Source: Blastococcus aggregatus
Lineage (GTDB): Bacteria > Actinomycetota > Actinomycetes > Mycobacteriales > Geodermatophilaceae
Length of the DNA: 64,000 nucleotides
Direction of reading: 5' to 3'
NCBI RefSeq assembly: GCF_900221005.1
Contig: NZ_OBQI01000001.1
Coordinates: forward strand, 124,001 to 188,000
Position 1 is the stretch's first letter. Every line of letters starts with the position of its first letter. The position numbers and the translations under genes are program-made. Below are positions 1 to 64,000 of the stretch, one piece after another. The notes under the pieces are model-generated. The model was not told the origin of the DNA, ran no database searches, and saw only the letters and a list, made by a program, of their open reading frames with translations.

Positions 1-1004
1 GCGAACAGCCCGCCGATGCCCTCGTCGCCCGGCGGCGGCGCGGAGGGCCCGTCGACGGCCACGGTGTCGCGGGTGCCGGCCGCTCCGGCTGCGCGCTCGC
101 CCGGCGCGTCGATGGCGACGGTGTCCCCGCCCGGCGCCGGCTGAGCGGCCGGGGCCCCGACGGCGGCTGCGGCGTGCGCGGCGGCCACGGAGGCGGCCAC
201 CGCCTGGTCGATGGACGCACGGGTCGGGCCGGCGGCCGGCGCGACCGGCTGGGGTGTGGTCGTCGGCGTCGAGGGCGGCGCGGGGGGCGCGGGGGGCACG
301 GCGCCGGGCGAGGCCGCCATCGCCGCCGGGGTGAGCAGCTGCGGGCGGCGCAGCACGTAGGGCGAGTAGGGGAAGCCCTCGCCGTTGAGCTCCTCGACGG
401 AGGGCCCGCGGCCCTGCAGGCCCAGCGCCTCCAGGGCGGCCCGCACATCGGCCGTCGTCCACAGGCGGGGGTTGTCGACGCCGGTGTAGCGGCTGGCACG
501 GGCGAAGCCGAGCAGCAGCGAGCGGGTCTCGAGCAGGGCCACCTGGTCGCCCTCGCCGAGGTCGCCGTCAGCGGGCAGCAGGCCGTCGAGATCGCCGGCG
601 AGCACGGTCAGCCGGGCGATGCGGCCGGGCTCCAGGCCGGCCCGGCGGAGCCGCATCGCGGTCTCCATCCCCGCGCGCATGAGCCCGTCCAGCGGCGTGG
701 ACCCACCGCCGGCGAGCTGGAGGACCGCTCCTCCGGTGCCCGCGGGGCCGATCGTCCACGGGCCCTCCGGAGACGCGTTGACGACGCCGGTCTGCCGGGC
801 CACCTCGGCCACGCGGATCACGGCGATGCCCTCCGGCACGAAGAGGATCGCGTCGGAGAGCCGGCGCTGGAGCGGGCCGTCGGCGAAGGGGATCGCCGCC
901 ACGACCGCGCCGCGCACGGCGTTGCCGGAGTCCCACCGCACCAGCTCCGAGAAGAAGGCGCGTTCCCCGTCCGTCTGCGGTGGCAGCGGGGTGAGGGGCA
1001 GCAC
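1..1004 (-). CDS. Unknown protein with Ala/Pro-rich C-terminal tail (3' end outside window)
   Basis: The frame stays open from a GTG at 1004 to the left window edge, so the C-terminus is missing. A GGAGG ribosome site sits about 5 bases upstream of the GTG. The first ~220 residues look globular and begin [17 protein letters not shown]. The rest is a low-complexity Ala/Pro/Thr tail in which a short D-T-V-A-[IV]-D motif occurs twice. I see no signal peptide or membrane segment. I do not recognise the family; the front part has a beta-rich start that could suggest a nuclease-related or regulatory fold, but no catalytic motif is clear. It is divergent from orn. The 197 bases between them (1005-1201) show no feature I can name. 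Confidence 0.7.
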
Positions 1005-1201
1005 GTCGGTCCTCCGGGCGGGTTGGGGGCGGCCTCGCGGCACCGGTCGCGGCCGGGAGTCGAGCGTCCCGGCGTCCCCTCGACGCTACGTCACGTCACG
1101 GTCCGGTCTCGGGGACCGCGCCGGATCCCGCGCGAATCACACGCCCCCCACGGGACGACGCGCCCGGCGTCCGCGGAGCTCTGCGTCGGTGGCGTTGCGT
1201 A

Positions 1202-1870
1202 GTGTCGGTCGCCGTGGCTGACAGCGCAGGACACCTGGTCTGGATCGACTGCGAGATGACCGGGCTCGACCTCGTCGAGGACAAGCTCATCGAGGTGGCG
1301 GTGCTCATCACCGACTCCGAGCTCAACGTCCTGGACCCGGGTCTGGACCTCATCATCAGCGCCGACGACGCCGCCCTCGACGGCATGAACGAGGTCGTCC
1401 GGACGATGCACGAGAAGTCGGGGCTGACCGAGGAGGTGCGCGCCTCCACGCTCACCGTGGCCGAGGCCGAGCAGCAGGTCCTCGCCTACATCAAGCGCTG
1501 GGTGCCCGAGCGCCGGACGGCTCCGCTGTGCGGCAACTCGATCGGCACCGACCGCGGGTTCCTCGCCCGCGACATGCCCGAGCTGGACGACCACCTGCAC
1601 TACCGCATGATCGACGTCTCCTCGGTCAAGGAGCTCGCCCGCCGCTGGTTCCCCCGCGTCTACTTCGGGCAGCCGGCGAAGGGCCTGGCGCACCGCGCGC
1701 TGGCCGACATCATCGAGTCGGTGCGGGAGCTGGCCTACTACCGCCGCACGGTGTTCGTGGACTCGCCCGGGCCGAGCAGCAGCCAGGCGAAGAAGGCGGC
1801 CGCCGAGGTCGTCGGCGGCTTCGCCGCACTGCTCGACGGTGACGAGAAGGCGCCCGCTCCCGGAGCCTGA
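1202..1870 (+). CDS. orn: Oligoribonuclease (DEDDh 3'-5' exoribonuclease)
   Basis: Orn degrades 2-5 nt RNA fragments and pGpG to mononucleotides in the cytoplasm, the last step of mRNA decay and of cyclic-di-GMP breakdown. The ExoI motif [10 protein letters not shown] is at residues 14-23, with D16 and E18 as metal ligands. A conserved central stretch ([13 protein letters not shown]) and the C-terminal LAHRALADI segment supply the remaining DEDDh residues. The length of 222 aa is slightly above the usual ~180-200 because of a short Ser/Ala-rich tail. The start is a GTG. tRNA-His follows about 90 bases downstream, an arrangement I associate with actinobacteria. Confidence 0.95.
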
Positions 1871-1961
1871 GGCGCGCCGCTCCCCCGGCCTCGCCGGGCC
1901 GCGCGAGCGCTCCGGTATCGTTGCGTCGGTTCCCCTCCCTGCTCGCCCAGGGAGGAGGACA

Positions 1962-2036
<75 letters not shown>

Positions 2037-2046
2037 CCATCCGGCG

Positions 2047-2078
2047 AAGGCCCTGGTCAGGTAACTGACCAGGGCCTT
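2047..2078 (+). terminator. Rho-independent terminator after tRNA-His
   Basis: A perfect 14-bp stem (AAGGCCCTGGTCAG and its complement) with a GTAA loop is followed by TT and then C-rich sequence. It lies 8 bases after the encoded CCA. Confidence 0.85.
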
Positions 2079-2111
2079 TCCACGTCCCCGGGTATCCGCA
2101 GGGGCATGCAG

Positions 2112-3437
2112 ATGTGGATGGGCACCACGGCGTCGGGCCGGTACTCATTGACCGGAGGGTCGACCGCGCGGGAAGGTGCAGGTCAGCCCGCCGGGCGTCG
2201 TCCACGCGCGTCCGACCCGTCGCCCCCGCCGTCCGCCCGTCACCTGGAGCACCTCCTGACCGTCGCCGTCGACCGTCCCGGCACCAGCGCCACGGCGTCG
2301 ACGACCACCGGCCTCCTCGGGCTCGCCGGGCTCACGTCGCTCGGCGCCGGGGCGATCCACGCCGCCGCCATCGGGGTCCACAGCGAGCACCGGTCAGCCG
2401 TTGTGGCGTTCACCGCCGTCGCCGCCCTCCAGCTGGCGTGGGGCGTCCTGGCGCTCGTCCGCGGCACCCGCCTCGTCGCCGTCCTCGGCCTGCTGATCGG
2501 GACGGGCGTGCTCGCCGGCTGGGCCCTCGCCAAGGTGAGCGGCATCTCCTTCATCGCGGGCCTCGACGAGGCCGAGCCCCTCCAGACGGCGGACGGCCTG
2601 GCCGCCGGCCTCGCCCTCACGTCGGTGCTCGCCCTCGGCGCCGCCCTGTGGACGTGGCGCAGCGCCCGCCCCGGGCTGCGGGCGCCGCTGCCACTCATGG
2701 CCGTCGGCGTCACCGCCCTCACCGTGTTCGGCATGGTGACGGCCGGCTCGCACGCGCACGCCGCCGGAGACGGCCACGGCTCGGTCGCCGCCGGCCACCA
2801 CGCCGACGGGGCCGGGGCCGCGGACCACGTCCAGGACGCCTCGGCGGCCACCGTGCCCTACGACCCCACCAAGCCGATCGACCTGAGCGGCGTCGAGGGC
2901 GTCACCCCCGAGCAGCAGGCCGCGGCCGAGAACGTCATCGCCGTGACCCTCCACGGCCTCCCGCAGTGGGCCGACCCGACCTACGCCGAGGCCAACGGGT
3001 TCCACTCCATCGGCGACGGCTTCACGGGCATCGAGCACCTGATGAACGAGGCCAACATGGACGACGACGTCATCCTCGACCCGGACGTCCCCGAGTCCCT
3101 CGTGTACGACACGAGCGGCGGCGGTCGCCGGCTGGTGGCGGCGATGTACATGCTCAAGCGGGGCACGCCTCTCGAGCAGGCCCCCGACCTCGGCGGCAAC
3201 CTCATGCAGTGGCACACCCACGACAACCTCTGCTACAACGCGGAGGGCAAGGTCCGGGGGATCACGGATGCGAGCGGCGCCTGCCGGGCGGGCCTCGTCA
3301 AGCCGGTCGAGACGCCGATGATCCACGTGTGGCTGGAGCCGCACCCGTGCGGGCCGTTCGCGGCGCTCGAGGGCATCGCCGGCGGCCGGATCCCCGACGG
3401 CGAAGAGGTCCTCTGCGACCACGCCCACGGCGACTGA
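2112..3437 (+). CDS. Polytopic membrane protein with His-rich linker and extracytoplasmic C-terminal domain
   Basis: About 441 aa. An N-terminal part with four likely membrane segments is followed by a His/Asp/Gly-rich stretch (H-A-H, GHHADG) and a ~190-residue soluble domain. That domain starts at YDPTKPIDLSGV and carries conserved-looking motifs: GDGFTGIEHLMN, LMQWHTHDNLCYN, MIHVWLEPHPCGPF and a terminal LCDHAHGD, rich in His and Cys. These His/Cys pairs suggest metal (perhaps copper) binding outside the membrane. It lies directly upstream of a copper ATPase gene. I do not know a function. The frame is open back into the tRNA, so I chose the ATG at 2112, which has AGGGG 7 bases upstream; 2106 and 2118 are alternatives. 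Confidence 0.7.
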   Translation: MWMGTTASGRYSLTGGSTAREGAGQPAGRRPRASDPSPPPSARHLEHLLTVAVDRPGTSATASTTTGLLGLAGLTSLGAGAIHAAAIGVHSEHRSAVVAFTAVAALQLAWGVLALVRGTRLVAVLGLLIGTGVLAGWALAKVSGISFIAGLDEAEPLQTADGLAAGLALTSVLALGAALWTWRSARPGLRAPLPLMAVGVTALTVFGMVTAGSHAHAAGDGHGSVAAGHHADGAGAADHVQDASAATVPYDPTKPIDLSGVEGVTPEQQAAAENVIAVTLHGLPQWADPTYAEANGFHSIGDGFTGIEHLMNEANMDDDVILDPDVPESLVYDTSGGGRRLVAAMYMLKRGTPLEQAPDLGGNLMQWHTHDNLCYNAEGKVRGITDASGACRAGLVKPVETPMIHVWLEPHPCGPFAALEGIAGGRIPDGEEVLCDHAHGD

Positions 3438-3651
3438 CCGACGCGGCCGGGTACGGCTGCTCGCCCGCAGCCATCAGGGGGCAGCTCGGGGCAACCGGGG
3501 CGATCACACCGCTGCGGGACGACGAGAGACGACACGGGTCCTCCATCCGTTTCCGGCGCCGCCCGTGCCACGGGCGCGACCCGCCTGACCCCTTCGATGG
3601 GCGGCGTCGGCGGGGCGCCCGGCCTGCCCTGTCATGCCGCGGCCACACCTC

Positions 3652-3679
3652 TTGCCCAGATACCCCATAGGGGTATAGT
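3652..3679 (+). promoter_or_regulatory. Promoter with CsoR-family operator for the copper ATPase
   Basis: A TTGCCC -35 (3652-3657) and TATAGT -10 (3674-3679) are separated by 16 bases. The spacer holds the inverted repeat ATACCCC-ATA-GGGGTAT (3660-3676), which overlaps the -10. This is the G/C-tract palindrome bound by CsoR-superfamily repressors. The rest of the 320-base gap (3438-3758) contains only a weak 6-bp hairpin near 3465 and an ~80-base leader before the start codon. Confidence 0.75.
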
Positions 3680-3758
3680 GACGAACGCGAGACGCAGCAG
3701 CGCCACCCCCTCCCCGGGTCCGGGGCGGCGACGGCATCCGACGCAGGAGTTGCAGGTC

Positions 3759-5981
3759 ATGTCAGATCCCACGAACCGCTCCGCTCACGACCACGCCGCA
3801 CACCGGGATGAGCCCGCGCACGGCCGAACCCACGGGCAGGGCATGCCCGCCACCGGCGGCGAGGGCGGTGCGCCTTCCACCGTCGAGGACCCGATGCGGG
3901 CCGCGCACGAGAACCACGGCGGCCACGGGACGGGGCACGGCGGCGGCGACCACGTGGCGATGTTCCGCCGGCTGTTCTGGCTGATGCTGGCGCTGTCGGT
4001 GCCGACGGTGCTGCTCAGCGACATGTTCGCCGACATCGTGGGCTACACGCTGCCCGACGTCCCCGGCCTGGACTGGGTCTCCCCCCTGCTGGGCACGGTC
4101 ATCTACGTCTGGGGCGGGCGGCCGTTCCTCACCGGCGCGATCGGTGAGATCCGGGTCCGCAAGCCCGGGATGATGCTGCTCATCGGCATGGCCATCACGG
4201 TGGCCTTCGTCGCCTCCTGGGGCTCCACGGTCGGGCTGCTCTCCCACGAGCTGGACTTCTGGTGGGAGCTGGCGCTGCTGATCGTCATCATGCTGCTCGG
4301 GCACTGGCTGGAGATGCGGTCGCTGGCCCAGACCTCCTCGGCGCTGGACTCCCTGGCCGCACTGCTGCCCGACGAGGCGGAGAAGGTCGTCGGCGACCAG
4401 GTGGTCACCGTGCCGCCGGCCGAGCTGGCCCTCGGCGACGTGGTGATCGTCCGCCCGGGCGGGCGGGTGCCGGCCGACGGGCAGGTCGTCGACGGCACCG
4501 CCGACGTCGACGAGTCGATGATCACCGGGGAGTCCAAGCCGGTGCGCCGCGGCCCCGGGGACACCGTGGTGGCCGGCACCGTGGCCACCGACACCGCGAT
4601 CCGGGTCCGGGTCGCCGCAGTCGGCGAGGACACCGCGCTGGCCGGCATCCAGCGGCTCGTCGCCGAGGCGCAGTCCTCCACCACCCGCGTGCAACTGCTC
4701 GCCGACCGGGCCGCCGGCTGGCTGTTCTGGTTCGCCATCGCCGCCGCCGCGATCACCGCCGTCGTCTGGACCGTCAACGGCACCCCGGAGGACGCGCTGA
4801 CCCGCGTCGTCACGGTGCTGGTCATCGCGTGCCCGCACGCGCTGGGCCTGGCCATCCCGCTGGTCGTGTCGATCTCCACCGAGCGGGCCGCCCGCGGTGG
4901 GGTGCTGGTCAAGGACCGCGGCGCGATGGAGCGGATGCGCACCATCGACACCGTGCTGTTCGACAAGACCGGCACGCTGACCCGCGGCGAGCCGGCGGTC
5001 AACCACATCGCCGGCGCCGGCCTGGACGACGACGAGGTGCTGGCCCTGGCCGCAGCAGCGGAGGCCGACAGCGAGCACCCGCTGGCCCGCGCGATCGTCG
5101 CCGCCGCCGGCCACCGCGGCCTGACCGTCGCGCCGGCGACCGAGTTCCGTGCGTCGGCCGCCGTCGGGGTCACCGCCACCGTCGACGGGCGCACCGTCGC
5201 CGTCGGCGGACCGAACCTGCTGGCCGAGCACGACCTGAGCCCGCTCCCGGACACCGGATCGTGGGCGAGGGATGGCGCGACCGTCCTGCACGTGCTGGTC
5301 GACGGGCACGTCGTCGGCGCACTCGGTCTGGCCGACGAGGTCCGGCCGGAGTCCCGCGAGGCGGTCGACGCGCTGCACGCCCTGGGCGTCGAGGTCGTCA
5401 TGATCACCGGCGACGCCGAGCCGGTCGCCCGCGTGGTCGCCGCCGAGCTCGGCATCGACCAGGTGTTCGCCGGCGTGCGCCCGGAGCACAAGGCCGAGAA
5501 GGTCGCCGCGCTGCAGCGCCAGGGGCGTGCCGTCGCCTTCACGGGCGACGGCGTGAACGACGCCCCCGCGCTCGCCCAGGCCGACGTCGGCATCGCGATC
5601 GGCGCGGGCACCGACGTCGCGATCGCCTCCGCCGGGATCATCCTCGCCTCGTCCGACCCCCGCTCGGTGCTGTCGGTCATCCGGCTGTCGCGGGCCAGCT
5701 ACCGGAAGATGCAGCAGAACCTGTGGGCCGGGGCCGGCTACAACCTGATCGCGGTGCCGCTGGCCGCCGGGGTCCTCGCTCCGATCGGGTTCATCCTGCC
5801 GATGGAGGTCGGCGCGCTGCTGATGAGCCTGTCCACCGTCGTCGTGGCGTCCAACGCCCAGCTGCTGCGGCGACTGGACCTGCGACCGGAGGCCGGCGTC
5901 GCCGAGGCCACCGCCGGCCGCGCGGCCCGGACCCGGGGTGCGGCCACGGACGCCCGGCCGGCCACCGCCGACCGGCACTGA
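3759..5981 (+). CDS. copB: Heavy-metal P1B-3-type ATPase (CopB-like copper exporter)
   Basis: An ATP-driven export pump in the cytoplasmic membrane, 740 aa. The N-terminal ~70 residues form a His-rich metal-binding tail (HDHAAH, HENHGGHGTGHGGGDH). The actuator motif TGE is at 256-258. The membrane metal site is C358-P359-H360, the CPH signature of CopB/P1B-3 pumps (Cu2+ or Cu+ with Ag+), unlike the CPC of CopA. The phosphorylated Asp is D402 in DKTGT, followed by SEHPLARA and GDGVNDAP. The start at ATG 3759 has AGGAG about 9 bases upstream. A CsoR-type operator lies 83 bases upstream, so metal or thiol-stress control is likely. Confidence 0.92.
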   Translation: MSDPTNRSAHDHAAHRDEPAHGRTHGQGMPATGGEGGAPSTVEDPMRAAHENHGGHGTGHGGGDHVAMFRRLFWLMLALSVPTVLLSDMFADIVGYTLPDVPGLDWVSPLLGTVIYVWGGRPFLTGAIGEIRVRKPGMMLLIGMAITVAFVASWGSTVGLLSHELDFWWELALLIVIMLLGHWLEMRSLAQTSSALDSLAALLPDEAEKVVGDQVVTVPPAELALGDVVIVRPGGRVPADGQVVDGTADVDESMITGESKPVRRGPGDTVVAGTVATDTAIRVRVAAVGEDTALAGIQRLVAEAQSSTTRVQLLADRAAGWLFWFAIAAAAITAVVWTVNGTPEDALTRVVTVLVIACPHALGLAIPLVVSISTERAARGGVLVKDRGAMERMRTIDTVLFDKTGTLTRGEPAVNHIAGAGLDDDEVLALAAAAEADSEHPLARAIVAAAGHRGLTVAPATEFRASAAVGVTATVDGRTVAVGGPNLLAEHDLSPLPDTGSWARDGATVLHVLVDGHVVGALGLADEVRPESREAVDALHALGVEVVMITGDAEPVARVVAAELGIDQVFAGVRPEHKAEKVAALQRQGRAVAFTGDGVNDAPALAQADVGIAIGAGTDVAIASAGIILASSDPRSVLSVIRLSRASYRKMQQNLWAGAGYNLIAVPLAAGVLAPIGFILPMEVGALLMSLSTVVVASNAQLLRRLDLRPEAGVAEATAGRAARTRGAATDARPATADRH

Positions 5982-6061
5982 TCGAGCCCGGACACCCGGG
6001 CACCGTGGGTGCCGGGCGGCCGCTCCGGCCGTCGTAGCCTCGGACGGAAAGGGGGGTGGGC

Positions 6062-6532
6062 ATGGCGGCACGAGGATGGACGGCGTTGTTCCTGCTGGCC
6101 GCCGTCTTCGCGTTGCACGGCCTGCAGTGCACGGCCGCCGGCACCGACCATGCAGCCGGACACGGCGTCGTCACGGGCACCCTGGCCCCTGCCGGGCTGC
6201 TCGGCGGCGGCGCGCTCACCAGCGCGACGGCCACGCCGGCCGACGCGCACGGCGCCCACGCCGACCCCCTCGCGACGATCGTCGCCGCTGCTCCCACGGC
6301 GGGCCTGCTCGCTGCCGGACACGGGAGCACGCCGGTCGGGCCGGGTGGTCACCTGTGGACGCTGTGCCTGGCCGTGCTCGCCGCCGGCCTGGCCGTGCTG
6401 CTCGTCTCGCTGCTGCCCCGCACCCCCGCGCTGCCCGGCCCGCCTCGGGCGCGCCTGCGCACCCGACTCCCCACCGGCCTGGCACCGCTCCAGCCACCGG
6501 ACCTGCACGCCCTCTGCTTGCTGCGGACCTAG
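6062..6532 (+). CDS. Small His-containing membrane protein (DUF6153-like)
   Basis: 156 aa. It has an N-terminal hydrophobic segment, a Gly/Ala/His-rich middle (GTDHAAGHG, ADAHGAHADP) and a second membrane segment (LCLAVLAAGLAVLLVSLL), then a basic Pro/Arg-rich tail. The layout and size resemble small actinobacterial proteins annotated as DUF6153, whose role is unknown. It follows the CPH-type ATPase by 80 bases and has a TAGCCT -10-like box at 6035-6040, so it may have its own promoter. ATG 6062 was chosen because a G-rich ribosome site (AAAGGGGGG) lies 5 bases upstream; a GTG at 6056 is possible. Confidence 0.65.
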   Translation: MAARGWTALFLLAAVFALHGLQCTAAGTDHAAGHGVVTGTLAPAGLLGGGALTSATATPADAHGAHADPLATIVAAAPTAGLLAAGHGSTPVGPGGHLWTLCLAVLAAGLAVLLVSLLPRTPALPGPPRARLRTRLPTGLAPLQPPDLHALCLLRT

Positions 6533-6629
6533 GCCCGCCGACCCCACCGCCCCGCCCAGCCCGCGCTGGCCCGGCGGCGGTGTGCGCGCACGCCCACCGG
6601 TCCACTTCCGCAGCAAGGAGATCTCCGCC

Positions 6630-7262
6630 ATGACCCGAACCACCGCACGCCTGACCGGCCTCACCGCCGCCCTGTTCGCCGGCGCTCTCGTCCTCGCCGG
6701 CTGCGCCGACGACGACTCCGACGCCGCCGGGCACGGCTCGATGACGCACGGCAGCAGCGCCTCGGCCGGCTCGTCGGCCGAGCAGGCCGAGTTCAACGAC
6801 GCCGACGTCGCGTTCGCCCGCGAGATGATTCCCCACCACCGGCAGGCGATCGCCATGGCCGAGTTGGCCCAGGGCCGCGCCGCCGACCCGCGGGTGCTCG
6901 ACCTGGCGGCCCGCATCCAGGCAGCGCAGGATCCCGAGATCGAGACGATGACCGGTTGGCTGCACGACTGGGACGCCGACGCCGGTCACATGGACGACTC
7001 CATGGGCGGCATGGACCACGGCGAGGGCGGAATGATGTCGGAGGGCGACATGCAGGCCCTGATGGCCGCCACCGGGCCGGAGTTCGACCGCCTCTTCCTG
7101 TCCGGGATGATCGCCCACCACCAGGGCGCCGTGCGGATGGCGACCGAGGAAGCGGAGAACGGGCGCGCCACCGAGGCGCTCGCGCTCGCCCGGTCCATCG
7201 ACGACAGCCAGAACGCCGAGATCGCCGAGATGCAGCAGTTGCTCACCGAACTCGGCGGCTGA
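6630..7262 (+). CDS. DUF305 lipoprotein
   Basis: 210 aa. A signal peptide ends in the lipobox LAGC (Cys near residue 26), so the mature protein should be lipid-anchored outside the membrane. The DUF305 domain contains two copies of the family's HH motif: FAREMIPHHRQAIAMAE and FLSGMIAHHQGAVRMA. A Met/His/Asp-rich stretch lies between them (HMDDSMGGMDHGEGGMM), typical of copper-handling proteins. DUF305 proteins are often found with copper resistance genes; a periplasmic metal-chaperone role is inferred. AAGGAG stands 9 bases before the ATG. Confidence 0.88.
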   Translation: MTRTTARLTGLTAALFAGALVLAGCADDDSDAAGHGSMTHGSSASAGSSAEQAEFNDADVAFAREMIPHHRQAIAMAELAQGRAADPRVLDLAARIQAAQDPEIETMTGWLHDWDADAGHMDDSMGGMDHGEGGMMSEGDMQALMAATGPEFDRLFLSGMIAHHQGAVRMATEEAENGRATEALALARSIDDSQNAEIAEMQQLLTELGG

Positions 7263-7268
7263 CCAGGC

Positions 7269-7308
7269 CACGGCGGGGTGCTGCGGGACACCGCTGGACC
7301 CCGCCGTG
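7269..7308 (+). terminator. Hairpin after the DUF305 gene
   Basis: A 10-bp perfect stem (CACGGCGGGG / CCCCGCCGTG) with a 20-base loop lies 6 bases after the stop codon. There is no T tract. The remaining ~130 bases to the next gene show nothing else clear. Confidence 0.5.
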
Positions 7309-7436
7309 CCGCCTCGTCACGCCCGGTCGGGACCAACGTCGACCGGAACCGGGACCAGTGGCGATGCTCCTGTCGCCGCGCCCGCGGCAGGGTCGGTCGA
7401 CGGTCGGACGTGAGGCGGACCGCGAACGGAGGGCAC

Positions 7437-9791
7437 ATGACCGCTACCGGGTCGCCGGCGCACGGGCTTCCTCGGCTGCTGTCGGGGAAGGACCTGACGG
7501 GGTGGTTCGAATCGGCGCTGCTGGTGGTCACGGTGGCGTTGCTGGGAGCCGGCGGCGTCGCGTGGTCGGTGGGCGCGGGCCGGTGGGACGACGTCCTGTG
7601 GGCCGCCGCCACGGTGGTCGCCCTCGTGCCCGCCATCGGGTGGGTCGTGACCGCGCTGCTGCGGCGGACGCTCGGCGTCGACCTGATCGCGGTGCTCGCA
7701 CTGCTGGGCACCCTGGCCGTGGGCGAGTACCTGGCCGGCGCGCTGATCGCGGTGATGCTGGCGACCGGCCGCACCCTGGACGCGGCCGCGCAGCGGCGGG
7801 CGACCCAGGATCTGCGCGCGCTGCTGGAGCGGGCACCGCGATCCGCGCGGCGCCGGGTCGGGGACGTCGTGACCGAGGTTCCCGTCGATGACGTGGTCGT
7901 GGGCGACGTCGTGCTCGTGGGTCCGGGCGAGGTGCTGCCGGTGGACGGCGTCGTGTCGGGCACCCCCGCGGTGCTGGACGAGTCGGCGCTCACCGGGGAA
8001 CCGGAACTGGTCGAGCGCGCCCCCGGTGAACCTGTCCGCAGCGGCACCCTCAACGCCGGGGGCGGCCTCGAGATCTGTTGCACCGCACCGGCGGCGCAGA
8101 GCACCTACGCCGGCATCGTGGCGCTGGTCCGGCAGACCGGCGCCGAGAACGCGCCGGTGATCAGGCTGGCGGACCGGTTCGCCGCCTGGTTCCTGCCGCT
8201 CTCGCTCGCCGTGGCCGCGCTGGCCTGGGCGCTGAGTGGCTCACCGGAACGCGCTGTGGCGGTCCTCGTGGTCGCGACCCCCTGCCCGTTGTTGCTGGCG
8301 GCACCGGTTGCGATCGTGTCCGGCCTGTCGCGCGCCTCGCGGCTCGGCGTCGTGATCCGGAGCGGCGGCGCGCTGGAGAACCTCGGCCATGCATCGACAC
8401 TGGTGCTGGACAAGACGGGCACGCTGACCGCCGGCCGGCCGGCGGTCACGGAGGTGGTGACCGATCCGGACCGCCCGGCGACGGAGGTGCTGCGGCTGGC
8501 GGCCTCGGCGGACCAGTTGTCCCCACACGTGCTCGCCGAAGCCGTCGTCGCCGAGGCGCGGGTCCGGGGCCTGACGCTCTCCATGCCGCGGGACGTGCGG
8601 GAGGAGCCCGGCCGCGGCGTCACGGCCACCGTCGACGACAGGGCGGTGCGGGTCGGCAAGCGCGACACCGTTCCGGAGGCCCCGTGGGCACGGACGGCGG
8701 TCAATCGCGCCGGCCTCGACGGCTGCACGCTCGTCTGGGTGGAGGTCGACGACCGGCCGGTCGGCGCGATCCTGCTGAAGGACCCGCTCCGGACCGATGC
8801 CGGCCGCACGCTCCGCCGTCTGCGCTCGGCCGGCATCCACCGGCTGGTGATGCTCACCGGCGACCGGCCCGAACCGGCGCGGGAGGTCGGTGCCGCGCTC
8901 GGCCTCGACGAGGTGCGGGCTCGGCAGACGCCGGCCGACAAGGTCGACGCCGTCCGCACCGAGCAGCAGCGCGCGGTGACGGTCATGGTCGGCGACGGCC
9001 TGAACGACGCGCCGGCCCTGGCGGCCGCCACGGTCGGGGTGGCGATGGGCGCCCGCGGGGCGACGGCGTCGTCGGAGGCCGCCGACGTCGTCCTGACCAC
9101 GGATCGGCTCGACCGGTTGGCCGACGCCATGGAGATCGCCCGGTACGCCCGGGGGATCGCCGTGCAGAGCGCGGCCGTCGGGATGGGCCTGTCACTGGCG
9201 GCGATGGCCCTGGCCGCCGCCGGACTGCTGCCGCCGACGGCCGGGGCGCTGCTCCAGGAGGGCATCGACGTCGCCGTCATCCTCAATGCGCTCCGTGCGC
9301 TGCGCGGCGGGCGGATCGGCGGCCATCCCGTTCGGCCGGCGACCGAGGTGCTGCTCCGCCGCTTCGCCGCCGAGCACGACGAGCTCCGCCAGGTCCTCCC
9401 CCTGGTGCGCGCGGCCGCCGACGAACTGAGCAACGGTCCCGGGCCGCGCGCCGTCGAGGCACTCCACCGGGCGCGGACCGCCCTGGTCGAGCGTCTGGTG
9501 CCGCACGAGGAGGCCGAGGAGGCCGAGCTCTACCCCTCGCTGGCCCGGACCCTCGGAAGCAGCGAGGCCGTGGCACCGATGAGCCGCGCGCACGCCGAGA
9601 TCGGCCGGCTCACCCGCCGGCTGCAGACCCATCTCGATGCCCTCGACGAGGGTGGCGATCTCGACCAGGAGCGCCAGCAGGACCTCTTGGCCTGTCTGTA
9701 CGGACTGCATGCACTCCTCCAGCTGCACTACGTGCAGGAGGAGGAGAACTTCTTCGCCCTCGCCGCCGGGCCACCGCGCGACGAGCGGTGA
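7437..9791 (+). CDS. P1B-5-type metal ATPase with C-terminal hemerythrin domain (Nia-like)
   Basis: 784 aa. A metal-transporting P-type ATPase without an N-terminal metal-binding domain. The membrane metal motif is T281-P282-C283-P284-L285, the TPCP signature of P1B-5 pumps (nickel/iron, e.g. Nia of Sinorhizobium meliloti). The phosphorylation site is D325 in DKTGT, followed by GDGLNDAP. After ~residue 640 comes a hemerythrin-like four-helix domain with candidate di-iron ligands H647, H690/E694, H719 and H764/E768. Such fusions are known, including in the actinobacterium Acidothermus. The C-terminal domain may sense oxygen or iron and gate transport (inference). ATG 7437 has GGAGGG just upstream; the frame is open further upstream but without a ribosome site. 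Confidence 0.9.
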   Translation: MTATGSPAHGLPRLLSGKDLTGWFESALLVVTVALLGAGGVAWSVGAGRWDDVLWAAATVVALVPAIGWVVTALLRRTLGVDLIAVLALLGTLAVGEYLAGALIAVMLATGRTLDAAAQRRATQDLRALLERAPRSARRRVGDVVTEVPVDDVVVGDVVLVGPGEVLPVDGVVSGTPAVLDESALTGEPELVERAPGEPVRSGTLNAGGGLEICCTAPAAQSTYAGIVALVRQTGAENAPVIRLADRFAAWFLPLSLAVAALAWALSGSPERAVAVLVVATPCPLLLAAPVAIVSGLSRASRLGVVIRSGGALENLGHASTLVLDKTGTLTAGRPAVTEVVTDPDRPATEVLRLAASADQLSPHVLAEAVVAEARVRGLTLSMPRDVREEPGRGVTATVDDRAVRVGKRDTVPEAPWARTAVNRAGLDGCTLVWVEVDDRPVGAILLKDPLRTDAGRTLRRLRSAGIHRLVMLTGDRPEPAREVGAALGLDEVRARQTPADKVDAVRTEQQRAVTVMVGDGLNDAPALAAATVGVAMGARGATASSEAADVVLTTDRLDRLADAMEIARYARGIAVQSAAVGMGLSLAAMALAAAGLLPPTAGALLQEGIDVAVILNALRALRGGRIGGHPVRPATEVLLRRFAAEHDELRQVLPLVRAAADELSNGPGPRAVEALHRARTALVERLVPHEEAEEAELYPSLARTLGSSEAVAPMSRAHAEIGRLTRRLQTHLDALDEGGDLDQERQQDLLACLYGLHALLQLHYVQEEENFFALAAGPPRDER

Positions 9792-9887
9792 TGCGGTGAA
9801 CCCGGCCCGGCTGCGCTGGGCGCGGACCGGGCAGGCGGCTCTCGCGGACGCCGGGTCCGACCCGGACCCGAGACCCGGACAGCGATC

Positions 9888-9916
9888 TTGCACATACCCC
9901 CGGGGGTATGTAGCCT
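9888..9916 (+). promoter_or_regulatory. Autoregulated, probably leaderless promoter with palindromic operator
   Basis: TTGCAC (9888-9893) and TAGCCT (9911-9916) are 17 bases apart. The perfect 20-base palindrome ACATACCCCCGGGGGTATGT (9892-9911) fills the spacer. The predicted transcription start falls at or next to the ATG at 9924, so the mRNA is probably leaderless. The gene it drives encodes a CsoR-superfamily repressor, implying autoregulation. Confidence 0.8.
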
Positions 9917-9923
9917 TCCTGCA

Positions 9924-10190
9924 ATGGACATCCCCCAGGGCGACCTCGCCGACGTCGTCAAGCGCCTCAAGCGCATCGAGGGTCAGATCGGCGGCGTCGT
10001 CCGCATGATCGAGGACGGGCGCGACTGTTCCGCGGTCGTCACCCAGCTCGCCGCCGCCTCCAAGGCGCTGCGCAAGGCCGGCTTCGCCGTCGTCTCCAGC
10101 GGGATGCGCCACTGCTCGACCAACGAGGACGGCGAGACCCGCGAGGTCGACCTGCGCGAGCTCGAGCGCCTGTTCCTCTCCCTCGCCTGA
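9924..10190 (+). CDS. CsoR-superfamily repressor, CstR-like (persulfide sensor candidate)
   Basis: 88 aa, all-alpha DUF156 fold, a DNA-binding repressor without a helix-turn-helix. Copper sensors of the family use a Cys-His-Cys set (C36, H61, C65 in M. tuberculosis CsoR). Here the two Cys are kept at C35 and C64 with the same 29-residue spacing, but the aligned His position is G60. Two Cys without that His is the pattern of CstR, which senses persulfides through a Cys-Cys link. The downstream rhodanese and MBL-rhodanese genes match a cst-like operon. A neighbouring H63 leaves some doubt. The ATG at 9924 lies just after the operator; earlier starts would run through it. Confidence 0.85.
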   Translation: MDIPQGDLADVVKRLKRIEGQIGGVVRMIEDGRDCSAVVTQLAAASKALRKAGFAVVSSGMRHCSTNEDGETREVDLRELERLFLSLA

Positions 10191-10216
10191 TCACCACCAC
10201 TCCCCCTGGAGTCGCC

Positions 10217-10522
10217 ATGAACCCGTCGATCCCCCAGCTCACCCCCGCCGAAGCAGCCGACCGCACCGAGGCCGTCGTGCTCGACGTCCGCGAGGCCGCC
10301 GAGCTGCCCGAGGGCCGGATCGCCGGCAGCACCCACATCCCGCTGGGCCAGCTGCCCGCCCGCGTCTTCGAGCTCGACCGGGCCCGCCCGGTCATCACCG
10401 TCTGTCGCAGCGGCGGACGCAGCTCGCAGGCCGCGCAGTTCCTCGCCGGCCAGGGCTACGACGTCGCCAACCTCGACGGCGGCATGACGCAGTGGATCGC
10501 CGACGGGCGTCCCACCGTCTGA
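10217..10522 (+). CDS. Single-domain rhodanese (sulfurtransferase)
   Basis: 101 aa. A cytoplasmic rhodanese domain that carries sulfane sulfur as a Cys persulfide. The active-site loop is CRSGGRS, following the VLDVRE and HIPLGQL motifs usual for the fold, and the terminal GGMTQW is also family-typical. It starts 26 bases after the CstR-like repressor gene, with GGAG upstream of the ATG, so it is probably cotranscribed. Its likely partner is the MBL-rhodanese fusion downstream, with low-molecular-weight or protein persulfides as substrates. Confidence 0.92.
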   Translation: MNPSIPQLTPAEAADRTEAVVLDVREAAELPEGRIAGSTHIPLGQLPARVFELDRARPVITVCRSGGRSSQAAQFLAGQGYDVANLDGGMTQWIADGRPTV

Positions 10523-10578
10523 CCCCTCTTGCTCTATCCCGCTCGTACCCCTGCCCCGTACCGTACCGAGGAGCCCCC

Positions 10579-11958
10579 GTGCAGATCGACATCATCGAGA
10601 CCACCGGTCTCGGCGACCGCAGCTACCTGGTCAGTGACAGCGGGGTCGGTGTCGTGATCGACCCCCAGCGCGACATCGACCGCGTGCTGGCCCTGACCGA
10701 GAAGCGCGGCGTGCGCATCGCGCTGGTGCTGGAGACCCACCTGCACAACGACTACCTGACCGGCGGCCTCGAGCTCTCCGGACGGGTCGGCGCCGACTAC
10801 GTCGTCCCGGCGGGCGACTCCGTCGCCTACGAGCGGGTGCCGGCCGCCGACGGCGACGTGCTCGAGGCCGGCCCGATGCGGCTGCGCGTGCTGCACACCC
10901 CCGGGCACACGCACCACCACGTCAGCTACGTGCTCGCCGACGCCGACGGTGCCGTGCAGGCGGTGTTCACCGGCGGTTCCATGCTCTACGGCTCGACCGG
11001 CCGCACCGACCTGGTCGGTCCCGAGCACACCGACGAGCTCACCCACGCCCAGTACCGCTCGGTCCGGCGACTGGCCGACGAGCTGCCGGGCGGCACCCCG
11101 GTGTTCCCCACCCATGGCTTCGGCAGCTTCTGCTCCGCCACCCCGACCAGCGGCGACTCCTCCACCGTCGGCGACCAGGCGGCGGTGAACCCGGCGCTGA
11201 CCCAGGACGAGCAGTCGTTCGTCGACGAGCTGATCGCGGGCCTCACCGCGATCCCCGCCTGGTACAGCCACATGGGGCCGGGCAACGCCGCCGGCCCGGC
11301 GCCGGTGGACCTGTCCGCGCCGCGACCGGTCGACCCGGCCGAGCTGGCCGGCCGGCTGGCCGCCGGCGAGTGGGTGATCGACCTGCGGACCCGCACCGCG
11401 TTCGCCGCCGGGCACCTCCCCGGGGCGCTGAACTTCGAGCTGGCCATCGCCAACTTCGTCACCTACGTCGGCTGGCTGGTGCCCTGGGGCGCTCCGCTGA
11501 CCCTGATCGGCGAGACCGAGGAGCAGGTCGCCGAGGCCCGCCGCGAGCTGGTCCGCATCGGCATCGACCGGCTCGCCGGCGCCGCGGTCGGCACCCCCGA
11601 GGACCTGACCGCCGGAGAGCAGCCGGTCTCGTACCCGGTCAGCGACTTCGCCGGCCTCGCCGCGGCGGTGGACGCCGACCCCGCGCTGGTCGTCATCGAC
11701 GCCCGGCGGACCGACGAGCGCGCCGGAGGCGGTGTGCGCGGCTCCCGGCACATCCCGATCCACGAGCTGACCGACCGCATCGACGAGGTCCCCGACGGCG
11801 ACGTCTGGGTGTACTGCGGCTCGGGATACCGCGCCGCGATCGCCGCGTCGCTGCTCGCCCGCACCGGCCGCCGGCCGGTGCTGGTCGACGGCGGATACGG
11901 CGATCCCGACACCGGGGCAGCCGCCGCCGGCCTGCACGACGCATCCGCCATCCGCTGA
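10579..11958 (+). CDS. Metallo-beta-lactamase/rhodanese fusion (CstB/persulfide-dioxygenase-like)
   Basis: 459 aa. An N-terminal MBL domain (~1-240) of the ETHE1/persulfide dioxygenase group is followed by two rhodanese domains. The metal motif is H54-L-H56-N-D58-Y59 and a second His is H110 in TPGHT. The usual TGD motif, whose Asp ligates iron in persulfide dioxygenases, reads T131-G132-G133 here, so that ligand is missing. The first rhodanese domain (~265-355) has no catalytic Cys; the second carries C413 in YCGSGYRA. S. aureus CstB has a similar fusion. The start is GTG 10579 with GAGGAG upstream, 56 bases after the rhodanese gene. Confidence 0.88.
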   Translation: MQIDIIETTGLGDRSYLVSDSGVGVVIDPQRDIDRVLALTEKRGVRIALVLETHLHNDYLTGGLELSGRVGADYVVPAGDSVAYERVPAADGDVLEAGPMRLRVLHTPGHTHHHVSYVLADADGAVQAVFTGGSMLYGSTGRTDLVGPEHTDELTHAQYRSVRRLADELPGGTPVFPTHGFGSFCSATPTSGDSSTVGDQAAVNPALTQDEQSFVDELIAGLTAIPAWYSHMGPGNAAGPAPVDLSAPRPVDPAELAGRLAAGEWVIDLRTRTAFAAGHLPGALNFELAIANFVTYVGWLVPWGAPLTLIGETEEQVAEARRELVRIGIDRLAGAAVGTPEDLTAGEQPVSYPVSDFAGLAAAVDADPALVVIDARRTDERAGGGVRGSRHIPIHELTDRIDEVPDGDVWVYCGSGYRAAIAASLLARTGRRPVLVDGGYGDPDTGAAAAGLHDASAIR

Positions 11959-12007
11959 TCTCGGTCCCCCAACCGTCCCCGCCCCACCCGACGAAAGCGA
12001 TCGCTCC

Positions 12008-14167
12008 GTGACCACGACGGCCCCCAGCCGCCAGCCCGCTCCCAGCGCCCTGCCCTCCCGCCCCGGTCCGCTCGGGCGGCTGGGGATCTGGGTCACCGCC
12101 CACGCCAGGACGACGACCGTCGTCTGGCTGCTGCTCGTCATCGGCCTCGGCTTCTTCGCCCCGCGCGTGGAGGCGGCCCTGTCCGGCGCGGGCTGGCAGG
12201 CCGACGGCTCGGAGTCCGTCGCCGTCCGCGAGCTCGCCGTGGACCACTTCGGCGGGAACGCCAGCTCCGCGATCCAGGTCGTCGTGCACGAGTCCGACGG
12301 CGCGGTCACCGAGGGCGACGGCGCGGACGTCCTCGCCCGGGCCACCGATCTGCTCGCCGCGGACGACCGCATCGGCGACGTCCTCCAGCCCCAGCCCGGC
12401 GCCACGCTGAGCCCGGACGGGTCCACGGCGATCCTGCTCGCCGGCGCGGGCGCCGATCCCAACGAGATGGTGCGCGTCGCCGACGACCTCAAGGCCCCGC
12501 TCGAGGAGCTGTCCACCGGGTCGGTCGAGGTCAACCCGACCGGTGCGTCGCTGCTGTGGTCGGACTTCAACGAGGCCAACCTCGACGCGATGCTGAAGTC
12601 CGAGATGCTGTCCTGGCCGGTGACCCTCGGCATCCTCGTGCTCGCCTTCGGCGCGCTGGTCGCCGCCGGGCTGCCGCTGCTGCTCACCCTCGCCGGGCTG
12701 GTGGCCTCGGCCGGCTCGCTGGTGCTGATCAACGAGATCGTGCCGGTCTCCATCTGGGCCATGAACTTCGCGATGATGTTCGCCCTGGCTCTCGGCATCG
12801 ACTACGCCCTGTTCCTGGTCGTGCGCTACCGGGCGGCCCGCATGGGCGGCGGCGCGCCACCGGTGCGCGCGATCGCCGAGACCATGGACACCGCGGGCAA
12901 GGCCGTGCTGCTCTCGGGCGCGACGGTGCTCGTCTCGCTGTCGGCGGTGATGCTGGTCCCCTCGCCCTCGTTCCGGTCGATGGCCGGCGGCATCATGCTC
13001 GCCGTCGTCTTCGTCCTCGCCGCCACCCTGACCCTGCTGCCCCTGGTCCTGTTCAAGCTGGACCTGAAGATCAACCGGATCGCCCTGCCCTGGGTGCGCG
13101 CCGGGGAGCACCGCTCCCCCCGGTTCGCCGCGTGGGGCGAGCGCCTGTGGAAGCGCCCGCTGGCCTACGGCATCGGGGCACTGCTGATCCTGCTCGCGCT
13201 GGCCGCACCGATCCTGGGCCTGAAGACGGCCATGCCGTCGATCAAGGTGCTCCCGGAGGACGCCAGCGCCCGCGTCGGCTACGACCGGGTGCAGGAGGCC
13301 TTCGGGGACGGCGCACCCGGCACCCTGCAGGTCATCGCCGACAGCGGCGACGCCACGGCGGCCACCGCCACGCTGAGCGGGGACCCCGACATCGCGGGTG
13401 TCCTGCCGGCCATGCCGGCGACCGACGGCACCGACCTCGTGATGATCCAGGCCGTGCCCACCATGGACCCCTCCGACCCGGCGCTGTCCGCCCTGGTGGA
13501 CCGGCTGCGCGCCGACCTGCCCGTCTCCGCCCAGGTCGGCGGCGCCCCGGTGGAGAACCTCGATCTCAAGGCCCAGCTGGACGAGTCCACCCCGTTGGTC
13601 ATCGGCGTGGTGCTCGTGCTCGGCTTCCTGCTCCTGCTCATCGCGCTGCAGGCGCCGCTGATCTCCCTGCTGGGCACCCTGGCCAGCCTGCTGTCCACCG
13701 CCGCCGCGTTCGGTGTCGCCCGGCTGATCTTCCAGGAAGGCTTCGGGGCCGGCTTCTTCGGATTCGAGAGCCAGGGCTTCCTCGACGCCTGGGCCCCGGT
13801 GTTCTTCTTCGCGATGATCTTCGCGATCGCGATGGACTACACCGTGTTCCTGCTGGCCAGCGCCAAGGAGCACTACGAGCGCTCCGGAGACGCCCGCGAG
13901 GCCATGATCGGCTCCCTCGCCCACTCCGGCCGGGTCATCTTCGCCGCCGGCGCGGTCATGGTCGCGGTGTTCTTCACCTTCGCCCTGTCCGGGCCGCTGC
14001 CACCCAAGGAGATGGGGATCATCCTCGGCGTCGCCGTGCTGCTGGACGCCTTCCTCGTCCGCCTCGTGCTGCTGCCCGTGATGCTCCGGCTCACCGGCGC
14101 AGCCGCCTGGTGGAGCCCGGCCTGGCTCACCCGGGTGCTGCCGAACATCCGCTTCGCCCACGACTGA
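12008..14167 (+). CDS. MMPL-family RND transporter
   Basis: 719 aa with two repeated halves. Each has one membrane segment, a large extracytoplasmic domain (~60-190 and ~420-520), then five membrane segments. The family motif LGIDYALFLVVRYR is near residues 260-275 and its second-half counterpart AMDYTVFLLASAKEHYE is near 610. In mycobacteria MmpL proteins export lipids or siderophores using proton force; the substrate here is unknown. It starts at GTG 12008, 49 bases after the MBL-rhodanese stop, so it probably belongs to the same operon and may come under thiol-stress control. Confidence 0.9.
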   Translation: MTTTAPSRQPAPSALPSRPGPLGRLGIWVTAHARTTTVVWLLLVIGLGFFAPRVEAALSGAGWQADGSESVAVRELAVDHFGGNASSAIQVVVHESDGAVTEGDGADVLARATDLLAADDRIGDVLQPQPGATLSPDGSTAILLAGAGADPNEMVRVADDLKAPLEELSTGSVEVNPTGASLLWSDFNEANLDAMLKSEMLSWPVTLGILVLAFGALVAAGLPLLLTLAGLVASAGSLVLINEIVPVSIWAMNFAMMFALALGIDYALFLVVRYRAARMGGGAPPVRAIAETMDTAGKAVLLSGATVLVSLSAVMLVPSPSFRSMAGGIMLAVVFVLAATLTLLPLVLFKLDLKINRIALPWVRAGEHRSPRFAAWGERLWKRPLAYGIGALLILLALAAPILGLKTAMPSIKVLPEDASARVGYDRVQEAFGDGAPGTLQVIADSGDATAATATLSGDPDIAGVLPAMPATDGTDLVMIQAVPTMDPSDPALSALVDRLRADLPVSAQVGGAPVENLDLKAQLDESTPLVIGVVLVLGFLLLLIALQAPLISLLGTLASLLSTAAAFGVARLIFQEGFGAGFFGFESQGFLDAWAPVFFFAMIFAIAMDYTVFLLASAKEHYERSGDAREAMIGSLAHSGRVIFAAGAVMVAVFFTFALSGPLPPKEMGIILGVAVLLDAFLVRLVLLPVMLRLTGAAAWWSPAWLTRVLPNIRFAHD

Positions 14168-14193
14168 CCACCGGCCCGACGGCGAACCCGACC

Positions 14194-14219
14194 ACCGACA
14201 CCGACACCGACACCGACAC
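14194..14219 (+). repeat. Hexanucleotide tandem repeat (ACCGAC x4)
   Basis: Four perfect copies of ACCGAC plus two bases lie in the 65-base gap between the MMPL transporter and the Cys-rich mini-protein, directly upstream of its AGGAG ribosome site. This looks like a microsatellite that could vary in copy number. Confidence 0.8.
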
Positions 14220-14232
14220 GAGGAGATCCACC

Positions 14233-14400
14233 ATGTGCCGAGCGGCAACCTGCAGCACCTGCGGCAAGACCACCTGGGCCGGATGCGGCCAGCACGTCGA
14301 CCAGGTCATGGCCCGCGTCCCCAGCGCCCAGCGCTGCCCGGGCCACCCCCGCCCCGAGCGGTCCGGGGGCTGGCTGAGCACACTGCTCCGCCGCCGCTGA
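14233..14400 (+). CDS. Small Cys-rich conserved protein (zinc-ribbon type)
   Basis: 55 aa. Five Cys and two His: MCRAATCSTCGKTTWAGCG followed by QHVDQV and RCPGH. The C-x4-C-x2-C...GCGxHVDxV pattern is a conserved family of unknown function that I recall from actinobacteria and other organisms; it probably binds zinc or another thiophilic metal. AGGAG lies 8 bases before the ATG. It is the last gene before a strong terminator and probably the end of the cstR-like operon. The sulfur-rich composition fits a thiol or metal stress context (inference). Confidence 0.85.
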   Translation: MCRAATCSTCGKTTWAGCGQHVDQVMARVPSAQRCPGHPRPERSGGWLSTLLRRR

Positions 14401-14452
14401 TGGCCGCGCCACCCGGCGTCGGTCTGCTGGGCTGAGCAACCGTCCCCCCACA

Positions 14453-14495
14453 ACGAGGAGAGGCCCTGGCCGGCTCGACCAGGGCCTCTCCTCGT
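14453..14495. terminator. Strong bidirectional terminator
   Basis: A perfect 17-bp stem (ACGAGGAGAGGCCCTGG and its complement) with a 9-base loop lies between the convergent Cys-rich mini-gene and the first P450 gene. Confidence 0.88.
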
Positions 14496-14505
14496 GCTCC
14501 GCGCG

Positions 14506-15780
14506 TCAGCCGATGCGCAGCGGCAGGGCGCGCGGTCCGCGGATCTGACCCGCCGACCACCGCACGGCCGCGGGGTCGGCGAGGCTGAACTCCGGGATGC
14601 GGTCGAGCCAGACGTCCAGCGCCACCGTCAGCTCCATCCGCGCCAGGTGCGAGCCGACGCAGCGGTGGATGCCCAGACCGAAGGCGGCGTGCCGGTTCAC
14701 CTCGCGGTCGATGAGCACCTCGTCGGCATGCTCGAAGCGCTCCGGGTCGCGGTTGGCGGACGGGAAGGGCAGCAGGACCCAGTCCGCCTTCTTCATCTGG
14801 ACGCCGCCCAGCTCCACGTCCTCCTTGACCAGGCGCGCCATGGTGACCGGCGCGTAGGCGCGGAGGAACTCCTCGACCGCCTTCGGTCGCAGGGAGCGGT
14901 CCGCCACCAGCCGCTTGCGGTCCTCCGGGTTCTTCGCCAGGTGCCACAGCGAGGAACCGATCGCGCTCCACGTCGTGTCGATGCCGGCGATGAGCAGCAG
15001 GGTCATGGTGCCGACCACGTGCTGCGGGGACAGCCGCTGCCCGTACAGCTCGGCGTTGAGGAGGTAGGTCGTGAGGTCCTCCCGCGGGTTGTCCAGGTGG
15101 TCGCGGACCTGCTCGAACAGGTAGTCCGACAGCGCCATCCCTCTCGCCTGGCGCTCCTCGAGCGGTCCGTTCGCTCCCTCGAGCGCGTTCTCGACGAAGT
15201 GCGCGAACTTCTCGCTGTCCTCCTGCGGGAATCCGAGCATGTCGGCGATGACCCGCATGGGGATGTACATGCCGTAGTCGGTCGCGGCGTCCACGACGTC
15301 CCGGCCGGCGAGGCCGTCGATCAGCGAGTGGCAGAACGCCTCGGTGGTCACCGCCTGCTTGGCGACGTTGGCCTTGGTGAACGCCGGCAGCAGGAGCTTG
15401 CGCGCGTCGTGGTGGAACGGCGGGTCCGAGGAGATCGGCGGGGCCAGGCCCACCGGGGCCACGTCGAGCGGCGGCCGGACGTTGCTCACGATGATCGCCC
15501 GGGAGGTGAAGTGCTCGGTGTCGTAGGCGATCGCCTGGACGTCCTCGTACCGCGTGGGCAACCACGCGCCCCCGAAGCGCTCGGTGTGCGCGACCGGGCA
15601 CCGCTCCCGGAGGTCGTCCCAGATCTCGATGGCGTTCTCGGCGTACTCGGGTTCCAGGTGGGAGAAGTCGGTGGTCCAGTCGGACACCGGCCCGGTGATG
15701 ATCTCGTTGAACGTGCCGAGCTGGGCCTGCGCGATGCGCTGCGCCCGGGCCTCCTCGGTGAACCGGTCGTCGACGGTCAT
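14506..15780 (-). CDS. Cytochrome P450 (copy 1)
   Basis: 424 aa soluble bacterial P450. It shows the heme-binding motif FGLGIHRCVGSHLAR (axial Cys), the I-helix oxygen motif LLIAGIDTTWS, and the K-helix EEFLRAYAP. It needs electrons from a ferredoxin; the gene for one lies immediately upstream with an ATGA overlap (15777-15780), so the two are translationally coupled. The substrate is unknown and I cannot assign a CYP family. A close paralog of identical length is at 17257-18531; both begin MTVDDRFTE and end RGPRALPLRIG. Regulation is probably by the TetR gene at the head of the operon. Confidence 0.95.
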   Translation of the reverse strand: MTVDDRFTEEARAQRIAQAQLGTFNEIITGPVSDWTTDFSHLEPEYAENAIEIWDDLRERCPVAHTERFGGAWLPTRYEDVQAIAYDTEHFTSRAIIVSNVRPPLDVAPVGLAPPISSDPPFHHDARKLLLPAFTKANVAKQAVTTEAFCHSLIDGLAGRDVVDAATDYGMYIPMRVIADMLGFPQEDSEKFAHFVENALEGANGPLEERQARGMALSDYLFEQVRDHLDNPREDLTTYLLNAELYGQRLSPQHVVGTMTLLLIAGIDTTWSAIGSSLWHLAKNPEDRKRLVADRSLRPKAVEEFLRAYAPVTMARLVKEDVELGGVQMKKADWVLLPFPSANRDPERFEHADEVLIDREVNRHAAFGLGIHRCVGSHLARMELTVALDVWLDRIPEFSLADPAAVRWSAGQIRGPRALPLRIG

Positions 15781-15992
15781 GCCCGGGCCTCCTCGTGGAC
15801 GAGCACGGCGGACTCGGGGCAGTTGGCCGCCGCGAGCCGGGCGTCGCCCTCCCGGTCGGCGGGCACGTCCCGGTCGGCGGTGAGGTCGGTCAGGACCGCG
15901 TAGCCCTCCTCGTCCTCCCCGAACAGGTCAGGAGCGAGGTCGTAGCAGCGGCCGTGGCCCTGACACCTCGCAGGATCGATGCTGACTCTCAT
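15777..15992 (-). CDS. [3Fe-4S]-type ferredoxin, P450 redox partner
   Basis: 71 aa. It begins MRVSIDPARCQGHGRC and has a C-terminal NCPESA motif. The three-Cys pattern (C-x5-C ... C-P), with His/Gly in place of the second cluster Cys, is that of the 3Fe-4S ferredoxins serving actinobacterial P450s. It is encoded between the TetR gene (ATGA overlap at 15989-15992) and P450 copy 1 (overlap at 15777-15780). It should pass single electrons from a ferredoxin reductase, not encoded in this window, to the P450. It is the only P450-type ferredoxin gene here, so it may serve both P450s. Confidence 0.92.
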   Translation of the reverse strand: MRVSIDPARCQGHGRCYDLAPDLFGEDEEGYAVLTDLTADRDVPADREGDARLAAANCPESAVLVHEEARA

Positions 15993-16606
15993 GTGCGGAT
16001 TCCGATCTGTTCGCCGGTGCGGACGGGTTCGAGGCTGGTGACGACACGGATGAGGAGCTCGGTCCACTCCCGGTCGTCGACGTCGTGCAGGTCGGGGCCG
16101 ATGAGCGTGGTGCCGGCCGCCAGGGCGAGGCAGAAGTGCGCCACCGCCTCGGGCGAGAGCGCGGGATCCAGCTCCCCGCGGGCCTGGCCGTCCCGGACGA
16201 GGGCGACGAGCCAACCGGCTCGCTCGGCGGTGTAGTCGCGCAGCGCCGACGCCACCTCGGCGTGGTGCCGGGCCGCGACGAGCGCCTCGACCGCGAGGAA
16301 GGACTCGGGGTCCTGCCGTCGGCGCAGGGCCGCTCCCGTCTGGAGCAGGAGGTCGGCCACCGACCTGCTGGGGAACCTCGCCACCAGGTCGGCCAGGGGC
16401 CGGCGGCCGTGCACCCGCAGGGCACCGATGAGCAGGTCGGCCCGCGAGGTGAAGTAGCAGTAGAGCGCGCTGTTGCTGAGCCCGGCGGCGCGGGCGATGT
16501 CGGCCACGCGGGTGCCGTCGTAGCCGCGGGCGGCGAAGACGTCCGCCGCGGCCCGCAGGAGGCGGCGACGTGTCTCATCGGCGTTCGCACCGACGGTCCG
16601 CCCCAT
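15989..16606 (-). CDS. TetR-family repressor of the P450 operon
   Basis: 205 aa. The N-terminal helix-turn-helix domain (residues ~10-60) contains VADIARAAGLSNSALYCYF, the standard TetR recognition helix. The C-terminal ligand domain is diverse and suggests a small hydrophobic ligand. It is the first gene of the TetR-ferredoxin-P450 operon, each junction a 4-base ATGA overlap. The ATG at 16606 sits at the predicted transcription start. The promoter carries a GTGA-N6-TCAC palindrome that recurs in front of the second P450, so this protein probably controls both promoters (inference). Confidence 0.92.
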   Translation of the reverse strand: MGRTVGANADETRRRLLRAAADVFAARGYDGTRVADIARAAGLSNSALYCYFTSRADLLIGALRVHGRRPLADLVARFPSRSVADLLLQTGAALRRRQDPESFLAVEALVAARHHAEVASALRDYTAERAGWLVALVRDGQARGELDPALSPEAVAHFCLALAAGTTLIGPDLHDVDDREWTELLIRVVTSLEPVRTGEQIGIRT

Positions 16607-16643
16607 GCCCGAAATGAAATGTGATTCAGTTCACTTAGTCAAG
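16607..16643 (-). promoter_or_regulatory. Leaderless promoter/operator of the TetR-ferredoxin-P450 operon
   Basis: On the minus strand, TTGACT (16642-16637) is the -35 and TTTCAT (16619-16614) a weak -10. The start falls at the ATG. Within the spacer lies GTGAACTGAATCAC (16634-16621), a GTGA-N6-TCAC palindrome. Nearly the same block precedes the second P450. The remaining ~190 bases up to the copper-storage gene show nothing I can name. Confidence 0.75.
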
Positions 16644-16835
16644 AGCTCCGGTCGCGCGGCGTGGATCCGCACGTCGCGCGGCACCGTCGCAGCCGAGGAC
16701 GGCCGCAGGCTCGGGAGCGCATGAACAATTCGTGACATCGGGGGATCCGTACGCGACGCGGGGTAGGCCGCAGGGGCCGGCGGATCCCGGGGCGTCGAGG
16801 CGGCGCCCACCGACCGGCGCGAGGAGGCGAGGACC

Positions 16836-17243
16836 GTGACCGTTGCCGGCCAGATGCTGGAGACCTACCCGAAGGACCTCGGGGGCGTGGATCGCGACAA
16901 GCTGCGGGAGTGCATCGAGGCATGCGTCGAGTGCGCGCAGGCGTGCACGGCGTGCGCGGATGCATGCCTCAGCGAGGACATGGTCGCCGAGCTGACGAAG
17001 TGCATCCGCACCAACCTCGACTGCGCGGACGTCTGCGACGCCACCGGCCGGGTGCTCTCCCGCCGCACCGGATACGACGCCACCCTGACCCGCGCGGTGC
17101 TCGAGGCCTGCGCGGCTGCCTGCAAGGCGTGCGGTGACGAGTGCGGGCAGCACGCCTCGATGCACGAGCACTGCCGGGTGTGCGCGGAGGCGTGCCGTCG
17201 CTGCGAGCGGGCCTGCCGGGAGCTCATCGCCGCCCTGGGTTGA
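16836..17243 (+). CDS. Cys-rich four-helix copper-storage protein (Csp/DUF326)
   Basis: 135 aa with 18 Cys, almost all in C-x2-C or C-x3-C pairs along predicted helices (ECIEACVECAQACTACADAC; CAAACKACGDEC; HCRVCAEACRRCERAC). This is the pattern of cytosolic Csp3-type proteins, whose four-helix bundle is lined inside with thiolates that hold many Cu(I) ions. There is no signal peptide, so it should be cytosolic. The GTG start has GAGG upstream. It stands alone between the two P450 units and shares a terminator with the convergent second P450. No CsoR-type operator is visible upstream. Confidence 0.92.
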   Translation: MTVAGQMLETYPKDLGGVDRDKLRECIEACVECAQACTACADACLSEDMVAELTKCIRTNLDCADVCDATGRVLSRRTGYDATLTRAVLEACAAACKACGDECGQHASMHEHCRVCAEACRRCERACRELIAALG

Positions 17244-17256
17244 GCCCCCAGGGCGG
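17230..17256. terminator. Bidirectional hairpin spanning the csp stop codon
   Basis: A 10-bp stem (CCGCCCTGGG / CCCAGGGCGG) with a 7-base loop overlaps the end of the copper-storage gene and abuts the stop codon of the convergent P450. Confidence 0.75.
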
Positions 17257-18531
17257 TCAGCCGATGCGCAGCGGCAGCGCCCGGGGACCACGGATCTGGC
17301 CGGTCGACCAGCGCACCGCGGCCGGGTCCGCCAGCGTGAACTCCGGGATCCGGTCCAGCCACACGTCGAGCGCCACCCGCAGCTCCATCCGCGCCAGGTG
17401 GGAACCGACGCAGCGGTGGATGCCCAGACCGAAGGCCGCGTGCCGGTTGACCTCGCGGTCGATGAGCACCTCGTCGGCCCGCTCGAAGCGCTCGGGGTCG
17501 CGGTTCGCGGCCGGGAAGGGCAGCAGCACCCAGTCCTCGGCCTTCATCTCGACACCGCCGAAGGAGATGTCCTCCTTCACCAGCCGGGCCATGGTCACCG
17601 GGGCATAGGCGCGGAGGAACTCCTCCACCCCCGTCGCCCGGACGGCCGGCTCCTCGGCCATCCGGCGACGGTCCTCCGGGTGCTGCGCCAGGTGCCACAG
17701 CGAGGCCCCGATCGCACTCCACGTGGTGTCGATGCCGGCGATGAGCAGCAGCGCCATCGTGCCGGCGACGTGCTGCGGCTCCAGCTTCTGCCCGTACAGC
17801 TCCGCGTTGATCAGGTGGGTCGTCAGGTCGTCCCGCGGGTGCGCCAGGTGGTCCTGGATCTGCTCGAGCAGGTAGTCGAAGAGCTGGTCGGGCTGCTGCT
17901 CGCGCTCCTCGAGCGGGGTGTTGATCCCCTCGAGGGCGTCCTCGACGAAGTGCTTGAACCGGTCGCTGTCCGCCGTCGGGAATCCGAGCATGTCGGCGAT
18001 GACCCGGATCGGGATGTGCATGCCGTACTCCGTCGCCGCGTCCACGACGTCCCGGCCGGCGAACCCGTCGATCAGCGAGTGGCAGAACGCCTCCGTCGTC
18101 ACCGCCTGCTTGGCGACGTTCGCCTTCGTGAACGCCGGCAGCAGCAGCTTGCGGGCGTCGTGGTGGAACGGCGGGTCCGACGAGATGGGCGGCTCGCCGC
18201 CGACCGGCGCCAGGTCCAGCGGCGGCCGGTAGTTGCCCGCGATGATCGCCCGCGAGCTGAAGTGCTCGGTGTCGTAGGCGATCGCCTGGACGTCCTCGTA
18301 CCGCGTGGGCAGCCAGGCGCCCCCGAAGCGCTCGGTGCGCGCGATCGGGCACCGGACGCGGAGGTCCGCCCAGATCTCGATCGCGCGCTCGGCGTACTCC
18401 GGCTCGGTGTGCGAGAAGTCGGTGGTCCAGTCGGACACCGGCCCGGTCACGATCTCGTTCCAGGTGCCCAGGTCCTCCCGCTCGGCCTGCTGCTCGCGGA
18501 AGTCCTCGGTGAACCTGTCGTCGACCGTCAT
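17257..18531 (-). CDS. Cytochrome P450 (copy 2)
   Basis: 424 aa, a close paralog of the P450 at 14506-15780. The first 10 and last ~20 residues are nearly identical and the differences cluster in the N-terminal helix and the ~195-215 loop. The heme motif FGLGIHRCVGSHLAR, LLIAGIDTTWS and EEFLRAYAP are all intact, so it should be active. It has no ferredoxin gene of its own. The ATG lies directly behind a promoter almost identical to that of the TetR operon. A hydroxy-acid oxidase gene is divergent upstream, suggesting a common substrate pathway (inference). Confidence 0.95.
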   Translation of the reverse strand: MTVDDRFTEDFREQQAEREDLGTWNEIVTGPVSDWTTDFSHTEPEYAERAIEIWADLRVRCPIARTERFGGAWLPTRYEDVQAIAYDTEHFSSRAIIAGNYRPPLDLAPVGGEPPISSDPPFHHDARKLLLPAFTKANVAKQAVTTEAFCHSLIDGFAGRDVVDAATEYGMHIPIRVIADMLGFPTADSDRFKHFVEDALEGINTPLEEREQQPDQLFDYLLEQIQDHLAHPRDDLTTHLINAELYGQKLEPQHVAGTMALLLIAGIDTTWSAIGASLWHLAQHPEDRRRMAEEPAVRATGVEEFLRAYAPVTMARLVKEDISFGGVEMKAEDWVLLPFPAANRDPERFERADEVLIDREVNRHAAFGLGIHRCVGSHLARMELRVALDVWLDRIPEFTLADPAAVRWSTGQIRGPRALPLRIG

Positions 18532-18569
18532 GCCCCGAAATGGAATGTGGTTCAGTTCACCCCGTCAAG
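18532..18569 (-). promoter_or_regulatory. Leaderless promoter/operator of the second P450 (copy of the TetR promoter)
   Basis: On the minus strand, TTGACG (18568-18563) is followed by GTGAACTGAACCAC (18560-18547) and CATTCCATTTC before the ATG at 18531. It matches the TetR-operon promoter at most positions over ~37 bases, including the spacing, except for one extra base next to the start codon. Confidence 0.75.
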
Positions 18570-18611
18570 GGCTTCGGCCCTGGTCCGGGGAACGACGCAC
18601 GAGGAGAGCAC

Positions 18612-19778
18612 GTGGCCAACCACGGCGACTGGCAGTTCGGCATCTACTTCAACGGACTGGTCGGCCAGAAGCCGACGCTGCCCATGGAGTACGGCGCCCT
18701 CGAGCGCGCCGCCGAGGCCGCCATGACCGAGGAGGTCTGGTCCTACGTGGCCGGCGGCGCCGGGAACGAGCACACCCAGCGCGCCAACGTCACCGCGTTC
18801 GAGCGCTGGGGCCTCATGCCCCGGATGCTGGCCGGCGCCGCGCAGCGCGAGCTGGGCGTCGAGATCTTCGGCCGGCAGCTGCCGACGCCGCTGATGCTCG
18901 CGCCGGTCGGCGTCATCGGCATCTGCGAACCCGAGGGGCACGGCGACCTCACCACCGCGCGCGCCGCGGCCGCGACCGGCGTCCCGATGATCGCCTCGAC
19001 GCTCATGCAGGACCCCCTGGAGGACGTCGCCGCCGCTCTCGGGGACACCCCCGGTTGGTTCCAGCTCTACCCGCCGAACGACCGCGAGCTCACCGAGAGC
19101 CTGGTCCGGCGGGCCGAGGCGGCCGGGTACCAGGCGATCGTCATCACCCTCGACACGCTCGCCCTGGGCTGGCGGCCACGGGACCTGACGATCGCCAGCT
19201 TCCCGCAGCTCACCGGGCTCTGCCTGGCCAACTACACCTCCGACCCGGTGTTCCGCTCCCGGCTGGACGCTCCCCCGGAGGAGGACCCGCAGGCCGCCAC
19301 CGGCCTGTGGGCCCGGATCTTCGGCAACCAGAGCCTGAGCTGGGACGACCTCGCCTGGTTCCGCTCTCTCACCTCGCTGCCGATCCTGCTCAAGGGCATC
19401 TGCTCCCCCGACGACGCGCGCCGCGCCGTCGACGCCGGCATGGACGGCATCTACTGCTCCAACCACGGCGGCCGCCAGGCCAACGGCGGCCTCCCGGCGA
19501 TCGACTGCCTCGCCGACGTCGTGGACGCCGCAGGTGACGCCCCGGTGATCTTCGACAGCGGGATCCGCGGCGGGCCGGACGTGGTCAAGGCGCTCGCCAT
19601 GGGCGCGCGGGCAGTCGCGGTCGGGCGTCCGTACGCCTACGGCCTCGCGGTCGGCGGCCAGGAGGGCATCGAGCACGTGCTGCGCTCCCTGCTCGCGGAG
19701 ATCGACCTGACGATGGCCGTCGACGGCTATCCGACGATCGCCTCCCTGACGCGCGACGCGCTGCGTCCCGTCCGGTGA
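18612..19778 (+). CDS. FMN-dependent alpha-hydroxy-acid oxidase (lactate 2-monooxygenase-like)
   Basis: 388 aa. A TIM-barrel flavoenzyme that oxidises a 2-hydroxy acid. It shows MLAPVGVIG near the flavin, QLYPPND, ILLKGICSPDDA with the flavin-contacting Lys, and the catalytic SNHGGRQ motif, then DSGIRGGPDVVKALAMGA for phosphate binding. The long insert between ~200 and 250 and the ~390-residue length fit the lactate 2-monooxygenase branch better than lactate dehydrogenase. The GTG start has GAGGAG upstream. It is divergent from the second P450, whose operator lies in the 80-base gap, so the two may be coregulated. The natural substrate is unknown. Confidence 0.88.
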   Translation: MANHGDWQFGIYFNGLVGQKPTLPMEYGALERAAEAAMTEEVWSYVAGGAGNEHTQRANVTAFERWGLMPRMLAGAAQRELGVEIFGRQLPTPLMLAPVGVIGICEPEGHGDLTTARAAAATGVPMIASTLMQDPLEDVAAALGDTPGWFQLYPPNDRELTESLVRRAEAAGYQAIVITLDTLALGWRPRDLTIASFPQLTGLCLANYTSDPVFRSRLDAPPEEDPQAATGLWARIFGNQSLSWDDLAWFRSLTSLPILLKGICSPDDARRAVDAGMDGIYCSNHGGRQANGGLPAIDCLADVVDAAGDAPVIFDSGIRGGPDVVKALAMGARAVAVGRPYAYGLAVGGQEGIEHVLRSLLAEIDLTMAVDGYPTIASLTRDALRPVR

Positions 19779-19787
19779 GGCGGGCGG

Positions 19788-19813
19788 GTCACCGGCCCAC
19801 CTGGGCCGGTGAC
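19788..19813. terminator. Hairpin between hydroxy-acid oxidase and cobN
   Basis: An 11-bp perfect stem (GTCACCGGCCC / GGGCCGGTGAC) with a 4-base loop lies 9 bases after the oxidase stop. It overlaps the last codons of cobN on the other strand and can terminate both. Confidence 0.8.
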
Positions 19814-22800
19814 TCCCCGCCCTCCAGGTCGCCCTCGGTGTCGAGGTAGGCCTGCTGCAGCTCGGCCAGCAGTGCCGGGTCGGGCTCGGCCCACATCTTC
19901 CGGTCGACGGCCTCGAGCAGCCGCTCGGCGATGCCGTGCAGAGCCCAGGGGTTCGACTGCTCCATGAACTCGCGGTTCTCCGGGTCCAGCACGTAGCTCT
20001 GCGCCAGCTTCTCGTACATCCAGTCGGCGACGACGCCGGTCGTGGCGTCGTAGCCGAACAGGTAGTCGACCGTGGCGGCCATCTCGAAGGCGCCCTTGTA
20101 GCCGTGCCGCCGCATCGCGGCGAGCCACTTCGGGTTGACCACCCGCGCGCGGAACACCCGCGAGGTCTCCTCGACCAGCGAGCGGGTGCGCACGTGCTCG
20201 GGCCGGGTCGAGTCGCCGATGTAGGCCTTCGGCGAGTTCCCCGTCAGCGCGCGGACGGTCGCGACCATCCCGCCGTGGTACTGGAAGTAGTCGTCGGAGT
20301 CGGCGATGTCGTGCTCGCGGGTGTCGATGTTCTTGGCCGCCACCGCGATCCGCCGGTAGGAGGTCTCCATGTCCGACCGGGCCGCGACGCCGTCGAGGTC
20401 CCGGCCGTAGGCGTAGCCGCCCCACACCGCGTACACCTCGGCGAGGTCGGCGTCGGTGCGCCAGTTGCGGCTGTCGATCAGCGAGAGCAGCCCGGCCCCG
20501 TAGGCCCCGGGCTTCGAGCCGAACACCCGGGTGGTGGCCCGCCGGCGGTCCCCGTGCTCGGCGACGTCGGCGTCCACGTGGGCGCGGACGAAGTTCTGCT
20601 CCGGGGTCTCGTCCAGGCCCGCGGCGAGGGTGACGGCGTCGTCGAGCATGGTCACCACGTGCGGGAAGGCGTCCCGGAAGAAGCCCGAGATGCGCACCGT
20701 GACGTCGATCCGCGGCCGGCCCAGCTCGGGCAGCGGGATCGGCTCGAGCGCGGTCACCCGGCGCGACGCCTCGTCCCACACCGGCCGGACGCCGAGCAGC
20801 GCCAGCACCTGGGCGACGTCGTCACCGGAGGTCCGCATCGCCGAGGTGCCCCACACCGAGAGCCCCACCGAGCGCGGGTGCTCGCCGGTCTCGCTGACGT
20901 ACCGCTCGACGAGCGACTCGGCCAGCCCCTGCCCGGTCTCCCACGCCAGCCGGGAGGGCACCGCGCGGGGGTCGACGGAGTAGAAGTTGCGGCCGGTCGG
21001 CAGCACGTTGACCAGCCCGCGCAGCGGCGAGCCCGAGGGCCCGGCCGGCACGTAGCCGCCCTCGAGGGCGTGCAGCGCCATGTCGATCTCGTCGGTGGTC
21101 CGCGCCAGCCGGGGCACCACCTCGGCGACGGCGAAGTGCAGCACGCGCTCCACCTCGGTGTGCGACTCCCCCAGCACGTCGAGGACCGTCGGCGCGACGG
21201 CGTCGGGAACCCAGCCGGCGTCCTCCATGGCGGTGACCAGCGCGAGGGCGCGGGCCTCCACCTCGTCGGTCTCGTGCAGCCCGGCCGAGCCGTCCTCGAC
21301 CAGGCCCAGCGCCTCGCGCAGACCGGGCATCGCGACGGAGCCGCCCCAGATCTGCCGGGCCCTCAGGATGGCCAGCACCAGCCCGACCCGGGCGTCACCC
21401 TCCGGCGGGGAGCCGAAGACGTGCAGCCCGTCGCGGATCTGGCTGTCCTTGATGGCGCACAGCCAGCCGTCGACGTGCAGGATCATCTCGTCGAACTCGG
21501 CGTCGTGCGGGCGGTCGTCCAGGCCCAGGTCGTGGTCGAGCTTGGCGGCCTGGATCAGCGTCCAGATCTGCTGACGGACGGCGGGCAGTTTCGGCGGGTC
21601 CATCGCGGCGATGTTGGCGTGCTCGTCGAGGAGTTGCTCCAGGCGGGCGATGTCGCCGTAGGTCTCGGCGCGGGCCATCGGCGGCACCATGTGGTCGATC
21701 AGCGTGGCGTGCGCCCGGCGCTTGGCCTGGCTGCCCTCGCCGGGGTCGTTGACCAGGAACGGATAGATCATCGGCAGGTCGCCGAGCGCCGCGTCCGGGG
21801 CGCAGGCCGCCGAGAGCCCGACGGTCTTGCCGGGCATCCACTCCAGGTTGCCGTGCTTGCCCACGTGCACGACCGCGTGCGCGCCGAACCCTCCGTCGAT
21901 CTGTGCGCTGCGCAGCCAGTGGTAGGCGGCCAGGTAGTGGTGGCTGGGCGGCAGGTCGGGGTCGTGGTAGATCGCGATGGGGTTCTCGCCGAAGCCGCGG
22001 GGCGGCTGCACCATCACGACGACGTTGCCGGCGCGCAGGGCGGCGAACACGATGCAGTCGTCGGTCGGGTCCACGAACAGCGCCCCCGGCGGCGGACCCC
22101 AGTGCTCGACCATCCGCTCGGTCAGCTCGGCGGGCAGCGTGTCGAAGAAGGCGCGGTACTCGGCGGCCGGGATGCGCACCGGGTTGCCGGACAGCTGCTC
22201 GGCGGTCAGCCAGTCCGGGTCCTGGCCGCCGGCCTCGATGAGGGCGTGCACCAGCGCATCGCCGTCCAGGTCCGCGACGCCGGGCAGCGCGCCCGGCCCG
22301 TCGAACGGACCGATGTCGTAGCCCTGGCCCTGCATGGCGGCCAGCAGCCGGACGACCGACGCGGGGGTGTCCAGGCCGACGGCGTTGCCGATGCGCGAGT
22401 GCTTCGTCGGGTACGCCGACAGCATCACGACGATCTTCCGGTCGGCCGGCGCGGTGTGCCGGAGCCGGGCGTGGGCGACCGCGGTGCCGGCGACGCGGGC
22501 GGCCCGCTCGGGGTCGGGCACGTACGAGGTCAGACCCTCGTCGTCGACCTCCTTGAAGGAGAACGGGACGCTGATGATCCGGCCGTCGAACTCGGGGATG
22601 GCCACCTGGTTGCCGACGTCCAGCGGGGAGAGCCCGTCGTCGTTGGCCGCCCAGCTCTCGCGCGGGGTGCCCAGCACCAGCCCCTGGATGACCGGGACGT
22701 CCAGGCGGGCCAGCTCGCCGACGTCCCACGCGCCGTCGTCCCCACCGGCCTGGGCGGTGGCGGGCCGGGAACCGCCGGCCGCCAGCACCGTGACGACCAT

Positions 22801-23430
22801 GGCGTCGACCGTGCGCAGCACCTCGAGCATCGCGGGGTCGACCGCACGCAGCGAGGCGGTGTAGATCGGTACCGGGACGCCGCCGGCGGTCTCGATCGCA
22901 TCGCACAGCGTGTGCACGAAGGCGGTGTTCCCGGCGAGGTGGTGCGCCCGGTAGTAGAGGACGGCGACCCGGGGGCCGGTCGCGGTGGTGGGGCGGTCCA
23001 GCGGGCCCCAGTCGGGCGCGACGGCGGGGGCCTCGAAGCCCTCACCGTCCAGCAGCACGGTGTCGGCCAGGAAGCGGTGCAGCTCCACCACGTTGTCCGG
23101 GCCGCCCTGCGCGAGATAGGCGTGCGCCTCGGTGGCGACGCCCATCGGGACCGTGGACAGTGCCATCAGCTCGGCGTCGGGCAGCTGCTCCCCGCCCAGC
23201 ACCACGACCGGCAGGCCGCTGTCCAGCAACGGCTGCAGCATGTCCTCGTACTTGCGGGCGGCCCCGAGGATCCGGACGACGACCAGGTCGGTGCCGGCGG
23301 CGAACGCGGCGAGCTGGTCGGCGCCGACCCGGTAGGGGTTGCCGAGCTTCCAGTCCGACGCGCTGGCCCTGGCCGAGAGCAGGTCGGTGTCGGAGGTGGA
23401 CAGCAGCGTGAAGGTGCGCTGGGACGTCAC
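19789..23430 (-). CDS. cobN: Cobaltochelatase subunit CobN
   Basis: 1213 aa, the usual size of CobN. It is the large subunit that inserts Co2+ into hydrogenobyrinic acid a,c-diamide in the oxygen-dependent B12 pathway, with ATP hydrolysis by AAA+ partners. Family landmarks are YYRAHHLAGN, LSAYPTKHSRIGNAVGLDTP, VHVGKHGNLEWMPGKTVGLS (catalytic-region His) and, near the C-terminus, FGSKPGAYGAGLL and YQYHGGM-type motifs. The partner here is probably the ChlI/D-like fusion at 34886. The GTG start has GGGAAGG upstream and a cobalamin riboswitch precedes it, so B12 should repress it. Confidence 0.96.
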   Translation of the reverse strand: MTSQRTFTLLSTSDTDLLSARASASDWKLGNPYRVGADQLAAFAAGTDLVVVRILGAARKYEDMLQPLLDSGLPVVVLGGEQLPDAELMALSTVPMGVATEAHAYLAQGGPDNVVELHRFLADTVLLDGEGFEAPAVAPDWGPLDRPTTATGPRVAVLYYRAHHLAGNTAFVHTLCDAIETAGGVPVPIYTASLRAVDPAMLEVLRTVDAMVVTVLAAGGSRPATAQAGGDDGAWDVGELARLDVPVIQGLVLGTPRESWAANDDGLSPLDVGNQVAIPEFDGRIISVPFSFKEVDDEGLTSYVPDPERAARVAGTAVAHARLRHTAPADRKIVVMLSAYPTKHSRIGNAVGLDTPASVVRLLAAMQGQGYDIGPFDGPGALPGVADLDGDALVHALIEAGGQDPDWLTAEQLSGNPVRIPAAEYRAFFDTLPAELTERMVEHWGPPPGALFVDPTDDCIVFAALRAGNVVVMVQPPRGFGENPIAIYHDPDLPPSHHYLAAYHWLRSAQIDGGFGAHAVVHVGKHGNLEWMPGKTVGLSAACAPDAALGDLPMIYPFLVNDPGEGSQAKRRAHATLIDHMVPPMARAETYGDIARLEQLLDEHANIAAMDPPKLPAVRQQIWTLIQAAKLDHDLGLDDRPHDAEFDEMILHVDGWLCAIKDSQIRDGLHVFGSPPEGDARVGLVLAILRARQIWGGSVAMPGLREALGLVEDGSAGLHETDEVEARALALVTAMEDAGWVPDAVAPTVLDVLGESHTEVERVLHFAVAEVVPRLARTTDEIDMALHALEGGYVPAGPSGSPLRGLVNVLPTGRNFYSVDPRAVPSRLAWETGQGLAESLVERYVSETGEHPRSVGLSVWGTSAMRTSGDDVAQVLALLGVRPVWDEASRRVTALEPIPLPELGRPRIDVTVRISGFFRDAFPHVVTMLDDAVTLAAGLDETPEQNFVRAHVDADVAEHGDRRRATTRVFGSKPGAYGAGLLSLIDSRNWRTDADLAEVYAVWGGYAYGRDLDGVAARSDMETSYRRIAVAAKNIDTREHDIADSDDYFQYHGGMVATVRALTGNSPKAYIGDSTRPEHVRTRSLVEETSRVFRARVVNPKWLAAMRRHGYKGAFEMAATVDYLFGYDATTGVVADWMYEKLAQSYVLDPENREFMEQSNPWALHGIAERLLEAVDRKMWAEPDPALLAELQQAYLDTEGDLEGGESPAQVGR

Positions 23431-23469
23431 GGGAGAGCCTTCCCTGGGGGTCCGCGCCCCGGGTCGTCG

Positions 23470-23585
23470 GGCACGGCAGCCGGAGTATCTGGCTCCCCTG
23501 GTCGCCCAGGGTCACAGTGGCGGGACCGCACCGGAATCGCACCGGTTTCCTCACGCACTGCCGTGGTGTGCGCCGCACGCTACCG
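23470..23585 (-). ncRNA. Cobalamin riboswitch upstream of cobN
   Basis: Reading the minus strand, the conserved core GGTGCGATTCCGGTGCGGTC is followed by CCGCCACTGTGA (together near 23545-23510). The B12 box variant GGGAGCCAGATACTCCGGCTGCC-type segment follows at 23497-23475. The element ends ~40 bases before the cobN GTG, consistent with control by ribosome-site access. Confidence 0.92.
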
Positions 23586-23617
23586 GCCGGACATCCCGGC
23601 CGGGCAGCCGGCAGCGG

Positions 23618-24499
23618 TCAGGCGACGCGGATGGCGAGACCGGGCTGCCCGTCGTCCTCGCCCGGGTGCAGCAGCGCCGCGAGCGCCTCCACGCCGTCCA
23701 CCAGCCGCGGCCCCGGCCGGACGATCACCGCGTCGCCGTCGATGGCCCAGACCGCGCGGCCGGGCAGCGCCTCGGCCACCCTCGCCGCCTGTTCCACCGC
23801 ACCGGGGAGACCGAAGCCGCAGGGCGCGACCACGACGACCTCCGGGTCGGCGGCGCTGAAGAAGTCCCAGTCGACGGGCGCGGAACGCTGTCCGGGCCGG
23901 CAGGCGACGGGCTCGCCCCCCGCGGCGGCGATCTGGTCGGGCACCCAGTGGGCGGCGGGGAACGGCGGGTCCACCCACTCGACCACCGCGACCCGGGGCC
24001 GGGGCCGCCCGGCGACGCGGGCCGCGACCGTGGCCAGCCGCGCCCGGAGTGCGGCGACGACCTCCTCGGCGCGCCCGGGGACGCCGAGGCGCCCGCCGAC
24101 CGTGCTGATCGTCGCGAGCACCTCGTCCAGCGTGTAGGGGTCGAGGGCGACGACGTCGGCCCGGCAGCCCAGGTGGGCCAGCGCCGCGTCGACGGCGCCC
24201 GACGGCAGGGCGCAGACGCGGCACAGGTCCTGGGTCAGGATCACGTCGGGGTCCAGCGCGGCGAGCGCCCCCTCGTGCAGCGTGTAGAGGTCCTCCCCCG
24301 CCGCGAGCCGCCGGCGCACGGAGGCATCGATCTCCGCTGGGGTCATGCCTGCGGTGTCGAGCCCGCCGACGACCACCGCCTTCTCGCGGCGCGCCGCGGG
24401 CGGCTCGTCGCACTCGAAGGTGACGCCCACGAGCTGATCGGCGAGCCCGAGGGCGTAGACGATCTCCGTCGCCGAGGGCAGGAGCGAGACGACGCGCAT
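23618..24499 (-). CDS. Cobalamin-binding protein (BtuF/FecCD-partner type) without signal peptide
   Basis: 293 aa of the type III substrate-binding fold. It starts MRVVSLLPSATEIVYALG, with GVTFECDEP, then LTQDLCRVCALPSG and VVEWVDPPFPAAHWVPDQI. These are typical of BtuF-like proteins annotated as cobalamin-binding. There is no signal peptide or lipobox, so it appears cytoplasmic, and no BtuC/BtuD permease gene is nearby. It might bind a corrinoid inside the cell or be a repurposed relative; this is unresolved. It is downstream of no obvious riboswitch and is divergent from cobG. Confidence 0.8.
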   Translation of the reverse strand: MRVVSLLPSATEIVYALGLADQLVGVTFECDEPPAARREKAVVVGGLDTAGMTPAEIDASVRRRLAAGEDLYTLHEGALAALDPDVILTQDLCRVCALPSGAVDAALAHLGCRADVVALDPYTLDEVLATISTVGGRLGVPGRAEEVVAALRARLATVAARVAGRPRPRVAVVEWVDPPFPAAHWVPDQIAAAGGEPVACRPGQRSAPVDWDFFSAADPEVVVVAPCGFGLPGAVEQAARVAEALPGRAVWAIDGDAVIVRPGPRLVDGVEALAALLHPGEDDGQPGLAIRVA

Positions 24500-24555
24500 C
24501 GGTCCAGCCTGGCACGTGGCCCCGCCGGCGCGCCGGAGCTGCTGCCGCGCGCACG

Positions 24556-24561
24556 TAGCCT
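24556..24561 (+). promoter_or_regulatory. -10 box of a leaderless cobG promoter
   Basis: TAGCCT lies 10 bases before the cobG ATG, the same hexamer and spacing type as the CstR-like promoter. No ribosome site is visible in between. Confidence 0.5.
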
Positions 24562-24571
24562 CGACGCCGCC

Positions 24572-25729
24572 ATGGACGCCACCCCGCCACCCCGCGACCG
24601 GCCCGACGCCTGCCCCGGTGCCCTGCAGACGCATCCCGCCGCCGACGGCGCCCTCGCCCGCGTCCGGGTTCCTGGCGGCGCGCTGACCCCGGGTCAGCTG
24701 CGCGTCCTCGGCACCGCGGCGCGCGAGCTCGGCGACGGCGCGCTCGAGCTCACCAGCCGCGGGAACGTGCAGCTCCGTGGCCTGCGGGCGGGCGCCGAGA
24801 CCGAGCTCGGGAACCGGCTGGCCGCGGTCGGGCTGCTGCCGAGCGCCACCCACGAGACGGCCCGCAACGTCCTGGCGAGCGTGCTGAGCGGCCGCGCCGG
24901 CGGGCTGCTCGACGCGCGCCCCTGGGTGCCGGGCTTCGATGCGGGGCTGTGCGCCGATGCCCGGCTGGCCGCTCTGCCCGGCCGCTTCCTCGCTGCCTTC
25001 GACGACGGCCGCGGTGACGTCGCGGGGCTGCGCGCCGACGTCGGGCTGCTGGCCCTCGACGGGCACACCGTGGCGCTGCTGCTCGCCGGCACCGACACCG
25101 GGCTGCGGACCCGTCCCGACGGCGCCGTGGCGCTCGCGCTCGCCGCGACCCGGGCGTTCCTCGAGGTCAGGGAGCAGCAGGGCGGCACGGCGTGGCGGGT
25201 CGCCGAGCTCACCGACGGCCGCGAGCGCATGGCAACCGCGCTCGGCGGCGCGCGGCACGAGCCGCGGCCCGTTCCCCGCGCCCCGGCGGCCGGCCCGGCG
25301 GGAGCGGTGCGCCAGGACGACGGTCGCACCGCGCTGGTCGCCGTCGTCCCGCTGGGCCGGCTGACGGCGGCCCAGGCGGACATGCTCGCCGCGACCGCCA
25401 CCGACGGCCTGCAGCTCACCCCGTGGCGGAGCATCGCGGTCCCCGACCTGCCCGATGCCGGAGCGGCCCCGGCCCTCGCGGCCGCGGGCCTCGAACTCGA
25501 CCCCGGCACCGCCTGGCTGCAGGTCACCACCTGCGCCGGACGCCCCGGCTGCGCGAAGTCGCTGGCCGACGTGCGCGCCGACGCCGTCGCCGCTGTGCGC
25601 GCCGGCACGCTCCCCGCGGACGGGGCCCGCCAGCACTGGGTGGGGTGCGAGCGCCGCTGCGGGCGGCCCCCCGGTGACGTCGTGGACGTCGTCGCCACGG
25701 GTGACGGGTACCGGATCGGCGTTCCGTAG
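24572..25729 (+). CDS. cobG: Precorrin-3B synthase CobG
   Basis: 385 aa, related to sulfite/nitrite reductases. It makes precorrin-3B by O2-dependent hydroxylation and lactone formation in the aerobic B12 pathway. The 4Fe-4S cluster Cys are C321-x5-C327 (TCAGRPGC) and C359-x3-C363 (GCERRC). An N-terminal ferredoxin-like half ([16 protein letters not shown]) and a second half ([20 protein letters not shown]) form the expected internal repeat. It starts the cobG-cobH-cobIJ cluster. The ATG at 24572 follows a -10-like box with no ribosome site, so it is probably leaderless. Confidence 0.92.
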
Positions 25730-25772
25730 CCTCGCCCCCGCACGGCGCTCGACCGCGCCGGCAGCGAGTGCG

Positions 25773-26411
25773 ATGGAGACCCGGCAGCACATGTACGAGT
25801 ACGAGAAGGACGGCGCCGAGATCTACCGGCGGTCGTTCGCCACCATCCGCGCGGAGACCGACCTGGGCGGCATGCCCGAGGACGTCGCCCGGGTCACGGT
25901 GCGCATGATCCACGCCTGCGGGCAGGTCGACCTGGTCGAGGACGTGGCGTACTCGTCCGCCGTGGTCGAGCGTGCGCGGGCGGCCCTCGACGCCGGCGCG
26001 CCCGTCCTCTGCGACGTCCAGATGGTCGCCTCGGGGGTGACCCGGCGCCGACTGCCGAAGGACAACGACGTGGTCTGCACGCTCAACGACCCGCGCACAC
26101 CCGGGCTCGCCGCCGAGCTGGGCACGACGCGCACCGCCGCCGCGCTCGAGCTGTGGCGCGACCGGCTCGACGGCGCGGTCGTCGCGATCGGCAACGCCCC
26201 CACCGCCCTGTTCCACCTGCTCGAGATGGTCGCCGCCGGCGGCCCCCGCCCGGCCGCCGTCCTCGGCATCCCCGTCGGGTTCATCGGCGCGGCCGAGTCC
26301 AAGGACGCCCTGGCCGCCTCCGACCTCGACTTCCTCGTCGTGCGCGGCCGCCGCGGTGGCAGCGCCATCACCGCCGCGGCCGTGAACGCGATCGCGAGCG
26401 ACGTCGAATGA
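25773..26411 (+). CDS. cobH: Precorrin-8X methylmutase CobH
   Basis: 212 aa. It moves the C11 methyl to C12, giving hydrogenobyrinic acid. Motifs: [17 protein letters not shown] at the N-terminus, MIHACGQ with the catalytic His, DVQMVASGV, and [14 protein letters not shown]. It lies 43 bases after cobG. The ATG at 25773 or 25791 may be the true start; the family commonly begins close to the YEYEKDG motif. The stop codon overlaps an ATG (ATGA at 26408) in frame with the next gene. Confidence 0.93.
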
Positions 26412-26485
26412 GCGGACAGGGGCGTGAGCATCGCAGCGAGGAACGAGCGAGGAGCGGAGGGCACCGCGGGAGCGAGTCAGGTGCA
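26412..26485 (+). repeat. Purine-rich linker element between cobH and cobIJ
   Basis: The 74-base gap is strongly purine-skewed, made of GAGCGAGGA / GCGAGGAACGAGC-type units unlike the flanking codon-patterned DNA. It contains GGAGCGGAGGG, which can act as a ribosome site, and stays open in frame with cobIJ. It resembles dispersed intergenic elements seen in related genomes (recollection, not verified). Confidence 0.5.
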
Positions 26486-27985
26486 ATGAGCACCGGCCGC
26501 CTCTACGGCGTGGGCCTCGGCCCCGGCGACCCGGAGCTGCTCACCGTGAAGGCCGCCCGGCTGATCGGCGCGGCCGACGTCGTGGCCTTCCACGCGGCGC
26601 GGCACGGCCGGTCGGTGGCCCGCGGGATCGCCGCGCCCCACCTGCGCGAGGGCCAGATCGAGGAGCTGCTCGTCTACCCGGTGACCACCGAGACGACCGA
26701 CCACCCCGGCGGTTACCAGGGCGCCATCGACGAGTTCTACGAGGCCGCCGCCGCGCGGCTGGCCGCCCACCTCGATGCGGGCCGGGACGTCGTGGTCCTG
26801 GCCGAGGGCGATCCGTTCTTCTACGGCTCGTACATGCACATGCACAAGCGGCTCGCGCACCGGTACCCGACCGAGGTGGTGCCCGGTGTGACCAGCGTCA
26901 GCGGCGCCGCCGCGGCCGTCGGCCGGCCGCTGGTCGAGCGGGACGAGGTGCTCACCGTCCTGCCCGGCACGCTCGGCGCCGACGAGCTCGCCGAGCGGCT
27001 GGCGAGGACCGACTCCGCCGTGGTCATGAAGCTCGGGCGCACGTTCCCGCAGGTGCGCGAGGCGTTCGACCGGGCGGGCGTCCTCGACCGGGCGCTGTAC
27101 GTCGAGCGCGCGACGACCGACGGCCAGCGCACGATGCCGCTGGCCGAGGTCGACCCGGCGAGCGTGCCGTACTTCTCGCTGGCCCTGCTGCCCAGCCCGC
27201 TGACCGACGAGCTGCCCGTCCCCGACCGGCCGGCCGACGCCGACGGGCCCGCCGGCGAGGTCGTCGTCGTGGGGCTCGGGCCGGGGGCGCGGTACTGGAC
27301 GACCCCCGAGGCCGCCGACGCGCTCGCCACCGCCGAGGTGCTCATCGGCTACGGCCCGTACCTGGACCGGGTGCCGGCCAACCCGCGCCAGGAGCGGTTC
27401 CCCACGGACAACCGGGTCGAGGCGGAGCGGGCCGCCCATGCCCTGGAGCTGGCCCGGTCGGGGCGCCGGGTCGCGGTGGTGTCCAGTGGCGACCCCGGCG
27501 TCTTCGCCATGGCCGCCGCGGTGCTGGAGGTCGCCGGGCGACCGGAGTTCGCGGGCGTGCCGGTGCGCGTCGTGCCGGGTCTCACCGCGGCGCAGGCGGT
27601 GGCCTCGCGGGTCGGCGCGCCGCTCGGCCACGACTTCTGCGTGCTGTCGCTGTCCGACGTCCTCAAGCCGTGGGACGTCGTCGTCGACCGGCTGCGGCAC
27701 GCGGCCGCCGCCGACCTGGTGATCGCCCTGTACAACCCCCGGTCGAAGGCCCGCCCGCACCAGCTCGGCGAGGCGAAGCAGGTGCTGCTGGAGACCCGGT
27801 CGCCCGACACCGTGGTCGTCGTCGGCCGGGACGTCGGCGGGCCCGAGGAGCGGCTCACCGTGACCACGCTCGGCGCGCTCGACCCGGAGACCGTCGACAT
27901 GCGCTGCCTGCTCATCGTCGGGTCCTCGCAGACCCGCGTCGGCCCGTCCGGCCTGGTCTGGACGTCGCGCACCTACCCGGGCTGA
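26486..27985 (+). CDS. cobIJ: Bifunctional precorrin-2 C20- / precorrin-3B C17-methyltransferase (CobI-CobJ fusion)
   Basis: 499 aa carrying two SAM-dependent tetrapyrrole methylase domains: CobI (~1-245; YGVGLGPGDPELLTVKA, LAEGDPFFYGSYMHMHKRL, VVPGVTSVSGAAA) and CobJ (~255-499; VVGLGPGARYWTTPEA, VVSSGDPGVFAMA, IALYNPRSKAR). The fused form is common in actinobacteria. I chose ATG 26486, where the CobI family begins. An in-frame ATG at 26408, overlapping the cobH stop, would add a 26-residue Arg/Ser/Gly/Glu-rich leader encoded by the repeat element. Confidence 0.94.
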   Translation: MSTGRLYGVGLGPGDPELLTVKAARLIGAADVVAFHAARHGRSVARGIAAPHLREGQIEELLVYPVTTETTDHPGGYQGAIDEFYEAAAARLAAHLDAGRDVVVLAEGDPFFYGSYMHMHKRLAHRYPTEVVPGVTSVSGAAAAVGRPLVERDEVLTVLPGTLGADELAERLARTDSAVVMKLGRTFPQVREAFDRAGVLDRALYVERATTDGQRTMPLAEVDPASVPYFSLALLPSPLTDELPVPDRPADADGPAGEVVVVGLGPGARYWTTPEAADALATAEVLIGYGPYLDRVPANPRQERFPTDNRVEAERAAHALELARSGRRVAVVSSGDPGVFAMAAAVLEVAGRPEFAGVPVRVVPGLTAAQAVASRVGAPLGHDFCVLSLSDVLKPWDVVVDRLRHAAAADLVIALYNPRSKARPHQLGEAKQVLLETRSPDTVVVVGRDVGGPEERLTVTTLGALDPETVDMRCLLIVGSSQTRVGPSGLVWTSRTYPG

Positions 27986-28082
27986 GGCCGGCCGCGGGTC
28001 GCGCAGCACCCTGACGCCGGGTCGGTCGTTGTCCGTACAGCCGGTGACTGCGTGATCACCGACGTGGACGGGGGGTGCGGCT

Positions 28083-28274
28083 GTGCAGAGCGACGTGGTC
28101 ACCTGGGAGGCCTGCCCGGCCTGCGACGGAGCCGCCGCACTCGGCTGGGTCGGGCAGACCCTCACGGAGATCGACTGCGCGGGCCAGTGCCGGCTGACCG
28201 ACGCACTCCGGGAGGCGATCATCCGGACCGCCACCCCGCCCGCGGCGACGCGGCTCCGGCCTCTCGACGAGTAG
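28083..28274 (+). CDS. Small Cys-containing hypothetical protein
   Basis: 63 aa from GTG 28083. Four Cys in two pairs: ACPACDGA and DCAGQC. This suggests a small zinc or Fe-S site. It lies between cobIJ and the convergent cobK, with a G-rich ribosome-like sequence (GGGGGGTG) about 6 bases upstream. Codon third positions are GC-rich as expected for coding. I recognise no family, and a chance frame remains possible. Confidence 0.45.
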   Translation: MQSDVVTWEACPACDGAAALGWVGQTLTEIDCAGQCRLTDALREAIIRTATPPAATRLRPLDE

Positions 28275-28320
28275 CGGCGCCCCGCTGACGGGCGTCCTCA
28301 GGGCGCCCGCGTGCGGGCGG

Positions 28321-29085
28321 TCAGTCGGCGGACGTCCTCGGTCCGGGACCGGCGCGCACCCAGCTCAGCGCGTCGTCGACGGTCACGACGACCGGCACGC
28401 CGGGCGGCAGCGGCGGACGGCGGACCAGCACGACCGGTACCCCGAGCTCCCGGGCGGCGGTGAGCTTGGCCGCGGTCATGTGCCCGCCGCTGTCCTTGGT
28501 GACGACGACGTCGACCGCGTGCTCGCGGAGGAGAGCGCGCTCGTCGTCGACGCTGAACGGGCCACGCGCGAGCACCACCGAGGTCCGTCCGGGCAGCGGC
28601 GACGCCGGCGGGTCGACCGAGCGCACGAGGCAGCGCGCGGTCAGGCCGGCGAACGCGCCCAGCCCCTGCCGGCCCGTCGTGAGGAAGACCGAGCCGAACC
28701 CCTGCACCGCGGCCGCGGCCTCCTCCAGCGTGTCCACCCATCGCCAGTCGTCACCCGGCTGGGCGGTCCAGCCCGGCCGTTGCAGCCGCAGCAGCGGATG
28801 CCCGGTGACGGCACAGGCCTCGGCGGCGGAGGCGGTCATGGTCGTCGCGAAGGGGTGCGTCGCGTCCACGACCGCGCCGACCGGGTTCGCCCCCAGCCAC
28901 GCCGCCAGCCCGGCGGCGCCGCCGAACCCACCGATCCGCACCTCCCCCGGGGGCAGCACCGGATCGGCCACCCGGCCGGCGAGCGAGCTGACCACCTCGA
29001 CGCCCTCGGCGACCAGCGCCCCGGCCAGCCGACGGGCCTCCCCCGTGCCCCCGAGCACCAGCACCCGACCGGTTCCGCTCACCAC
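28321..29085 (-). CDS. cobK: Precorrin-6A reductase CobK
   Basis: 254 aa. It reduces precorrin-6A to dihydro-precorrin-6 with NADPH. The N-terminus shows a dinucleotide-binding stretch (VLVLGGTGEARRLA), then SSLAGR, VVDATHPFATTMTASA, and near the C-terminus VTKDSGGHMTAAKLTAA, all CobK/CbiJ hallmarks. Two consecutive GTG codons (29085, 29082) can start it. The gene is head-to-head with cbiD, whose start codon is only 3-18 bases away, so each promoter must lie inside the other gene. Confidence 0.93.
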   Translation of the reverse strand: MVSGTGRVLVLGGTGEARRLAGALVAEGVEVVSSLAGRVADPVLPPGEVRIGGFGGAAGLAAWLGANPVGAVVDATHPFATTMTASAAEACAVTGHPLLRLQRPGWTAQPGDDWRWVDTLEEAAAAVQGFGSVFLTTGRQGLGAFAGLTARCLVRSVDPPASPLPGRTSVVLARGPFSVDDERALLREHAVDVVVTKDSGGHMTAAKLTAARELGVPVVLVRRPPLPPGVPVVVTVDDALSWVRAGPGPRTSAD

Positions 29086-29087
29086 CG

Positions 29088-30197
29088 GTGCATCCTTTCC
29101 CCGTGACCACAGCGGGCAGGGAGGGCAGCACCGGGCTGCGCTACGGGTGGACGACCGGGGCGTGCGCGACCGCGGCGACCACCGCCGCCTACACCGCGCT
29201 GCTCACGGGCGAGTTCCCCGACCCGGTGTCGATCGACCTGCCTCGCGACTTGCACCCGTCGTTCGCGCTGGCGACCGAGGAACTGACCGCAGGCGCGGCG
29301 ACGGTCGGCGTCGTCAAGGACGCCGGCGACGACCCCGACGTCACGCACGGCGCGCTGGTCTCGGCGCGCGTCACCGCCGGCGAACCGGGCACCGGGGTCA
29401 CCTTCCGCGCCGGCGAGGGCGTCGGCACGGTGACCAAGCCCGGGCTCCCGCTGGCGGTCGGGGAGCCGGCGATCAACCCGATGCCGCGCCAGTTCATCCG
29501 CGAGCACGTGGCCGCGGTCGCCGCGCGGCACGGCGGCACCGGCGACGTCGTCGTCGAGATCTCCGTGGAGCACGGCGAGGAGCTGGCGCGGAGGACCTGG
29601 AACCCGCGGCTGGGCATCCTCGGCGGGCTGTCCATCCTGGGCACGACCGGCGTCGTCGTCCCCTACTCGTGCTCGTCGTGGATCGACTCGATCCGCCGCG
29701 GCATCGACGTGGCCCGGGCCGCCGGCCGCGAGCACGTCGCGGGGTGCACCGGGTCGACCAGCGAGCGCGTGGTCACCGAGCTCCACGGCCTGCCCGAGGA
29801 CGCGCTGCTGGACATGGGCGACTTCGCCGGCGCGGTGCTCAAGTACCTGCGCCGGCACCCCGTTCCGCGGCTGACCGTCGCCGGCGGCATCGGCAAGCTG
29901 GCCAAGCTCGCCGACGGTCACCTCGACCTGCACTCGGGTCGCTCCCAGGTGTCGACGGAGTCGCTGGCGGCCATGGTGCGCGACGCGGGGGGTGCGCCGG
30001 ACCTGGTGGACGGCGTCCGTGCGGCGAACACCGCGCTCGACGCGCTGCAGCAGTGCTCGGCTGCGGGCTTCCCCCTCGGCGACCTGGTCGCCGCCGGCGC
30101 CCGGACGACGGCGCTCGGCGTGCTCCGCGGCGCCCCCGTCGAGGTGGACGTCGTGGTCATCGACCGCGGGGGGACGATCGTCGGCCGCGCGGGCTGA
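29088..30197 (+). CDS. cbiD: Precorrin-5B C1-methyltransferase CbiD
   Basis: 369 aa. It methylates C1 during ring contraction chemistry. Motifs: RYGWTTGACATAATTAA at the N-terminus, VKDAGDDPDVTHG, GEGVGTVTKPGLPLAVGEPAINP, and VAGGIGKLAKLADGHLDLHS. CbiD belongs to the oxygen-independent pathway; the aerobic equivalent CobF is not seen in this window. The start is GTG 29088 or GTG 29103; the latter gives VTTAGREGSTGLRYGWTTG, closer to the family. Its stop is 8 bases from the stop of convergent cobM, with a 6-bp hairpin (GCTGAC/GTCAGC) across the junction. Confidence 0.93.
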   Translation: MHPFPVTTAGREGSTGLRYGWTTGACATAATTAAYTALLTGEFPDPVSIDLPRDLHPSFALATEELTAGAATVGVVKDAGDDPDVTHGALVSARVTAGEPGTGVTFRAGEGVGTVTKPGLPLAVGEPAINPMPRQFIREHVAAVAARHGGTGDVVVEISVEHGEELARRTWNPRLGILGGLSILGTTGVVVPYSCSSWIDSIRRGIDVARAAGREHVAGCTGSTSERVVTELHGLPEDALLDMGDFAGAVLKYLRRHPVPRLTVAGGIGKLAKLADGHLDLHSGRSQVSTESLAAMVRDAGGAPDLVDGVRAANTALDALQQCSAAGFPLGDLVAAGARTTALGVLRGAPVEVDVVVIDRGGTIVGRAG

Positions 30198-30205
30198 CCG
30201 GCCCG

Positions 30206-30946
30206 TCAGCGGCACCGCGTCGTCGAGTAGAGGTGGCTGTCGGGGAACTCCCCCGCGGTCAGCACCGCCCCGACGATCACCACCGCCGTCCGCTTCAGCC
30301 CGGCAGTCTCGACCTGCTCCGCGATGTCGGCCAGCGTCCCGCGCAGGATCAGCTCGTCGTCCCGGCTGGCCCGGGCGACCACCGCCACCGGGCAGTCGGC
30401 GCCGTAGTGCGGCACCAGCTCGGGCACGAGCTCGGTGATCCGCTGGACGGCCAGGTGCAGCACCAGCGTGGCGCGCGAGGCCCCCAGCGTGGCCAGGTCC
30501 TCCCCGGCCGGCATCGGCGTGGAGCGGGCCGACGTCCGGGTGAGGATCACCGTCTGGCCGACCCCGGGCACGGTCAGCTCGCGCTTGAGCGAGGCGGCGG
30601 CCGCCGCGAACGCCGGCACCCCCGGGACGACGTCGTAGGGCACGCCGTGGGCGTCGAGCCGGCGCATCTGCTCGGCCATCGCGCTGTAGACCGACGGGTC
30701 GCCGGAGTGCAGCCGGGCGACGTCGAGACCGGCCTCGTGGGCGGCGACCAGCTCGGCGGTGATCCGGTCGAGGTCGAGGTCGGCGGTGTCGACCAGCCGG
30801 GCGCCGGGCGGCGCCGTGTCGAGCAGCTCCCGCGGCACCAGGGCGCCTGCGTACAGGCAGACCGGCGCGGTGGCGATGATGCGGGCGGCCCGGACGGTGA
30901 CCAGGTCCGGTGCGCCCGGCCCGGCGCCGATGAAGTGCACGGTCAT
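30206..30946 (-). CDS. cobM: Precorrin-4 C11-methyltransferase CobM
   Basis: 246 aa SAM-dependent tetrapyrrole methylase. It starts MTVHFIGAGPGAPDLVTVRA with the glycine-rich loop, then CLYAGALVPRELL, LHSGDPSVYSAMAEQM and VVPGVPAFAAAAA, all standard for CobM/CbiF. It follows cobL by 4 bases on the same strand, so the two form one operon transcribed away from cobD. Confidence 0.95.
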   Translation of the reverse strand: MTVHFIGAGPGAPDLVTVRAARIIATAPVCLYAGALVPRELLDTAPPGARLVDTADLDLDRITAELVAAHEAGLDVARLHSGDPSVYSAMAEQMRRLDAHGVPYDVVPGVPAFAAAAASLKRELTVPGVGQTVILTRTSARSTPMPAGEDLATLGASRATLVLHLAVQRITELVPELVPHYGADCPVAVVARASRDDELILRGTLADIAEQVETAGLKRTAVVIVGAVLTAGEFPDSHLYSTTRCR

Positions 30947-30950
30947 GGCG

Positions 30951-32180
30951 TCACCGAACCACGGAGAAGATCGTGACCGGCAGGGCGGGGCGGAACGCGG
31001 TGAAGCCGCCGACCGCGCCCGCGTGCGACACCTGCAGCCGGGTCAGCTCGCCGCCGACCTCCGCCCGCCACCGGAGCACCTCCGTCTCGCTCTCCAGCGT
31101 CACCGCGTTGACCACCAGCCGGCCGCCGGGGCGCAGCGCCGCCCAGCACGCGTCGAGGACGCCGGGCACGGTTCCCCCGCCGCCGACGAAGACGGCGTCC
31201 GGGGCGGGCAGCCCGGCCAGCGCGTCCGGCGCCGGGCCCTCGACGACGCGCAGCCCCGGCACCCCGAGCCGCACCGCGTTCCGCGCGATGCGGGCGGCCC
31301 GGTCCGGATGGGACTCGACCGCCACGGCACGGCAGGAGGGGTGGACCCGCATCCACTCGATGCCGATGGAGCCGGCGCCGGCGCCGACGTCCCAGAGCAG
31401 CTGACCGGGCAGCGGGGCCAGCCGGGCGAGCGTGACGGCGCGGACGTCGCGCTTGGTGAGCTGACCGTCGGACTCGTAGGCCTCGTCGGGCAGCCCGGGC
31501 ACGGTCGGGAGCGGCACCGTGCCGTCGTCCGCGACCGCCTCGACGGCGGTCACCACCAGCGGGTCGACGACGCCGTGCGGCCAGCCCGCCGCGCGGCCGG
31601 TCAGCACGTGCTCCTCCGGCCCGCCGAGCCGGGCCAGCGCGGTGATCCGGCTCGCGCCGTAGCCGAGCCGCGCGCACAGGGCGGCCACCTCGGCCGGGGC
31701 GCCGCCGTCCGAGCCCAGCACGAGCAGCCGCCGGCCGGGGGTCACGTGCGGGACGAGCAGTTCCAGGGCGCGGCCGACGACGGTCACGACGGCGGTCTCC
31801 TCGACCGCCCAGCCCAGGCGCGCGCAGGCCAGGCTGACCGAGGAGGGGTGCGGGAGGACGCGCACCGCGCCGGCTCCGTGCAGCCGCACCAGGGAGGTGC
31901 CGACGCCGGACAGCATCGGATCCCCGCTGGCCAGGACCACGACGCGGCGTCCGGGGTGCGCGTCGAGCAGACCCGCCAGCGCCGGGCCCATGGGCGAGGG
32001 CCAGGGCACCCGCTCGGCGGGCACGGCGTCCGGCACGAGCCCCAGCTGTCGGGCGCTGCCGCGCAGCACGCCGGCGTCCCCGACGGCTCGCCGGGCAGCC
32101 GGCGAGAGGCCGTCCCACCCGTCGGCGCCGATGCCGACGACGGTCACCGGCGCGGCTCCGTCCCGCTCGTCAGCACGCAC
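30951..32180 (-). CDS. cobL: Precorrin-6Y C5,15-methyltransferase (decarboxylating) CobL
   Basis: 409 aa, fusion of a CbiE-type methylase (~12-215; [29 protein letters not shown]) and a CbiT-type SAM methyltransferase (~220-409; [32 protein letters not shown]). It methylates C5 and C15 and removes the acetate carboxyl of ring C. The GTG at 32180 follows a TAGGAT -10 box (32194-32189) by 8 bases, giving a probably leaderless mRNA; a GTG nearer VTVVGIG is an alternative. It is divergent from cobD. Confidence 0.94.
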
Positions 32181-32234
32181 GACGGGCGATCCTAGGCACC
32201 GGGTCCCGGAGGCCGGTTGACACGATGAGCGGCG

Positions 32235-33176
32235 ATGGACATCCCGATCGCGACCGGCCTCGCCCTGGGCGCCGCCGCCGACCTGCTCCTCGCCGACCCC
32301 CGGCGCGCCCATCCGGTGGCCGGTTTCGGCGCGGTCGCCGGCGCCCTCGAGCACCGGATCTGGCGCGACTCCCGCGCGGTCGGCGCCGGCCACGCGCTCG
32401 GCCTGACCGCCGCCGCGTCGGGGCTCGGCGTGCTCCTGGACCGGGGCACCCGGCGGAGGCCGGCCGCCCGGACCCTCGTCACCGCGGCCGCCACCTGGAC
32501 CGTGCTCGGTGGCACCTCGCTCGGCCGGGCGGCCGGGGTCATGCGCACCGCCCTGGACGCCGGCGACCTCCCGGCCGGCCGCGCGGCCCTGCCGTCCCTG
32601 GCCGGACGGGATCCGCGCTCGCTCGACGGGGACGGGCTGGCCCGGGCGACCGTCGAGTCGGTCGCGGAGAACACCTCGGACGCCGCCGTCGCGCCGCTGT
32701 TCTGGGGTGCGGCCGCGGGGCTCCCCGGGCTGCTCGGCTACCGCGCGGTGAACACGCTCGACGCCATGGTCGGCCACCGGTCGCCGCGCTACGAGCGCTT
32801 CGGGTGGGCGGCCGCCCGCCTCGACGACCTCGCCAACTGGCTGCCGGCCCGGCTCACCGCCGCGCTCACCGTGGCCTGCGCGCCCCTGGTCGGTGGCTCG
32901 GCTCCCGGGGCGCTGCGCACCTGGCTGCGCGACGGCCCGGCCCACCCGAGCCCCAACTCCGGCCGGTGCGAGGCCGCGACCGCCGGCGCCCTCGGCGTGC
33001 GGCTGGGCGGCCGGAACGTCTACGGCTCCCGGGTGGAGGTCCGCCCGCTGCTGGGGGCCGCGGGTCGCGCACCCACCCCGGCCGACATCGGCGCGGCGGT
33101 GCGGCTGTCGCGGGCGGTCTGGCTCGGCGCCGCCGGGCTGGCCGTCGCCGCCCGGCTGCTGCGGACGCGCTCGTGA
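32235..33176 (+). CDS. cobD: Adenosylcobinamide-phosphate synthase CobD (CbiB)
   Basis: 313 aa integral membrane protein. It attaches the aminopropanol (phosphate) arm to adenosylcobyric acid. Motifs: [18 protein letters not shown] near residue 20, [53 protein letters not shown], and [17 protein letters not shown]. Several hydrophobic segments agree with the known membrane topology. Its stop overlaps the cobQ GTG (GTGA, 33173-33176), which indicates translational coupling. Confidence 0.94.
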
Positions 33177-34672
33177 GCGGGGCGCTGCTGGTCGCCGGCA
33201 CCACGTCGGACGCCGGCAAGTCGGTCGTCACCGCGGGCATCTGCCGCTGGCTGGTGCGCGAAGGCGTCTCGGTCGCGCCGTTCAAGGCGCAGAACATGAG
33301 CAACAACTCCATGGTCACGCCCGACGGCGCCGAGATCGGCCGGGCGCAGGTCATGCAGGCGGCGGCCGCGCGGGTGGAGCCCGAGGCGGCGATGAACCCG
33401 GTGCTGCTCAAGCCCGGCGGCGACAACTCCAGCCAGGTCGTCGTCCTGGGCCGGGCCGTGGCCGACGTGACGGCGCTGTCCTACCGGCCGATGAAGGCCG
33501 CGCTGCTCGAGCAGGTCCTGGCCTCGCTCGCGGACCTGCGGTCCCGGTTCGACGTGGTGGTCTGCGAGGGCGCGGGCTCCCCCACCGAGATCAACCTGCG
33601 CGCCGACGACATCGCCAACATGGGGCTGGCGACCGCGGCGGACCTGCCCGTCGTGGTGGTGGGGGACATCGACCGCGGCGGGCTGTTCCCGGCGCTCTAC
33701 GGCACGGTCGCGCTCATGCCGCCGGCCGACCAGCGGCTGGTCGCCGGCTTCCTGGTCAACAAGTTCCGCGGCGACGTCCGGCTGCTCGAGCCCGGCCTCG
33801 TCGAGCTCGGACGGCTCACCGGGCGCCCGACCCTCGGTGTGCTGCCGTGGCTCGGCGGGCTGGAGCTCGACGTCGAGGACTCCCTCGGCGTGCCGACCGG
33901 CGGCACCCTCACGGGGCCGCCGCACGGCGAGGACGTGCTCCGCGTGGCGGTCGCCCGGCTGCCCCGGCTGTCGAACTTCACCGACCTCGACGCGCTGGCC
34001 GCCGAGCCCGGCGTCCTCGTCCGGTACGTCACCCGGGCCGAGGAGCTCGCCGACGCCGACCTGGTCGTCCTCCCCGGCACCCGGTCGACCGTCGCGGACC
34101 TCGCCTGGCTGCGGGAGACCGGGCTCGCCGCCGCCGTGCAGCGGCACGCGGCGGCCGGCGGTCCGGTGCTCGGCATCTGCGGCGGCCACCAGATGCTCGC
34201 CCGCACCATCACCGACGACGTCGAGTCCCGTGCCGGCACCGTCCCGGCGCTCGGCCTGCTCCCCACCGACGTGCGGTTCGCCCGCGAGAAGACCCTCGGC
34301 CGCCCGACCGGCGCGGCCCTCGGCGAGCCGGTCTCCGGCTACGAGATCCACCACGGCGTCGTGACCGTCGACGACTCCGCCGAGCCCTTCCTGGACGGCG
34401 CCCGGGCGGGGTCGGTGGCCGGCACCACCTGGCACGGCGCGCTGGAGAACGACGGCTTCCGGCGGGCGTTCCTCACCGAGGTCGCCCGGATCACCGGCCG
34501 CCGGTTCGTGCCCGCCCCGGGCACCGATTTCGCCGCGGTCCGCGAGGCCCGGCTGGACCGCCTGGGCGACCTCGTCGCCGAGCACGCCGACACCGCGGCG
34601 CTCTGGCGGCTGATCGAGTCCGGAGCGCCGCCGGACCTCCCGCTGCTGCCCCCGGGGTCGGTCGCGGGCTGA
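33173..34672 (+). CDS. cobQ: Cobyric acid synthase CobQ
   Basis: 499 aa glutamine-dependent amidase. It amidates side chains b, d, e and g of the corrin ring. The N-terminal dethiobiotin-synthetase-like ATP domain has [18 protein letters not shown] and [16 protein letters not shown]-type motifs. The C-terminal glutaminase-like domain has GICGGHQML with the nucleophilic Cys and YEIHHG as the His site. The GTG start overlaps the cobD stop by 4 bases. It ends before the second riboswitch. Confidence 0.95.
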
Positions 34673-34696
34673 CCCCCGGCGCTCCCGGCCCGCCGG

Positions 34697-34830
34697 GAGG
34701 GTGTGGTTCCATGTCGCCACCACGCGACGGCAGTGGAGGAAGCCCGGTGCGATTCCGGCGCGGTCCCGCCACTGTGAGCCGACCCCCGGGTCGGTGAGTC
34801 AGGAACTCCCGCCGTCGCGCTCCTGCCACC
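34697..34830 (+). ncRNA. Cobalamin riboswitch upstream of the chelatase-cbiMNQO-cobA operon
   Basis: The core GGTGCGATTCCGGCGCGGTC followed by CCGCCACTGTGA is at 34746-34777, preceded by GGAGGAAGCC. The B12-box-like AGTCAGGAACTCCCGCC is at 34797-34813. It ends ~55 bases before the chelatase ATG. A small C/G hairpin near 34832-34850 may be the expression platform. Confidence 0.93.
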
Positions 34831-34885
34831 TCCGGGCGTGGACACCCGGGGAGAGGAAGCGTGCTCCCGTGCGCCGTTCTTGCGC

Positions 34886-36919
34886 ATGACCTACCCCTTC
34901 AGCGCCGTCGTCGGCATGGACGACATGCGGCTGGCCCTGCTGCTCAACGCCGTCTCCCCCGCCGTGGGCGGCGTGCTCGTGCGCGGCGAGAAGGGCACGG
35001 CGAAGTCGACGACGGTCCGGGCCCTGGCCGCCGTCCTGCCGCCGGTCGCGGTGGTGCCCGGCTGCCGCTTCGCCTGCGACCCCGCCGCTCCCGACCCCGG
35101 CTGCCCCGACGGCCCGCACGAGCCCACCGCCGGCGGCCCCGTGCGCCCGGCCCGGCTGGTCGAGCTGCCCGTGGGCGCCTCGGAGGACCGCGTCGTGGGC
35201 TCGCTGGACCTCGAGCGCGCGCTCACCGAGGGCGTGAAGGCGTTCGAACCGGGCCTGCTGGCCGCCGCGCACCGCGGCGTCCTCTACGTCGACGAGGTCA
35301 ACCTGCTGCACGACCACCTGGTCGACCTGCTGCTGGACGCCGCCGCCATGGGCACCGCCTACGTCGAGCGCGAGGGCATCTCGGTCCGGCACGCCGCCCG
35401 CTTCCTCCTCGTCGGGACCATGAACCCGGAGGAGGGCGAGCTGCGGCCGCAGCTGCTCGACCGGTTCGGCCTGACCGTCGAGGTCGCCGCGCCCCGTGAC
35501 CCGGCTGTGCGCGCCGAGGTCGTGCGCCGGCGGTTCGCCTCCGACGCCGACCCGGCCGGCTTCGCCGCCGCGTGGTCGGCGCAGGAGTCCGGGCTCGCGG
35601 ACCGGATCGCCGGCGCCCGCGCCCGGCTGCCGCACGTCGTCCTGTCCGACGCCGCGCTGCAGCAGGTCACCGCCGTGTGCGCGGCCTTCGACGTGGACGG
35701 CCTGCGCGCCGACCTGGTCACCGCCCGCGCCGCGATCGCGCACGCCGCCTGGTGCGGTCGCGACGAGGTCACCGAGGACGACGTCCGGGTGGCCGCCCGC
35801 CTCGCCCTCCCGCACCGCCGCCGGCGCAACCCGTTCGACGCCCCCGGCCTCGACGAGGAGACGCTGGAGCAGGCCCTCGCCGACAGCCGGCCCGACGACG
35901 ACGGCCCCGAGGACGACGGCCCCGACGGCAGCGGCGGTCCACCTGCTCCGACCGACCCGGACGCTGCCCCCGGGAACGACGACGAGGGACTTTCTGCACC
36001 GAAAGTCCCTGACGGCGACGGGCAGCAGCCGACGACGGCGCCGCGCGGCGAGGGCGGCGGCCACACCGAGGCCGCACCCGCCCCCGACCAGGCCGCGGCC
36101 GCCCCGTCGGAGACCTTCCGCGCGCGGCGGCTGGAGGTGCCGGGCATCGGCGCCGGCGCGGCGGGCCGACGGTCGCGCGCCCGCTCGGAGCGCGGCCGGG
36201 TCGTCGGCTCCACCCGTCCGATCGCCGCGGTCACGAAGCTGCACCTGACCGACACCGTGCTCGCGGCCGCACCGCACCAGCGGGCGCGCGGCCGCACCGG
36301 TCCGGGGCTGCGGATCGCCCGCGAGGACCTGCGCCAGGCGACGCTCGAAGGCCGGGAGGGCAACCTCGTGCTCTTCGTCGTCGACGCCAGCGGCTCCATG
36401 GGCTCCCGGGCCCGCATGGGCACGGTGAAGGGCGCCGTCCTCTCGCTGCTGGTCGACGCCTACCAGCGCCGGGACAAGGTCGGGCTGGTCACCTTCCGCG
36501 GCACCGGCGCCGAGCTGGCCCTGCCGCCCACCTGGTCGGTCGAGGCCGCCGCCGCGCGGCTCGCCGAGCTGCCCACCGGAGGACGGACGCCGCTGGCCGC
36601 CGGCCTGCTCCGTGCCGCCGAGGTGCTGCGGGTGGAGCGCATCCGCGATCCACGGCGCCGCCCGCTGCTCGTCGTCGTCACCGACGGCCGCGCGACCGGG
36701 GCCCGCGGAGGTGCCCCGCTCCTCGAGGCGCACGCCGCCGCGAGGCTCCTCGCCGCCGCGGGCGTGGCCGCCGTCGTCGTCGACTGCGAGTCCGGGCCGG
36801 TCCGGCTGGGCCTGGCCTCGACCCTGGGCGCCGTCCTCGGCGGGCCGACCCTCGCCATGGGCGAGCTCGCCGCCGACGGTCTCGCCGCGACGGTCCGCGA
36901 CGCCCGGAAGGTGGCCTGA
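34886..36919 (+). CDS. Fused ChlI/ChlD-type chelatase ATPase with VWA domain (probable CobS/CobT substitute)
   Basis: 677 aa. The N-terminal AAA+ domain (~1-330) has Walker A GEKGTAKST near residue 35, Walker B VLYVDEVNLL and MNPEEGELRPQLLDRFG. An Asp/Pro/Gly-rich linker follows (~335-410). The C-terminal VWA domain carries the MIDAS D500-A-S-G-S-M. This ChlI-ChlD arrangement powers Mg or Co insertion. No chlorophyll genes are present and CobS/CobT are absent, so it most likely serves CobN. It is first in a riboswitch-led operon with cobO. The start at ATG 34886 fits the family (YPFSAVVGMDDMRLALLLN). A perfect palindrome sits inside the linker code. Confidence 0.88.
   Translation: MTYPFSAVVGMDDMRLALLLNAVSPAVGGVLVRGEKGTAKSTTVRALAAVLPPVAVVPGCRFACDPAAPDPGCPDGPHEPTAGGPVRPARLVELPVGASEDRVVGSLDLERALTEGVKAFEPGLLAAAHRGVLYVDEVNLLHDHLVDLLLDAAAMGTAYVEREGISVRHAARFLLVGTMNPEEGELRPQLLDRFGLTVEVAAPRDPAVRAEVVRRRFASDADPAGFAAAWSAQESGLADRIAGARARLPHVVLSDAALQQVTAVCAAFDVDGLRADLVTARAAIAHAAWCGRDEVTEDDVRVAARLALPHRRRRNPFDAPGLDEETLEQALADSRPDDDGPEDDGPDGSGGPPAPTDPDAAPGNDDEGLSAPKVPDGDGQQPTTAPRGEGGGHTEAAPAPDQAAAAPSETFRARRLEVPGIGAGAAGRRSRARSERGRVVGSTRPIAAVTKLHLTDTVLAAAPHQRARGRTGPGLRIAREDLRQATLEGREGNLVLFVVDASGSMGSRARMGTVKGAVLSLLVDAYQRRDKVGLVTFRGTGAELALPPTWSVEAAAARLAELPTGGRTPLAAGLLRAAEVLRVERIRDPRRRPLLVVVTDGRATGARGGAPLLEAHAAARLLAAAGVAAVVVDCESGPVRLGLASTLGAVLGGPTLAMGELAADGLAATVRDARKVA
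35985..36010. repeat. Perfect palindromic hairpin inside the chelatase linker
   Basis: AGGGACTTTC-TGCACC-GAAAGTCCCT: a 10-bp perfect stem with a 6-base loop. Its AT content is clearly higher than the surrounding ~75% GC code. It falls in the disordered linker (residues ~367-375, GLSAPKVP). Confidence 0.8.
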
Positions 36920-36920
36920 C

Positions 36921-37535
36921 GTGCCCCGGGGGCAGGTCGAGACCGTGCCGGCCGACGGGCTGACCACGCGCCAGCGGCGCAACCGGCCGCTGCTCGTGGT
37001 GCACACCGGCGAGATGAAGGGCAAGTCCACCGCCGCCTTCGGGATGGCGATGCGCGCCTGGAACCAGGGCTGGTCGATCGCGGTCTACCAGTTCGTCAAG
37101 AGCGCCAAGTGGAAGGTCGGCGAGGAGAACGCGCTGACCGCGCTCGGCCGGGTGCACGAGCAGACCGGCGAGGGCGGCCCCGTCGTCTGGCACAAGATGG
37201 GCTCCGGCTGGAGCTGGTCGCGCCGGGCGGGCAGCGAGACCGACCACGCCGCCGACGCCGCCGAGGGCTGGGCGCAGATCAAGCGCGACCTGGCCGCCGA
37301 GGCGCACCGGTTCTACGTGCTCGACGAGTTCACCTACCCGCTGAAGTGGGGCTGGGTGGACATCGATGATGTGATCGCGACGTTGTCCGCTCGCCCGGGC
37401 GCCCAGCACGTGGTGATCACCGGCCGGGACGCCCCGCCGGCGCTGGTCGGCGCCGCGGACCTGGTGGTCGAGATGACCAAGGTCAAGCACCCGATGGACG
37501 CCGGCCAGAAGGGTCAGCGAGGCATCGAGTGGTGA
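36921..37535 (+). CDS. cobO: Cob(I)yrinic acid a,c-diamide adenosyltransferase CobO (BtuR)
   Basis: 204 aa. It transfers the adenosyl group from ATP to cob(I)alamin precursors. The P-loop is HTGEMKGKSTAAFGMAMRA, with later AVYQFVKSAKWKVGEENAL, the Walker B-like FYVLDEFTYPLKWGW and TGRDAPPALV. The GTG start is 1 base after the chelatase stop codon, so the two are tightly coupled. Its stop overlaps possible GTG starts of cobB. Confidence 0.95.
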   Translation: MPRGQVETVPADGLTTRQRRNRPLLVVHTGEMKGKSTAAFGMAMRAWNQGWSIAVYQFVKSAKWKVGEENALTALGRVHEQTGEGGPVVWHKMGSGWSWSRRAGSETDHAADAAEGWAQIKRDLAAEAHRFYVLDEFTYPLKWGWVDIDDVIATLSARPGAQHVVITGRDAPPALVGAADLVVEMTKVKHPMDAGQKGQRGIEW

Positions 37536-37552
37536 CCGGGGGCGGGCGGGGG

Positions 37553-38938
37553 ATGGCACGGCTGGTCGTGGCCGCGCCCAGCAGCAACGCCGGCAAGACG
37601 TCGGTGGCCACGGGGCTGATCGCCGCGCTCACCGCCCGCGGGCTCACCGTCTCCCCGCACAAGGTCGGCCCCGACTACATCGACCCCGGCTACCACGGCC
37701 TCGCCGCCGGACGCCCGGGCCGCAACCTGGACCCGTGGCTGGTCGGCGAGGAGCGGATCGCGCCGCTGTTCCTGCGCGGCGCGCTGCACCCGCGGCCGGC
37801 CGACGTCGCCGTCGTCGAGGGCGTGATGGGGCTGTTCGACGGCGCCTCGCATCCGTCGGTCGAGCCGGGCTTCGCCTCCACCGCGCACGTCGCCGGGCTG
37901 CTCCGGGCGCCGGTCCTGCTCGTCGTGGACGGCTCCTCGCAGGCGCGCTCGGTGGCCGCACTCGTGCACGGGTTCGCGACCTTCGACCCCGGCGTCCGGC
38001 TCGGCGGCGTCATCTTCAACCGGGTCGGCAGCGACCGGCACGAAGCGATCCTGCGCGAGGCGCTGGCCGCCGCCGGGGTGCCGGTGCTCGGCGCGGTCCG
38101 CCGGATGGAGCAGCTGCACACCCCGTCGCGGCACCTGGGGCTGATCCCCGCGGCGGAACGCTCGGACGACGCGCTGGCCACGGTCCGGCGGCTGGGCGAG
38201 GTGGTCGCCGCATCGGTCGACCTCGACGCCGTGCTCGCCCTCGCCCGGTCCGCTCCCCCGCTGGACGCCGCGCCCTGGGACCCCGCGGCGGAGGTCGCGC
38301 CGGTCCGGGACAGGCCCCGGATCGCGGTCGCCGGCGGGCCCGCCTTCACCTTCGGCTACGCGGAGCACACCGAGCTGCTCGAGGCGGCCGGCGCGGAGGT
38401 GGTCGTCGTCGATCCGCTGCGGGACGAGACCCTGCCGGAGGGCACCGCCGGGCTCGTGGTCGGCGGCGGCTTCCCCGAGGTGCACGCCACCGAGCTGTCG
38501 GCCAACGAGTCGTTGCGCGCCGACGTCGCCGCGCTGGCCGCCAGCGGCGCGCCGGTCGTGGCGGAGTGCGCGGGGCTGCTCTACCTGTCCCGCGCGCTCG
38601 ACGGGGTGCCGATGTGCGGGGTGCTCGACGTGGCGACGGCGATGTCGCCGCGGCTGACCCTCGGCTACCGGGCCGCCGAGGCCGTCACCGACTCGGTGCT
38701 CGCCGTCGCCGGCACCCGGGTCCGAGGGCACGAGTTCCACCGCACGCACGCCGACCCGCCGGCGGGCGCGGCCGGCGCGTGGCAGTGGTCGGCCGCCACC
38801 ACCGAGGGGTTCGTCGGCGGCAGCGTGCACGCCTCCTATCTGCACCTCCACTGGGCCGGCAGCCCCTTCATGGCCCAGCGCTTCGTCGCCGCGTGCGTCA
38901 CCGCCGAACGATCGGAGAACATCCGTGCACATCGCTGA
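37553..38938 (+). CDS. cobB: Hydrogenobyrinate a,c-diamide synthase CobB
   Basis: About 461 aa. Glutamine-dependent amidation of side chains a and c. The P-loop [21 protein letters not shown] opens the protein, then [22 protein letters not shown], and in the glutaminase part [25 protein letters not shown] with the catalytic Cys, and GHEFHRT. I placed the start at ATG 37553, which has a G-rich site; GTG 37532 would give a GTGA overlap with cobO and seven more residues. Its last codons overlap cbiM by 14 bases. Confidence 0.94.
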
Positions 38939-39617
38939 AGGATTCCTCCCCGCCGGCCACGCGGCCGGCTGGACGATCGCGGCCGCTCCCTTCGTCGTGC
39001 ACGGCGCCCGAGCCGTGGTGAGAGAGGTGCGGGAGAACCCGGGGTCGACGCTGCTGCTGGGCGCGGCCGGGGCGTTCACCTTCGTGCTGAGCGCGGTCAA
39101 GCTGCCGTCGGTGACCGGCAGCTCGAGCCACCCGACCGGCACCGGCCCGGGCGCGATCCTCTTCCGGCCACCGGTGATGGCGCTGCTGGGCACGGTCGTC
39201 CTGCTGTTCCAGGCGTTGCTCCTGGCGCACGGCGGGCTGACCACGCTCGGCGCGAACGCGTTCGCCTTCGCCGTGGTCGGACCCTGGACCGGGTACGCCG
39301 CCTACCGGCTCACCCGGGCCGCCGGGGCCGGCCTGATGCCGGCGGTCTTCGCCGGCGTCGCGCTGGCCGACCTCGCCACCTACGTCACGACCTCGTTCCA
39401 GCTGGCGCTGGCCTTCCCGGACGCCGAGAGCGGCCTGGTCGGGGGGCTGCTGAAGTTCCTCGGGGTCTTCGCGGTCACCCAGATCCCGCTGGCCATCGGC
39501 GAGGGGCTGCTGGGCGTCCTGCTGTTCCGGGTGCTCACCGTCAACGCCCGCCCCGAGCTCGAGCGGCTCGGCGTGCTGAAGCCCGCCGAGCCCGTGACCC
39601 CCGGAGGCGCCGCATGA
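38925..39617 (+). CDS. cbiM: Cobalt ECF transporter S component CbiM
   Basis: 230 aa membrane protein that binds Co2+ outside the cell. The N-terminus begins (after GTG-encoded Met) MHIAEGFLP, and the free N-terminal Met-His is the known metal ligand in CbiM. Further motifs are [15 protein letters not shown] and [21 protein letters not shown]. There are about six membrane segments. The start lies within the cobB 3' end. It belongs to a CbiMNQO set, so the operon imports cobalt for the chelatase it also encodes. Confidence 0.95.
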
Positions 39618-39922
39618 CCCGCCGCACGCTCGTCACCGCACTGCTCGTGCTCGCCGTCGTCGCGCTGTTCGCCGTGCCCCTGCTGGTCGACGGCGGGACG
39701 TCGGAGTTCGGCGGCACGGACGCCGCGGTCACCGAGGAGCTCGAGGCCGACGGCTACACCCCGTGGTTCGAGTCGGTGTTCAGCCCGGCCGGAGAGGTCG
39801 AGTCCGGGCTGTTCGCCCTGCAGGCCGCGCTCGGCGCCGGGGCGCTCGGCTACGTGCTGGGGCTGCTGCGCGGACGGCGCACCTCGGTCCCGGCGCCCGC
39901 TGCGGGAGCCGGCGAGCGGTGA
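39614..39922 (+). CDS. cbiN: Cobalt transport accessory protein CbiN
   Basis: 102 aa with two membrane segments flanking an extracytoplasmic loop ([20 protein letters not shown] followed by FESVF). The GTDAA and YxPWFE motifs are typical of CbiN, which assists metal loading of CbiM. ATGA overlaps join it to cbiM (39614-39617) and cbiQ (39919-39922). Confidence 0.92.
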
Positions 39923-40659
39923 CCGGTCTGGCCGTCGACGACGCGGCGTGGGCCAGCGCGTGGCGCCGGCGTGCGCCCGGGGACAAGATGCTGCTCTGCG
40001 GCGGGCTCGTCGTCACCGCCCTGGTGCTGCCGGCCTGGCCGGGCAGCGCACTGGTCGGCGCCGTCGTGGTCGCGCTGGCCCTCGGTCCCGCCCGGGTGCC
40101 CGCCCGCACGTTCCTGCGCGCGGCGCGCTGGCCCGCGGCCTTCATCGCCGTCGGCGCGGTCACCGCCGTGGTCGAGGTCGGCGGCGGCGGCGGACCGGGG
40201 TGGGCGCCGGACGCCGCGGCGCGCGCCGGCTCGCTGGTCGGGCACGCGCTGGCCGGGAGCGCAGCCGTCCTGCTCCTGGCCACCACCACCCCGATGTCCG
40301 ACCTGCTGCCGGCGCTGCGCCGGGCACGCGTGCCCGACGCCGTGGTGGAGGTCGCGTCGGTCGTCTACCGGTTGCTGTTCGTGCTGCTCGGCAGCCTGCA
40401 CACCATCCGGGAGGCACAGACGGCGCGGATGGGCTACTCCTCGGTCGCCCGCTCCTACCGGTCGTCGGGTGCCCTCGCCGCGGCCGTGCTGACCCGGTCC
40501 TGGGACCGCGCCCGGCGGATGCAGGAGGGGCTGGCCGGTCGCGGCATGGAGACCGGGCTGCGGGTGCTGCCCGAGGTCCTGCCCTCGTCGTGGGCCTTCC
40601 TCGCCGGCTCGGTCGCCGGGCCGGCCGCCATCGTCGTCGCCTCCTCGGTGGCGACGTGA
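39919..40659 (+). CDS. cbiQ: Cobalt ECF transporter T component CbiQ
   Basis: 246 aa membrane protein coupling CbiM to the ATPase. The two short Ala-Arg-Gly coupling motifs expected in T components are seen as [15 protein letters not shown] and [15 protein letters not shown]. The GTG start overlaps the cbiN stop and the stop overlaps the cbiO start (GTGA). The N-terminal ~20 residues are soluble, then about five to six membrane segments follow. Confidence 0.93.
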
Positions 40660-41501
40660 GCCACCGGACGCTCGCCGCCCGCGGGCTGGTCGCCGGCTAC
40701 GAGCGCGGCCGCCCCGTGCTCGACGGCGCCACGCTCACCGTGCCCGCCGGCCGGCGGCTGGCCCTGCTCGGCGCGAACGGTTCGGGGAAGACCACCCTCC
40801 TGCGCTGCCTCGCAGGCAGGCTGCGGCCCACCGCCGGCGCGGTCACGGTGGACGGGCAGCCCGTGGCGTACTCGCGCGCCGGGCTGCGCACGCACCGGCA
40901 GACCGTCCAGCTGGTGCTGCAGGACCCCGACGACCAGCTGTTCAGCGCCTCCGTCGCGCAGGACGTCTCCTTCGGCCCGCTCAACCTCGGCCTGGACGAG
41001 GCCGCGGTCCGCGCCCGGGTGGCCGAGGCGCTGCACCTGCTCGCCCTCGACCCGCTCGCCGGACGACCCACGCACCAGCTCTCCTACGGCGAGCGCAAGC
41101 GGGTCGCGATCGCCGGCGCGGTCGCGATGCGGCCCTGCGTGCTGCTGCTCGACGAGCCGACGGCCGGCCTGGACCCTTCGGCCGTCGCCGAGACGCTCGC
41201 GGCGCTGGCCCGGCTGCAGGAGAACGACTCCACCGTGGCCATGAGCACCCACGACGTCGACCTGGCGCTGCGGTGGGCCGACGAGGTCGCGGTGGTGGTC
41301 GACGGCCGGGTCGTCCAGGGCGCACCCGAGGTGCTGCTCGCCGACGGCGACCTGCTCGCCCGCGCGCGGCTCGACCGACCGTGGGCGCTGGGCGTGGGTG
41401 CCCGATTGCGCGCCCTCGGCCTGCTGCCGGCCGGCCCTCTCCCCCGGGACGCCGGCGGCCTGCTCGCCGCCCTGCCCCCGGCCCCGCTGGTGCGGTCGTG
41501 A
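40656..41501 (+). CDS. cbiO: Cobalt ECF transporter ATPase CbiO
   Basis: 281 aa ABC ATPase. Walker [20 protein letters not shown]-loop [11 protein letters not shown], signature [15 protein letters not shown], Walker [17 protein letters not shown] and switch His in [10 protein letters not shown]. Energises CbiMNQ. Only one ATPase gene is present, so it probably works as a homodimer. The GTG start overlaps the cbiQ stop by 4 bases. Confidence 0.96.
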
Positions 41502-41869
41502 CCGGCGCCCCGACCACGGTCGGCATCGGTGCGCGGTCCGGCGTGAGCGCCGAGGAGGTGCTCGCCGCGGTCGACTCGGTGCTGCCGCACGGCGTCGGCG
41601 CCGTGCGGTTGGCGACCATCGACGCGCGGGCGCGGGAGACGGGGGTCCAGGAGGCGGCGGCCCGGCGCGGCTGGACCCTGGTGGGTCACCCCGCGACAGC
41701 GCTGGCGCAGGTCCGGACGCCGACGGCGTCCGACCTCGTGGCGGCCGCGGTCGGGACCGGTTCGGTGGCCGAGGCCGCGGCTCTGCTGGACGGCGGCTCG
41801 CTCGTCGTGCCCAGGACGGTGTGCGGTCGGGTCACCGTCGCGGTGGCACGCACGGAGCCGGGACGATGA
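41498..41869 (+). CDS. cobE: CobE / CbiG C-terminal-domain protein
   Basis: 123 aa. The fold and motifs ([48 protein letters not shown]) match CobE, equivalent to the C-terminal domain of CbiG. CbiG opens the delta-lactone in the oxygen-independent route; CobE's role in the aerobic route is less clear. The N-terminal CbiG domain is absent here. It is joined to cbiO and cobC by 4-base overlaps. Confidence 0.85.
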
Positions 41870-42909
41870 CCGACCTGCACCACCACGGCGACGCCGAGCT
41901 GGCCCCCGGCCTGGTCGACCTCGCCGTCAACGTCCGCGCCGACGCCCCGCCGGCCTGGCTGCGCGCCGTCCTGCACGCGTCGATCGACGCCGCGTCGTCC
42001 TATCCGGATCCCGCCCCCGCCCGGACGGCGGTCGCCGCCGCGCACGGCCGCCCGGTCGACGAGGTCCTGCTGACCGCCGGTGCGGCCGAGACCTTCGTCC
42101 TCCTGGCCCGCGCACTGCGCCCGCGTCTCGCCGCCGTCGTGCACCCGTCGTTCACCGAGCCGGAGGCGGCGCTGGACGCGGCCGGGCACCCGGTCACCCG
42201 CGTGGTGCTCCGCGCCGCCGACGGCTGGCGGCTGGACCCCGCGGCCGTGCCCGAGGAGGCCGACCTCGTCGTCGTCGGCAACCCGACCAACCCGACCTCC
42301 GTGCTCCACCCGGCCGCCGACCTCGTCGACCTCGCCCGCCCGGGCCGGGTGCTCGTGGTCGACGAGGCCTTCGCCGACACCGTGCCGGGGGAACCGGAGA
42401 GCCTCGCCGACCGGCGGGACGTCCCGGGGCTGGTCGTCGTGCGCAGCCTGACCAAGACGTGGGGGCTGGCCGGGCTGCGGGTCGGCTACGCGCTGGGGTC
42501 CGCGGCGCTCGTCGCCCGCCTGGCCGCGCACCAGCCGCGGTGGCCGGTCTCCACGCCGGCTCTCGCCGCGCTCGTCGCCTGCAGCACCCCCGCGGCGCGG
42601 GCCGAGGCCGAGGCGGGCGCCCGTGACCTCGACCGCTGGCGGGCGGCCCTCCTCGCCGGTCTGCCCCCCGCCGCCGTCGTGGAGGGAGATCCTCGGTCGT
42701 CGTTCGTCCTGCTGCGGGTGCCCGACGGGGTCCGGGTGCGGCAGGCGCTCCGGGACAGCGGGTGGGCGGTCCGCCGCGGCGACACCTTCCCCGGCCTGAC
42801 CGGGGACCACCTGCGGGTGGCGGTCCGCCGGCCCGAGGTCACCGCCGCGTTCACCGCCGCCCTCACCGACGTCCTCGTCTCCGCCCCGAACCCCGAGGAG
42901 GTGCCATGA
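41866..42909 (+). CDS. cobC: Threonine-phosphate decarboxylase-like PLP enzyme CobC
   Basis: 347 aa fold-type I aminotransferase. The PLP Lys is in SLTKTWGLAGLRVGYALG, with NPTNPTSV and VVDEAF upstream. CobC/CobD-type enzymes supply the aminopropanol (phosphate) arm attached by the membrane protein at 32235. The position inside a B12 operon, ATGA-coupled on both sides (41866-41869, 42906-42909), favours this over histidinol-phosphate aminotransferase. Confidence 0.88.
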   Translation: MTDLHHHGDAELAPGLVDLAVNVRADAPPAWLRAVLHASIDAASSYPDPAPARTAVAAAHGRPVDEVLLTAGAAETFVLLARALRPRLAAVVHPSFTEPEAALDAAGHPVTRVVLRAADGWRLDPAAVPEEADLVVVGNPTNPTSVLHPAADLVDLARPGRVLVVDEAFADTVPGEPESLADRRDVPGLVVVRSLTKTWGLAGLRVGYALGSAALVARLAAHQPRWPVSTPALAALVACSTPAARAEAEAGARDLDRWRAALLAGLPPAAVVEGDPRSSFVLLRVPDGVRVRQALRDSGWAVRRGDTFPGLTGDHLRVAVRRPEVTAAFTAALTDVLVSAPNPEEVP

Positions 42910-44114
42910 GCACCGCATCGCCGTCCCGTCCGTCCCCGCCGCTCCACCCCGTCGGCCTGCGGCTGCACAGCCGACCGGTGGTCGTCGTCGGGGGCGGAGC
43001 CGGTGCGCTGCGCGCGACCGCCGGGCTGCTGGACGCCGGCGCGCTGGTGACGGTCGTGAGCCCCGCCGTCGTCCCCGCGCTCGAGGCACTGGCCGGCGCC
43101 GGCTCGCTCTCGTGGATCCCGCGCGGCTACGCGCCCGGCGACCTGGACGCCGCCTGGTACGCCGTCGCCGCGACCGGCGACGACGCGGTGGACCGGCACG
43201 TCGCCGCCGACGCCGAGCGCGCCCGCGTCTTCTGCACCTCCACCGGCGACCCGGACGCCTCCAGCGCCTTCCGCGTCCTCTCGGACGGGGCGGACGCCCT
43301 CCCCCGGGACGGCCGCCGCGGCCGGGTCGTGCTCGTCGGCGGCGGGCCCGGCGACCCCGGGCTGATCACCGTGCGCGGCCGGCAGGCGCTGGCGCAGGCC
43401 GACGTCGTGGTCGTCGACCACCTGGGCCCACGCTCGCTGCTGGCCGGGTTGCGGCGTGACGTCGAGATCGTGGACGCCTCGAAGCTGCCCCGAGGTCGCG
43501 CGATGCCGCAGGAGGAGATCAACCGGCTGCTGGTGCGGCACGCCCGCGAGGGCCGGCTCGTCGTGCGGCTGAAGGGCGGGGACCCCTTCGTGTTCGGCCG
43601 CGGCATGGAGGAGCTCCTCGCCTGCGCGGCCGCCGACGTCCCGGTCGAGGTCGTCCCCGGCGTCACCAGTGCGATCGCCGTCCCCGGCGTCGCCGGGATC
43701 CCGGTGACCCATCGGGGGCTCACGCACGAGTTCGTGGTCGTCTCCGGGCACCTGCCGCCGGGCCATCCGCAGTCGCTGGTGGACTGGTCCGCCGTCGGCC
43801 GCCTGCGGGGCACCGTCGTCGTGCTCATGGGCGTGGAGAACGCCGCCGCCATCGCGGTCACCCTGATCGCGTCCGGGCGGCCCGCCGCGACCCCCGTCGC
43901 CGTCGTGGTCGAGGGCACGACCGGCCGTGAGCGCACGGTCCGGACGACGCTCGCGGACCTCGGGCACGCGATGGCCGAGCACTGCGTCCAGCCGCCGGCG
44001 GTGTGGGTCGTCGGCGAGGTCGTCCAGCTGTCCACCGGAACCGCTCGGGGCCCGGGGTCAGGCGACGGTCAGAACTCCCACTCCCAGCCGTGGGGCTGGT
44101 CCGGCGGCGCGTAG
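42906..44114 (+). CDS. cobA: Siroheme-synthase-like protein: uroporphyrinogen-III methyltransferase with N-terminal precorrin-2 dehydrogenase-like domain
   Basis: 402 aa. The N-terminal ~115 residues resemble the NAD-binding precorrin-2 dehydrogenase domain of CysG/Met8 (VVVVGGGAGALRATAGLLDAG). Residues ~140-385 are SUMT: VVLVGGGPGDPGLITVRG, DASKLPRGRAMPQEEIN, VRLKGGDPFVFGRGMEE, VVPGVTSAIAVPG. It makes precorrin-2, the entry point of the pathway, and perhaps siroheme. The last ~20 residues (after VVQLSTGT) are Gly/Ser-rich and encoded antisense to the end of the next gene, a 46-base tail-to-tail overlap. Confidence 0.93.
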   Translation: MSTASPSRPSPPLHPVGLRLHSRPVVVVGGGAGALRATAGLLDAGALVTVVSPAVVPALEALAGAGSLSWIPRGYAPGDLDAAWYAVAATGDDAVDRHVAADAERARVFCTSTGDPDASSAFRVLSDGADALPRDGRRGRVVLVGGGPGDPGLITVRGRQALAQADVVVVDHLGPRSLLAGLRRDVEIVDASKLPRGRAMPQEEINRLLVRHAREGRLVVRLKGGDPFVFGRGMEELLACAAADVPVEVVPGVTSAIAVPGVAGIPVTHRGLTHEFVVVSGHLPPGHPQSLVDWSAVGRLRGTVVVLMGVENAAAIAVTLIASGRPAATPVAVVVEGTTGRERTVRTTLADLGHAMAEHCVQPPAVWVVGEVVQLSTGTARGPGSGDGQNSHSQPWGWSGGA

Positions 44115-44683
44115 ACGAGGGTGCCCTCGCGGATCGGCATGTCGAGGACGATCCAGCCCCGGTACTGCTGGCCGGGGCCCATCCGCCGGTGCGAGATCTC
44201 GTCCTCCTCGCCGAAGCAGAGCTGCCCCTTGCCGATCACGTCGTCGAGGGGCGTGCCGTCCGGCCGGAGGATGGCGAAGTCGAACTCCGAGAAGCTACGC
44301 AGCGCGCGCGCGTCGTAGTCCGGCGTCGTCTCGACCCGCAGGGCGATGCCGAGGTAGTTGCCGGTGACCGGCGCCTGTTCGAAGCCGCTGTCGCACTCGG
44401 GGTTGATGACGAACTCCTCGACGGTGAACGTCAGGATCGTCGGGGCCCCCGGGTCGGCCGATCGCCGGATGGCCGCCGGCTCGCCGACCGCCGTGACGAT
44501 GTTGCCCCGTTCGTTGAGCGCCGCCTCCGCGTCGGTGGACGTGACCGGCGTGGTCGGCGCGGCCGCGCTGCTCGCGGGCGGCACCGTGACGACGACGCCG
44601 GCCTCGTCGTCCACGCCGCCGCCGCAGCCGGTCACCGCCAGCGACAGGACCACGGCGAGCAGGACCGCGGGTCGGCCGCGCAT
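44069..44683 (-). CDS. Secreted lipoprotein of unknown function (DUF4352-like)
   Basis: 204 aa. Signal peptide with lipobox VTGC (Cys near 20), then a Ser/Thr/Pro linker and a ~150-residue beta-rich domain (ILTFTVEEFVINPECDSGF, NYLGIALRVETTP, GWIVLDMPIREGTLVY). The immunoglobulin-like layout resembles DUF4352/telokin-type secreted proteins. It follows the FKBP lipoprotein gene with a 1-base overlap, forming a two-gene operon. Its 3' end is antisense to the cobA tail. Confidence 0.8.
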   Translation of the reverse strand: MRGRPAVLLAVVLSLAVTGCGGGVDDEAGVVVTVPPASSAAAPTTPVTSTDAEAALNERGNIVTAVGEPAAIRRSADPGAPTILTFTVEEFVINPECDSGFEQAPVTGNYLGIALRVETTPDYDARALRSFSEFDFAILRPDGTPLDDVIGKGQLCFGEEDEISHRRMGPGQQYRGWIVLDMPIREGTLVYAPPDQPHGWEWEF

Positions 44684-45243
44684 CAGGGGGTGACCTCGAC
44701 CAGGTCCAGGACGAACACGAGGGTGGCGCCGCCGGGGATCGGGGCACGGCCCTCGTCCCCGTAGCCCAGGTCGCTCGGGATCGTCACCATCCGCCGACCG
44801 CCGACCTGCATGCCGACGATCCCCTGCTCGAAGCCGGGGATGACCCGCCCTGCGCCGAGGGGCACCGGGATCGTCTCGTCGGCCGAGCGGGACCACGACG
44901 AGTCGAACTCCTTGCCGGTCCCGTAGAAGGCCCCGAGGTACTTGACGGCCACCGTCGAGCCCTCGACGGCCTCCGCGCCGGAGCCGACGACCACGTCGCT
45001 GATCACGAGGCCGCAGGGCGGCGCCGCGTCGGTCGCGGGCACCTCGGGCCGCTCGGCCAGGTCGGTGGAGATGGACTCCGCCGGCTCGGCCGTCGGTGGC
45101 TGCGTCTCGCACGCCTGCGAGGTCGGCTCGGCGGAGCCGGTCGGCTCGTCGGCGCCGGTCGACTCGTCGGCGTCCCCGCAGGCGGCCAGGGAGACCGAGA
45201 TCGCGACGGCGAGCAGGGCCCGGGAGGCGGTACGGCGGGACAT
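44683..45243 (-). CDS. FKBP-type peptidyl-prolyl isomerase lipoprotein
   Basis: 186 aa. Signal peptide with lipobox LAAC, a Glu/Thr/Pro-rich linker, then an FKBP domain: VEGSTVAVKYLGAFYGTGKEFDSSW, IPVPLGAGRVIPGFEQGIVGM, VTIPSDLGYGDEG and ATLVFVLDLVEV. The active-site Phe/Val/Ile residues are in place. It should fold exported proteins at the outer membrane face. The 134 bases upstream (45244-45377) contain no feature I can name. Confidence 0.92.
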   Translation of the reverse strand: MSRRTASRALLAVAISVSLAACGDADESTGADEPTGSAEPTSQACETQPPTAEPAESISTDLAERPEVPATDAAPPCGLVISDVVVGSGAEAVEGSTVAVKYLGAFYGTGKEFDSSWSRSADETIPVPLGAGRVIPGFEQGIVGMQVGGRRMVTIPSDLGYGDEGRAPIPGGATLVFVLDLVEVTP

Positions 45244-45377
45244 CGGGTCACTCCTGCGAGCAGTGCTCGGGTCGGGCTCGCGGAACGAGCCGGCGTCGGC
45301 GCGGCCGGACGGGCCACCCGCTCATCGTCCCAGAGGGAGCCGCGCCGACCGGTCGCCGACGCGGCTCTCCGCTCAGG

Positions 45378-46469
45378 TCAGCCGCAGTCGACGCAGTGGA
45401 CGTCGGGGACGTCGCTCCCGGCGAGGAAGTCGCCGAGCCAGTCCACGAGTGCGGTGCCGTCCACCTCGCTGCCGTAGAGGACGTCGTCGCCGGCGGTGCT
45501 GACGTGCTGCGTCCCCGGCCCGACCCAGGCGCTGACCTCGACCCCGTTGGACTCGATGTAGGCGGCGTTGGCGTCGATGAGCTCGATCAGCGGCGTCGTC
45601 CCGAACCCGATGAGCTCGGTGAAGGTGCGCTGCACCGAGTCGGCCGCCGTGTCGATCGTGGCGAACCGGATGCCGGGGACGTGCCGTCCCGCCTGGACGA
45701 ACAGGCCGGGCAGCGACCACGCCGTCTGCGGCTGGTCGGCGCTCTCGGGCCACGCCGGCAGGTCGTCGAAGATGCCCCAGAGGCCACCGATGGCGGTGGT
45801 GATCAGCTCGTCACCGGGATAGGCGCCGGACGCGTCGGCGACCACCGCGATGTCGGCCTCGGGCAGCAGGTCGTGGGCGAGACCGCCGTACAGCGGCGCG
45901 CCGGCCGAGCCCGCGCTGAAGCCGACGACGACGACCTCCTCCGCGTCGGGGAACGCCTCCGCCATGCCCTCGAGCGCGGACGTGGCGTTGACCCGGCCCT
46001 TGTGCTCCACGACGACGCCGTCGCCGTAGTCCTGGGTCCTGTCCCCGAGGTGCAGGTCGCCGGTGCAGTAGGGCACGTAGACCACGCTGTAGCCGGCGAG
46101 CGGGTTGTCCGGGTTGTCCAGGTCGAGCAGCCCCTGGGTGCGCGGACCGTCGGGCGACTCCCCGTCCAGGTTGACCGTGGACGTGCCGCCGGTCGGCCCG
46201 CACGTCGCGGCGCTGAAGCACGCGCCCCCGCCCTCGAGGACGAAGGCGACCTTGTCGGCGGCGCCCTCGTGCACCCAGTAGTGGAACTCGGAGCCGTCGC
46301 TGCACTCGCACTCGTCGGGGGTGCTCACCTGCTCCCACGTGATCTCCTCGGGCGGGGCCGATGCCGCGGCCGACGCCTGCTCGCCACCGCCGTCGGACTC
46401 CTCCGCGCAGCCGGCGAGGCCGGAGAAGGCCAGGACGGCGACGAGCGGAGGGAGCAGGCGGCGCATCAT
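45378..46469 (-). CDS. Pectinacetylesterase-family lipoprotein
   Basis: 363 aa. Signal peptide with lipobox LAGC. The alpha/beta-hydrolase-like body has LEGGGACFS (oxyanion region), VVYVPYCTGDLHLGD, the nucleophile motif VVGFSAGSAGAPL, and a late His (QHVST). These match the plant-type pectinacetylesterase/Notum family, which removes acyl esters. Several Cys pairs, including CECSD and HCVDC, could form disulfides. The true substrate in this organism is unknown. It stands alone. Confidence 0.85.
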   Translation of the reverse strand: MMRRLLPPLVAVLAFSGLAGCAEESDGGGEQASAAASAPPEEITWEQVSTPDECECSDGSEFHYWVHEGAADKVAFVLEGGGACFSAATCGPTGGTSTVNLDGESPDGPRTQGLLDLDNPDNPLAGYSVVYVPYCTGDLHLGDRTQDYGDGVVVEHKGRVNATSALEGMAEAFPDAEEVVVVGFSAGSAGAPLYGGLAHDLLPEADIAVVADASGAYPGDELITTAIGGLWGIFDDLPAWPESADQPQTAWSLPGLFVQAGRHVPGIRFATIDTAADSVQRTFTELIGFGTTPLIELIDANAAYIESNGVEVSAWVGPGTQHVSTAGDDVLYGSEVDGTALVDWLGDFLAGSDVPDVHCVDCG

Positions 46470-46549
46470 GGAAGCGGACAGTAATACGGGCCACGATCGA
46501 CCCGCGAGGTCCCTACGCTCCGGTAACCGTCAGCCCTGCCCGCCCGGGG

Positions 46550-47875
46550 TCAGGTGCCCTCCACGATGCGCTGCAGGTCGGCGGCCATGCGGCTGGCCTC
46601 GTGCGAAGCCCCGACGATCGCCTCCTGCGCCTGCGCGGTGGACGCGCTCTGCTCCTCGACGGCGGCGGCGATCGTGGTCTGGGCCTCGACGACGCCCTGG
46701 ATGACCACCTGCACGCTCTCCAGCGAGGCGCCGGCCGCCTCCACGTCCCCGCGGACGGCGTCGACGACGCGGCGGATCCGCTCGGTCGCCTTCGCCGTCT
46801 CCCCCGCCAGGTCCTTGACCTCGCCGGCGACGACGGCGAAGCCCTTCCCGGTCTCCCCGGCGCGGGCCGCCTCGATGGTGGCGTTCAGGGCCAGCAGGTT
46901 GGTCTGGTCGGCGATGGTCGAGATGCTGCCGGCGATCTGGTCGATCTCGGCCATCGTCACCGCGAGCCGCTCGACGGTCCCCGCACTGGTGCGGGATCCC
47001 TCGCTGGCCTGGTGCGCCGTCGAGGTGGCGGAACTGGCCGCGGCCGCGATCTCGGCGATCGCCTCGCGCAGACCGGCCATGACCGACGTCGCCGTCGCCA
47101 CGTTGCCGTCCAGCCGGCGGCCCGCGTCGACCAGTCCGGCCAGCCGGGACGCCATCAGCTCGGTGCGCTGCTGGCGCTCGGCGAGGTCCGCTGCGGCGCT
47201 CTCGGCGGTCCGGGCGCGCTCGCGGTCCAGCTCCGCCTGCGCGGCGGCCTGGGCCAGCGTCTGCTCCTCGGCGCGCTTCTGCTCGGCGCGGCGTCCGCGG
47301 TCGGCCTCCTCGGTGAACTTCCACCCGTACGCGAGGAACGTGGCCTCGGCCAGCAGGAAGACCGCGTGCAGCAGTGCGAAGGCGAGCGGGTTGTGCTGCG
47401 CCTCGTGGGTGGAGAAGACCGACTCCGGCATCCAGAGGCTCATGGCGGCGTGGTGCACGGCCACGAAGCCGACGGCCAGGAGGAAGGGCGTCCACATCTG
47501 GTAGAGCGCCACCAGCGCCAGCAGCGCGTAGAACCAGATGTGCATGTCGGTGAGGCCGCCGCTGACGTGCACGAGCACGTCGGCGCCGATCATCAGGCCC
47601 AGGCCGACCGCGGCGGCGCGGGCGACCTGCGGGCGCAGCGTCCAGCCCAGCACGAGCAGCACGACGATCGCCGCGAGCTGGCCCCACAGCAGCCAGCCCC
47701 CGACACCGCGGGCGAGCCCGATCGCGGCGAGGACCGGCGGATGCGCCGCGAGGACGCCGGAGATGATCCGGTGCCGGCTGACGAAGTGGCGCTCGTCGAG
47801 CCGCGCGCCCCGGGGGATGCCCGCCCGGAAACCGCCGCGCTCGGACGTCGTGGGCTCTGCGGGGGTGGTCGTCAC
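46550..47875 (-). CDS. Methyl-accepting chemotaxis protein with polytopic membrane sensor
   Basis: 441 aa. Residues ~35-190 hold about five or six hydrophobic segments in place of the usual periplasmic sensor, suggesting it senses within or at the membrane. A helical linker (residues ~195-245) leads to the signalling domain, whose hairpin tip is [35 protein letters not shown]. It relays to CheA/CheW, not encoded here. The GTG at 47875 is a judged start; upstream ATGs in frame would add a Cys/His-containing leader unlike a normal N-terminus. Confidence 0.88.
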
Positions 47876-47981
47876 CCTCGGACCATCGGCATCGCAGCCG
47901 AGGTGTTGAGCACAGACGGTGTACTCGTTCCAGTGTTGTGCGACCTGCATCCGGGAGCGCCGTTGCGACCGAACACCCGTC

Positions 47982-48203
47982 GTGGACCCGCGCGCGTGGA
48001 TTCTGCAGCCCCTCGTGGATGCCGGACTGCCCTCCCAGACCATCACCGACCTGATGTTCAGGCTCGGCTTCGAGGCCGTGGCGCGGCAGGGGGACCTCGA
48101 CGACGGGGTGCGCGCCGTCGTCCGGGACCAGCCGGCCGAGGTGCAGGCGGCCTGGGTGGAGACGCTCAGCCGGATGATCGCCGCCGCGGAGCTGGTCTCC
48201 TAG
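47982..48203 (+). CDS. Small hypothetical protein
   Basis: 73 aa from GTG 47982 ([19 protein letters not shown]...). Mostly alpha-helical, acidic, without Cys, signal or membrane segment. It lies divergent from the chemoreceptor gene and convergent with the GTPase gene; its TAG stop shares the palindrome CTAG (48200-48203) with that gene's stop. I recognise no family. The frame is open further upstream to 47919, but that part looks non-coding. Confidence 0.55.
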
Positions 48204-49789
48204 GAGCCGGCCCGGGAGACGGCGGCGCAGAAGACCCGCACGTCCTCGACCGTCTCCTGCAGCGGCGCCAGCACCTCCGCGCGGGCCACCTCACCCACCC
48301 GGGCGGTGAGCCGGAGCTCGGCCCGGTGCCGTCGCCGGCGGGCACCGGCGCGCACGAACGGGCGGGCGAGCACGGCGAGCAGCGCCCCGCCGAGCAGTCC
48401 GCCGACCAGCAGGAGCGTGGGCAGCGGGATGCCCTCGACCCGGGGCAGCGGCAGCACGTCACCGAGCTGCAGCCAGCCGAGGACGGCGAGCCCCAGCAGC
48501 CAGAGGACGCCGACGAGGGCGCAGGCGAGCAGCAGCCACTGCAGGCCGCCGACCGCGCGCTGCCACACCGGCACTCTCGTCGGACCGAGGTCGGTGCCGG
48601 TGACCGCCCGGTCCAGCCGGTCGGCCAGCCCCGACTCCGCCTGGTCGGCGGTGCGCCGCAGCTCGTCCCGCCAGGCCTGCGGCAGCCCCTCGCCGGCGGT
48701 GGAGCGGACCCGGCGCAGCGCGGCGGTCATCGCCGCCTGCTGCACCGCACCCGCGGCCGGCAGCGAGGAGCGGGCCCGCTCGTCGCCCAGGTGCAGCCGG
48801 CCCAGCGGGTCGGGCCGCAGCCGGCGCACCCAGCGGACCAGCGGCCAGCCGGTGCGCGCCGAGCCGTCACGGATCGCGGAGCGCTCCACCGCCGCCGCCA
48901 CCACCGGGACGCCGGCCGCGCCGGCCAGTGCGCCGGTCAGCTCCGTCTCGGCCGCCCGGCCGGAGGCTCCCCCGGGGTCGCCGTCGGGGCAGTGCGCGGC
49001 CAGTGCGGCCGCGGTCGCGCGCACGTCGGCGGTCAGCCGCTCGGACGCCGCCCGGCGGGCGCTCACCCGGCGGGCCAGCTCCGCCCGCAGCTCCGGTAGG
49101 CCGGCGCCGGTCCGGGCCGAGGTGGCGACGATCGGGGTGTCGGCCAGGCCCTCGGCGTCGAGCAACCGGCGCAGGTCGGCCAGGCAGGCGGCGGCCGACT
49201 GCTCGTCGAGCCGGTCGATCTGGTTGAGGACGACGACGAGGACGCCGGCATGGTCGGCCATCGGCGCCAGGTAGCGGCCGTGCACCGCCTCGTCGGCGTA
49301 CTTCTGCGGGTCAAGCACCCAGACGAGCACGTCGACGAGCTCCACCAGCCGGTCCACCTCCAGCCGGTGCTCGAGCCGGACGCTGTCGTGATCGGGCAGG
49401 TCGAGCAGCACCAGGCCGTCCAGGCCCGGCTCGCCGTCGGCGATGCGGTGCCGGCGCGGCACCTCCAGCCAGTCGAGCAGCCGGTCGGCGCCGGCCTCGC
49501 CCCACACCGACGCGTGCGCCACCCCCGTGGTCGGCCGCCGCACGCCGGGGGTGCTCACCTCGGCGCCGGAGAGCTCGTTGAACATCGTCGACTTGCCGCT
49601 GCCCGTGGCCCCGGCGAGCGCGACGACGGTGGCGTCGCCGAGCGCCTCGCGGGCACCGGCCTTGGCCAGCAGCGTCCGGGCGCGGGCGACGTCGGGCACG
49701 TCCAGCCGTCCCTCGGCGACCTCGACCGCCTCGCGGAGCGCGGCCAGCCGCTCCCCCAGCGGCAGCGCGTCGCGGTCCCGGCGCCTCAT
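48200..49789 (-). CDS. Dynamin-like/YfjP-type GTPase with C-terminal membrane segments (partner B)
   Basis: 529 aa. G1 loop LAGATGSGKSTMFNELSG (~60-77), G2/G3 region with RRPTTGVAH and LLDLPDHDSV, and G4 LNQIDRLDE (NxxD variant NQID). Two membrane segments near residues 430-490 (WLLLACALVGVLWLLGLAVL and TLLLVGGLLGGALLAVLA) are followed by a basic and helical tail. It overlaps the next gene upstream by ATGA (49786-49789). Paired bacterial dynamin-like proteins remodel or protect membranes; in Streptomyces such a pair acts at sporulation septa. That role here is inference. Confidence 0.88.
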   Translation of the reverse strand: MRRRDRDALPLGERLAALREAVEVAEGRLDVPDVARARTLLAKAGAREALGDATVVALAGATGSGKSTMFNELSGAEVSTPGVRRPTTGVAHASVWGEAGADRLLDWLEVPRRHRIADGEPGLDGLVLLDLPDHDSVRLEHRLEVDRLVELVDVLVWVLDPQKYADEAVHGRYLAPMADHAGVLVVVLNQIDRLDEQSAAACLADLRRLLDAEGLADTPIVATSARTGAGLPELRAELARRVSARRAASERLTADVRATAAALAAHCPDGDPGGASGRAAETELTGALAGAAGVPVVAAAVERSAIRDGSARTGWPLVRWVRRLRPDPLGRLHLGDERARSSLPAAGAVQQAAMTAALRRVRSTAGEGLPQAWRDELRRTADQAESGLADRLDRAVTGTDLGPTRVPVWQRAVGGLQWLLLACALVGVLWLLGLAVLGWLQLGDVLPLPRVEGIPLPTLLLVGGLLGGALLAVLARPFVRAGARRRRHRAELRLTARVGEVARAEVLAPLQETVEDVRVFCAAVSRAGS

Positions 49790-51489
49790 CGCTGCGCCCG
49801 CCGCGCCGCGGCCAGCTCGGCGGTGGCCGCCCGCAGCTCCTCGACGCTGCCGGGTGGTGGTGCAACTGCGGCGACCAGTTCGTCGAAGCGGCCGCGCTCG
49901 TAGGTGAGCAGCTCGTCGGCCCGCTGCTCCAGGTCCTCGCGGGCGCGCGCGGCCAGCGCCCGGACGGCGGAGTCGCCGAAGACGGCCTCGAGCACCCGCT
50001 GGCCCAGCGCCGTCGTCCCGCCGGCCACGGCCACCTCGCCCCCGGTCAAGCCGCCGGTCGAGGCGAAGACGGCGACCATCACCACGGCGCCCGCCCCGTT
50101 GACGCCCCAGGAGTAGGCCCGGGCCCGGGTGCGCTTGTCCGTCCCCTCGCTGCGCACCAGGTCCAGGACGGCGCCCTGCCAGTCGCGCACCTGGGCGGCC
50201 GCGGCGTCGGCGAAGTCCGGCGACGGCGCCTCGAGCTCGCGGTGCCGGCCGGCGAGCAGCGCCGGGCCGCCCGGCGTGCCGCGCCAGGCGGTGACGGTGC
50301 GCTCGGCCGCCTCCTCGGCGGCGTCCCGGAGGAGCGTCTCGACGCCGGACTCCAGCGCCTGCTGCAGGCCGGCGCCGGCGGCCGGGCGCCCGGTGAGCGA
50401 GGCGGTGAGCCGGTCCCGCAGCCGGCCGACATGGCCCTGCAGCGTGCGCATCCACTCCCCCGTGCCGACGAACTCCTGCCACCGGGCGAGCACCTCGCCC
50501 CGCAGGAGCGCACCGCTGGCGACGCCGTCGGACACGCTCGCGCACGCCCGGGCGTAGGCGGCGTCCGCGGCCTCCTGGAGCGCCGCGGCGGCGGCCTCCT
50601 GACCGCGGACCTGCTCGGCGACCCCGTCGACCCGGGCGCCCAGGCTCTCCAGCGCCCCGGCGAGGGTCTGCCGGACGACGGCGGCGCGCTGCTCCTGGTC
50701 CGCGGCCAGCCCGTGCAGCCAGGCGCGCAGCGGCCCGACCTGGTCCTCCGGCAGGAGGCCGTCCACCAGCGGGCGCTCCTCCACGACGAACAGCCGGGCC
50801 GCCTCGAGCCCGGCGGTGCGCAGCATCCCGCCGAGGTCGTCGGCGATCTCCGCCGCGGCCTCCGGCGGCACCCGGTCGAGGACGACGGCCAGCGCGGTGC
50901 CCCGCTCCTGGGCGGTGCGCAGCAGCTCCCACGGCACGGCGTCGGCGTAGCGGGCGGCGGTGGTCACGAACAGCCAGAGATCGGCCGCCGCGAGGAGCTG
51001 GCCGGCCAGCTCCCGGTTGGTCTCGACCACCGAGTCGACGTCGGGGGCGTCGAGCACCGCCAGTCCCGGCGGCAGCGCGTCGGTGACCACCAGCCGCAGG
51101 CCGCCGGTGACCTCCCCCTCGCCGGTGCTGCGGGCGAGACCAGGCAGCACCCGGTCGCCCGCGAAGGCCGCCCGGTCCGCCGGTGAGCAGACCAGCACGG
51201 GCGCCCGCGTGGTCGGGCGCAGCACGCCGGCCGTGGTCACCGGCGCGCCCAGCAGGCTGTTGACCAGCGTGGACTTCCCGGCGCCGGTGGAGCCGCCGAC
51301 GACGGCCAGCAGCGGGGCGTCGAGGTCGCCGAGCCGGGGCAGCAGGTAGTCGTCGATCTGGTCGACGACGGCACGGGCGGAGCGGCTCGCCTCGTCCCGG
51401 CCGGGGACGTCGAGGTGCAGCGGGGCGTCGGCGAGGAGGTCGCGGAGCGCCTGGAGGGCGTCGGGCAGGCGCGGCGCAGCGGTGCTCAT
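49786..51489 (-). CDS. Dynamin-like GTPase (partner A)
   Basis: 567 aa. G1 loop VVGGSTGAGKSTLVNSLLG (~65-82), LRPTTRAPV, G3-type LDAPDVDSV, and a long helical C-terminal half with a Gly-rich hydrophobic stretch (~475-515, VNGAGAVVMVAVFAS and TGGEVAVAGGTTALG) that could insert into membrane. It is the first gene of a two-gene operon with the GTPase at 48200. The ATG at 51489 begins MSTAAPRLPDALQALRDLL. Both G1 loops are intact, so both should bind GTP. Confidence 0.88.
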   Translation of the reverse strand: MSTAAPRLPDALQALRDLLADAPLHLDVPGRDEASRSARAVVDQIDDYLLPRLGDLDAPLLAVVGGSTGAGKSTLVNSLLGAPVTTAGVLRPTTRAPVLVCSPADRAAFAGDRVLPGLARSTGEGEVTGGLRLVVTDALPPGLAVLDAPDVDSVVETNRELAGQLLAAADLWLFVTTAARYADAVPWELLRTAQERGTALAVVLDRVPPEAAAEIADDLGGMLRTAGLEAARLFVVEERPLVDGLLPEDQVGPLRAWLHGLAADQEQRAAVVRQTLAGALESLGARVDGVAEQVRGQEAAAAALQEAADAAYARACASVSDGVASGALLRGEVLARWQEFVGTGEWMRTLQGHVGRLRDRLTASLTGRPAAGAGLQQALESGVETLLRDAAEEAAERTVTAWRGTPGGPALLAGRHRELEAPSPDFADAAAAQVRDWQGAVLDLVRSEGTDKRTRARAYSWGVNGAGAVVMVAVFASTGGLTGGEVAVAGGTTALGQRVLEAVFGDSAVRALAARAREDLEQRADELLTYERGRFDELVAAVAPPPGSVEELRAATAELAAARRAQR

Positions 51490-51561
51490 GCCCGATACCT
51501 GCCCGAACCGGCGCGAACTCACCCGCGCCGCGGAAAGGCCGCCGCGCATCCCGTCGGCCGG

Positions 51562-52287
51562 TCAGTCCCCGACGAGCGTCTCCACGGCGATCCGGCCCAT
51601 CGCGTCGGCGCCGGCCTGCGTCGGGTGGACGCCGTCCAGGGTGAAGCCCTCGCGCCAGCCGCCGCCCTCGTCGGCCAGCACGGAGAAGAAGTCGATCACC
51701 GGGGTGCCGCTGACGGCAGCCGACCGCCGGATGCCGGCGTTCAGGTCCGCCACGTCGGAGGTGAAGGAGCCGTCCGTGCGCGGCGGGACCGTGGCCAGGA
51801 CGGGGACGGCGCCGGCGTCGCGGGCCTGGTCGGCCAGCTGCTCGAGCGTCCCCACCACCTGCTCGGGCGCCCGCCCGAGGGGCAGGTCGTTCGTGCCGCC
51901 CAGGATCACGACGACGCGCGGGGCGTGCACCGCGACGTCACGGGCGAACCGGGCCACCATGCCCTGTGTCGTGTCGCCGGGGATGCCGGCGTTGGCCGCG
52001 GCCACCAGCCGCGGCTCGTCGCCGAGGGCAGCGGTGAACCAGGACGGGTAGACCACCCCGCCCGGGGCGACCGCCCACCCGAGGTCCGCGGTGAGGGAGT
52101 CACCCAGGGCCACCACCGGGCCCACCGTGCCGTCCGGATTGCGCACCGTGTCGCGGTCGATGACCGGCCCGGCGCCGGGCGACGGGTCCGACGACGCCCC
52201 GACCCAGCCGGCCGTCATCAGCAGCGCCAGCACGCCGAGGGCGAGCGCCGACGCGAACCAGACCCACGCCTTCCGGACTCTGCGCAT
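51562..52287 (-). CDS. Secreted or membrane-anchored SGNH/GDSL hydrolase
   Basis: 241 aa. An N-terminal membrane anchor or uncleaved signal (WVWFASALALGVLALLMTAG) is followed by the SGNH blocks: block I GDSLT with the nucleophilic Ser, block II Gly in NAGIPGDTT, block III GGTNDLP, and block V DGVHPT with the catalytic Asp and His. It should hydrolyse esters of lipids or glycans outside the cell. It stands 72 bases after the GTPase operon start and 75 bases after the hydratase gene stop. Confidence 0.9.
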   Translation of the reverse strand: MRRVRKAWVWFASALALGVLALLMTAGWVGASSDPSPGAGPVIDRDTVRNPDGTVGPVVALGDSLTADLGWAVAPGGVVYPSWFTAALGDEPRLVAAANAGIPGDTTQGMVARFARDVAVHAPRVVVILGGTNDLPLGRAPEQVVGTLEQLADQARDAGAVPVLATVPPRTDGSFTSDVADLNAGIRRSAAVSGTPVIDFFSVLADEGGGWREGFTLDGVHPTQAGADAMGRIAVETLVGD

Positions 52288-52362
52288 GGTCGGAACGTAC
52301 GGTCACGCGTCGCCCGCTGCCTACCGGCCCTCACCCCTCCGGAGCCCACCGGGGCACCGACG

Positions 52363-53166
52363 TCAGCGGGCGGTCCACTCCGGCGGTCGCCGCTCGGCGA
52401 AGGCCCGCATTCCCTCGGCCGCGTCGGCGGACGCGAGCAGCCGGCCCATCTCCTCCCCGGAGCGGTCCCACATCCCGGTCTCCGCGGGGCGGTCGCCGTC
52501 GACGATGCCGAGGGCCAGCCGCTTGCTGGCCTGCACCGCCAGCGGCGCGTTGGCCGCGATGAGCGCCGCCAGCGCCATCGCCGTCGGCAGCACCTCGGCG
52601 GCCGCGACGACCTCGTTGACCAGGCCCCAGTGCAGCGCCTCCTGGGCGCTCATCGGCTCGCCGGTGAGCACCAGCCGCATCGCCACCTTGCGAGGCAGCT
52701 GCTCGGGCAGCCGGAACACCCCGCCGGCGGCGGCGAGCAGGCCGCGCTTGACCTCCGGCACCCCGAAGGTGGCGTGCTCGGCGGCGACGACCAGGTCCGC
52801 GGCGAGCGCGAGCTCGGTCCCGCCGCCCAGCGCCGCGCCGTTCACCGCGGCGATCACCGGCGTGCTCATCGGGTGGCGCACGAAGCCGGCGAAGCCGTAG
52901 TGCTCGCGGCCGGGCACGATCGCCCGCTCACCGCGCGCGAGGGCCTTGAGGTCGGCACCCGCGGAGAACGCCTGGTCCCCCGCCCCGGTGAGCACCACGC
53001 AGCGGATCGCGGGGTCGGCCTCGGCGGCGTCGAACGCGTCGGCCAGCCGGGTGGCGACGTCGAGGTCGAGCGCGTTGCGAGCCTGCGGCCGGTTGATCGT
53101 GATCAGCAGGACGTGGCCGGTCCGCTCGGTGAGGACGGTCGGGGCGGGCTGGTCGGGCTGGGGCAC
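52363..53166 (-). CDS. Enoyl-CoA hydratase/isomerase family protein
   Basis: 267 aa crotonase fold. SAGADLKALA and NGAALGGGTELALAADLVVA form the oxyanion and CoA sites; the Glu in GVPEVKRGL is at the catalytic position. It probably hydrates a trans-2-enoyl-CoA in beta-oxidation. The GTG start has AGGAG 8 bases upstream. It lies 52 bases downstream of an acyl-CoA dehydrogenase gene on the same strand, so the two consecutive oxidation steps are encoded together. Confidence 0.92.
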   Translation of the reverse strand: MPQPDQPAPTVLTERTGHVLLITINRPQARNALDLDVATRLADAFDAAEADPAIRCVVLTGAGDQAFSAGADLKALARGERAIVPGREHYGFAGFVRHPMSTPVIAAVNGAALGGGTELALAADLVVAAEHATFGVPEVKRGLLAAAGGVFRLPEQLPRKVAMRLVLTGEPMSAQEALHWGLVNEVVAAAEVLPTAMALAALIAANAPLAVQASKRLALGIVDGDRPAETGMWDRSGEEMGRLLASADAAEGMRAFAERRPPEWTAR

Positions 53167-53218
53167 GGCGGATCTCCTGGCGGTGCGAGGTGCGTGCGAC
53201 GGGAGCGGGGTGCGGCGC

Positions 53219-54367
53219 TCAGAGCCCCAGCGACCGCCCGACGATCTCCTTCATGATCTCGGTCGTGCCGCCGTAGATGGTCTGCACGCGGGAGTTCAGG
53301 AAGGCCTTCGCGACCGGGTACTCCATCATGTAGCCGTAGCCGCCGTGCAGCTGCAGACACCGGTCGACGACGCGCTTCTGCAGCTCCGTCGTCCACCACT
53401 TGGCCATCGCGGCGTCCTCGGCGGTGAACCGCCCCGCGTTGTGCTCGAGGATCGCCTTCTCCAGGTAGGTCTCGGCGATCGAGACCTCGGTGTGCATCTC
53501 GGCCAGCTCGAACCGGGTGTTCTGGAACTTCCCGATCGGCTTGCCGAACGCGGTCCGCTCCTTGCAGTACTCGACGGTGGCGTCGAGGACGATCCGGGCC
53601 GCCGAGACCGCGCCCGCGGCGATCGACAGCCGCTCCTGGGGCAGGTTGTGCATCAGGTGGAAGAAGCCGTGGCCCTCGGTGCCGACCAGGTTGGCGGCGG
53701 GCACGCGGACGTCCTCGAAGAAGAGTTCCGCGGTGTCCTGCGCGCGCAGGCCGATCTTGTCCAGCTTCCGGCCGCGCTCGAAGCCAGGCATGCCGCGCTC
53801 GACGGCGAGGATGGAGAAGCCGCGGGCGCCGGCCTCCGGGTCGGTGCGGGCCACGACCAGCACGAGGTCGGAGAGGATGCCGTTGGTGATGAAGGTCTTC
53901 TGGCCGTTGAGGATCCAGTCGTCGCCGTCGCGGACGGCCGTCGTCCGCAGGCCCTGGAGGTCCGACCCCGCGCCCGGCTCGCTCATGGCGATGGCGGTGA
54001 TCAGCTCGCCGCGCACGAAGGCGGGCAGCCAGCGCGCCTGCTGCTCCTCGGTGCACAGGTCGGTCAGGTAGGGCGCGACGACGTCGTTGTGCAGGGTGAA
54101 GCCCAGCCCGGTGGCGCCCGCACGTCCGACCTCGGCGGTGAGGACGGCGTTGTAGCGGAAGTCCTTGACCCCGCCGCCGCCGAACTCCTCGGGCACGTCC
54201 ATGCCGAGCAGTCCCTGCTCGCCTGCGGCCAGCCAGACGTCGCGGTCGACCTGCCCGGCCGCCTCCCACGCCTCGACGTGCGGCACGGCCTCCTTGGCCA
54301 GGAACTCGCGCACCGTCGCGCGGAACGCCTCGTGCTCGGCTTCGTAGAGCGCGGACTGCACAGCCAC
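53219..54367 (-). CDS. Acyl-CoA dehydrogenase
   Basis: 382 aa flavoprotein. AIAMSEPGAGSDLQGLRTTA and FITNG flank the FAD and substrate sites; ERTAFGKPIGKFQNTRFELAEM and LQLHGGYGYMMEYPVAK are in the C-terminal helical domain, and the catalytic Glu is likely in the YGGTTEIMKEIVGR segment. It catalyses the first dehydrogenation of an acyl-CoA, passing electrons to ETF. The start is GTG 54367 (or GTG 54361). Chain-length preference cannot be read from sequence. Confidence 0.93.
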   Translation of the reverse strand: MAVQSALYEAEHEAFRATVREFLAKEAVPHVEAWEAAGQVDRDVWLAAGEQGLLGMDVPEEFGGGGVKDFRYNAVLTAEVGRAGATGLGFTLHNDVVAPYLTDLCTEEQQARWLPAFVRGELITAIAMSEPGAGSDLQGLRTTAVRDGDDWILNGQKTFITNGILSDLVLVVARTDPEAGARGFSILAVERGMPGFERGRKLDKIGLRAQDTAELFFEDVRVPAANLVGTEGHGFFHLMHNLPQERLSIAAGAVSAARIVLDATVEYCKERTAFGKPIGKFQNTRFELAEMHTEVSIAETYLEKAILEHNAGRFTAEDAAMAKWWTTELQKRVVDRCLQLHGGYGYMMEYPVAKAFLNSRVQTIYGGTTEIMKEIVGRSLGL

Positions 54368-54508
54368 CCCCGGGTCGGGACCACGCCTCCAGGCGGAGGC
54401 TGCGCAGAAGATAGCCAACGCCCCCGACAGCCATGAGGCCCAGGTCACACGAGCCGCCCGCCGACGGCGGCGGCGGGGAGCGAGCCGGGGCACGTAGATT
54501 CCCCGGCC

Positions 54509-55411
54509 ATGCCCGCCACTCCCGCCGCCCCGCCCTTCGGCGCCCTGCTGACGGCGATGGTCACGCCGATGACCGACGACGGGGAACTCGACCTGGACGC
54601 GGCCGCGCGGCTGGCGGTGCACCTGGTCGACTCCGGGCACGACGGCCTGGTGCTCAACGGCACGACGGGCGAGGCGCCGACCACCTCGGACGCGGAGAAA
54701 GCGGAGCTGGTGCGGGTGGTGGTCGAGGCGATCGGCGACCGCGCGGTCGTGCTCGCCGGCGCGGGCTCCTACGACACCCGGCACGCGGTCGGCTTGGCGC
54801 GGCAGGCGGCCGAGGCCGGCGCCGACGGTCTGCTGGCCGTCACGCCGTACTACTCGCGCCCGTCGCAGGACGGCGTCGTCGCGCACCTGACCGCCGTCGC
54901 GGACGCCTCCGACCTGCCGGTGATGCTCTACGACGTGCCCGCGCGCGCCGGACTCCGGCTCGGCGCCGACTCGCTGCGCACGCTGGCCGAGCACCCGCGG
55001 ATCACCGCCATCAAGGACGCCACCGAGGACCCGCTCGCCGCGTTCCGGCTCATGCCGGAGACCGGACTGGCCTGGTACTGCGGCGACGACAGCCTGCTGC
55101 TGCCGTTCCTCGCGGTCGGGGCGGTCGGCCTGGTGAGCATGGCGGGCCACCTCGTCGGCGAGCAGCTCGCGCAGGTCATCGCGCTGGCGCAGGCCGGCGA
55201 GCCGGAACGCGCCCGGGAGGTGTTCCGGTCGGTGCTCCCGGTGATCGACCTGATCGCCGGGACGGGGAACGGGGCGCTGCGCGCGAAACTCGCGCTCTCC
55301 CTGCTCGGCCGCATCCCCGGCCCGGCGATGCGGCTGCCTCAGCTCCCGGCTGACGAGGTCGAGACCGCGGAGGTGCGGGCCGCGCTTTCCGCCGCGCTCG
55401 CGCCCCGATAG
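54509..55411 (+). CDS. dapA: 4-hydroxy-tetrahydrodipicolinate synthase family protein DapA
   Basis: 300 aa TIM-barrel aldolase. Pyruvate-binding TTGEAPTTS, YYSRPSQDG with the catalytic Tyr, YDVPARAG, and the Schiff-base Lys in AIKDATED. First committed step of lysine and diaminopimelate synthesis. It is separated from dapB; actinobacteria often keep several DapA-like paralogs, so a related aldolase role is possible. A TAGATT box at 54495-54500 lies 8 bases before the ATG, suggesting a leaderless mRNA. Confidence 0.88.
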   Translation: MPATPAAPPFGALLTAMVTPMTDDGELDLDAAARLAVHLVDSGHDGLVLNGTTGEAPTTSDAEKAELVRVVVEAIGDRAVVLAGAGSYDTRHAVGLARQAAEAGADGLLAVTPYYSRPSQDGVVAHLTAVADASDLPVMLYDVPARAGLRLGADSLRTLAEHPRITAIKDATEDPLAAFRLMPETGLAWYCGDDSLLLPFLAVGAVGLVSMAGHLVGEQLAQVIALAQAGEPERAREVFRSVLPVIDLIAGTGNGALRAKLALSLLGRIPGPAMRLPQLPADEVETAEVRAALSAALAPR

Positions 55412-55551
55412 CACGGCCCCGGCTCCGGAGCACCCCTCGAGGGGCGCCCGTCGACCCGCTGCCGCGACGGGCGGGGCGGGAGTGGCGGGTGCGCCGAACA
55501 CGCACCCGGGGGTGCTGGCCCCGGGCTGCCGGTGCTCCCACCCTGACGAGC

Positions 55552-55794
55552 ATGACCAGCGTCTACGCGTACGGCACGGCACACGCGGTCGTGATGGTCG
55601 GCTCCTTCGGCGTGGGTGGGCTGAAGCCGCGCCAGATCGGCCCGGCGCACGCCACCATCGGCCGGGTCAGCGGGCAGAGCCGCAAGGCGCTGTGCGGCGC
55701 CTACGTCTCCATGGACGAGCAGCAGCCGTGGCCGCCCGCGGGCTACGACGACCAGCAGCTCTGCGAGACGTGCGCGGAGCTCGCCGCCCTCTGA
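55552..55794 (+). CDS. Small protein with likely zinc-binding Cys motif
   Basis: 80 aa. It starts MTSVYAYGTAHAVVMVGSFG and has KALCGAYV and LCETCAEL near the C-terminus. The C...C-x2-C arrangement resembles small actinobacterial and phage proteins with a zinc knuckle. I know no function. The 140 bases upstream contain a CCCCTCGAGGGG palindrome (55433-55444), probably part of a weak terminator for dapA. It is convergent with the MoaD-like gene, 1 base apart. Confidence 0.65.
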   Translation: MTSVYAYGTAHAVVMVGSFGVGGLKPRQIGPAHATIGRVSGQSRKALCGAYVSMDEQQPWPPAGYDDQQLCETCAELAAL

Positions 55795-55795
55795 C

Positions 55796-56077
55796 TCAGC
55801 CGCCGGCGACCGAGGGCAGCACCTGCACGACGGCGCCGTCGGGCACGGCGGTGGCCAGCCCGCCCTGCCAGCGCACGTCCTCGCCGTCGACGTAGACGTT
55901 CACGAACCGGCGCACCCGCCCGGTCTCGTCCCGGATCCGCCGGTCCAGCGTCGGGTGCCGCGCGGCGACGGCGTCCAGCAGGTCGGCCAGCGTGCCGCCC
56001 GCAGGGTCGACGTCGAGGTGCTTGGCGCCGCCCGCGAGGTCGGCGAGCACGCCCGGCAGCACCACCTGGACACTCAC
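55796..56077 (-). CDS. MoaD/ThiS-family ubiquitin-like protein
   Basis: 93 aa beta-grasp protein: VQVVLPGVLADLAGG, LADLLDAVAARHPTLDRRI, RFVNVYVDGEDVR, and a C-terminal VLPSVAGG. The terminal Gly-Gly is the feature needed for adenylation and thiocarboxylate formation. No molybdopterin or thiamine genes are nearby. The GTG start overlaps the stop of the BNR-repeat gene (GTGA, 56074-56077), so the two are coupled. It may be a sulfur carrier or protein modifier. Confidence 0.88.
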   Translation of the reverse strand: MSVQVVLPGVLADLAGGAKHLDVDPAGGTLADLLDAVAARHPTLDRRIRDETGRVRRFVNVYVDGEDVRWQGGLATAVPDGAVVQVLPSVAGG

Positions 56078-57153
56078 GGCAGCCGGACGGCGCGCAGCGC
56101 GAGGACGTCGGGCAGGTGCTCGGCGACCAGCGTGAAGGTGTCGCCCTCGTCGGTGCTGGCGTAGACGCAGCCGTCGCGGGTGCCGACGTAGACGCCGGTC
56201 GGATCGCCGTCGTCCACGCAGAAGGCGTCCCGCAGCACCGCCGTCCAGGCGCCGTCCGGCAGCCCCTCCCCCGACTCGGTCCAGCTCACCCCGGCGTCGC
56301 GGGTCCGGTGCACGCGTAGCCGCCCACCCGGCGGCACCCGCTCCATGTCGGCCACCAGCGGAACCACCCACGCCGTGCCCGGCGTCGTCGGCGACGCCGC
56401 GATCGGGAGCCCGAAGTCGGCGGGCAGGCCCTCGGCGATCGACGTCCACGAGCCGCCGGCGTCGTCGGTCCGGTAGACGCCGAAGTGGTTCTGCGCGTAC
56501 ATCCGCGCCGGATCCCCCGCGTCGACGGCGACCTTGTGCACGCACTGGCCGTACTCCGGCGGCTCCGGCAGGAAGACGGCGCTGATCCCCCGGTTGCGCG
56601 GGGCCCAGTCCGAGGCGCCGTCCTCGCTGACGTAGACACCGCCGGTGCTCATCGCGACCGTGACCCGGTCCGATCCCGGATCGGGCAGGACCGTGTGCAC
56701 CGCGCCGCCGCCGGCACCGGGCTCCCACGTGGGCCGGTGCGGGTGGTCCCACAGCCCGCGGACCAGCGAGAAGCTGCAGCCGCCGTCGGTGCTGCGCCAC
56801 AGCGAGTGCGGCTCGCAGCCGGCCCACACCACGTCGGGACGGTCGGCGGTGTCGGGACGCAGCTGCCACACGCGGGCCAGCGCCGCACCGGTGTCCTCCG
56901 GGAAGCGGACGGCGCCCGACTCCGTCTCCTCCCAGCTCGCCCCGAGGTCGTCGGACCGGACGACCGACGGGCCCCAGTGGCCGTACTGGATGCCGGCCAG
57001 CACCCGCGGACGGTCCCGGCGGGTGTCGATGCTCACCGCCGCGACCTCCTGGGCCAGCAGGTGCGGCTCCCCGATGCGCCAGGTGCGCCGGTCGTCCTCG
57101 CTGCGGGCCAGCCACAGCCCCTTGCGCGTGCCGATCGCCAGCAGATCGGTCAT
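56074..57153 (-). CDS. BNR/sialidase-type beta-propeller protein
   Basis: 359 aa with repeated S-x-D-x-G-x-[ST]-W-type Asp-box motifs: RSDDLGASWEET, RSTDGGCSFSLV, VSEDGASDWAP, RTDDAGGSWTSI, RTRDAGVSWTES and STDEGDTFTLV. It begins MTDLLAIGTRKGLWLARSED, without signal peptide, so it seems cytoplasmic. Catalytic Arg residues of true sialidases are not obvious. The pairing with a MoaD-like gene is one I recall from other bacteria; the function is unknown. I see no RBS decisive enough to change the start. Confidence 0.85.
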   Translation of the reverse strand: MTDLLAIGTRKGLWLARSEDDRRTWRIGEPHLLAQEVAAVSIDTRRDRPRVLAGIQYGHWGPSVVRSDDLGASWEETESGAVRFPEDTGAALARVWQLRPDTADRPDVVWAGCEPHSLWRSTDGGCSFSLVRGLWDHPHRPTWEPGAGGGAVHTVLPDPGSDRVTVAMSTGGVYVSEDGASDWAPRNRGISAVFLPEPPEYGQCVHKVAVDAGDPARMYAQNHFGVYRTDDAGGSWTSIAEGLPADFGLPIAASPTTPGTAWVVPLVADMERVPPGGRLRVHRTRDAGVSWTESGEGLPDGAWTAVLRDAFCVDDGDPTGVYVGTRDGCVYASTDEGDTFTLVAEHLPDVLALRAVRLP

Positions 57154-57209
57154 GGTGCCCCTCCCGGGTCGACGGTCCTCAGACGTAGGACCGCCGACCG
57201 GGGCGGAAC

Positions 57210-57662
57210 TCAGCGGCGGGTGGCGCCGCCCTCGTTCGGGTCGATGATCTGCGTCTGGTCCGGGGCGGTGGCGGCCTGGGCGGAGTGGCGGCCGGGCCCG
57301 TCGGCGGCCCCGTCACCGCGGACCAGGTCCGGGGCGTCCTTCTTCGCCCGGGCGCGGAGCTCCTCGGCGGCGGTCCGGTCCTCGTCAGCGCGGGCGGACC
57401 GCTCGCGGGCCTCCTGCTCGGCGAGGGCGGCGCGCTCCTGCGCCTCGGCCAGCTGGCGGCGGGCAGCCGCCGCCTGCTCCTCGGCCAGCGCCTGCTCCTT
57501 CTCGGCGCGGGCCCCCCGGACCTGGGCCTCCTGCAGGTTCCCGCGCGCCTCCTCGCGCCTGCGGGCGCGCGAGATCCGGGAACGCTTGCTCAGGGCCAGG
57601 ACCAGCAGCGCGACGAGCACCACTGCGACGACGACGAGCACGATGATCAGCCAGGTGTCCAC
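57210..57662 (-). CDS. Single-pass membrane protein with long coiled coil
   Basis: 150 aa. One N-terminal membrane segment (LIIVLVVVAVVLVALLVLAL) then a basic stretch and ~70 residues of Ala/Glu/Arg/Gln heptads typical of a coiled coil (about 30-105), ending in a flexible tail (QTQIIDPNEGG). Orientation by the positive-inside rule puts the coil in the cytoplasm. I know no function. GTG 57662 has a strong GGAGGAGG site, part of which lies in a hairpin arm. Confidence 0.75.
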   Translation of the reverse strand: MDTWLIIVLVVVAVVLVALLVLALSKRSRISRARRREEARGNLQEAQVRGARAEKEQALAEEQAAAARRQLAEAQERAALAEQEARERSARADEDRTAAEELRARAKKDAPDLVRGDGAADGPGRHSAQAATAPDQTQIIDPNEGGATRR

Positions 57663-57671
57663 GACGACCTC

Positions 57672-57706
57672 CTCCGGTCGACGGGGTGGGTGCCCCCCGA
57701 CCGGAG
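57672..57706 (-). terminator. Hairpin between the L,D-transpeptidase and coiled-coil genes
   Basis: Stem CTCCGGTCG / CGACCGGAG (9 bp) with an inner GGGG/CCCC pairing. It follows the transpeptidase stop by 40 bases and its proximal arm overlaps the ribosome site of the next gene (57668-57675). It may terminate, or attenuate translation. Confidence 0.6.
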
Positions 57707-57745
57707 CCAGGAAACGCCCCGGGCTCCGCCGTCAGGTCCGAGGAC

Positions 57746-58936
57746 TCACTTGAGGGCGCTGCCGGCCTGCCACTCGTCCCACGGGATGGCCCAGTCGTAG
57801 ATGTCGCCGTCGGCCGAGGAGAGGGTCGGGCCGATCGAGTTCTTGATCTCGACGACGTCGCCGGGCTGCGAGAACCCGAAGAACCAGGCGGCTCGCTCGG
57901 TGGAGAGGTTGATGCAGCCGTGCGACACGTTGGTGTTGCCCTGCTGGGCCACCGACCACGGGGCCGCGTGCACGAACTCGCCGTTGTTCGACAGCCGGAC
58001 CGCGTACTCGACCGGCGTGCGGTAGCCGTTCGGGCTGTCCACCGGGACGCCGAAGGTGCTCGAGTCCATGACCCGGTCCCGGTTGAGCTCGGTGACGACA
58101 TGGGGGCCGTTGCGACTGGGGAAGTCGGGGCCACCGGCGCTCATCGGCCAGCTCTGCACCAGCTGGTCGCCGTCGTAGACGTCCAGGGTGTGCGTGCCGG
58201 CGTCCGCGATCGAGACGTGCCGGTCGCCGATCGAGAACTCCACGGTGCGGTCCTTCTCGCCCCAGACGCCGTCGCCGAAGTCGACCCCGTAGAGCCGGGC
58301 GTCCAGGGTGACCTCGGTGTCGGCCGGCCAGTACTGCGACGGGCGGAAGTGCACCTCGCTGTCGGTGAGCCAGTTCCACACCCCGTCGGTCGGGGTGGAG
58401 CTGGTGACCACGAGGCGGCTCTCGACGGCGGCCTTGTCGGCGACCGGGTCGTCGAAGTAGACGCGGATCGGCATGCCCACCCCGACGGTGGTGCCGCCCA
58501 GCGGTCCGACGGACGGCGTGGAGAGCGTCGCCGGCGACACGGTGGTGAACGTCGTCGACTCCTCGGCCTCCTCGTCGTCGGCGTTGGTCGCCGTCGCGGT
58601 GAGGGTGTACGTGGTGCCGTAGGCCAGCGGGGTGGCCGCCGTCCAGACCTCGGTGGCCGGGTCGCCCGGCACCTCGGCGCTCTCGCCCTCGACGGGGCTG
58701 CCCGCGGCGTCGACCACCGTGACGTCGGCGAGCTCGCCGTCGGTCACGGAGATCTCGAGCGGGGTGACCGGGGAGACGTCCGCGGCGCCGTCGGCCGGCG
58801 CGAGGGTGAGCTGCGCCGGGGCCGCCCCGCTCGCCGAACCGCTTGATCCGCCCGAGCCGCCGCCCTCGTCGTCGCCACTGCACCCCGCGAGGAACACGAG
58901 GGCCCCCACTGCCACAACCGCCGCTGCTCGCCGCAC
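57746..58936 (-). CDS. L,D-transpeptidase lipoprotein (Ldt, YkuD domain)
   Basis: 396 aa. Lipobox LAGC after a short signal, a Gly/Ser-rich linker, two Ig-like domains (~45-140 and ~140-230), then a YkuD domain. The catalytic motif is SHGCINLS, with the nucleophilic Cys near residue 345, preceded by the family's FVHAAPW. It cross-links peptidoglycan stems 3-3 and resists beta-lactams other than carbapenems. The arrangement matches mycobacterial LdtMt2-type enzymes. The GTG start has AGAGGAG about 7 bases upstream. Confidence 0.93.
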   Translation of the reverse strand: MRRAAAVVAVGALVFLAGCSGDDEGGGSGGSSGSASGAAPAQLTLAPADGAADVSPVTPLEISVTDGELADVTVVDAAGSPVEGESAEVPGDPATEVWTAATPLAYGTTYTLTATATNADDEEAEESTTFTTVSPATLSTPSVGPLGGTTVGVGMPIRVYFDDPVADKAAVESRLVVTSSTPTDGVWNWLTDSEVHFRPSQYWPADTEVTLDARLYGVDFGDGVWGEKDRTVEFSIGDRHVSIADAGTHTLDVYDGDQLVQSWPMSAGGPDFPSRNGPHVVTELNRDRVMDSSTFGVPVDSPNGYRTPVEYAVRLSNNGEFVHAAPWSVAQQGNTNVSHGCINLSTERAAWFFGFSQPGDVVEIKNSIGPTLSSADGDIYDWAIPWDEWQAGSALK

Positions 58937-59143
58937 CTCGCGACTCCTCTCCCCGACCGGCACCACGACGGGCACCGGAGACACCAGTGTCCACGTCAGG
59001 ACGACATCCGGGCCGCGACGTGCGGCACCGGACCCCGGGAACCCCGGGTGCGCAGGTGTGGCGAGGGACTCCCTGCCACCCCGTACCGGGCGGCGGGGGC
59101 GCTGGTATCGTTCTCCCTCGTTGCCCGGCCCGCCGGGCAACTC

Positions 59144-59216
<73 letters not shown>

Positions 59217-59226
59217 CCAGACGGAG

Positions 59227-59252
59227 CGGCCCGGTCCTCACGGACCGGGCCG
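59227..59252 (+). terminator. Terminator after tRNA-Lys
   Basis: An 11-bp perfect stem (CGGCCCGGTCC / GGACCGGGCCG) with a TCAC loop is followed by TTCGTCG. Nothing else is seen up to the K+ channel gene end at 59350. Confidence 0.8.
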
Positions 59253-59349
59253 TTCGTCGTTCCCGAGGCCCGCCCGACCCTGCCACTCCCGTGCGGGCTC
59301 TGCGGGCGCGATCGCCGCGGCGACGTCGGCAACCCGCCCGCAGTCTGGG

Positions 59350-61149
59350 TCAGGGCCGAGGCTCGCGCGCCAGCTTCCGCCAGATCCAGCTCGACGGCAC
59401 CCGGCGGCCGTGCACGACGTACTCCAGGACCGACGGGACGAACAGCGTCGTGTCCAGCGACCGGCGCGACCCGGGCCGGCCGGCCAGCAGCAGCTCGTCC
59501 CCCGCGGCCAGGACGAAGTCCCCGTCCGGGGCCAGCGTGGCCTCGTCGCCCCGCAGCACCAGCAGCGGGACGACGTGCAGGGGGTCACCCCGGTCCTCCG
59601 GGTTGCGCAGCAGGTCGCCCAGCCGGGCCGACCCGGACGTGAGCCAGCCCCCCAGCGCCGGCGCCTCCGAGTCGGTCAGTCGCAGCTTCCACAGCGACTG
59701 GAGGCGGGTGCCGCACACACTGGTGAGCGAGTCGATGACACCCGCCGCCCACGCGTCACCGCGCGCGGGCATCTCTCGCAGGAACCGCCACAGCAGGGGC
59801 GTGGACAGCTGCGCGTAGACCTCGTGGGCGACCACCTCGCTCGGCACGAGCAGGGCATCGATCTCCATGGCGGCGAACAGGGGCGCGCTCGCCGGCCGGT
59901 TCTGCCGCGCCACGAGGAACAGCGACGGCTTGCTCCGCCGGGCCGCCGCGACGAGGGACAGGTTCGTCGTGTCGTTGTCCGTGCCGGCGACCAGGCCGAC
60001 GGCGCGGTCGAGGTCCGCCTGCGCCAGCACCCAGGGGTCGGACCCGTCGCCGACCAGCAGGGCGGGCTCGTCGACGTCCTCCGGGGAGTCGTCGATGACC
60101 GTCACGTCCAGGCCCTCGGCGCGGAGGTCGGCGGTCAGCTCCCGGCCCAGCCGGCCGTACCCGCAGATGATCCAGCGCCCGTCCCGTGGGGGTGAGCCAC
60201 GGTCGGGCAGCTCGCCCCCCGGCCCGCTCTCGAGCCAGGTCAGGAGCTGGTACGAGGCGGGTGCCCGCAGCGCCAGGCGGAGGTGGTCCCCGAACCGGTC
60301 GAAGGGGTTGACCAGGCTGGGGTTGCCGAAGGCCTGCATGCGGTCGGCGAGCGGGCGGGACGTGACCCGGGCGATGACCGGGAGCTCGGGGCGGAGCAGG
60401 CCGGCCGCCATCACGATGACGAGATTGGCCTCCTCGTCGTCGGTCAGCGCGACGACCGCCTCGCACGTGGAGTGGTCGAGCCCCGCGACGGCGAGGTGCC
60501 CCGGGTCCCTGGCGTCGGCCGTCAGCCCGGGGACGTCGCCGCGGTAGGAATCGAGCTCGAGGCCGTCGATCCGTTCGCCGTCCTTGTCCACGACGACGAA
60601 TCGCCGTCCCAGGCCGTCGAGGGAGTGCCCCAGCAGCTCACCGGTCCGCCCGTAGCCGGCGATGAGCACGAAGGGTTCGCGCAGCCGGGACACCTTCCGG
60701 CTGAAGTGCTGCAGCGCCAGCGCCGACCGGAAGGCGCGGTCCTGCAGGAGGGCCAGCAGCGAGCCGATCGCGTAGGCCCAGCCGATCACCGTCAGGTAGA
60801 TCGAGATCGTCACCCACATCCGCTGGCTGTACGTGAACGGGTACGGGAGTTCCCCGAAGCCGATCGTCGACGCGGTGTAGCTCATGAAGTAGAAGGCGTC
60901 GAAGAAGCCCATCCGCGAGGGCTCGCCGTCGAGGTCCCGACCGGGGATGAGGGTCAGGCCCAGCACGCTCACCGCGAAGATGATGATCAGGACGATCAGC
61001 GGCGTCCGCATGCGCCGAAGGATCAGGAAGACCGTGGCCGAGGCCTGGGAGGCGGATGCGGCGGCGACCCGCAGCACGGCCCGGCGCTCGTGCCGCTCGT
61101 CGTCACCGTCGAGCAGCTGCTTCCAGAAGGTGAGCAGGGGGTTGCCCAT
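59350..61149 (-). CDS. Two-pore-helix K+ channel with two RCK (TrkA-N) domains
   Basis: 599 aa. Two membrane segments near residues 50-70 and 110-135 flank a pore loop with the filter STIGFGE, typical of K+ channels of the MthK/GsuK-type layout. Then come two NAD-type RCK_N domains, each with a glycine-rich loop (LIAGYGRTGELLG near 165 and IICGYGRLGRELT near 325), and a terminal TrkA-C-like domain. Carrying both RCK domains in one chain is like GsuK. It is preceded by a DUF6394-like gene, 12 bases upstream. Confidence 0.9.
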   Translation of the reverse strand: MGNPLLTFWKQLLDGDDERHERRAVLRVAAASASQASATVFLILRRMRTPLIVLIIIFAVSVLGLTLIPGRDLDGEPSRMGFFDAFYFMSYTASTIGFGELPYPFTYSQRMWVTISIYLTVIGWAYAIGSLLALLQDRAFRSALALQHFSRKVSRLREPFVLIAGYGRTGELLGHSLDGLGRRFVVVDKDGERIDGLELDSYRGDVPGLTADARDPGHLAVAGLDHSTCEAVVALTDDEEANLVIVMAAGLLRPELPVIARVTSRPLADRMQAFGNPSLVNPFDRFGDHLRLALRAPASYQLLTWLESGPGGELPDRGSPPRDGRWIICGYGRLGRELTADLRAEGLDVTVIDDSPEDVDEPALLVGDGSDPWVLAQADLDRAVGLVAGTDNDTTNLSLVAAARRSKPSLFLVARQNRPASAPLFAAMEIDALLVPSEVVAHEVYAQLSTPLLWRFLREMPARGDAWAAGVIDSLTSVCGTRLQSLWKLRLTDSEAPALGGWLTSGSARLGDLLRNPEDRGDPLHVVPLLVLRGDEATLAPDGDFVLAAGDELLLAGRPGSRRSLDTTLFVPSVLEYVVHGRRVPSSWIWRKLAREPRP

Positions 61150-61161
61150 GACCGCCTCCGA

Positions 61162-61548
61162 TCACCCGCGGTGGAAGGAGACCGTCTCCACGACGAGCAG
61201 CACGACCGAGACGATGTTGGCCAGCAGAGCGCCGCCCGACAGGGAGACCACGCTCGCCGTCCACGACTCGTTCATGCCGGCCGTGGACACGTAGGTGGCG
61301 TAGCCCAACGCCAGCGCGGCGCCGATCAGCTGGAGGTCGGCGACCAGGCTCGTCGCGAGGTGGACGGCGCCGATCTGCGTGCGGTCCCCGAACTTGAGCA
61401 CCGTCGCGATCAGGTTGACCACCACCGCCGCGAACAGTTCGTACGGGTTGTGCTGCGCGGGGTCGTCGATGTCGCCGATGAAGAACCCGAAGTTCAACGT
61501 CGCGGCGAGCACGACGAAGAACCCGAACACCACCTTCTCCAGGTTCAC
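61162..61548 (-). CDS. DUF6394-like membrane protein linked to the K+ channel
   Basis: 128 aa with four predicted membrane segments. It opens MNLEKVVFGFFVVLAATLNF and continues GFFIGDIDDPAQHNPYELFAAVVVNLIATVLKFGDRTQIGAVHLATSLVAD in short motifs that I recall from proteins labelled DUF6394, found near K+ channel genes. No function is known. GTG 61548 has GGGAGG 5 bases upstream. It is cotranscribed with the channel. Confidence 0.75.
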   Translation of the reverse strand: MNLEKVVFGFFVVLAATLNFGFFIGDIDDPAQHNPYELFAAVVVNLIATVLKFGDRTQIGAVHLATSLVADLQLIGAALALGYATYVSTAGMNESWTASVVSLSGGALLANIVSVVLLVVETVSFHRG

Positions 61549-61679
61549 CCGGCCTCCCGCCGTCGCGTCGTCGCACTGATCGTGGTGGTCGAGGGCCGAG
61601 TGCGCGCGCCGGAGAGACGATCATGGCATCGGGGCGCGGCGGCCGACCGCGCCGGCATCGCCGTCCGTAGGGTGCCCCG

Positions 61680-62837
61680 GTGGCGTGGAAGCGGGCGGCC
61701 TTCGCACTGTTCGCGGTGGCGGCCGGCACCAACGTCCCGACGCCGCTGCTGCTCGTCTACCAGGAGCGGCTGGGCCTGTCCCCCGAGGTGCTGACCACCC
61801 TCTTCGGGGTCTACGCCGCAGGGCTCGTGCCCGCGCTGCTCGTCGCCGGTCCGCTGTCGGACCGGCTCGGCCGCCGGCGGGTCGCGCTGCCCGGGATGGT
61901 GCTCTCCGCGCTCGCGTCCGTGGCGTTCGCCGCCGCAGGGGACGCCCTGGCACTGCTGTTCCTCGCCCGCTTCGCGCAGGGCGTCGTCAGCGGCATGGTG
62001 TTCAGCGTGGGCAGCGCCTGGCTGGGCGAGCTGTCGAGCGCCTCCGGGAACGGGGCCGGCGGCCGGCGCGCGGCCTTCGCCATGACGGCGGGGTTCTCGC
62101 TCGGCCCCCTCACCAGCGGGCTGCTCGGCCAGTACGGGCCGGCGCCCACGGTGCTGCCCTACCTGGTGCACGTGGTGCTGGTCGGCATCGGTCTGGTGCT
62201 GGCCCTCCGGCTGCCCGAGACCGTCGATCTCCGCCGCCCCGTTCCCAGTGGGCCCGACCGGCCGGCCGGCGCCCCGCTGATCCGTCCGGGCGACGGGCTC
62301 CTGGTGCTCACCGTGCTGGCACCGGTCGCGGTGTGCGTCTACGCGTTCCCCTCCACGATCATCAGCGCGGTGCCCCTGCTGGTCGACCTGCCCTACGGCG
62401 GGGTGGCGGTCACCGGCGTCCTGGCCGGCGTGACGCTCGGGGCCGGCACGCTGGTGGCCGGCCTGCAGCAGCGGTTCCTGGCATGGACCGCCGTCGTCGG
62501 TGCCGGGCTGGGCGCGCTGGGTTTCGCGGCGGCCGTCGTCTTCGCGACGACGGAGGCCGTCGGCTGGCTCGCCCTCGCCGCACCGCTGCTGGGCGCCGGC
62601 GGCGGCCTCTGCCTCGCCGCCGGGCTGACGCTCACCGCCCGGCTGGCCGCGCCGGCCCGGCTCGGCGCGCTGACGTCGCTGTTCCTGGCCTGCGCCTACC
62701 TGGGGTTCGCCGCGCCGTACGCGATGGCCGTGGGCGCGCGGGCCTCGTCGGCGCCGGTGCCGCTCGCCGGAGCCGCCGTCCTGGCCGGGCTGCTCGCCCT
62801 GCGCCTGGTACCGGTCGCGCGGTCCGGTCGGCTGTGA
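61680..62837 (+). CDS. Major facilitator superfamily exporter
   Basis: 385 aa with 12 likely membrane segments. The loop 2-3 motif A is GPLSDRLGRRRVAL and motif C-like Gly/Pro-rich segments occur in helix 5 (AGFSLGPLTSGLLGQYG). It should be a proton-coupled drug or metabolite exporter of the DHA type; the substrate is unknown. The GTG start at 61680 follows a TAGGGT box (61668-61673) by 6 bases, so the mRNA is probably leaderless. Confidence 0.88.
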   Translation: MAWKRAAFALFAVAAGTNVPTPLLLVYQERLGLSPEVLTTLFGVYAAGLVPALLVAGPLSDRLGRRRVALPGMVLSALASVAFAAAGDALALLFLARFAQGVVSGMVFSVGSAWLGELSSASGNGAGGRRAAFAMTAGFSLGPLTSGLLGQYGPAPTVLPYLVHVVLVGIGLVLALRLPETVDLRRPVPSGPDRPAGAPLIRPGDGLLVLTVLAPVAVCVYAFPSTIISAVPLLVDLPYGGVAVTGVLAGVTLGAGTLVAGLQQRFLAWTAVVGAGLGALGFAAAVVFATTEAVGWLALAAPLLGAGGGLCLAAGLTLTARLAAPARLGALTSLFLACAYLGFAAPYAMAVGARASSAPVPLAGAAVLAGLLALRLVPVARSGRL

Positions 62838-62869
62838 CCCGGCGCCCCTGCGGGGCAGGGGCGCCGGGT
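62837..62869. terminator. Bidirectional terminator between MFS and ABC-binding-protein genes
   Basis: A perfect 15-bp stem (ACCCGGCGCCCCTGC and its complement) with a GGG loop starts at the MFS stop codon, between convergent genes. Confidence 0.85.
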
Positions 62870-62877
62870 CCTCCGGC

Positions 62878-64000
62878 TCAGCCGGCGATCTTCTCCGCGA
62901 ACTGACCCTCGAAGGCCTCGGCCAGGACCGTGGCGCCGCCCTCGACGTCGGCCGGCTGGAGCACGAAGCTCTCCAGGCTCGGCGACTGGCCCGTCTCGAA
63001 GCCGCGGATCGGGACGACGAGACCGCCGGTGTCGACCTCCTCGAGCTCGTTGAAGGCGTCGACGACGCCCTGGCGGGTGAGGTCACCGTTCTCGCACGCG
63101 GCGTCGAGGACCTGCTTCATGATCTCGCTCATCCCGAAGCCGACGACCACGCCGAGACTGACCGTGGCCTCGGGGTAGGCCTCCTTGTACTGCTCGAGGA
63201 GCTCCGGGTGCGCGTCGAACGACGACACCGGGGACGCCACGTAGAGGTGCGTCTTCAGCCAGTTGGCCGCCGGCCCCTGCAGCAGGCCCGGCGCGAAGAC
63301 CGGGTTGCTGCCGAGGATCGGCACGTCCAGCCCCTGCGCCTCGGCCACCGTGGCCACCGACGCCGTCTGCCCGGGGGCGACGGTGAGCGCGATGAGGTCG
63401 ACGCCGGCCGCCGCGAACTGGGTGACCTGCGCGCTCATGTCCTGGTCGGTCGCCTTGATCTGCGCCTCGATCACCTCGAGGCCCATCTCCTCAGCGACGG
63501 CACGGGTACCCGCGAGCCCGTTGGCCCCGTACTCGCCCTCGAAGTAGATGTGGCCGACCGTGTCGCCCTCGGCGAGAAGACCCTCCTCGAAGAGGTAGTC
63601 GTACCCGTTGGCGATCTCCACGTCGTACGTCGCACCGACGACACCGGTCCCGGGGATCTCGGTGAGCGTCTTGGACCAGGCGGACGGGAAGTTGACGATC
63701 TGGTCGGACTCGTACTCGGGTGCGAGTGCCGTGTTGATCGGCGAGCCGATCGTCTGCTGCATCGCCAGGATGCTGTCCTTCATCCCGCTGTACAGCTGCA
63801 CCCCCTGCTGGGGCACGTAGCCGGTGTCCTGCACGTCGAGCTCGACGTCGTAGGTGTCGCAGACCTGGTTGTCCTCCCAGAACAGCTCGTTGGCCTGGGT
63901 GATGTCCTTCCCCAGAGCGGCGAAGACGCCGGTGAGGTCGGTGAGGACGCCGAGCCGGATGGTCTCCCCCTCGACGCCGATGTCGGTCTGGACGTCGGCC
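62878..64000 (-). CDS. ABC transporter substrate-binding protein, branched-chain amino acid type (5' end outside window)
   Basis: At least 374 residues; the N-terminus and any signal peptide lie past the right edge. Type I periplasmic-binding fold: IRLGVLTDLTGVFAALGKD near the visible start, then GVQLYSGMKDSILAMQQTIGSP, VGHIYFEGEYGANG, QITKATDQDMSAQVTQ-like ligand-loop region and VVVGFGMSEIMKQVLDAAC. Such proteins bind Leu/Ile/Val, amides, urea or related small molecules and deliver them to a LivHMGF permease. The ligand is not readable from sequence. Confidence 0.92.
   Translation of the reverse strand, partial: ADVQTDIGVEGETIRLGVLTDLTGVFAALGKDITQANELFWEDNQVCDTYDVELDVQDTGYVPQQGVQLYSGMKDSILAMQQTIGSPINTALAPEYESDQIVNFPSAWSKTLTEIPGTGVVGATYDVEIANGYDYLFEEGLLAEGDTVGHIYFEGEYGANGLAGTRAVAEEMGLEVIEAQIKATDQDMSAQVTQFAAAGVDLIALTVAPGQTASVATVAEAQGLDVPILGSNPVFAPGLLQGPAANWLKTHLYVASPVSSFDAHPELLEQYKEAYPEATVSLGVVVGFGMSEIMKQVLDAACENGDLTRQGVVDAFNELEEVDTGGLVVPIRGFETGQSPSLESFVLQPADVEGGATVLAEAFEGQFAEKIAG

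Follow-up and report, generated by a model that had tools for sequence, protein, structure and literature searches.

In Blastococcus aggregatus (genome of 4.62 Mb), the gene for an Asp-box (BNR) beta-propeller overlaps the gene for a CysO-like ubiquitin-like protein (UBL), and the UBL lies near the propeller or is fused to it in 127 of 154 non-redundant propeller loci. The pairing exceeds chance and is independent of gene order. In our judgement, the chances are about even that the two proteins form a dedicated sulfur-carrier module and that the propeller transfers sulfur from the carrier to a small molecule.

The gene pair and its distribution

The window analysed here is the whole stretch of 64,000 nucleotides taken from this genome (contig NZ_OBQI01000001.1, positions 124,001 to 188,000). 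The propeller gene comes first on the minus strand and the UBL gene follows:

56074..57153, minus strand: Asp-box (BNR) beta-propeller gene, an ORF of 359 aa with an ATG start; seven blades by match to PDB 3b7f
55796..56077, minus strand: CysO-like UBL gene (ThiS/MoaD beta-grasp family), 93 aa, GTG start
56074..56077, minus strand: GTGA overlap of the propeller stop and the UBL GTG start, read directly from the sequence
55799..55804, minus strand: codons for the Gly-Gly with which the UBL ends, read directly from the sequence
57158..57165, minus strand: purine-rich GGGAGGGG, a putative ribosome-binding-site-like stretch 4 nt ahead of the propeller ATG, read directly from the sequence

The first-pass annotation had described a GTGA-overlapping pair, away from Moco and thiamine genes, whose UBL ends in Gly-Gly. 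The overlap is real, with the two ORFs sharing 56074-56077, and the pair is conserved across genomes. The UBL C-terminus reads VLPSVAGG, a Pfam scan of the eight neighbours of the pair found no Moco or thiamine gene, and the MoaE of this genome is encoded on another contig (C10). The observation is thus confirmed, and the interpretation attached to it, a sulfur-carrier or protein-modification role, is partly supported by what follows. Two short proteins encoded beside the pair, at 55489-55794 (101 aa) and 57210-57662 (150 aa), have no Pfam match. Relatives of both adjoin the pair in one other locus (L040), and a relative of the 101-aa protein also occurs elsewhere in genome G025. Propeller and UBL are both absent from G025, and its broken local synteny rules it out as a clean in-place loss of the pair.

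The closest named relative of the propeller is from a Blastococcus (97% identity). The propeller was found in 44 of 60 related genomes, the B. aggregatus genome included, and the UBL accompanied it in all 40 loci read from the 44 propeller loci of this set; in one of these 40 (L047) the UBL lies 1,192 nt from the propeller, with an oxidoreductase-like gene inserted between them. In a sample of 296 genomes across the phylum, 81 had a propeller match at E 1e-30, and a UBL adjoined the propeller or was fused to it in 63 of 79 loci that reached 130 bits, counting one low-scoring locus without UBL (L231) as a miss. For loci on genome contigs the figure was 70 of 80. Phyla beyond Actinomycetota were sampled through plasmid records, 18 of which matched and 15 of which were read. 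The UBL was present in eight (three Burkholderia, Cupriavidus, Mitsuaria, Pseudomonas, Arthrobacter and Nonomuraea), upstream of the propeller in all six proteobacterial ones, and missing from seven (three Paracoccaceae, Streptomyces, Paraburkholderia phymatum, L065 and L067, the last two falling under the family threshold).

The co-occurrence survey proposed in the first-pass annotation was made on the 154 loci left after clustering at 90% propeller identity and leaving out loci below 180 bits. In the 127 paired loci the UBL is downstream in 95, upstream in 21 and fused in 11. One genome (G175) has two propeller copies (L174, L226), each with its own adjacent UBL. The 27 propellers without a nearby UBL include families f18 and f59 and representatives from Streptomyces, Jiangella, Phytoactinopolyspora, Aeromicrobium, Microlunatus and Paracoccaceae; one of these loci (L224) ends at a contig end. 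The ten low-scoring loci L229-L238, none with a UBL, lie outside the 154. Together with L065 and L067 they make up a distant propeller subfamily (about 108-140 bits) without an adjacent UBL, and the Haladaptatus member (L065) comes after a DoxX gene.

In 12 loci of the phylum sample, the two proteins are one chain, with the UBL N-terminal and the propeller after it, and Gly-Gly stands at the junction in all 12 (the start of one, L208, is truncated by a contig end). The 11 non-redundant fusions and 13 loci with an upstream UBL formed one group of 24 in a UBL tree (local support 0.896). The fusions and the pairing in both gene orders speak against mere hitch-hiking.

Clustering of the neighbours of 126 loci, based on approximate gene calls and ~1.5-5 kb of flanking sequence, gave the UBL as the only widely recurring family; no other family, some clusters being left unnamed, was found nearby in more than 12 loci. 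A nine-locus cluster on the opposite strand, covering the position of the UBL, is probably an antisense artefact. PADLOC had no match for the propeller and only weak ones for the UBL, and a defence role was set aside. We also chose 18 genomes lacking the propeller. Nine had no UBL match at E 1e-8, and the other nine had ten UBLs, nine by cysM/mec and one by thrC, none of the paired type.

The ubiquitin-like protein and its possible activation in trans

The window UBL matched Pfam ThiS (PF02597) at 54.6 bits against a cut-off of 22.5 (E 1.7e-14). Within the ThiS/MoaD family, to which the first-pass label of a MoaD-like protein points, the carrier resembles CysO and not the MoaD of Moco synthesis. 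Its closest solved relatives are PDB 3dwg (5.7e-17), deposited as M. tuberculosis cfp10A, which we take to be CysO, and the ThiS/MoaD protein 4n6e. The paired UBL gene is not near moaE: of 41 propeller genomes, 40 have MoaE, and none has it closer to the pair than 8 kb, the shortest distance being 8.2 kb (G240). We therefore rejected membership in the Moco pathway, and the conserved pairing with Moco genes that the first-pass annotation had named as evidence against its reading was not seen.

Besides the ThiS cut-off and the C-terminal Gly-Gly, the window UBL exceeded the cut-off of the NCBIfam SAMP1 model (63.2 against 60 bits). This is an "equivalog" model passed here by an actinobacterial protein, and because the score lies above the cut-off, automatic annotation may label the UBL an archaeal modifier.

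A tree of 151 UBLs (128 propeller-linked, 14 CysO, eight thrC-linked and one fused to a sulfite-reductase-type protein) separated the CysO and thrC-linked UBLs from the propeller-linked ones with local support of 0.982. The propeller UBLs thus do not group with CysO, and the neighbours of the window UBL are not cysM and mec. The single sulfite-reductase-type fused UBL was placed on the propeller side. At one locus (L256, about 145-2364, plus strand) a UBL-like end, AMSGGAV, is fused C-terminally to a long protein that by eye resembles a sulfite reductase; a UBL fused to sulfite reductase is reported for other actinobacteria in the accessible portion of PMC1779556.

The loss of Gly-Gly in orthologs had been named as a second result that would speak against the first-pass reading. 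It occurred in one of 115 assessable non-redundant separate UBLs, with the other 114 retaining Gly-Gly. The full set of 116 includes 98 with GG as their last residues (GGG in L176 and L196), 15 with 1-5 residues beyond it and one with 25 (L207); one (L167) is truncated by a contig end and could not be assessed. The one true loss is in Nonomuraea (L063, 5102-5395), where the end VLPALA was confirmed in the DNA, which may reflect decay, an error, or a carrier now independent of activation. Judging from these counts, the Gly-Gly of paired UBLs is under strong constraint. The Nonomuraea locus, which keeps the pair without Gly-Gly, would suit a UBL serving as a structural subunit without Gly-Gly activation, like TmoB or YukD as described in the accessible text of PMC1779556. 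However, all 12 fusions and all but one of the 115 assessable separate UBLs have Gly-Gly, and we consider such a role most improbable.

No E1-like gene had been noted beside the pair, and none was found within the window. That absence does not extend to the genome, which encodes an E1 with ThiF and rhodanese domains on contig C8, and so the "missing" activator exists in trans. An E1-family match (E 1e-20) was found in 36 of 37 propeller genomes, the only miss being a genome that is 87% complete (G195). A JAMM (Prok-JAB) protein was found in 35 of the 37; the two genomes lacking it (G067 and G142) both carry an E1, and their UBLs (L161, L186) end exactly in Gly-Gly. In the 22 genomes in which Gly-Gly is masked (ten fused and 12 tailed, including G104, whose extra residue is only a third Gly), JAMM was always present, weakly so in G323. 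This agrees weakly with JAMM processing. JAMM accompanies CysO in most contexts read, and the presence of JAMM and E1 lends weak support because both are common anyway on account of CysO. In the accessible part of PMC3227635, mycobacterial MoeZR thiocarboxylates MoaD1, MoaD2 and CysO.

A canonical mec-cysO-cysM operon, with a JAMM gene as mec and a gene for a PLP enzyme that we take to be cysM, lies ~41 kb from the pair on the same contig. Its CysO (C4:222606-222878, minus strand, in L008), encoded between mec and cysM, has a Cys after Gly-Gly (AVAGGC), so trimming would precede activation. Two more ThiS-family matches above the cut-off are on contigs C7 and C10. That the paired UBL serves cysteine synthesis as another CysO is a reading we do not favour. 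The genuine CysO has cysM and mec beside it, the two kinds of UBL are separated in the tree, and in G067 and G142, which retain the pair, no further CysO-like UBL was found at E 1e-8.

A CysO-like UBL also adjoins the threonine synthase gene, thrC, in many actinobacterial genomes (loci L239, L241, L243, L245, L247, L249, L251, L253, L272, L274, L275, L276 and L278), with thrC named by eye and Pfam PALP found in one example. It could serve a thrC-like PLP enzyme as sulfur carrier, and a search of the open-access literature turned up no description of it. The thrC-linked UBL was present in all eight unpaired genomes read. As a substitute for the paired UBL in these genomes it was rejected, since at least four paired genomes (G240, G274, G104 and G175) have it too, and for this reason we claim no complementarity. 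One UBL (G090, L277) lies beside none of the reference genes.

SAMPs, Urm1 and TtuB are UBLs conjugated to protein lysines, and the paired UBL might likewise be a protein modifier, activated by E1 and conjugated to lysines, with the propeller as a substrate-recognition or ligase-like factor and JAMM removing the tag. The SAMP1 score, the conserved Gly-Gly and the JAMM in 35 of 37 propeller genomes agree with this. However, the CysO system already explains E1 and JAMM, G067 and G142 have the pair and no detectable JAMM, and no family but the UBL recurs beyond 12 loci nearby, so that we regard a modifier role as unlikely.

The propeller and its invariant residues

The propeller matched PDB 3b7f over residues 4-357 (phmmer, E 5.5e-69). 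Its AlphaFold model is confident (pLDDT 90.1, pTM 0.91), and VIA-align gave 3b7f as the nearest solved fold (Z 49.6 over 352 residues, 38% identity), followed by GH74 and other propellers with Z near 28. Model and alignment place it in the Asp-box propeller fold of the 3b7f type; the Pfam BNR score stayed under the cut-off (23.8 against 27).

Residue conservation was counted over 152 non-redundant propeller sequences. Thr9, Trp96, Trp143, His153, Ser169, His206, Gln221, His223 and Arg308 are identical in all 152 and Lys11 in 151. These ten residues are polar or aromatic, three of them His, and they are alike in the 127 paired and the 25 unpaired propellers of the count. By the strand order of the model, some sit where strand A begins or immediately ahead of it, and the others where strand B ends and in the B-C loop. 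This placement suggests that they lie on one face, where propeller ligands usually bind, and the invariant polar residues would rather resemble a small-ligand site. As the unpaired propellers keep them, the propeller may work without a UBL or use another carrier.

Public records label these proteins exo-alpha-sialidase or sialidase family, and the Asp-box fold is common to GH74 and other glycosidases, which could make the propeller an ordinary intracellular hydrolase that merely shares an operon with the UBL. The usual sialidase (GH33-like) catalytic set is a Tyr/Glu nucleophile pair with an arginine triad. By column counts over the 152 propellers this set is missing: the best Tyr column reached 132 and the best Glu column 112, and the only near-invariant Arg residues are Arg228 (150/152) and Arg308 (152/152). 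The sialidase label is unsupported on this count; that no sialidase was among the VIA-align matches listed carries no evidential weight. With the catalytic set missing and with fusions and pairing in both orders, we consider the hydrolase reading quite improbable.

PA1356, a Pseudomonas aeruginosa relative, was a predicted Tat candidate, but its N-terminus failed a reporter assay in the accessible part of PMC6085387; this fits a cytoplasmic protein, and we rejected export of the propeller. According to the available text of PMC11538994, colonization and biofilm are promoted by PA1356; no basis for this is given there, and we do not build on it.

Foldseek matches include peptide-binding Asp-box propellers, namely sortilin-neurotensin and Ycf48-D1 peptide complexes. 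They could be counted in favour of the protein-modifier role discussed above, against which the small-ligand character of the invariant polar residues would argue. They would also suit a propeller that is a binding or regulatory partner, gripping the UBL C-terminus and protecting or withholding its thiocarboxylate, and a carboxylate could be bound by Arg308 and Lys11, both invariant. However, three invariant His, a Gln and a Ser would be more than tail binding needs, and propellers without a nearby UBL keep the same residues. We believe tail binding alone to be distinctly unlikely.

On recount, 12 of 210 family loci (L129, at 2981-3940, L128, L132, L136, L138-L142, L144, L146 and L186), nine with a UBL and three without, have a gene for a D-2-hydroxyacid dehydrogenase (PF02826) upstream of the propeller and on its strand. 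The dehydrogenase gene is 42-139 nt from the propeller in ten loci and 518 and 1,276 nt in the other two; one further match is found 3.5 kb downstream, on the opposite strand. This is a weak hint of a substrate. Eleven of these loci share an opposite-strand gene further upstream, and so shared ancestry may explain the dehydrogenase.

Proposed sulfur transfer and comparison with known systems

To our knowledge, each known bacterial ubiquitin-like carrier is paired with a sulfur-accepting enzyme (ThiG, MoaE, CysM), and in the characterised systems we are aware of, the neighbour or fusion partner of the carrier is its sulfur acceptor. By this rule the propeller would be the acceptor, and the natural fusions and invariant residues likewise point to the propeller as the enzyme that partners the carrier, the sulfur acceptor that seemed "missing". 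The first-pass statement that no acceptor gene is present would then not hold. No neighbour of the pair clearly names a substrate. We know of no beta-propeller among sulfur-carrier acceptor enzymes, and the acceptor chemistry is not readable from the propeller sequence.

In the sulfur-carrier module that we propose, a MoeZ-type E1 (ThiF plus rhodanese) encoded elsewhere would adenylate the Gly-Gly of the UBL and convert it to a thiocarboxylate. Where residues or the propeller extend beyond Gly-Gly, a JAMM/Mec-type protease would first free it. The UBL tail would then dock on the conserved propeller face bearing His153, His206, His223, Gln221, Ser169, Thr9, Lys11, Trp96, Trp143 and Arg308, and the propeller would hand the sulfur to a small-molecule substrate. 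Against this stand the 27 of 154 propellers without a UBL, their sites intact, and neighbours that give no clear clue to the substrate. A fuller version we hold tentatively, at somewhat less than even chances: a widespread and undescribed sulfur-transfer pathway of Actinomycetota and Proteobacteria in which an Asp-box propeller, perhaps with a three-His metal site, takes the sulfur of the UBL thiocarboxylate, the two being made in some lineages as one chain that is cut after Gly-Gly.

Identifying the partner of a carrier has usually revealed its pathway. A propeller partner, present in two phyla and fused in places, would add a new branch to sulfur-carrier or ubiquitin-like biology. Proteins labelled "exo-alpha-sialidase", among them the solved 3b7f and the P. 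aeruginosa protein PA1356, would also gain a function open to testing.

The first-pass annotation took the role of the pair to be undefined, which agrees with our search: in the open-access literature, to which the search was confined, we found no paper on a propeller-UBL pair and none on MoaD together with BNR. The accessible portions of PMC1796856, PMC3495685 and PMC9564171 do not describe the pair; PMC1796856 mentions there a fusion of a propeller with another beta-grasp family, SLBB. Iyer et al. 2006 (PMC1779556) catalogued ThiS/MoaD-like proteins with E1, JAB and sulfur enzymes; in the main text as available the words propeller, BNR, sialidase and glycosyl are absent and the pair was not seen. 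The solved 3b7f is Reut_B4987 of Ralstonia eutropha JMP134, a seven-bladed member of the same propeller family and a structural-genomics entry named "glycosyl hydrolase, BNR repeat". The 2009 paper (PMC2716378), in its accessible part, gives it seven blades and a function "not known", and mentions no UBL partner.

MoaX of M. tuberculosis is a MoaD-MoaE fusion whose activity needs cleavage after Gly-Gly (Gly82), by a protease called unidentified in the available text of PMC4326299. Like the propeller fusions, it joins a carrier to its partner enzyme and, as far as that text goes, keeps the internal Gly-Gly. It belongs to the Moco pathway and its partner is MoaE, whereas in the propeller fusions, where cleavage is hypothetical, the partner is the propeller. 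The thrC-linked UBL of actinobacteria resembles the pair in that a CysO-like UBL with Gly-Gly lies beside a partner enzyme; its partner is a PLP enzyme, however, and its UBLs group with CysO, apart from the propeller UBLs. CysO-CysM-Mec shares with the pair a ThiS/MoaD-family UBL, the ends AVAGG/SVAGG and, in most of the genomes concerned, the presence of genes for E1 and JAMM. The partner there is the PLP enzyme CysM and here a propeller, and B. aggregatus has mec-cysO-cysM besides the pair, the two kinds of UBL forming separate groups (0.982).
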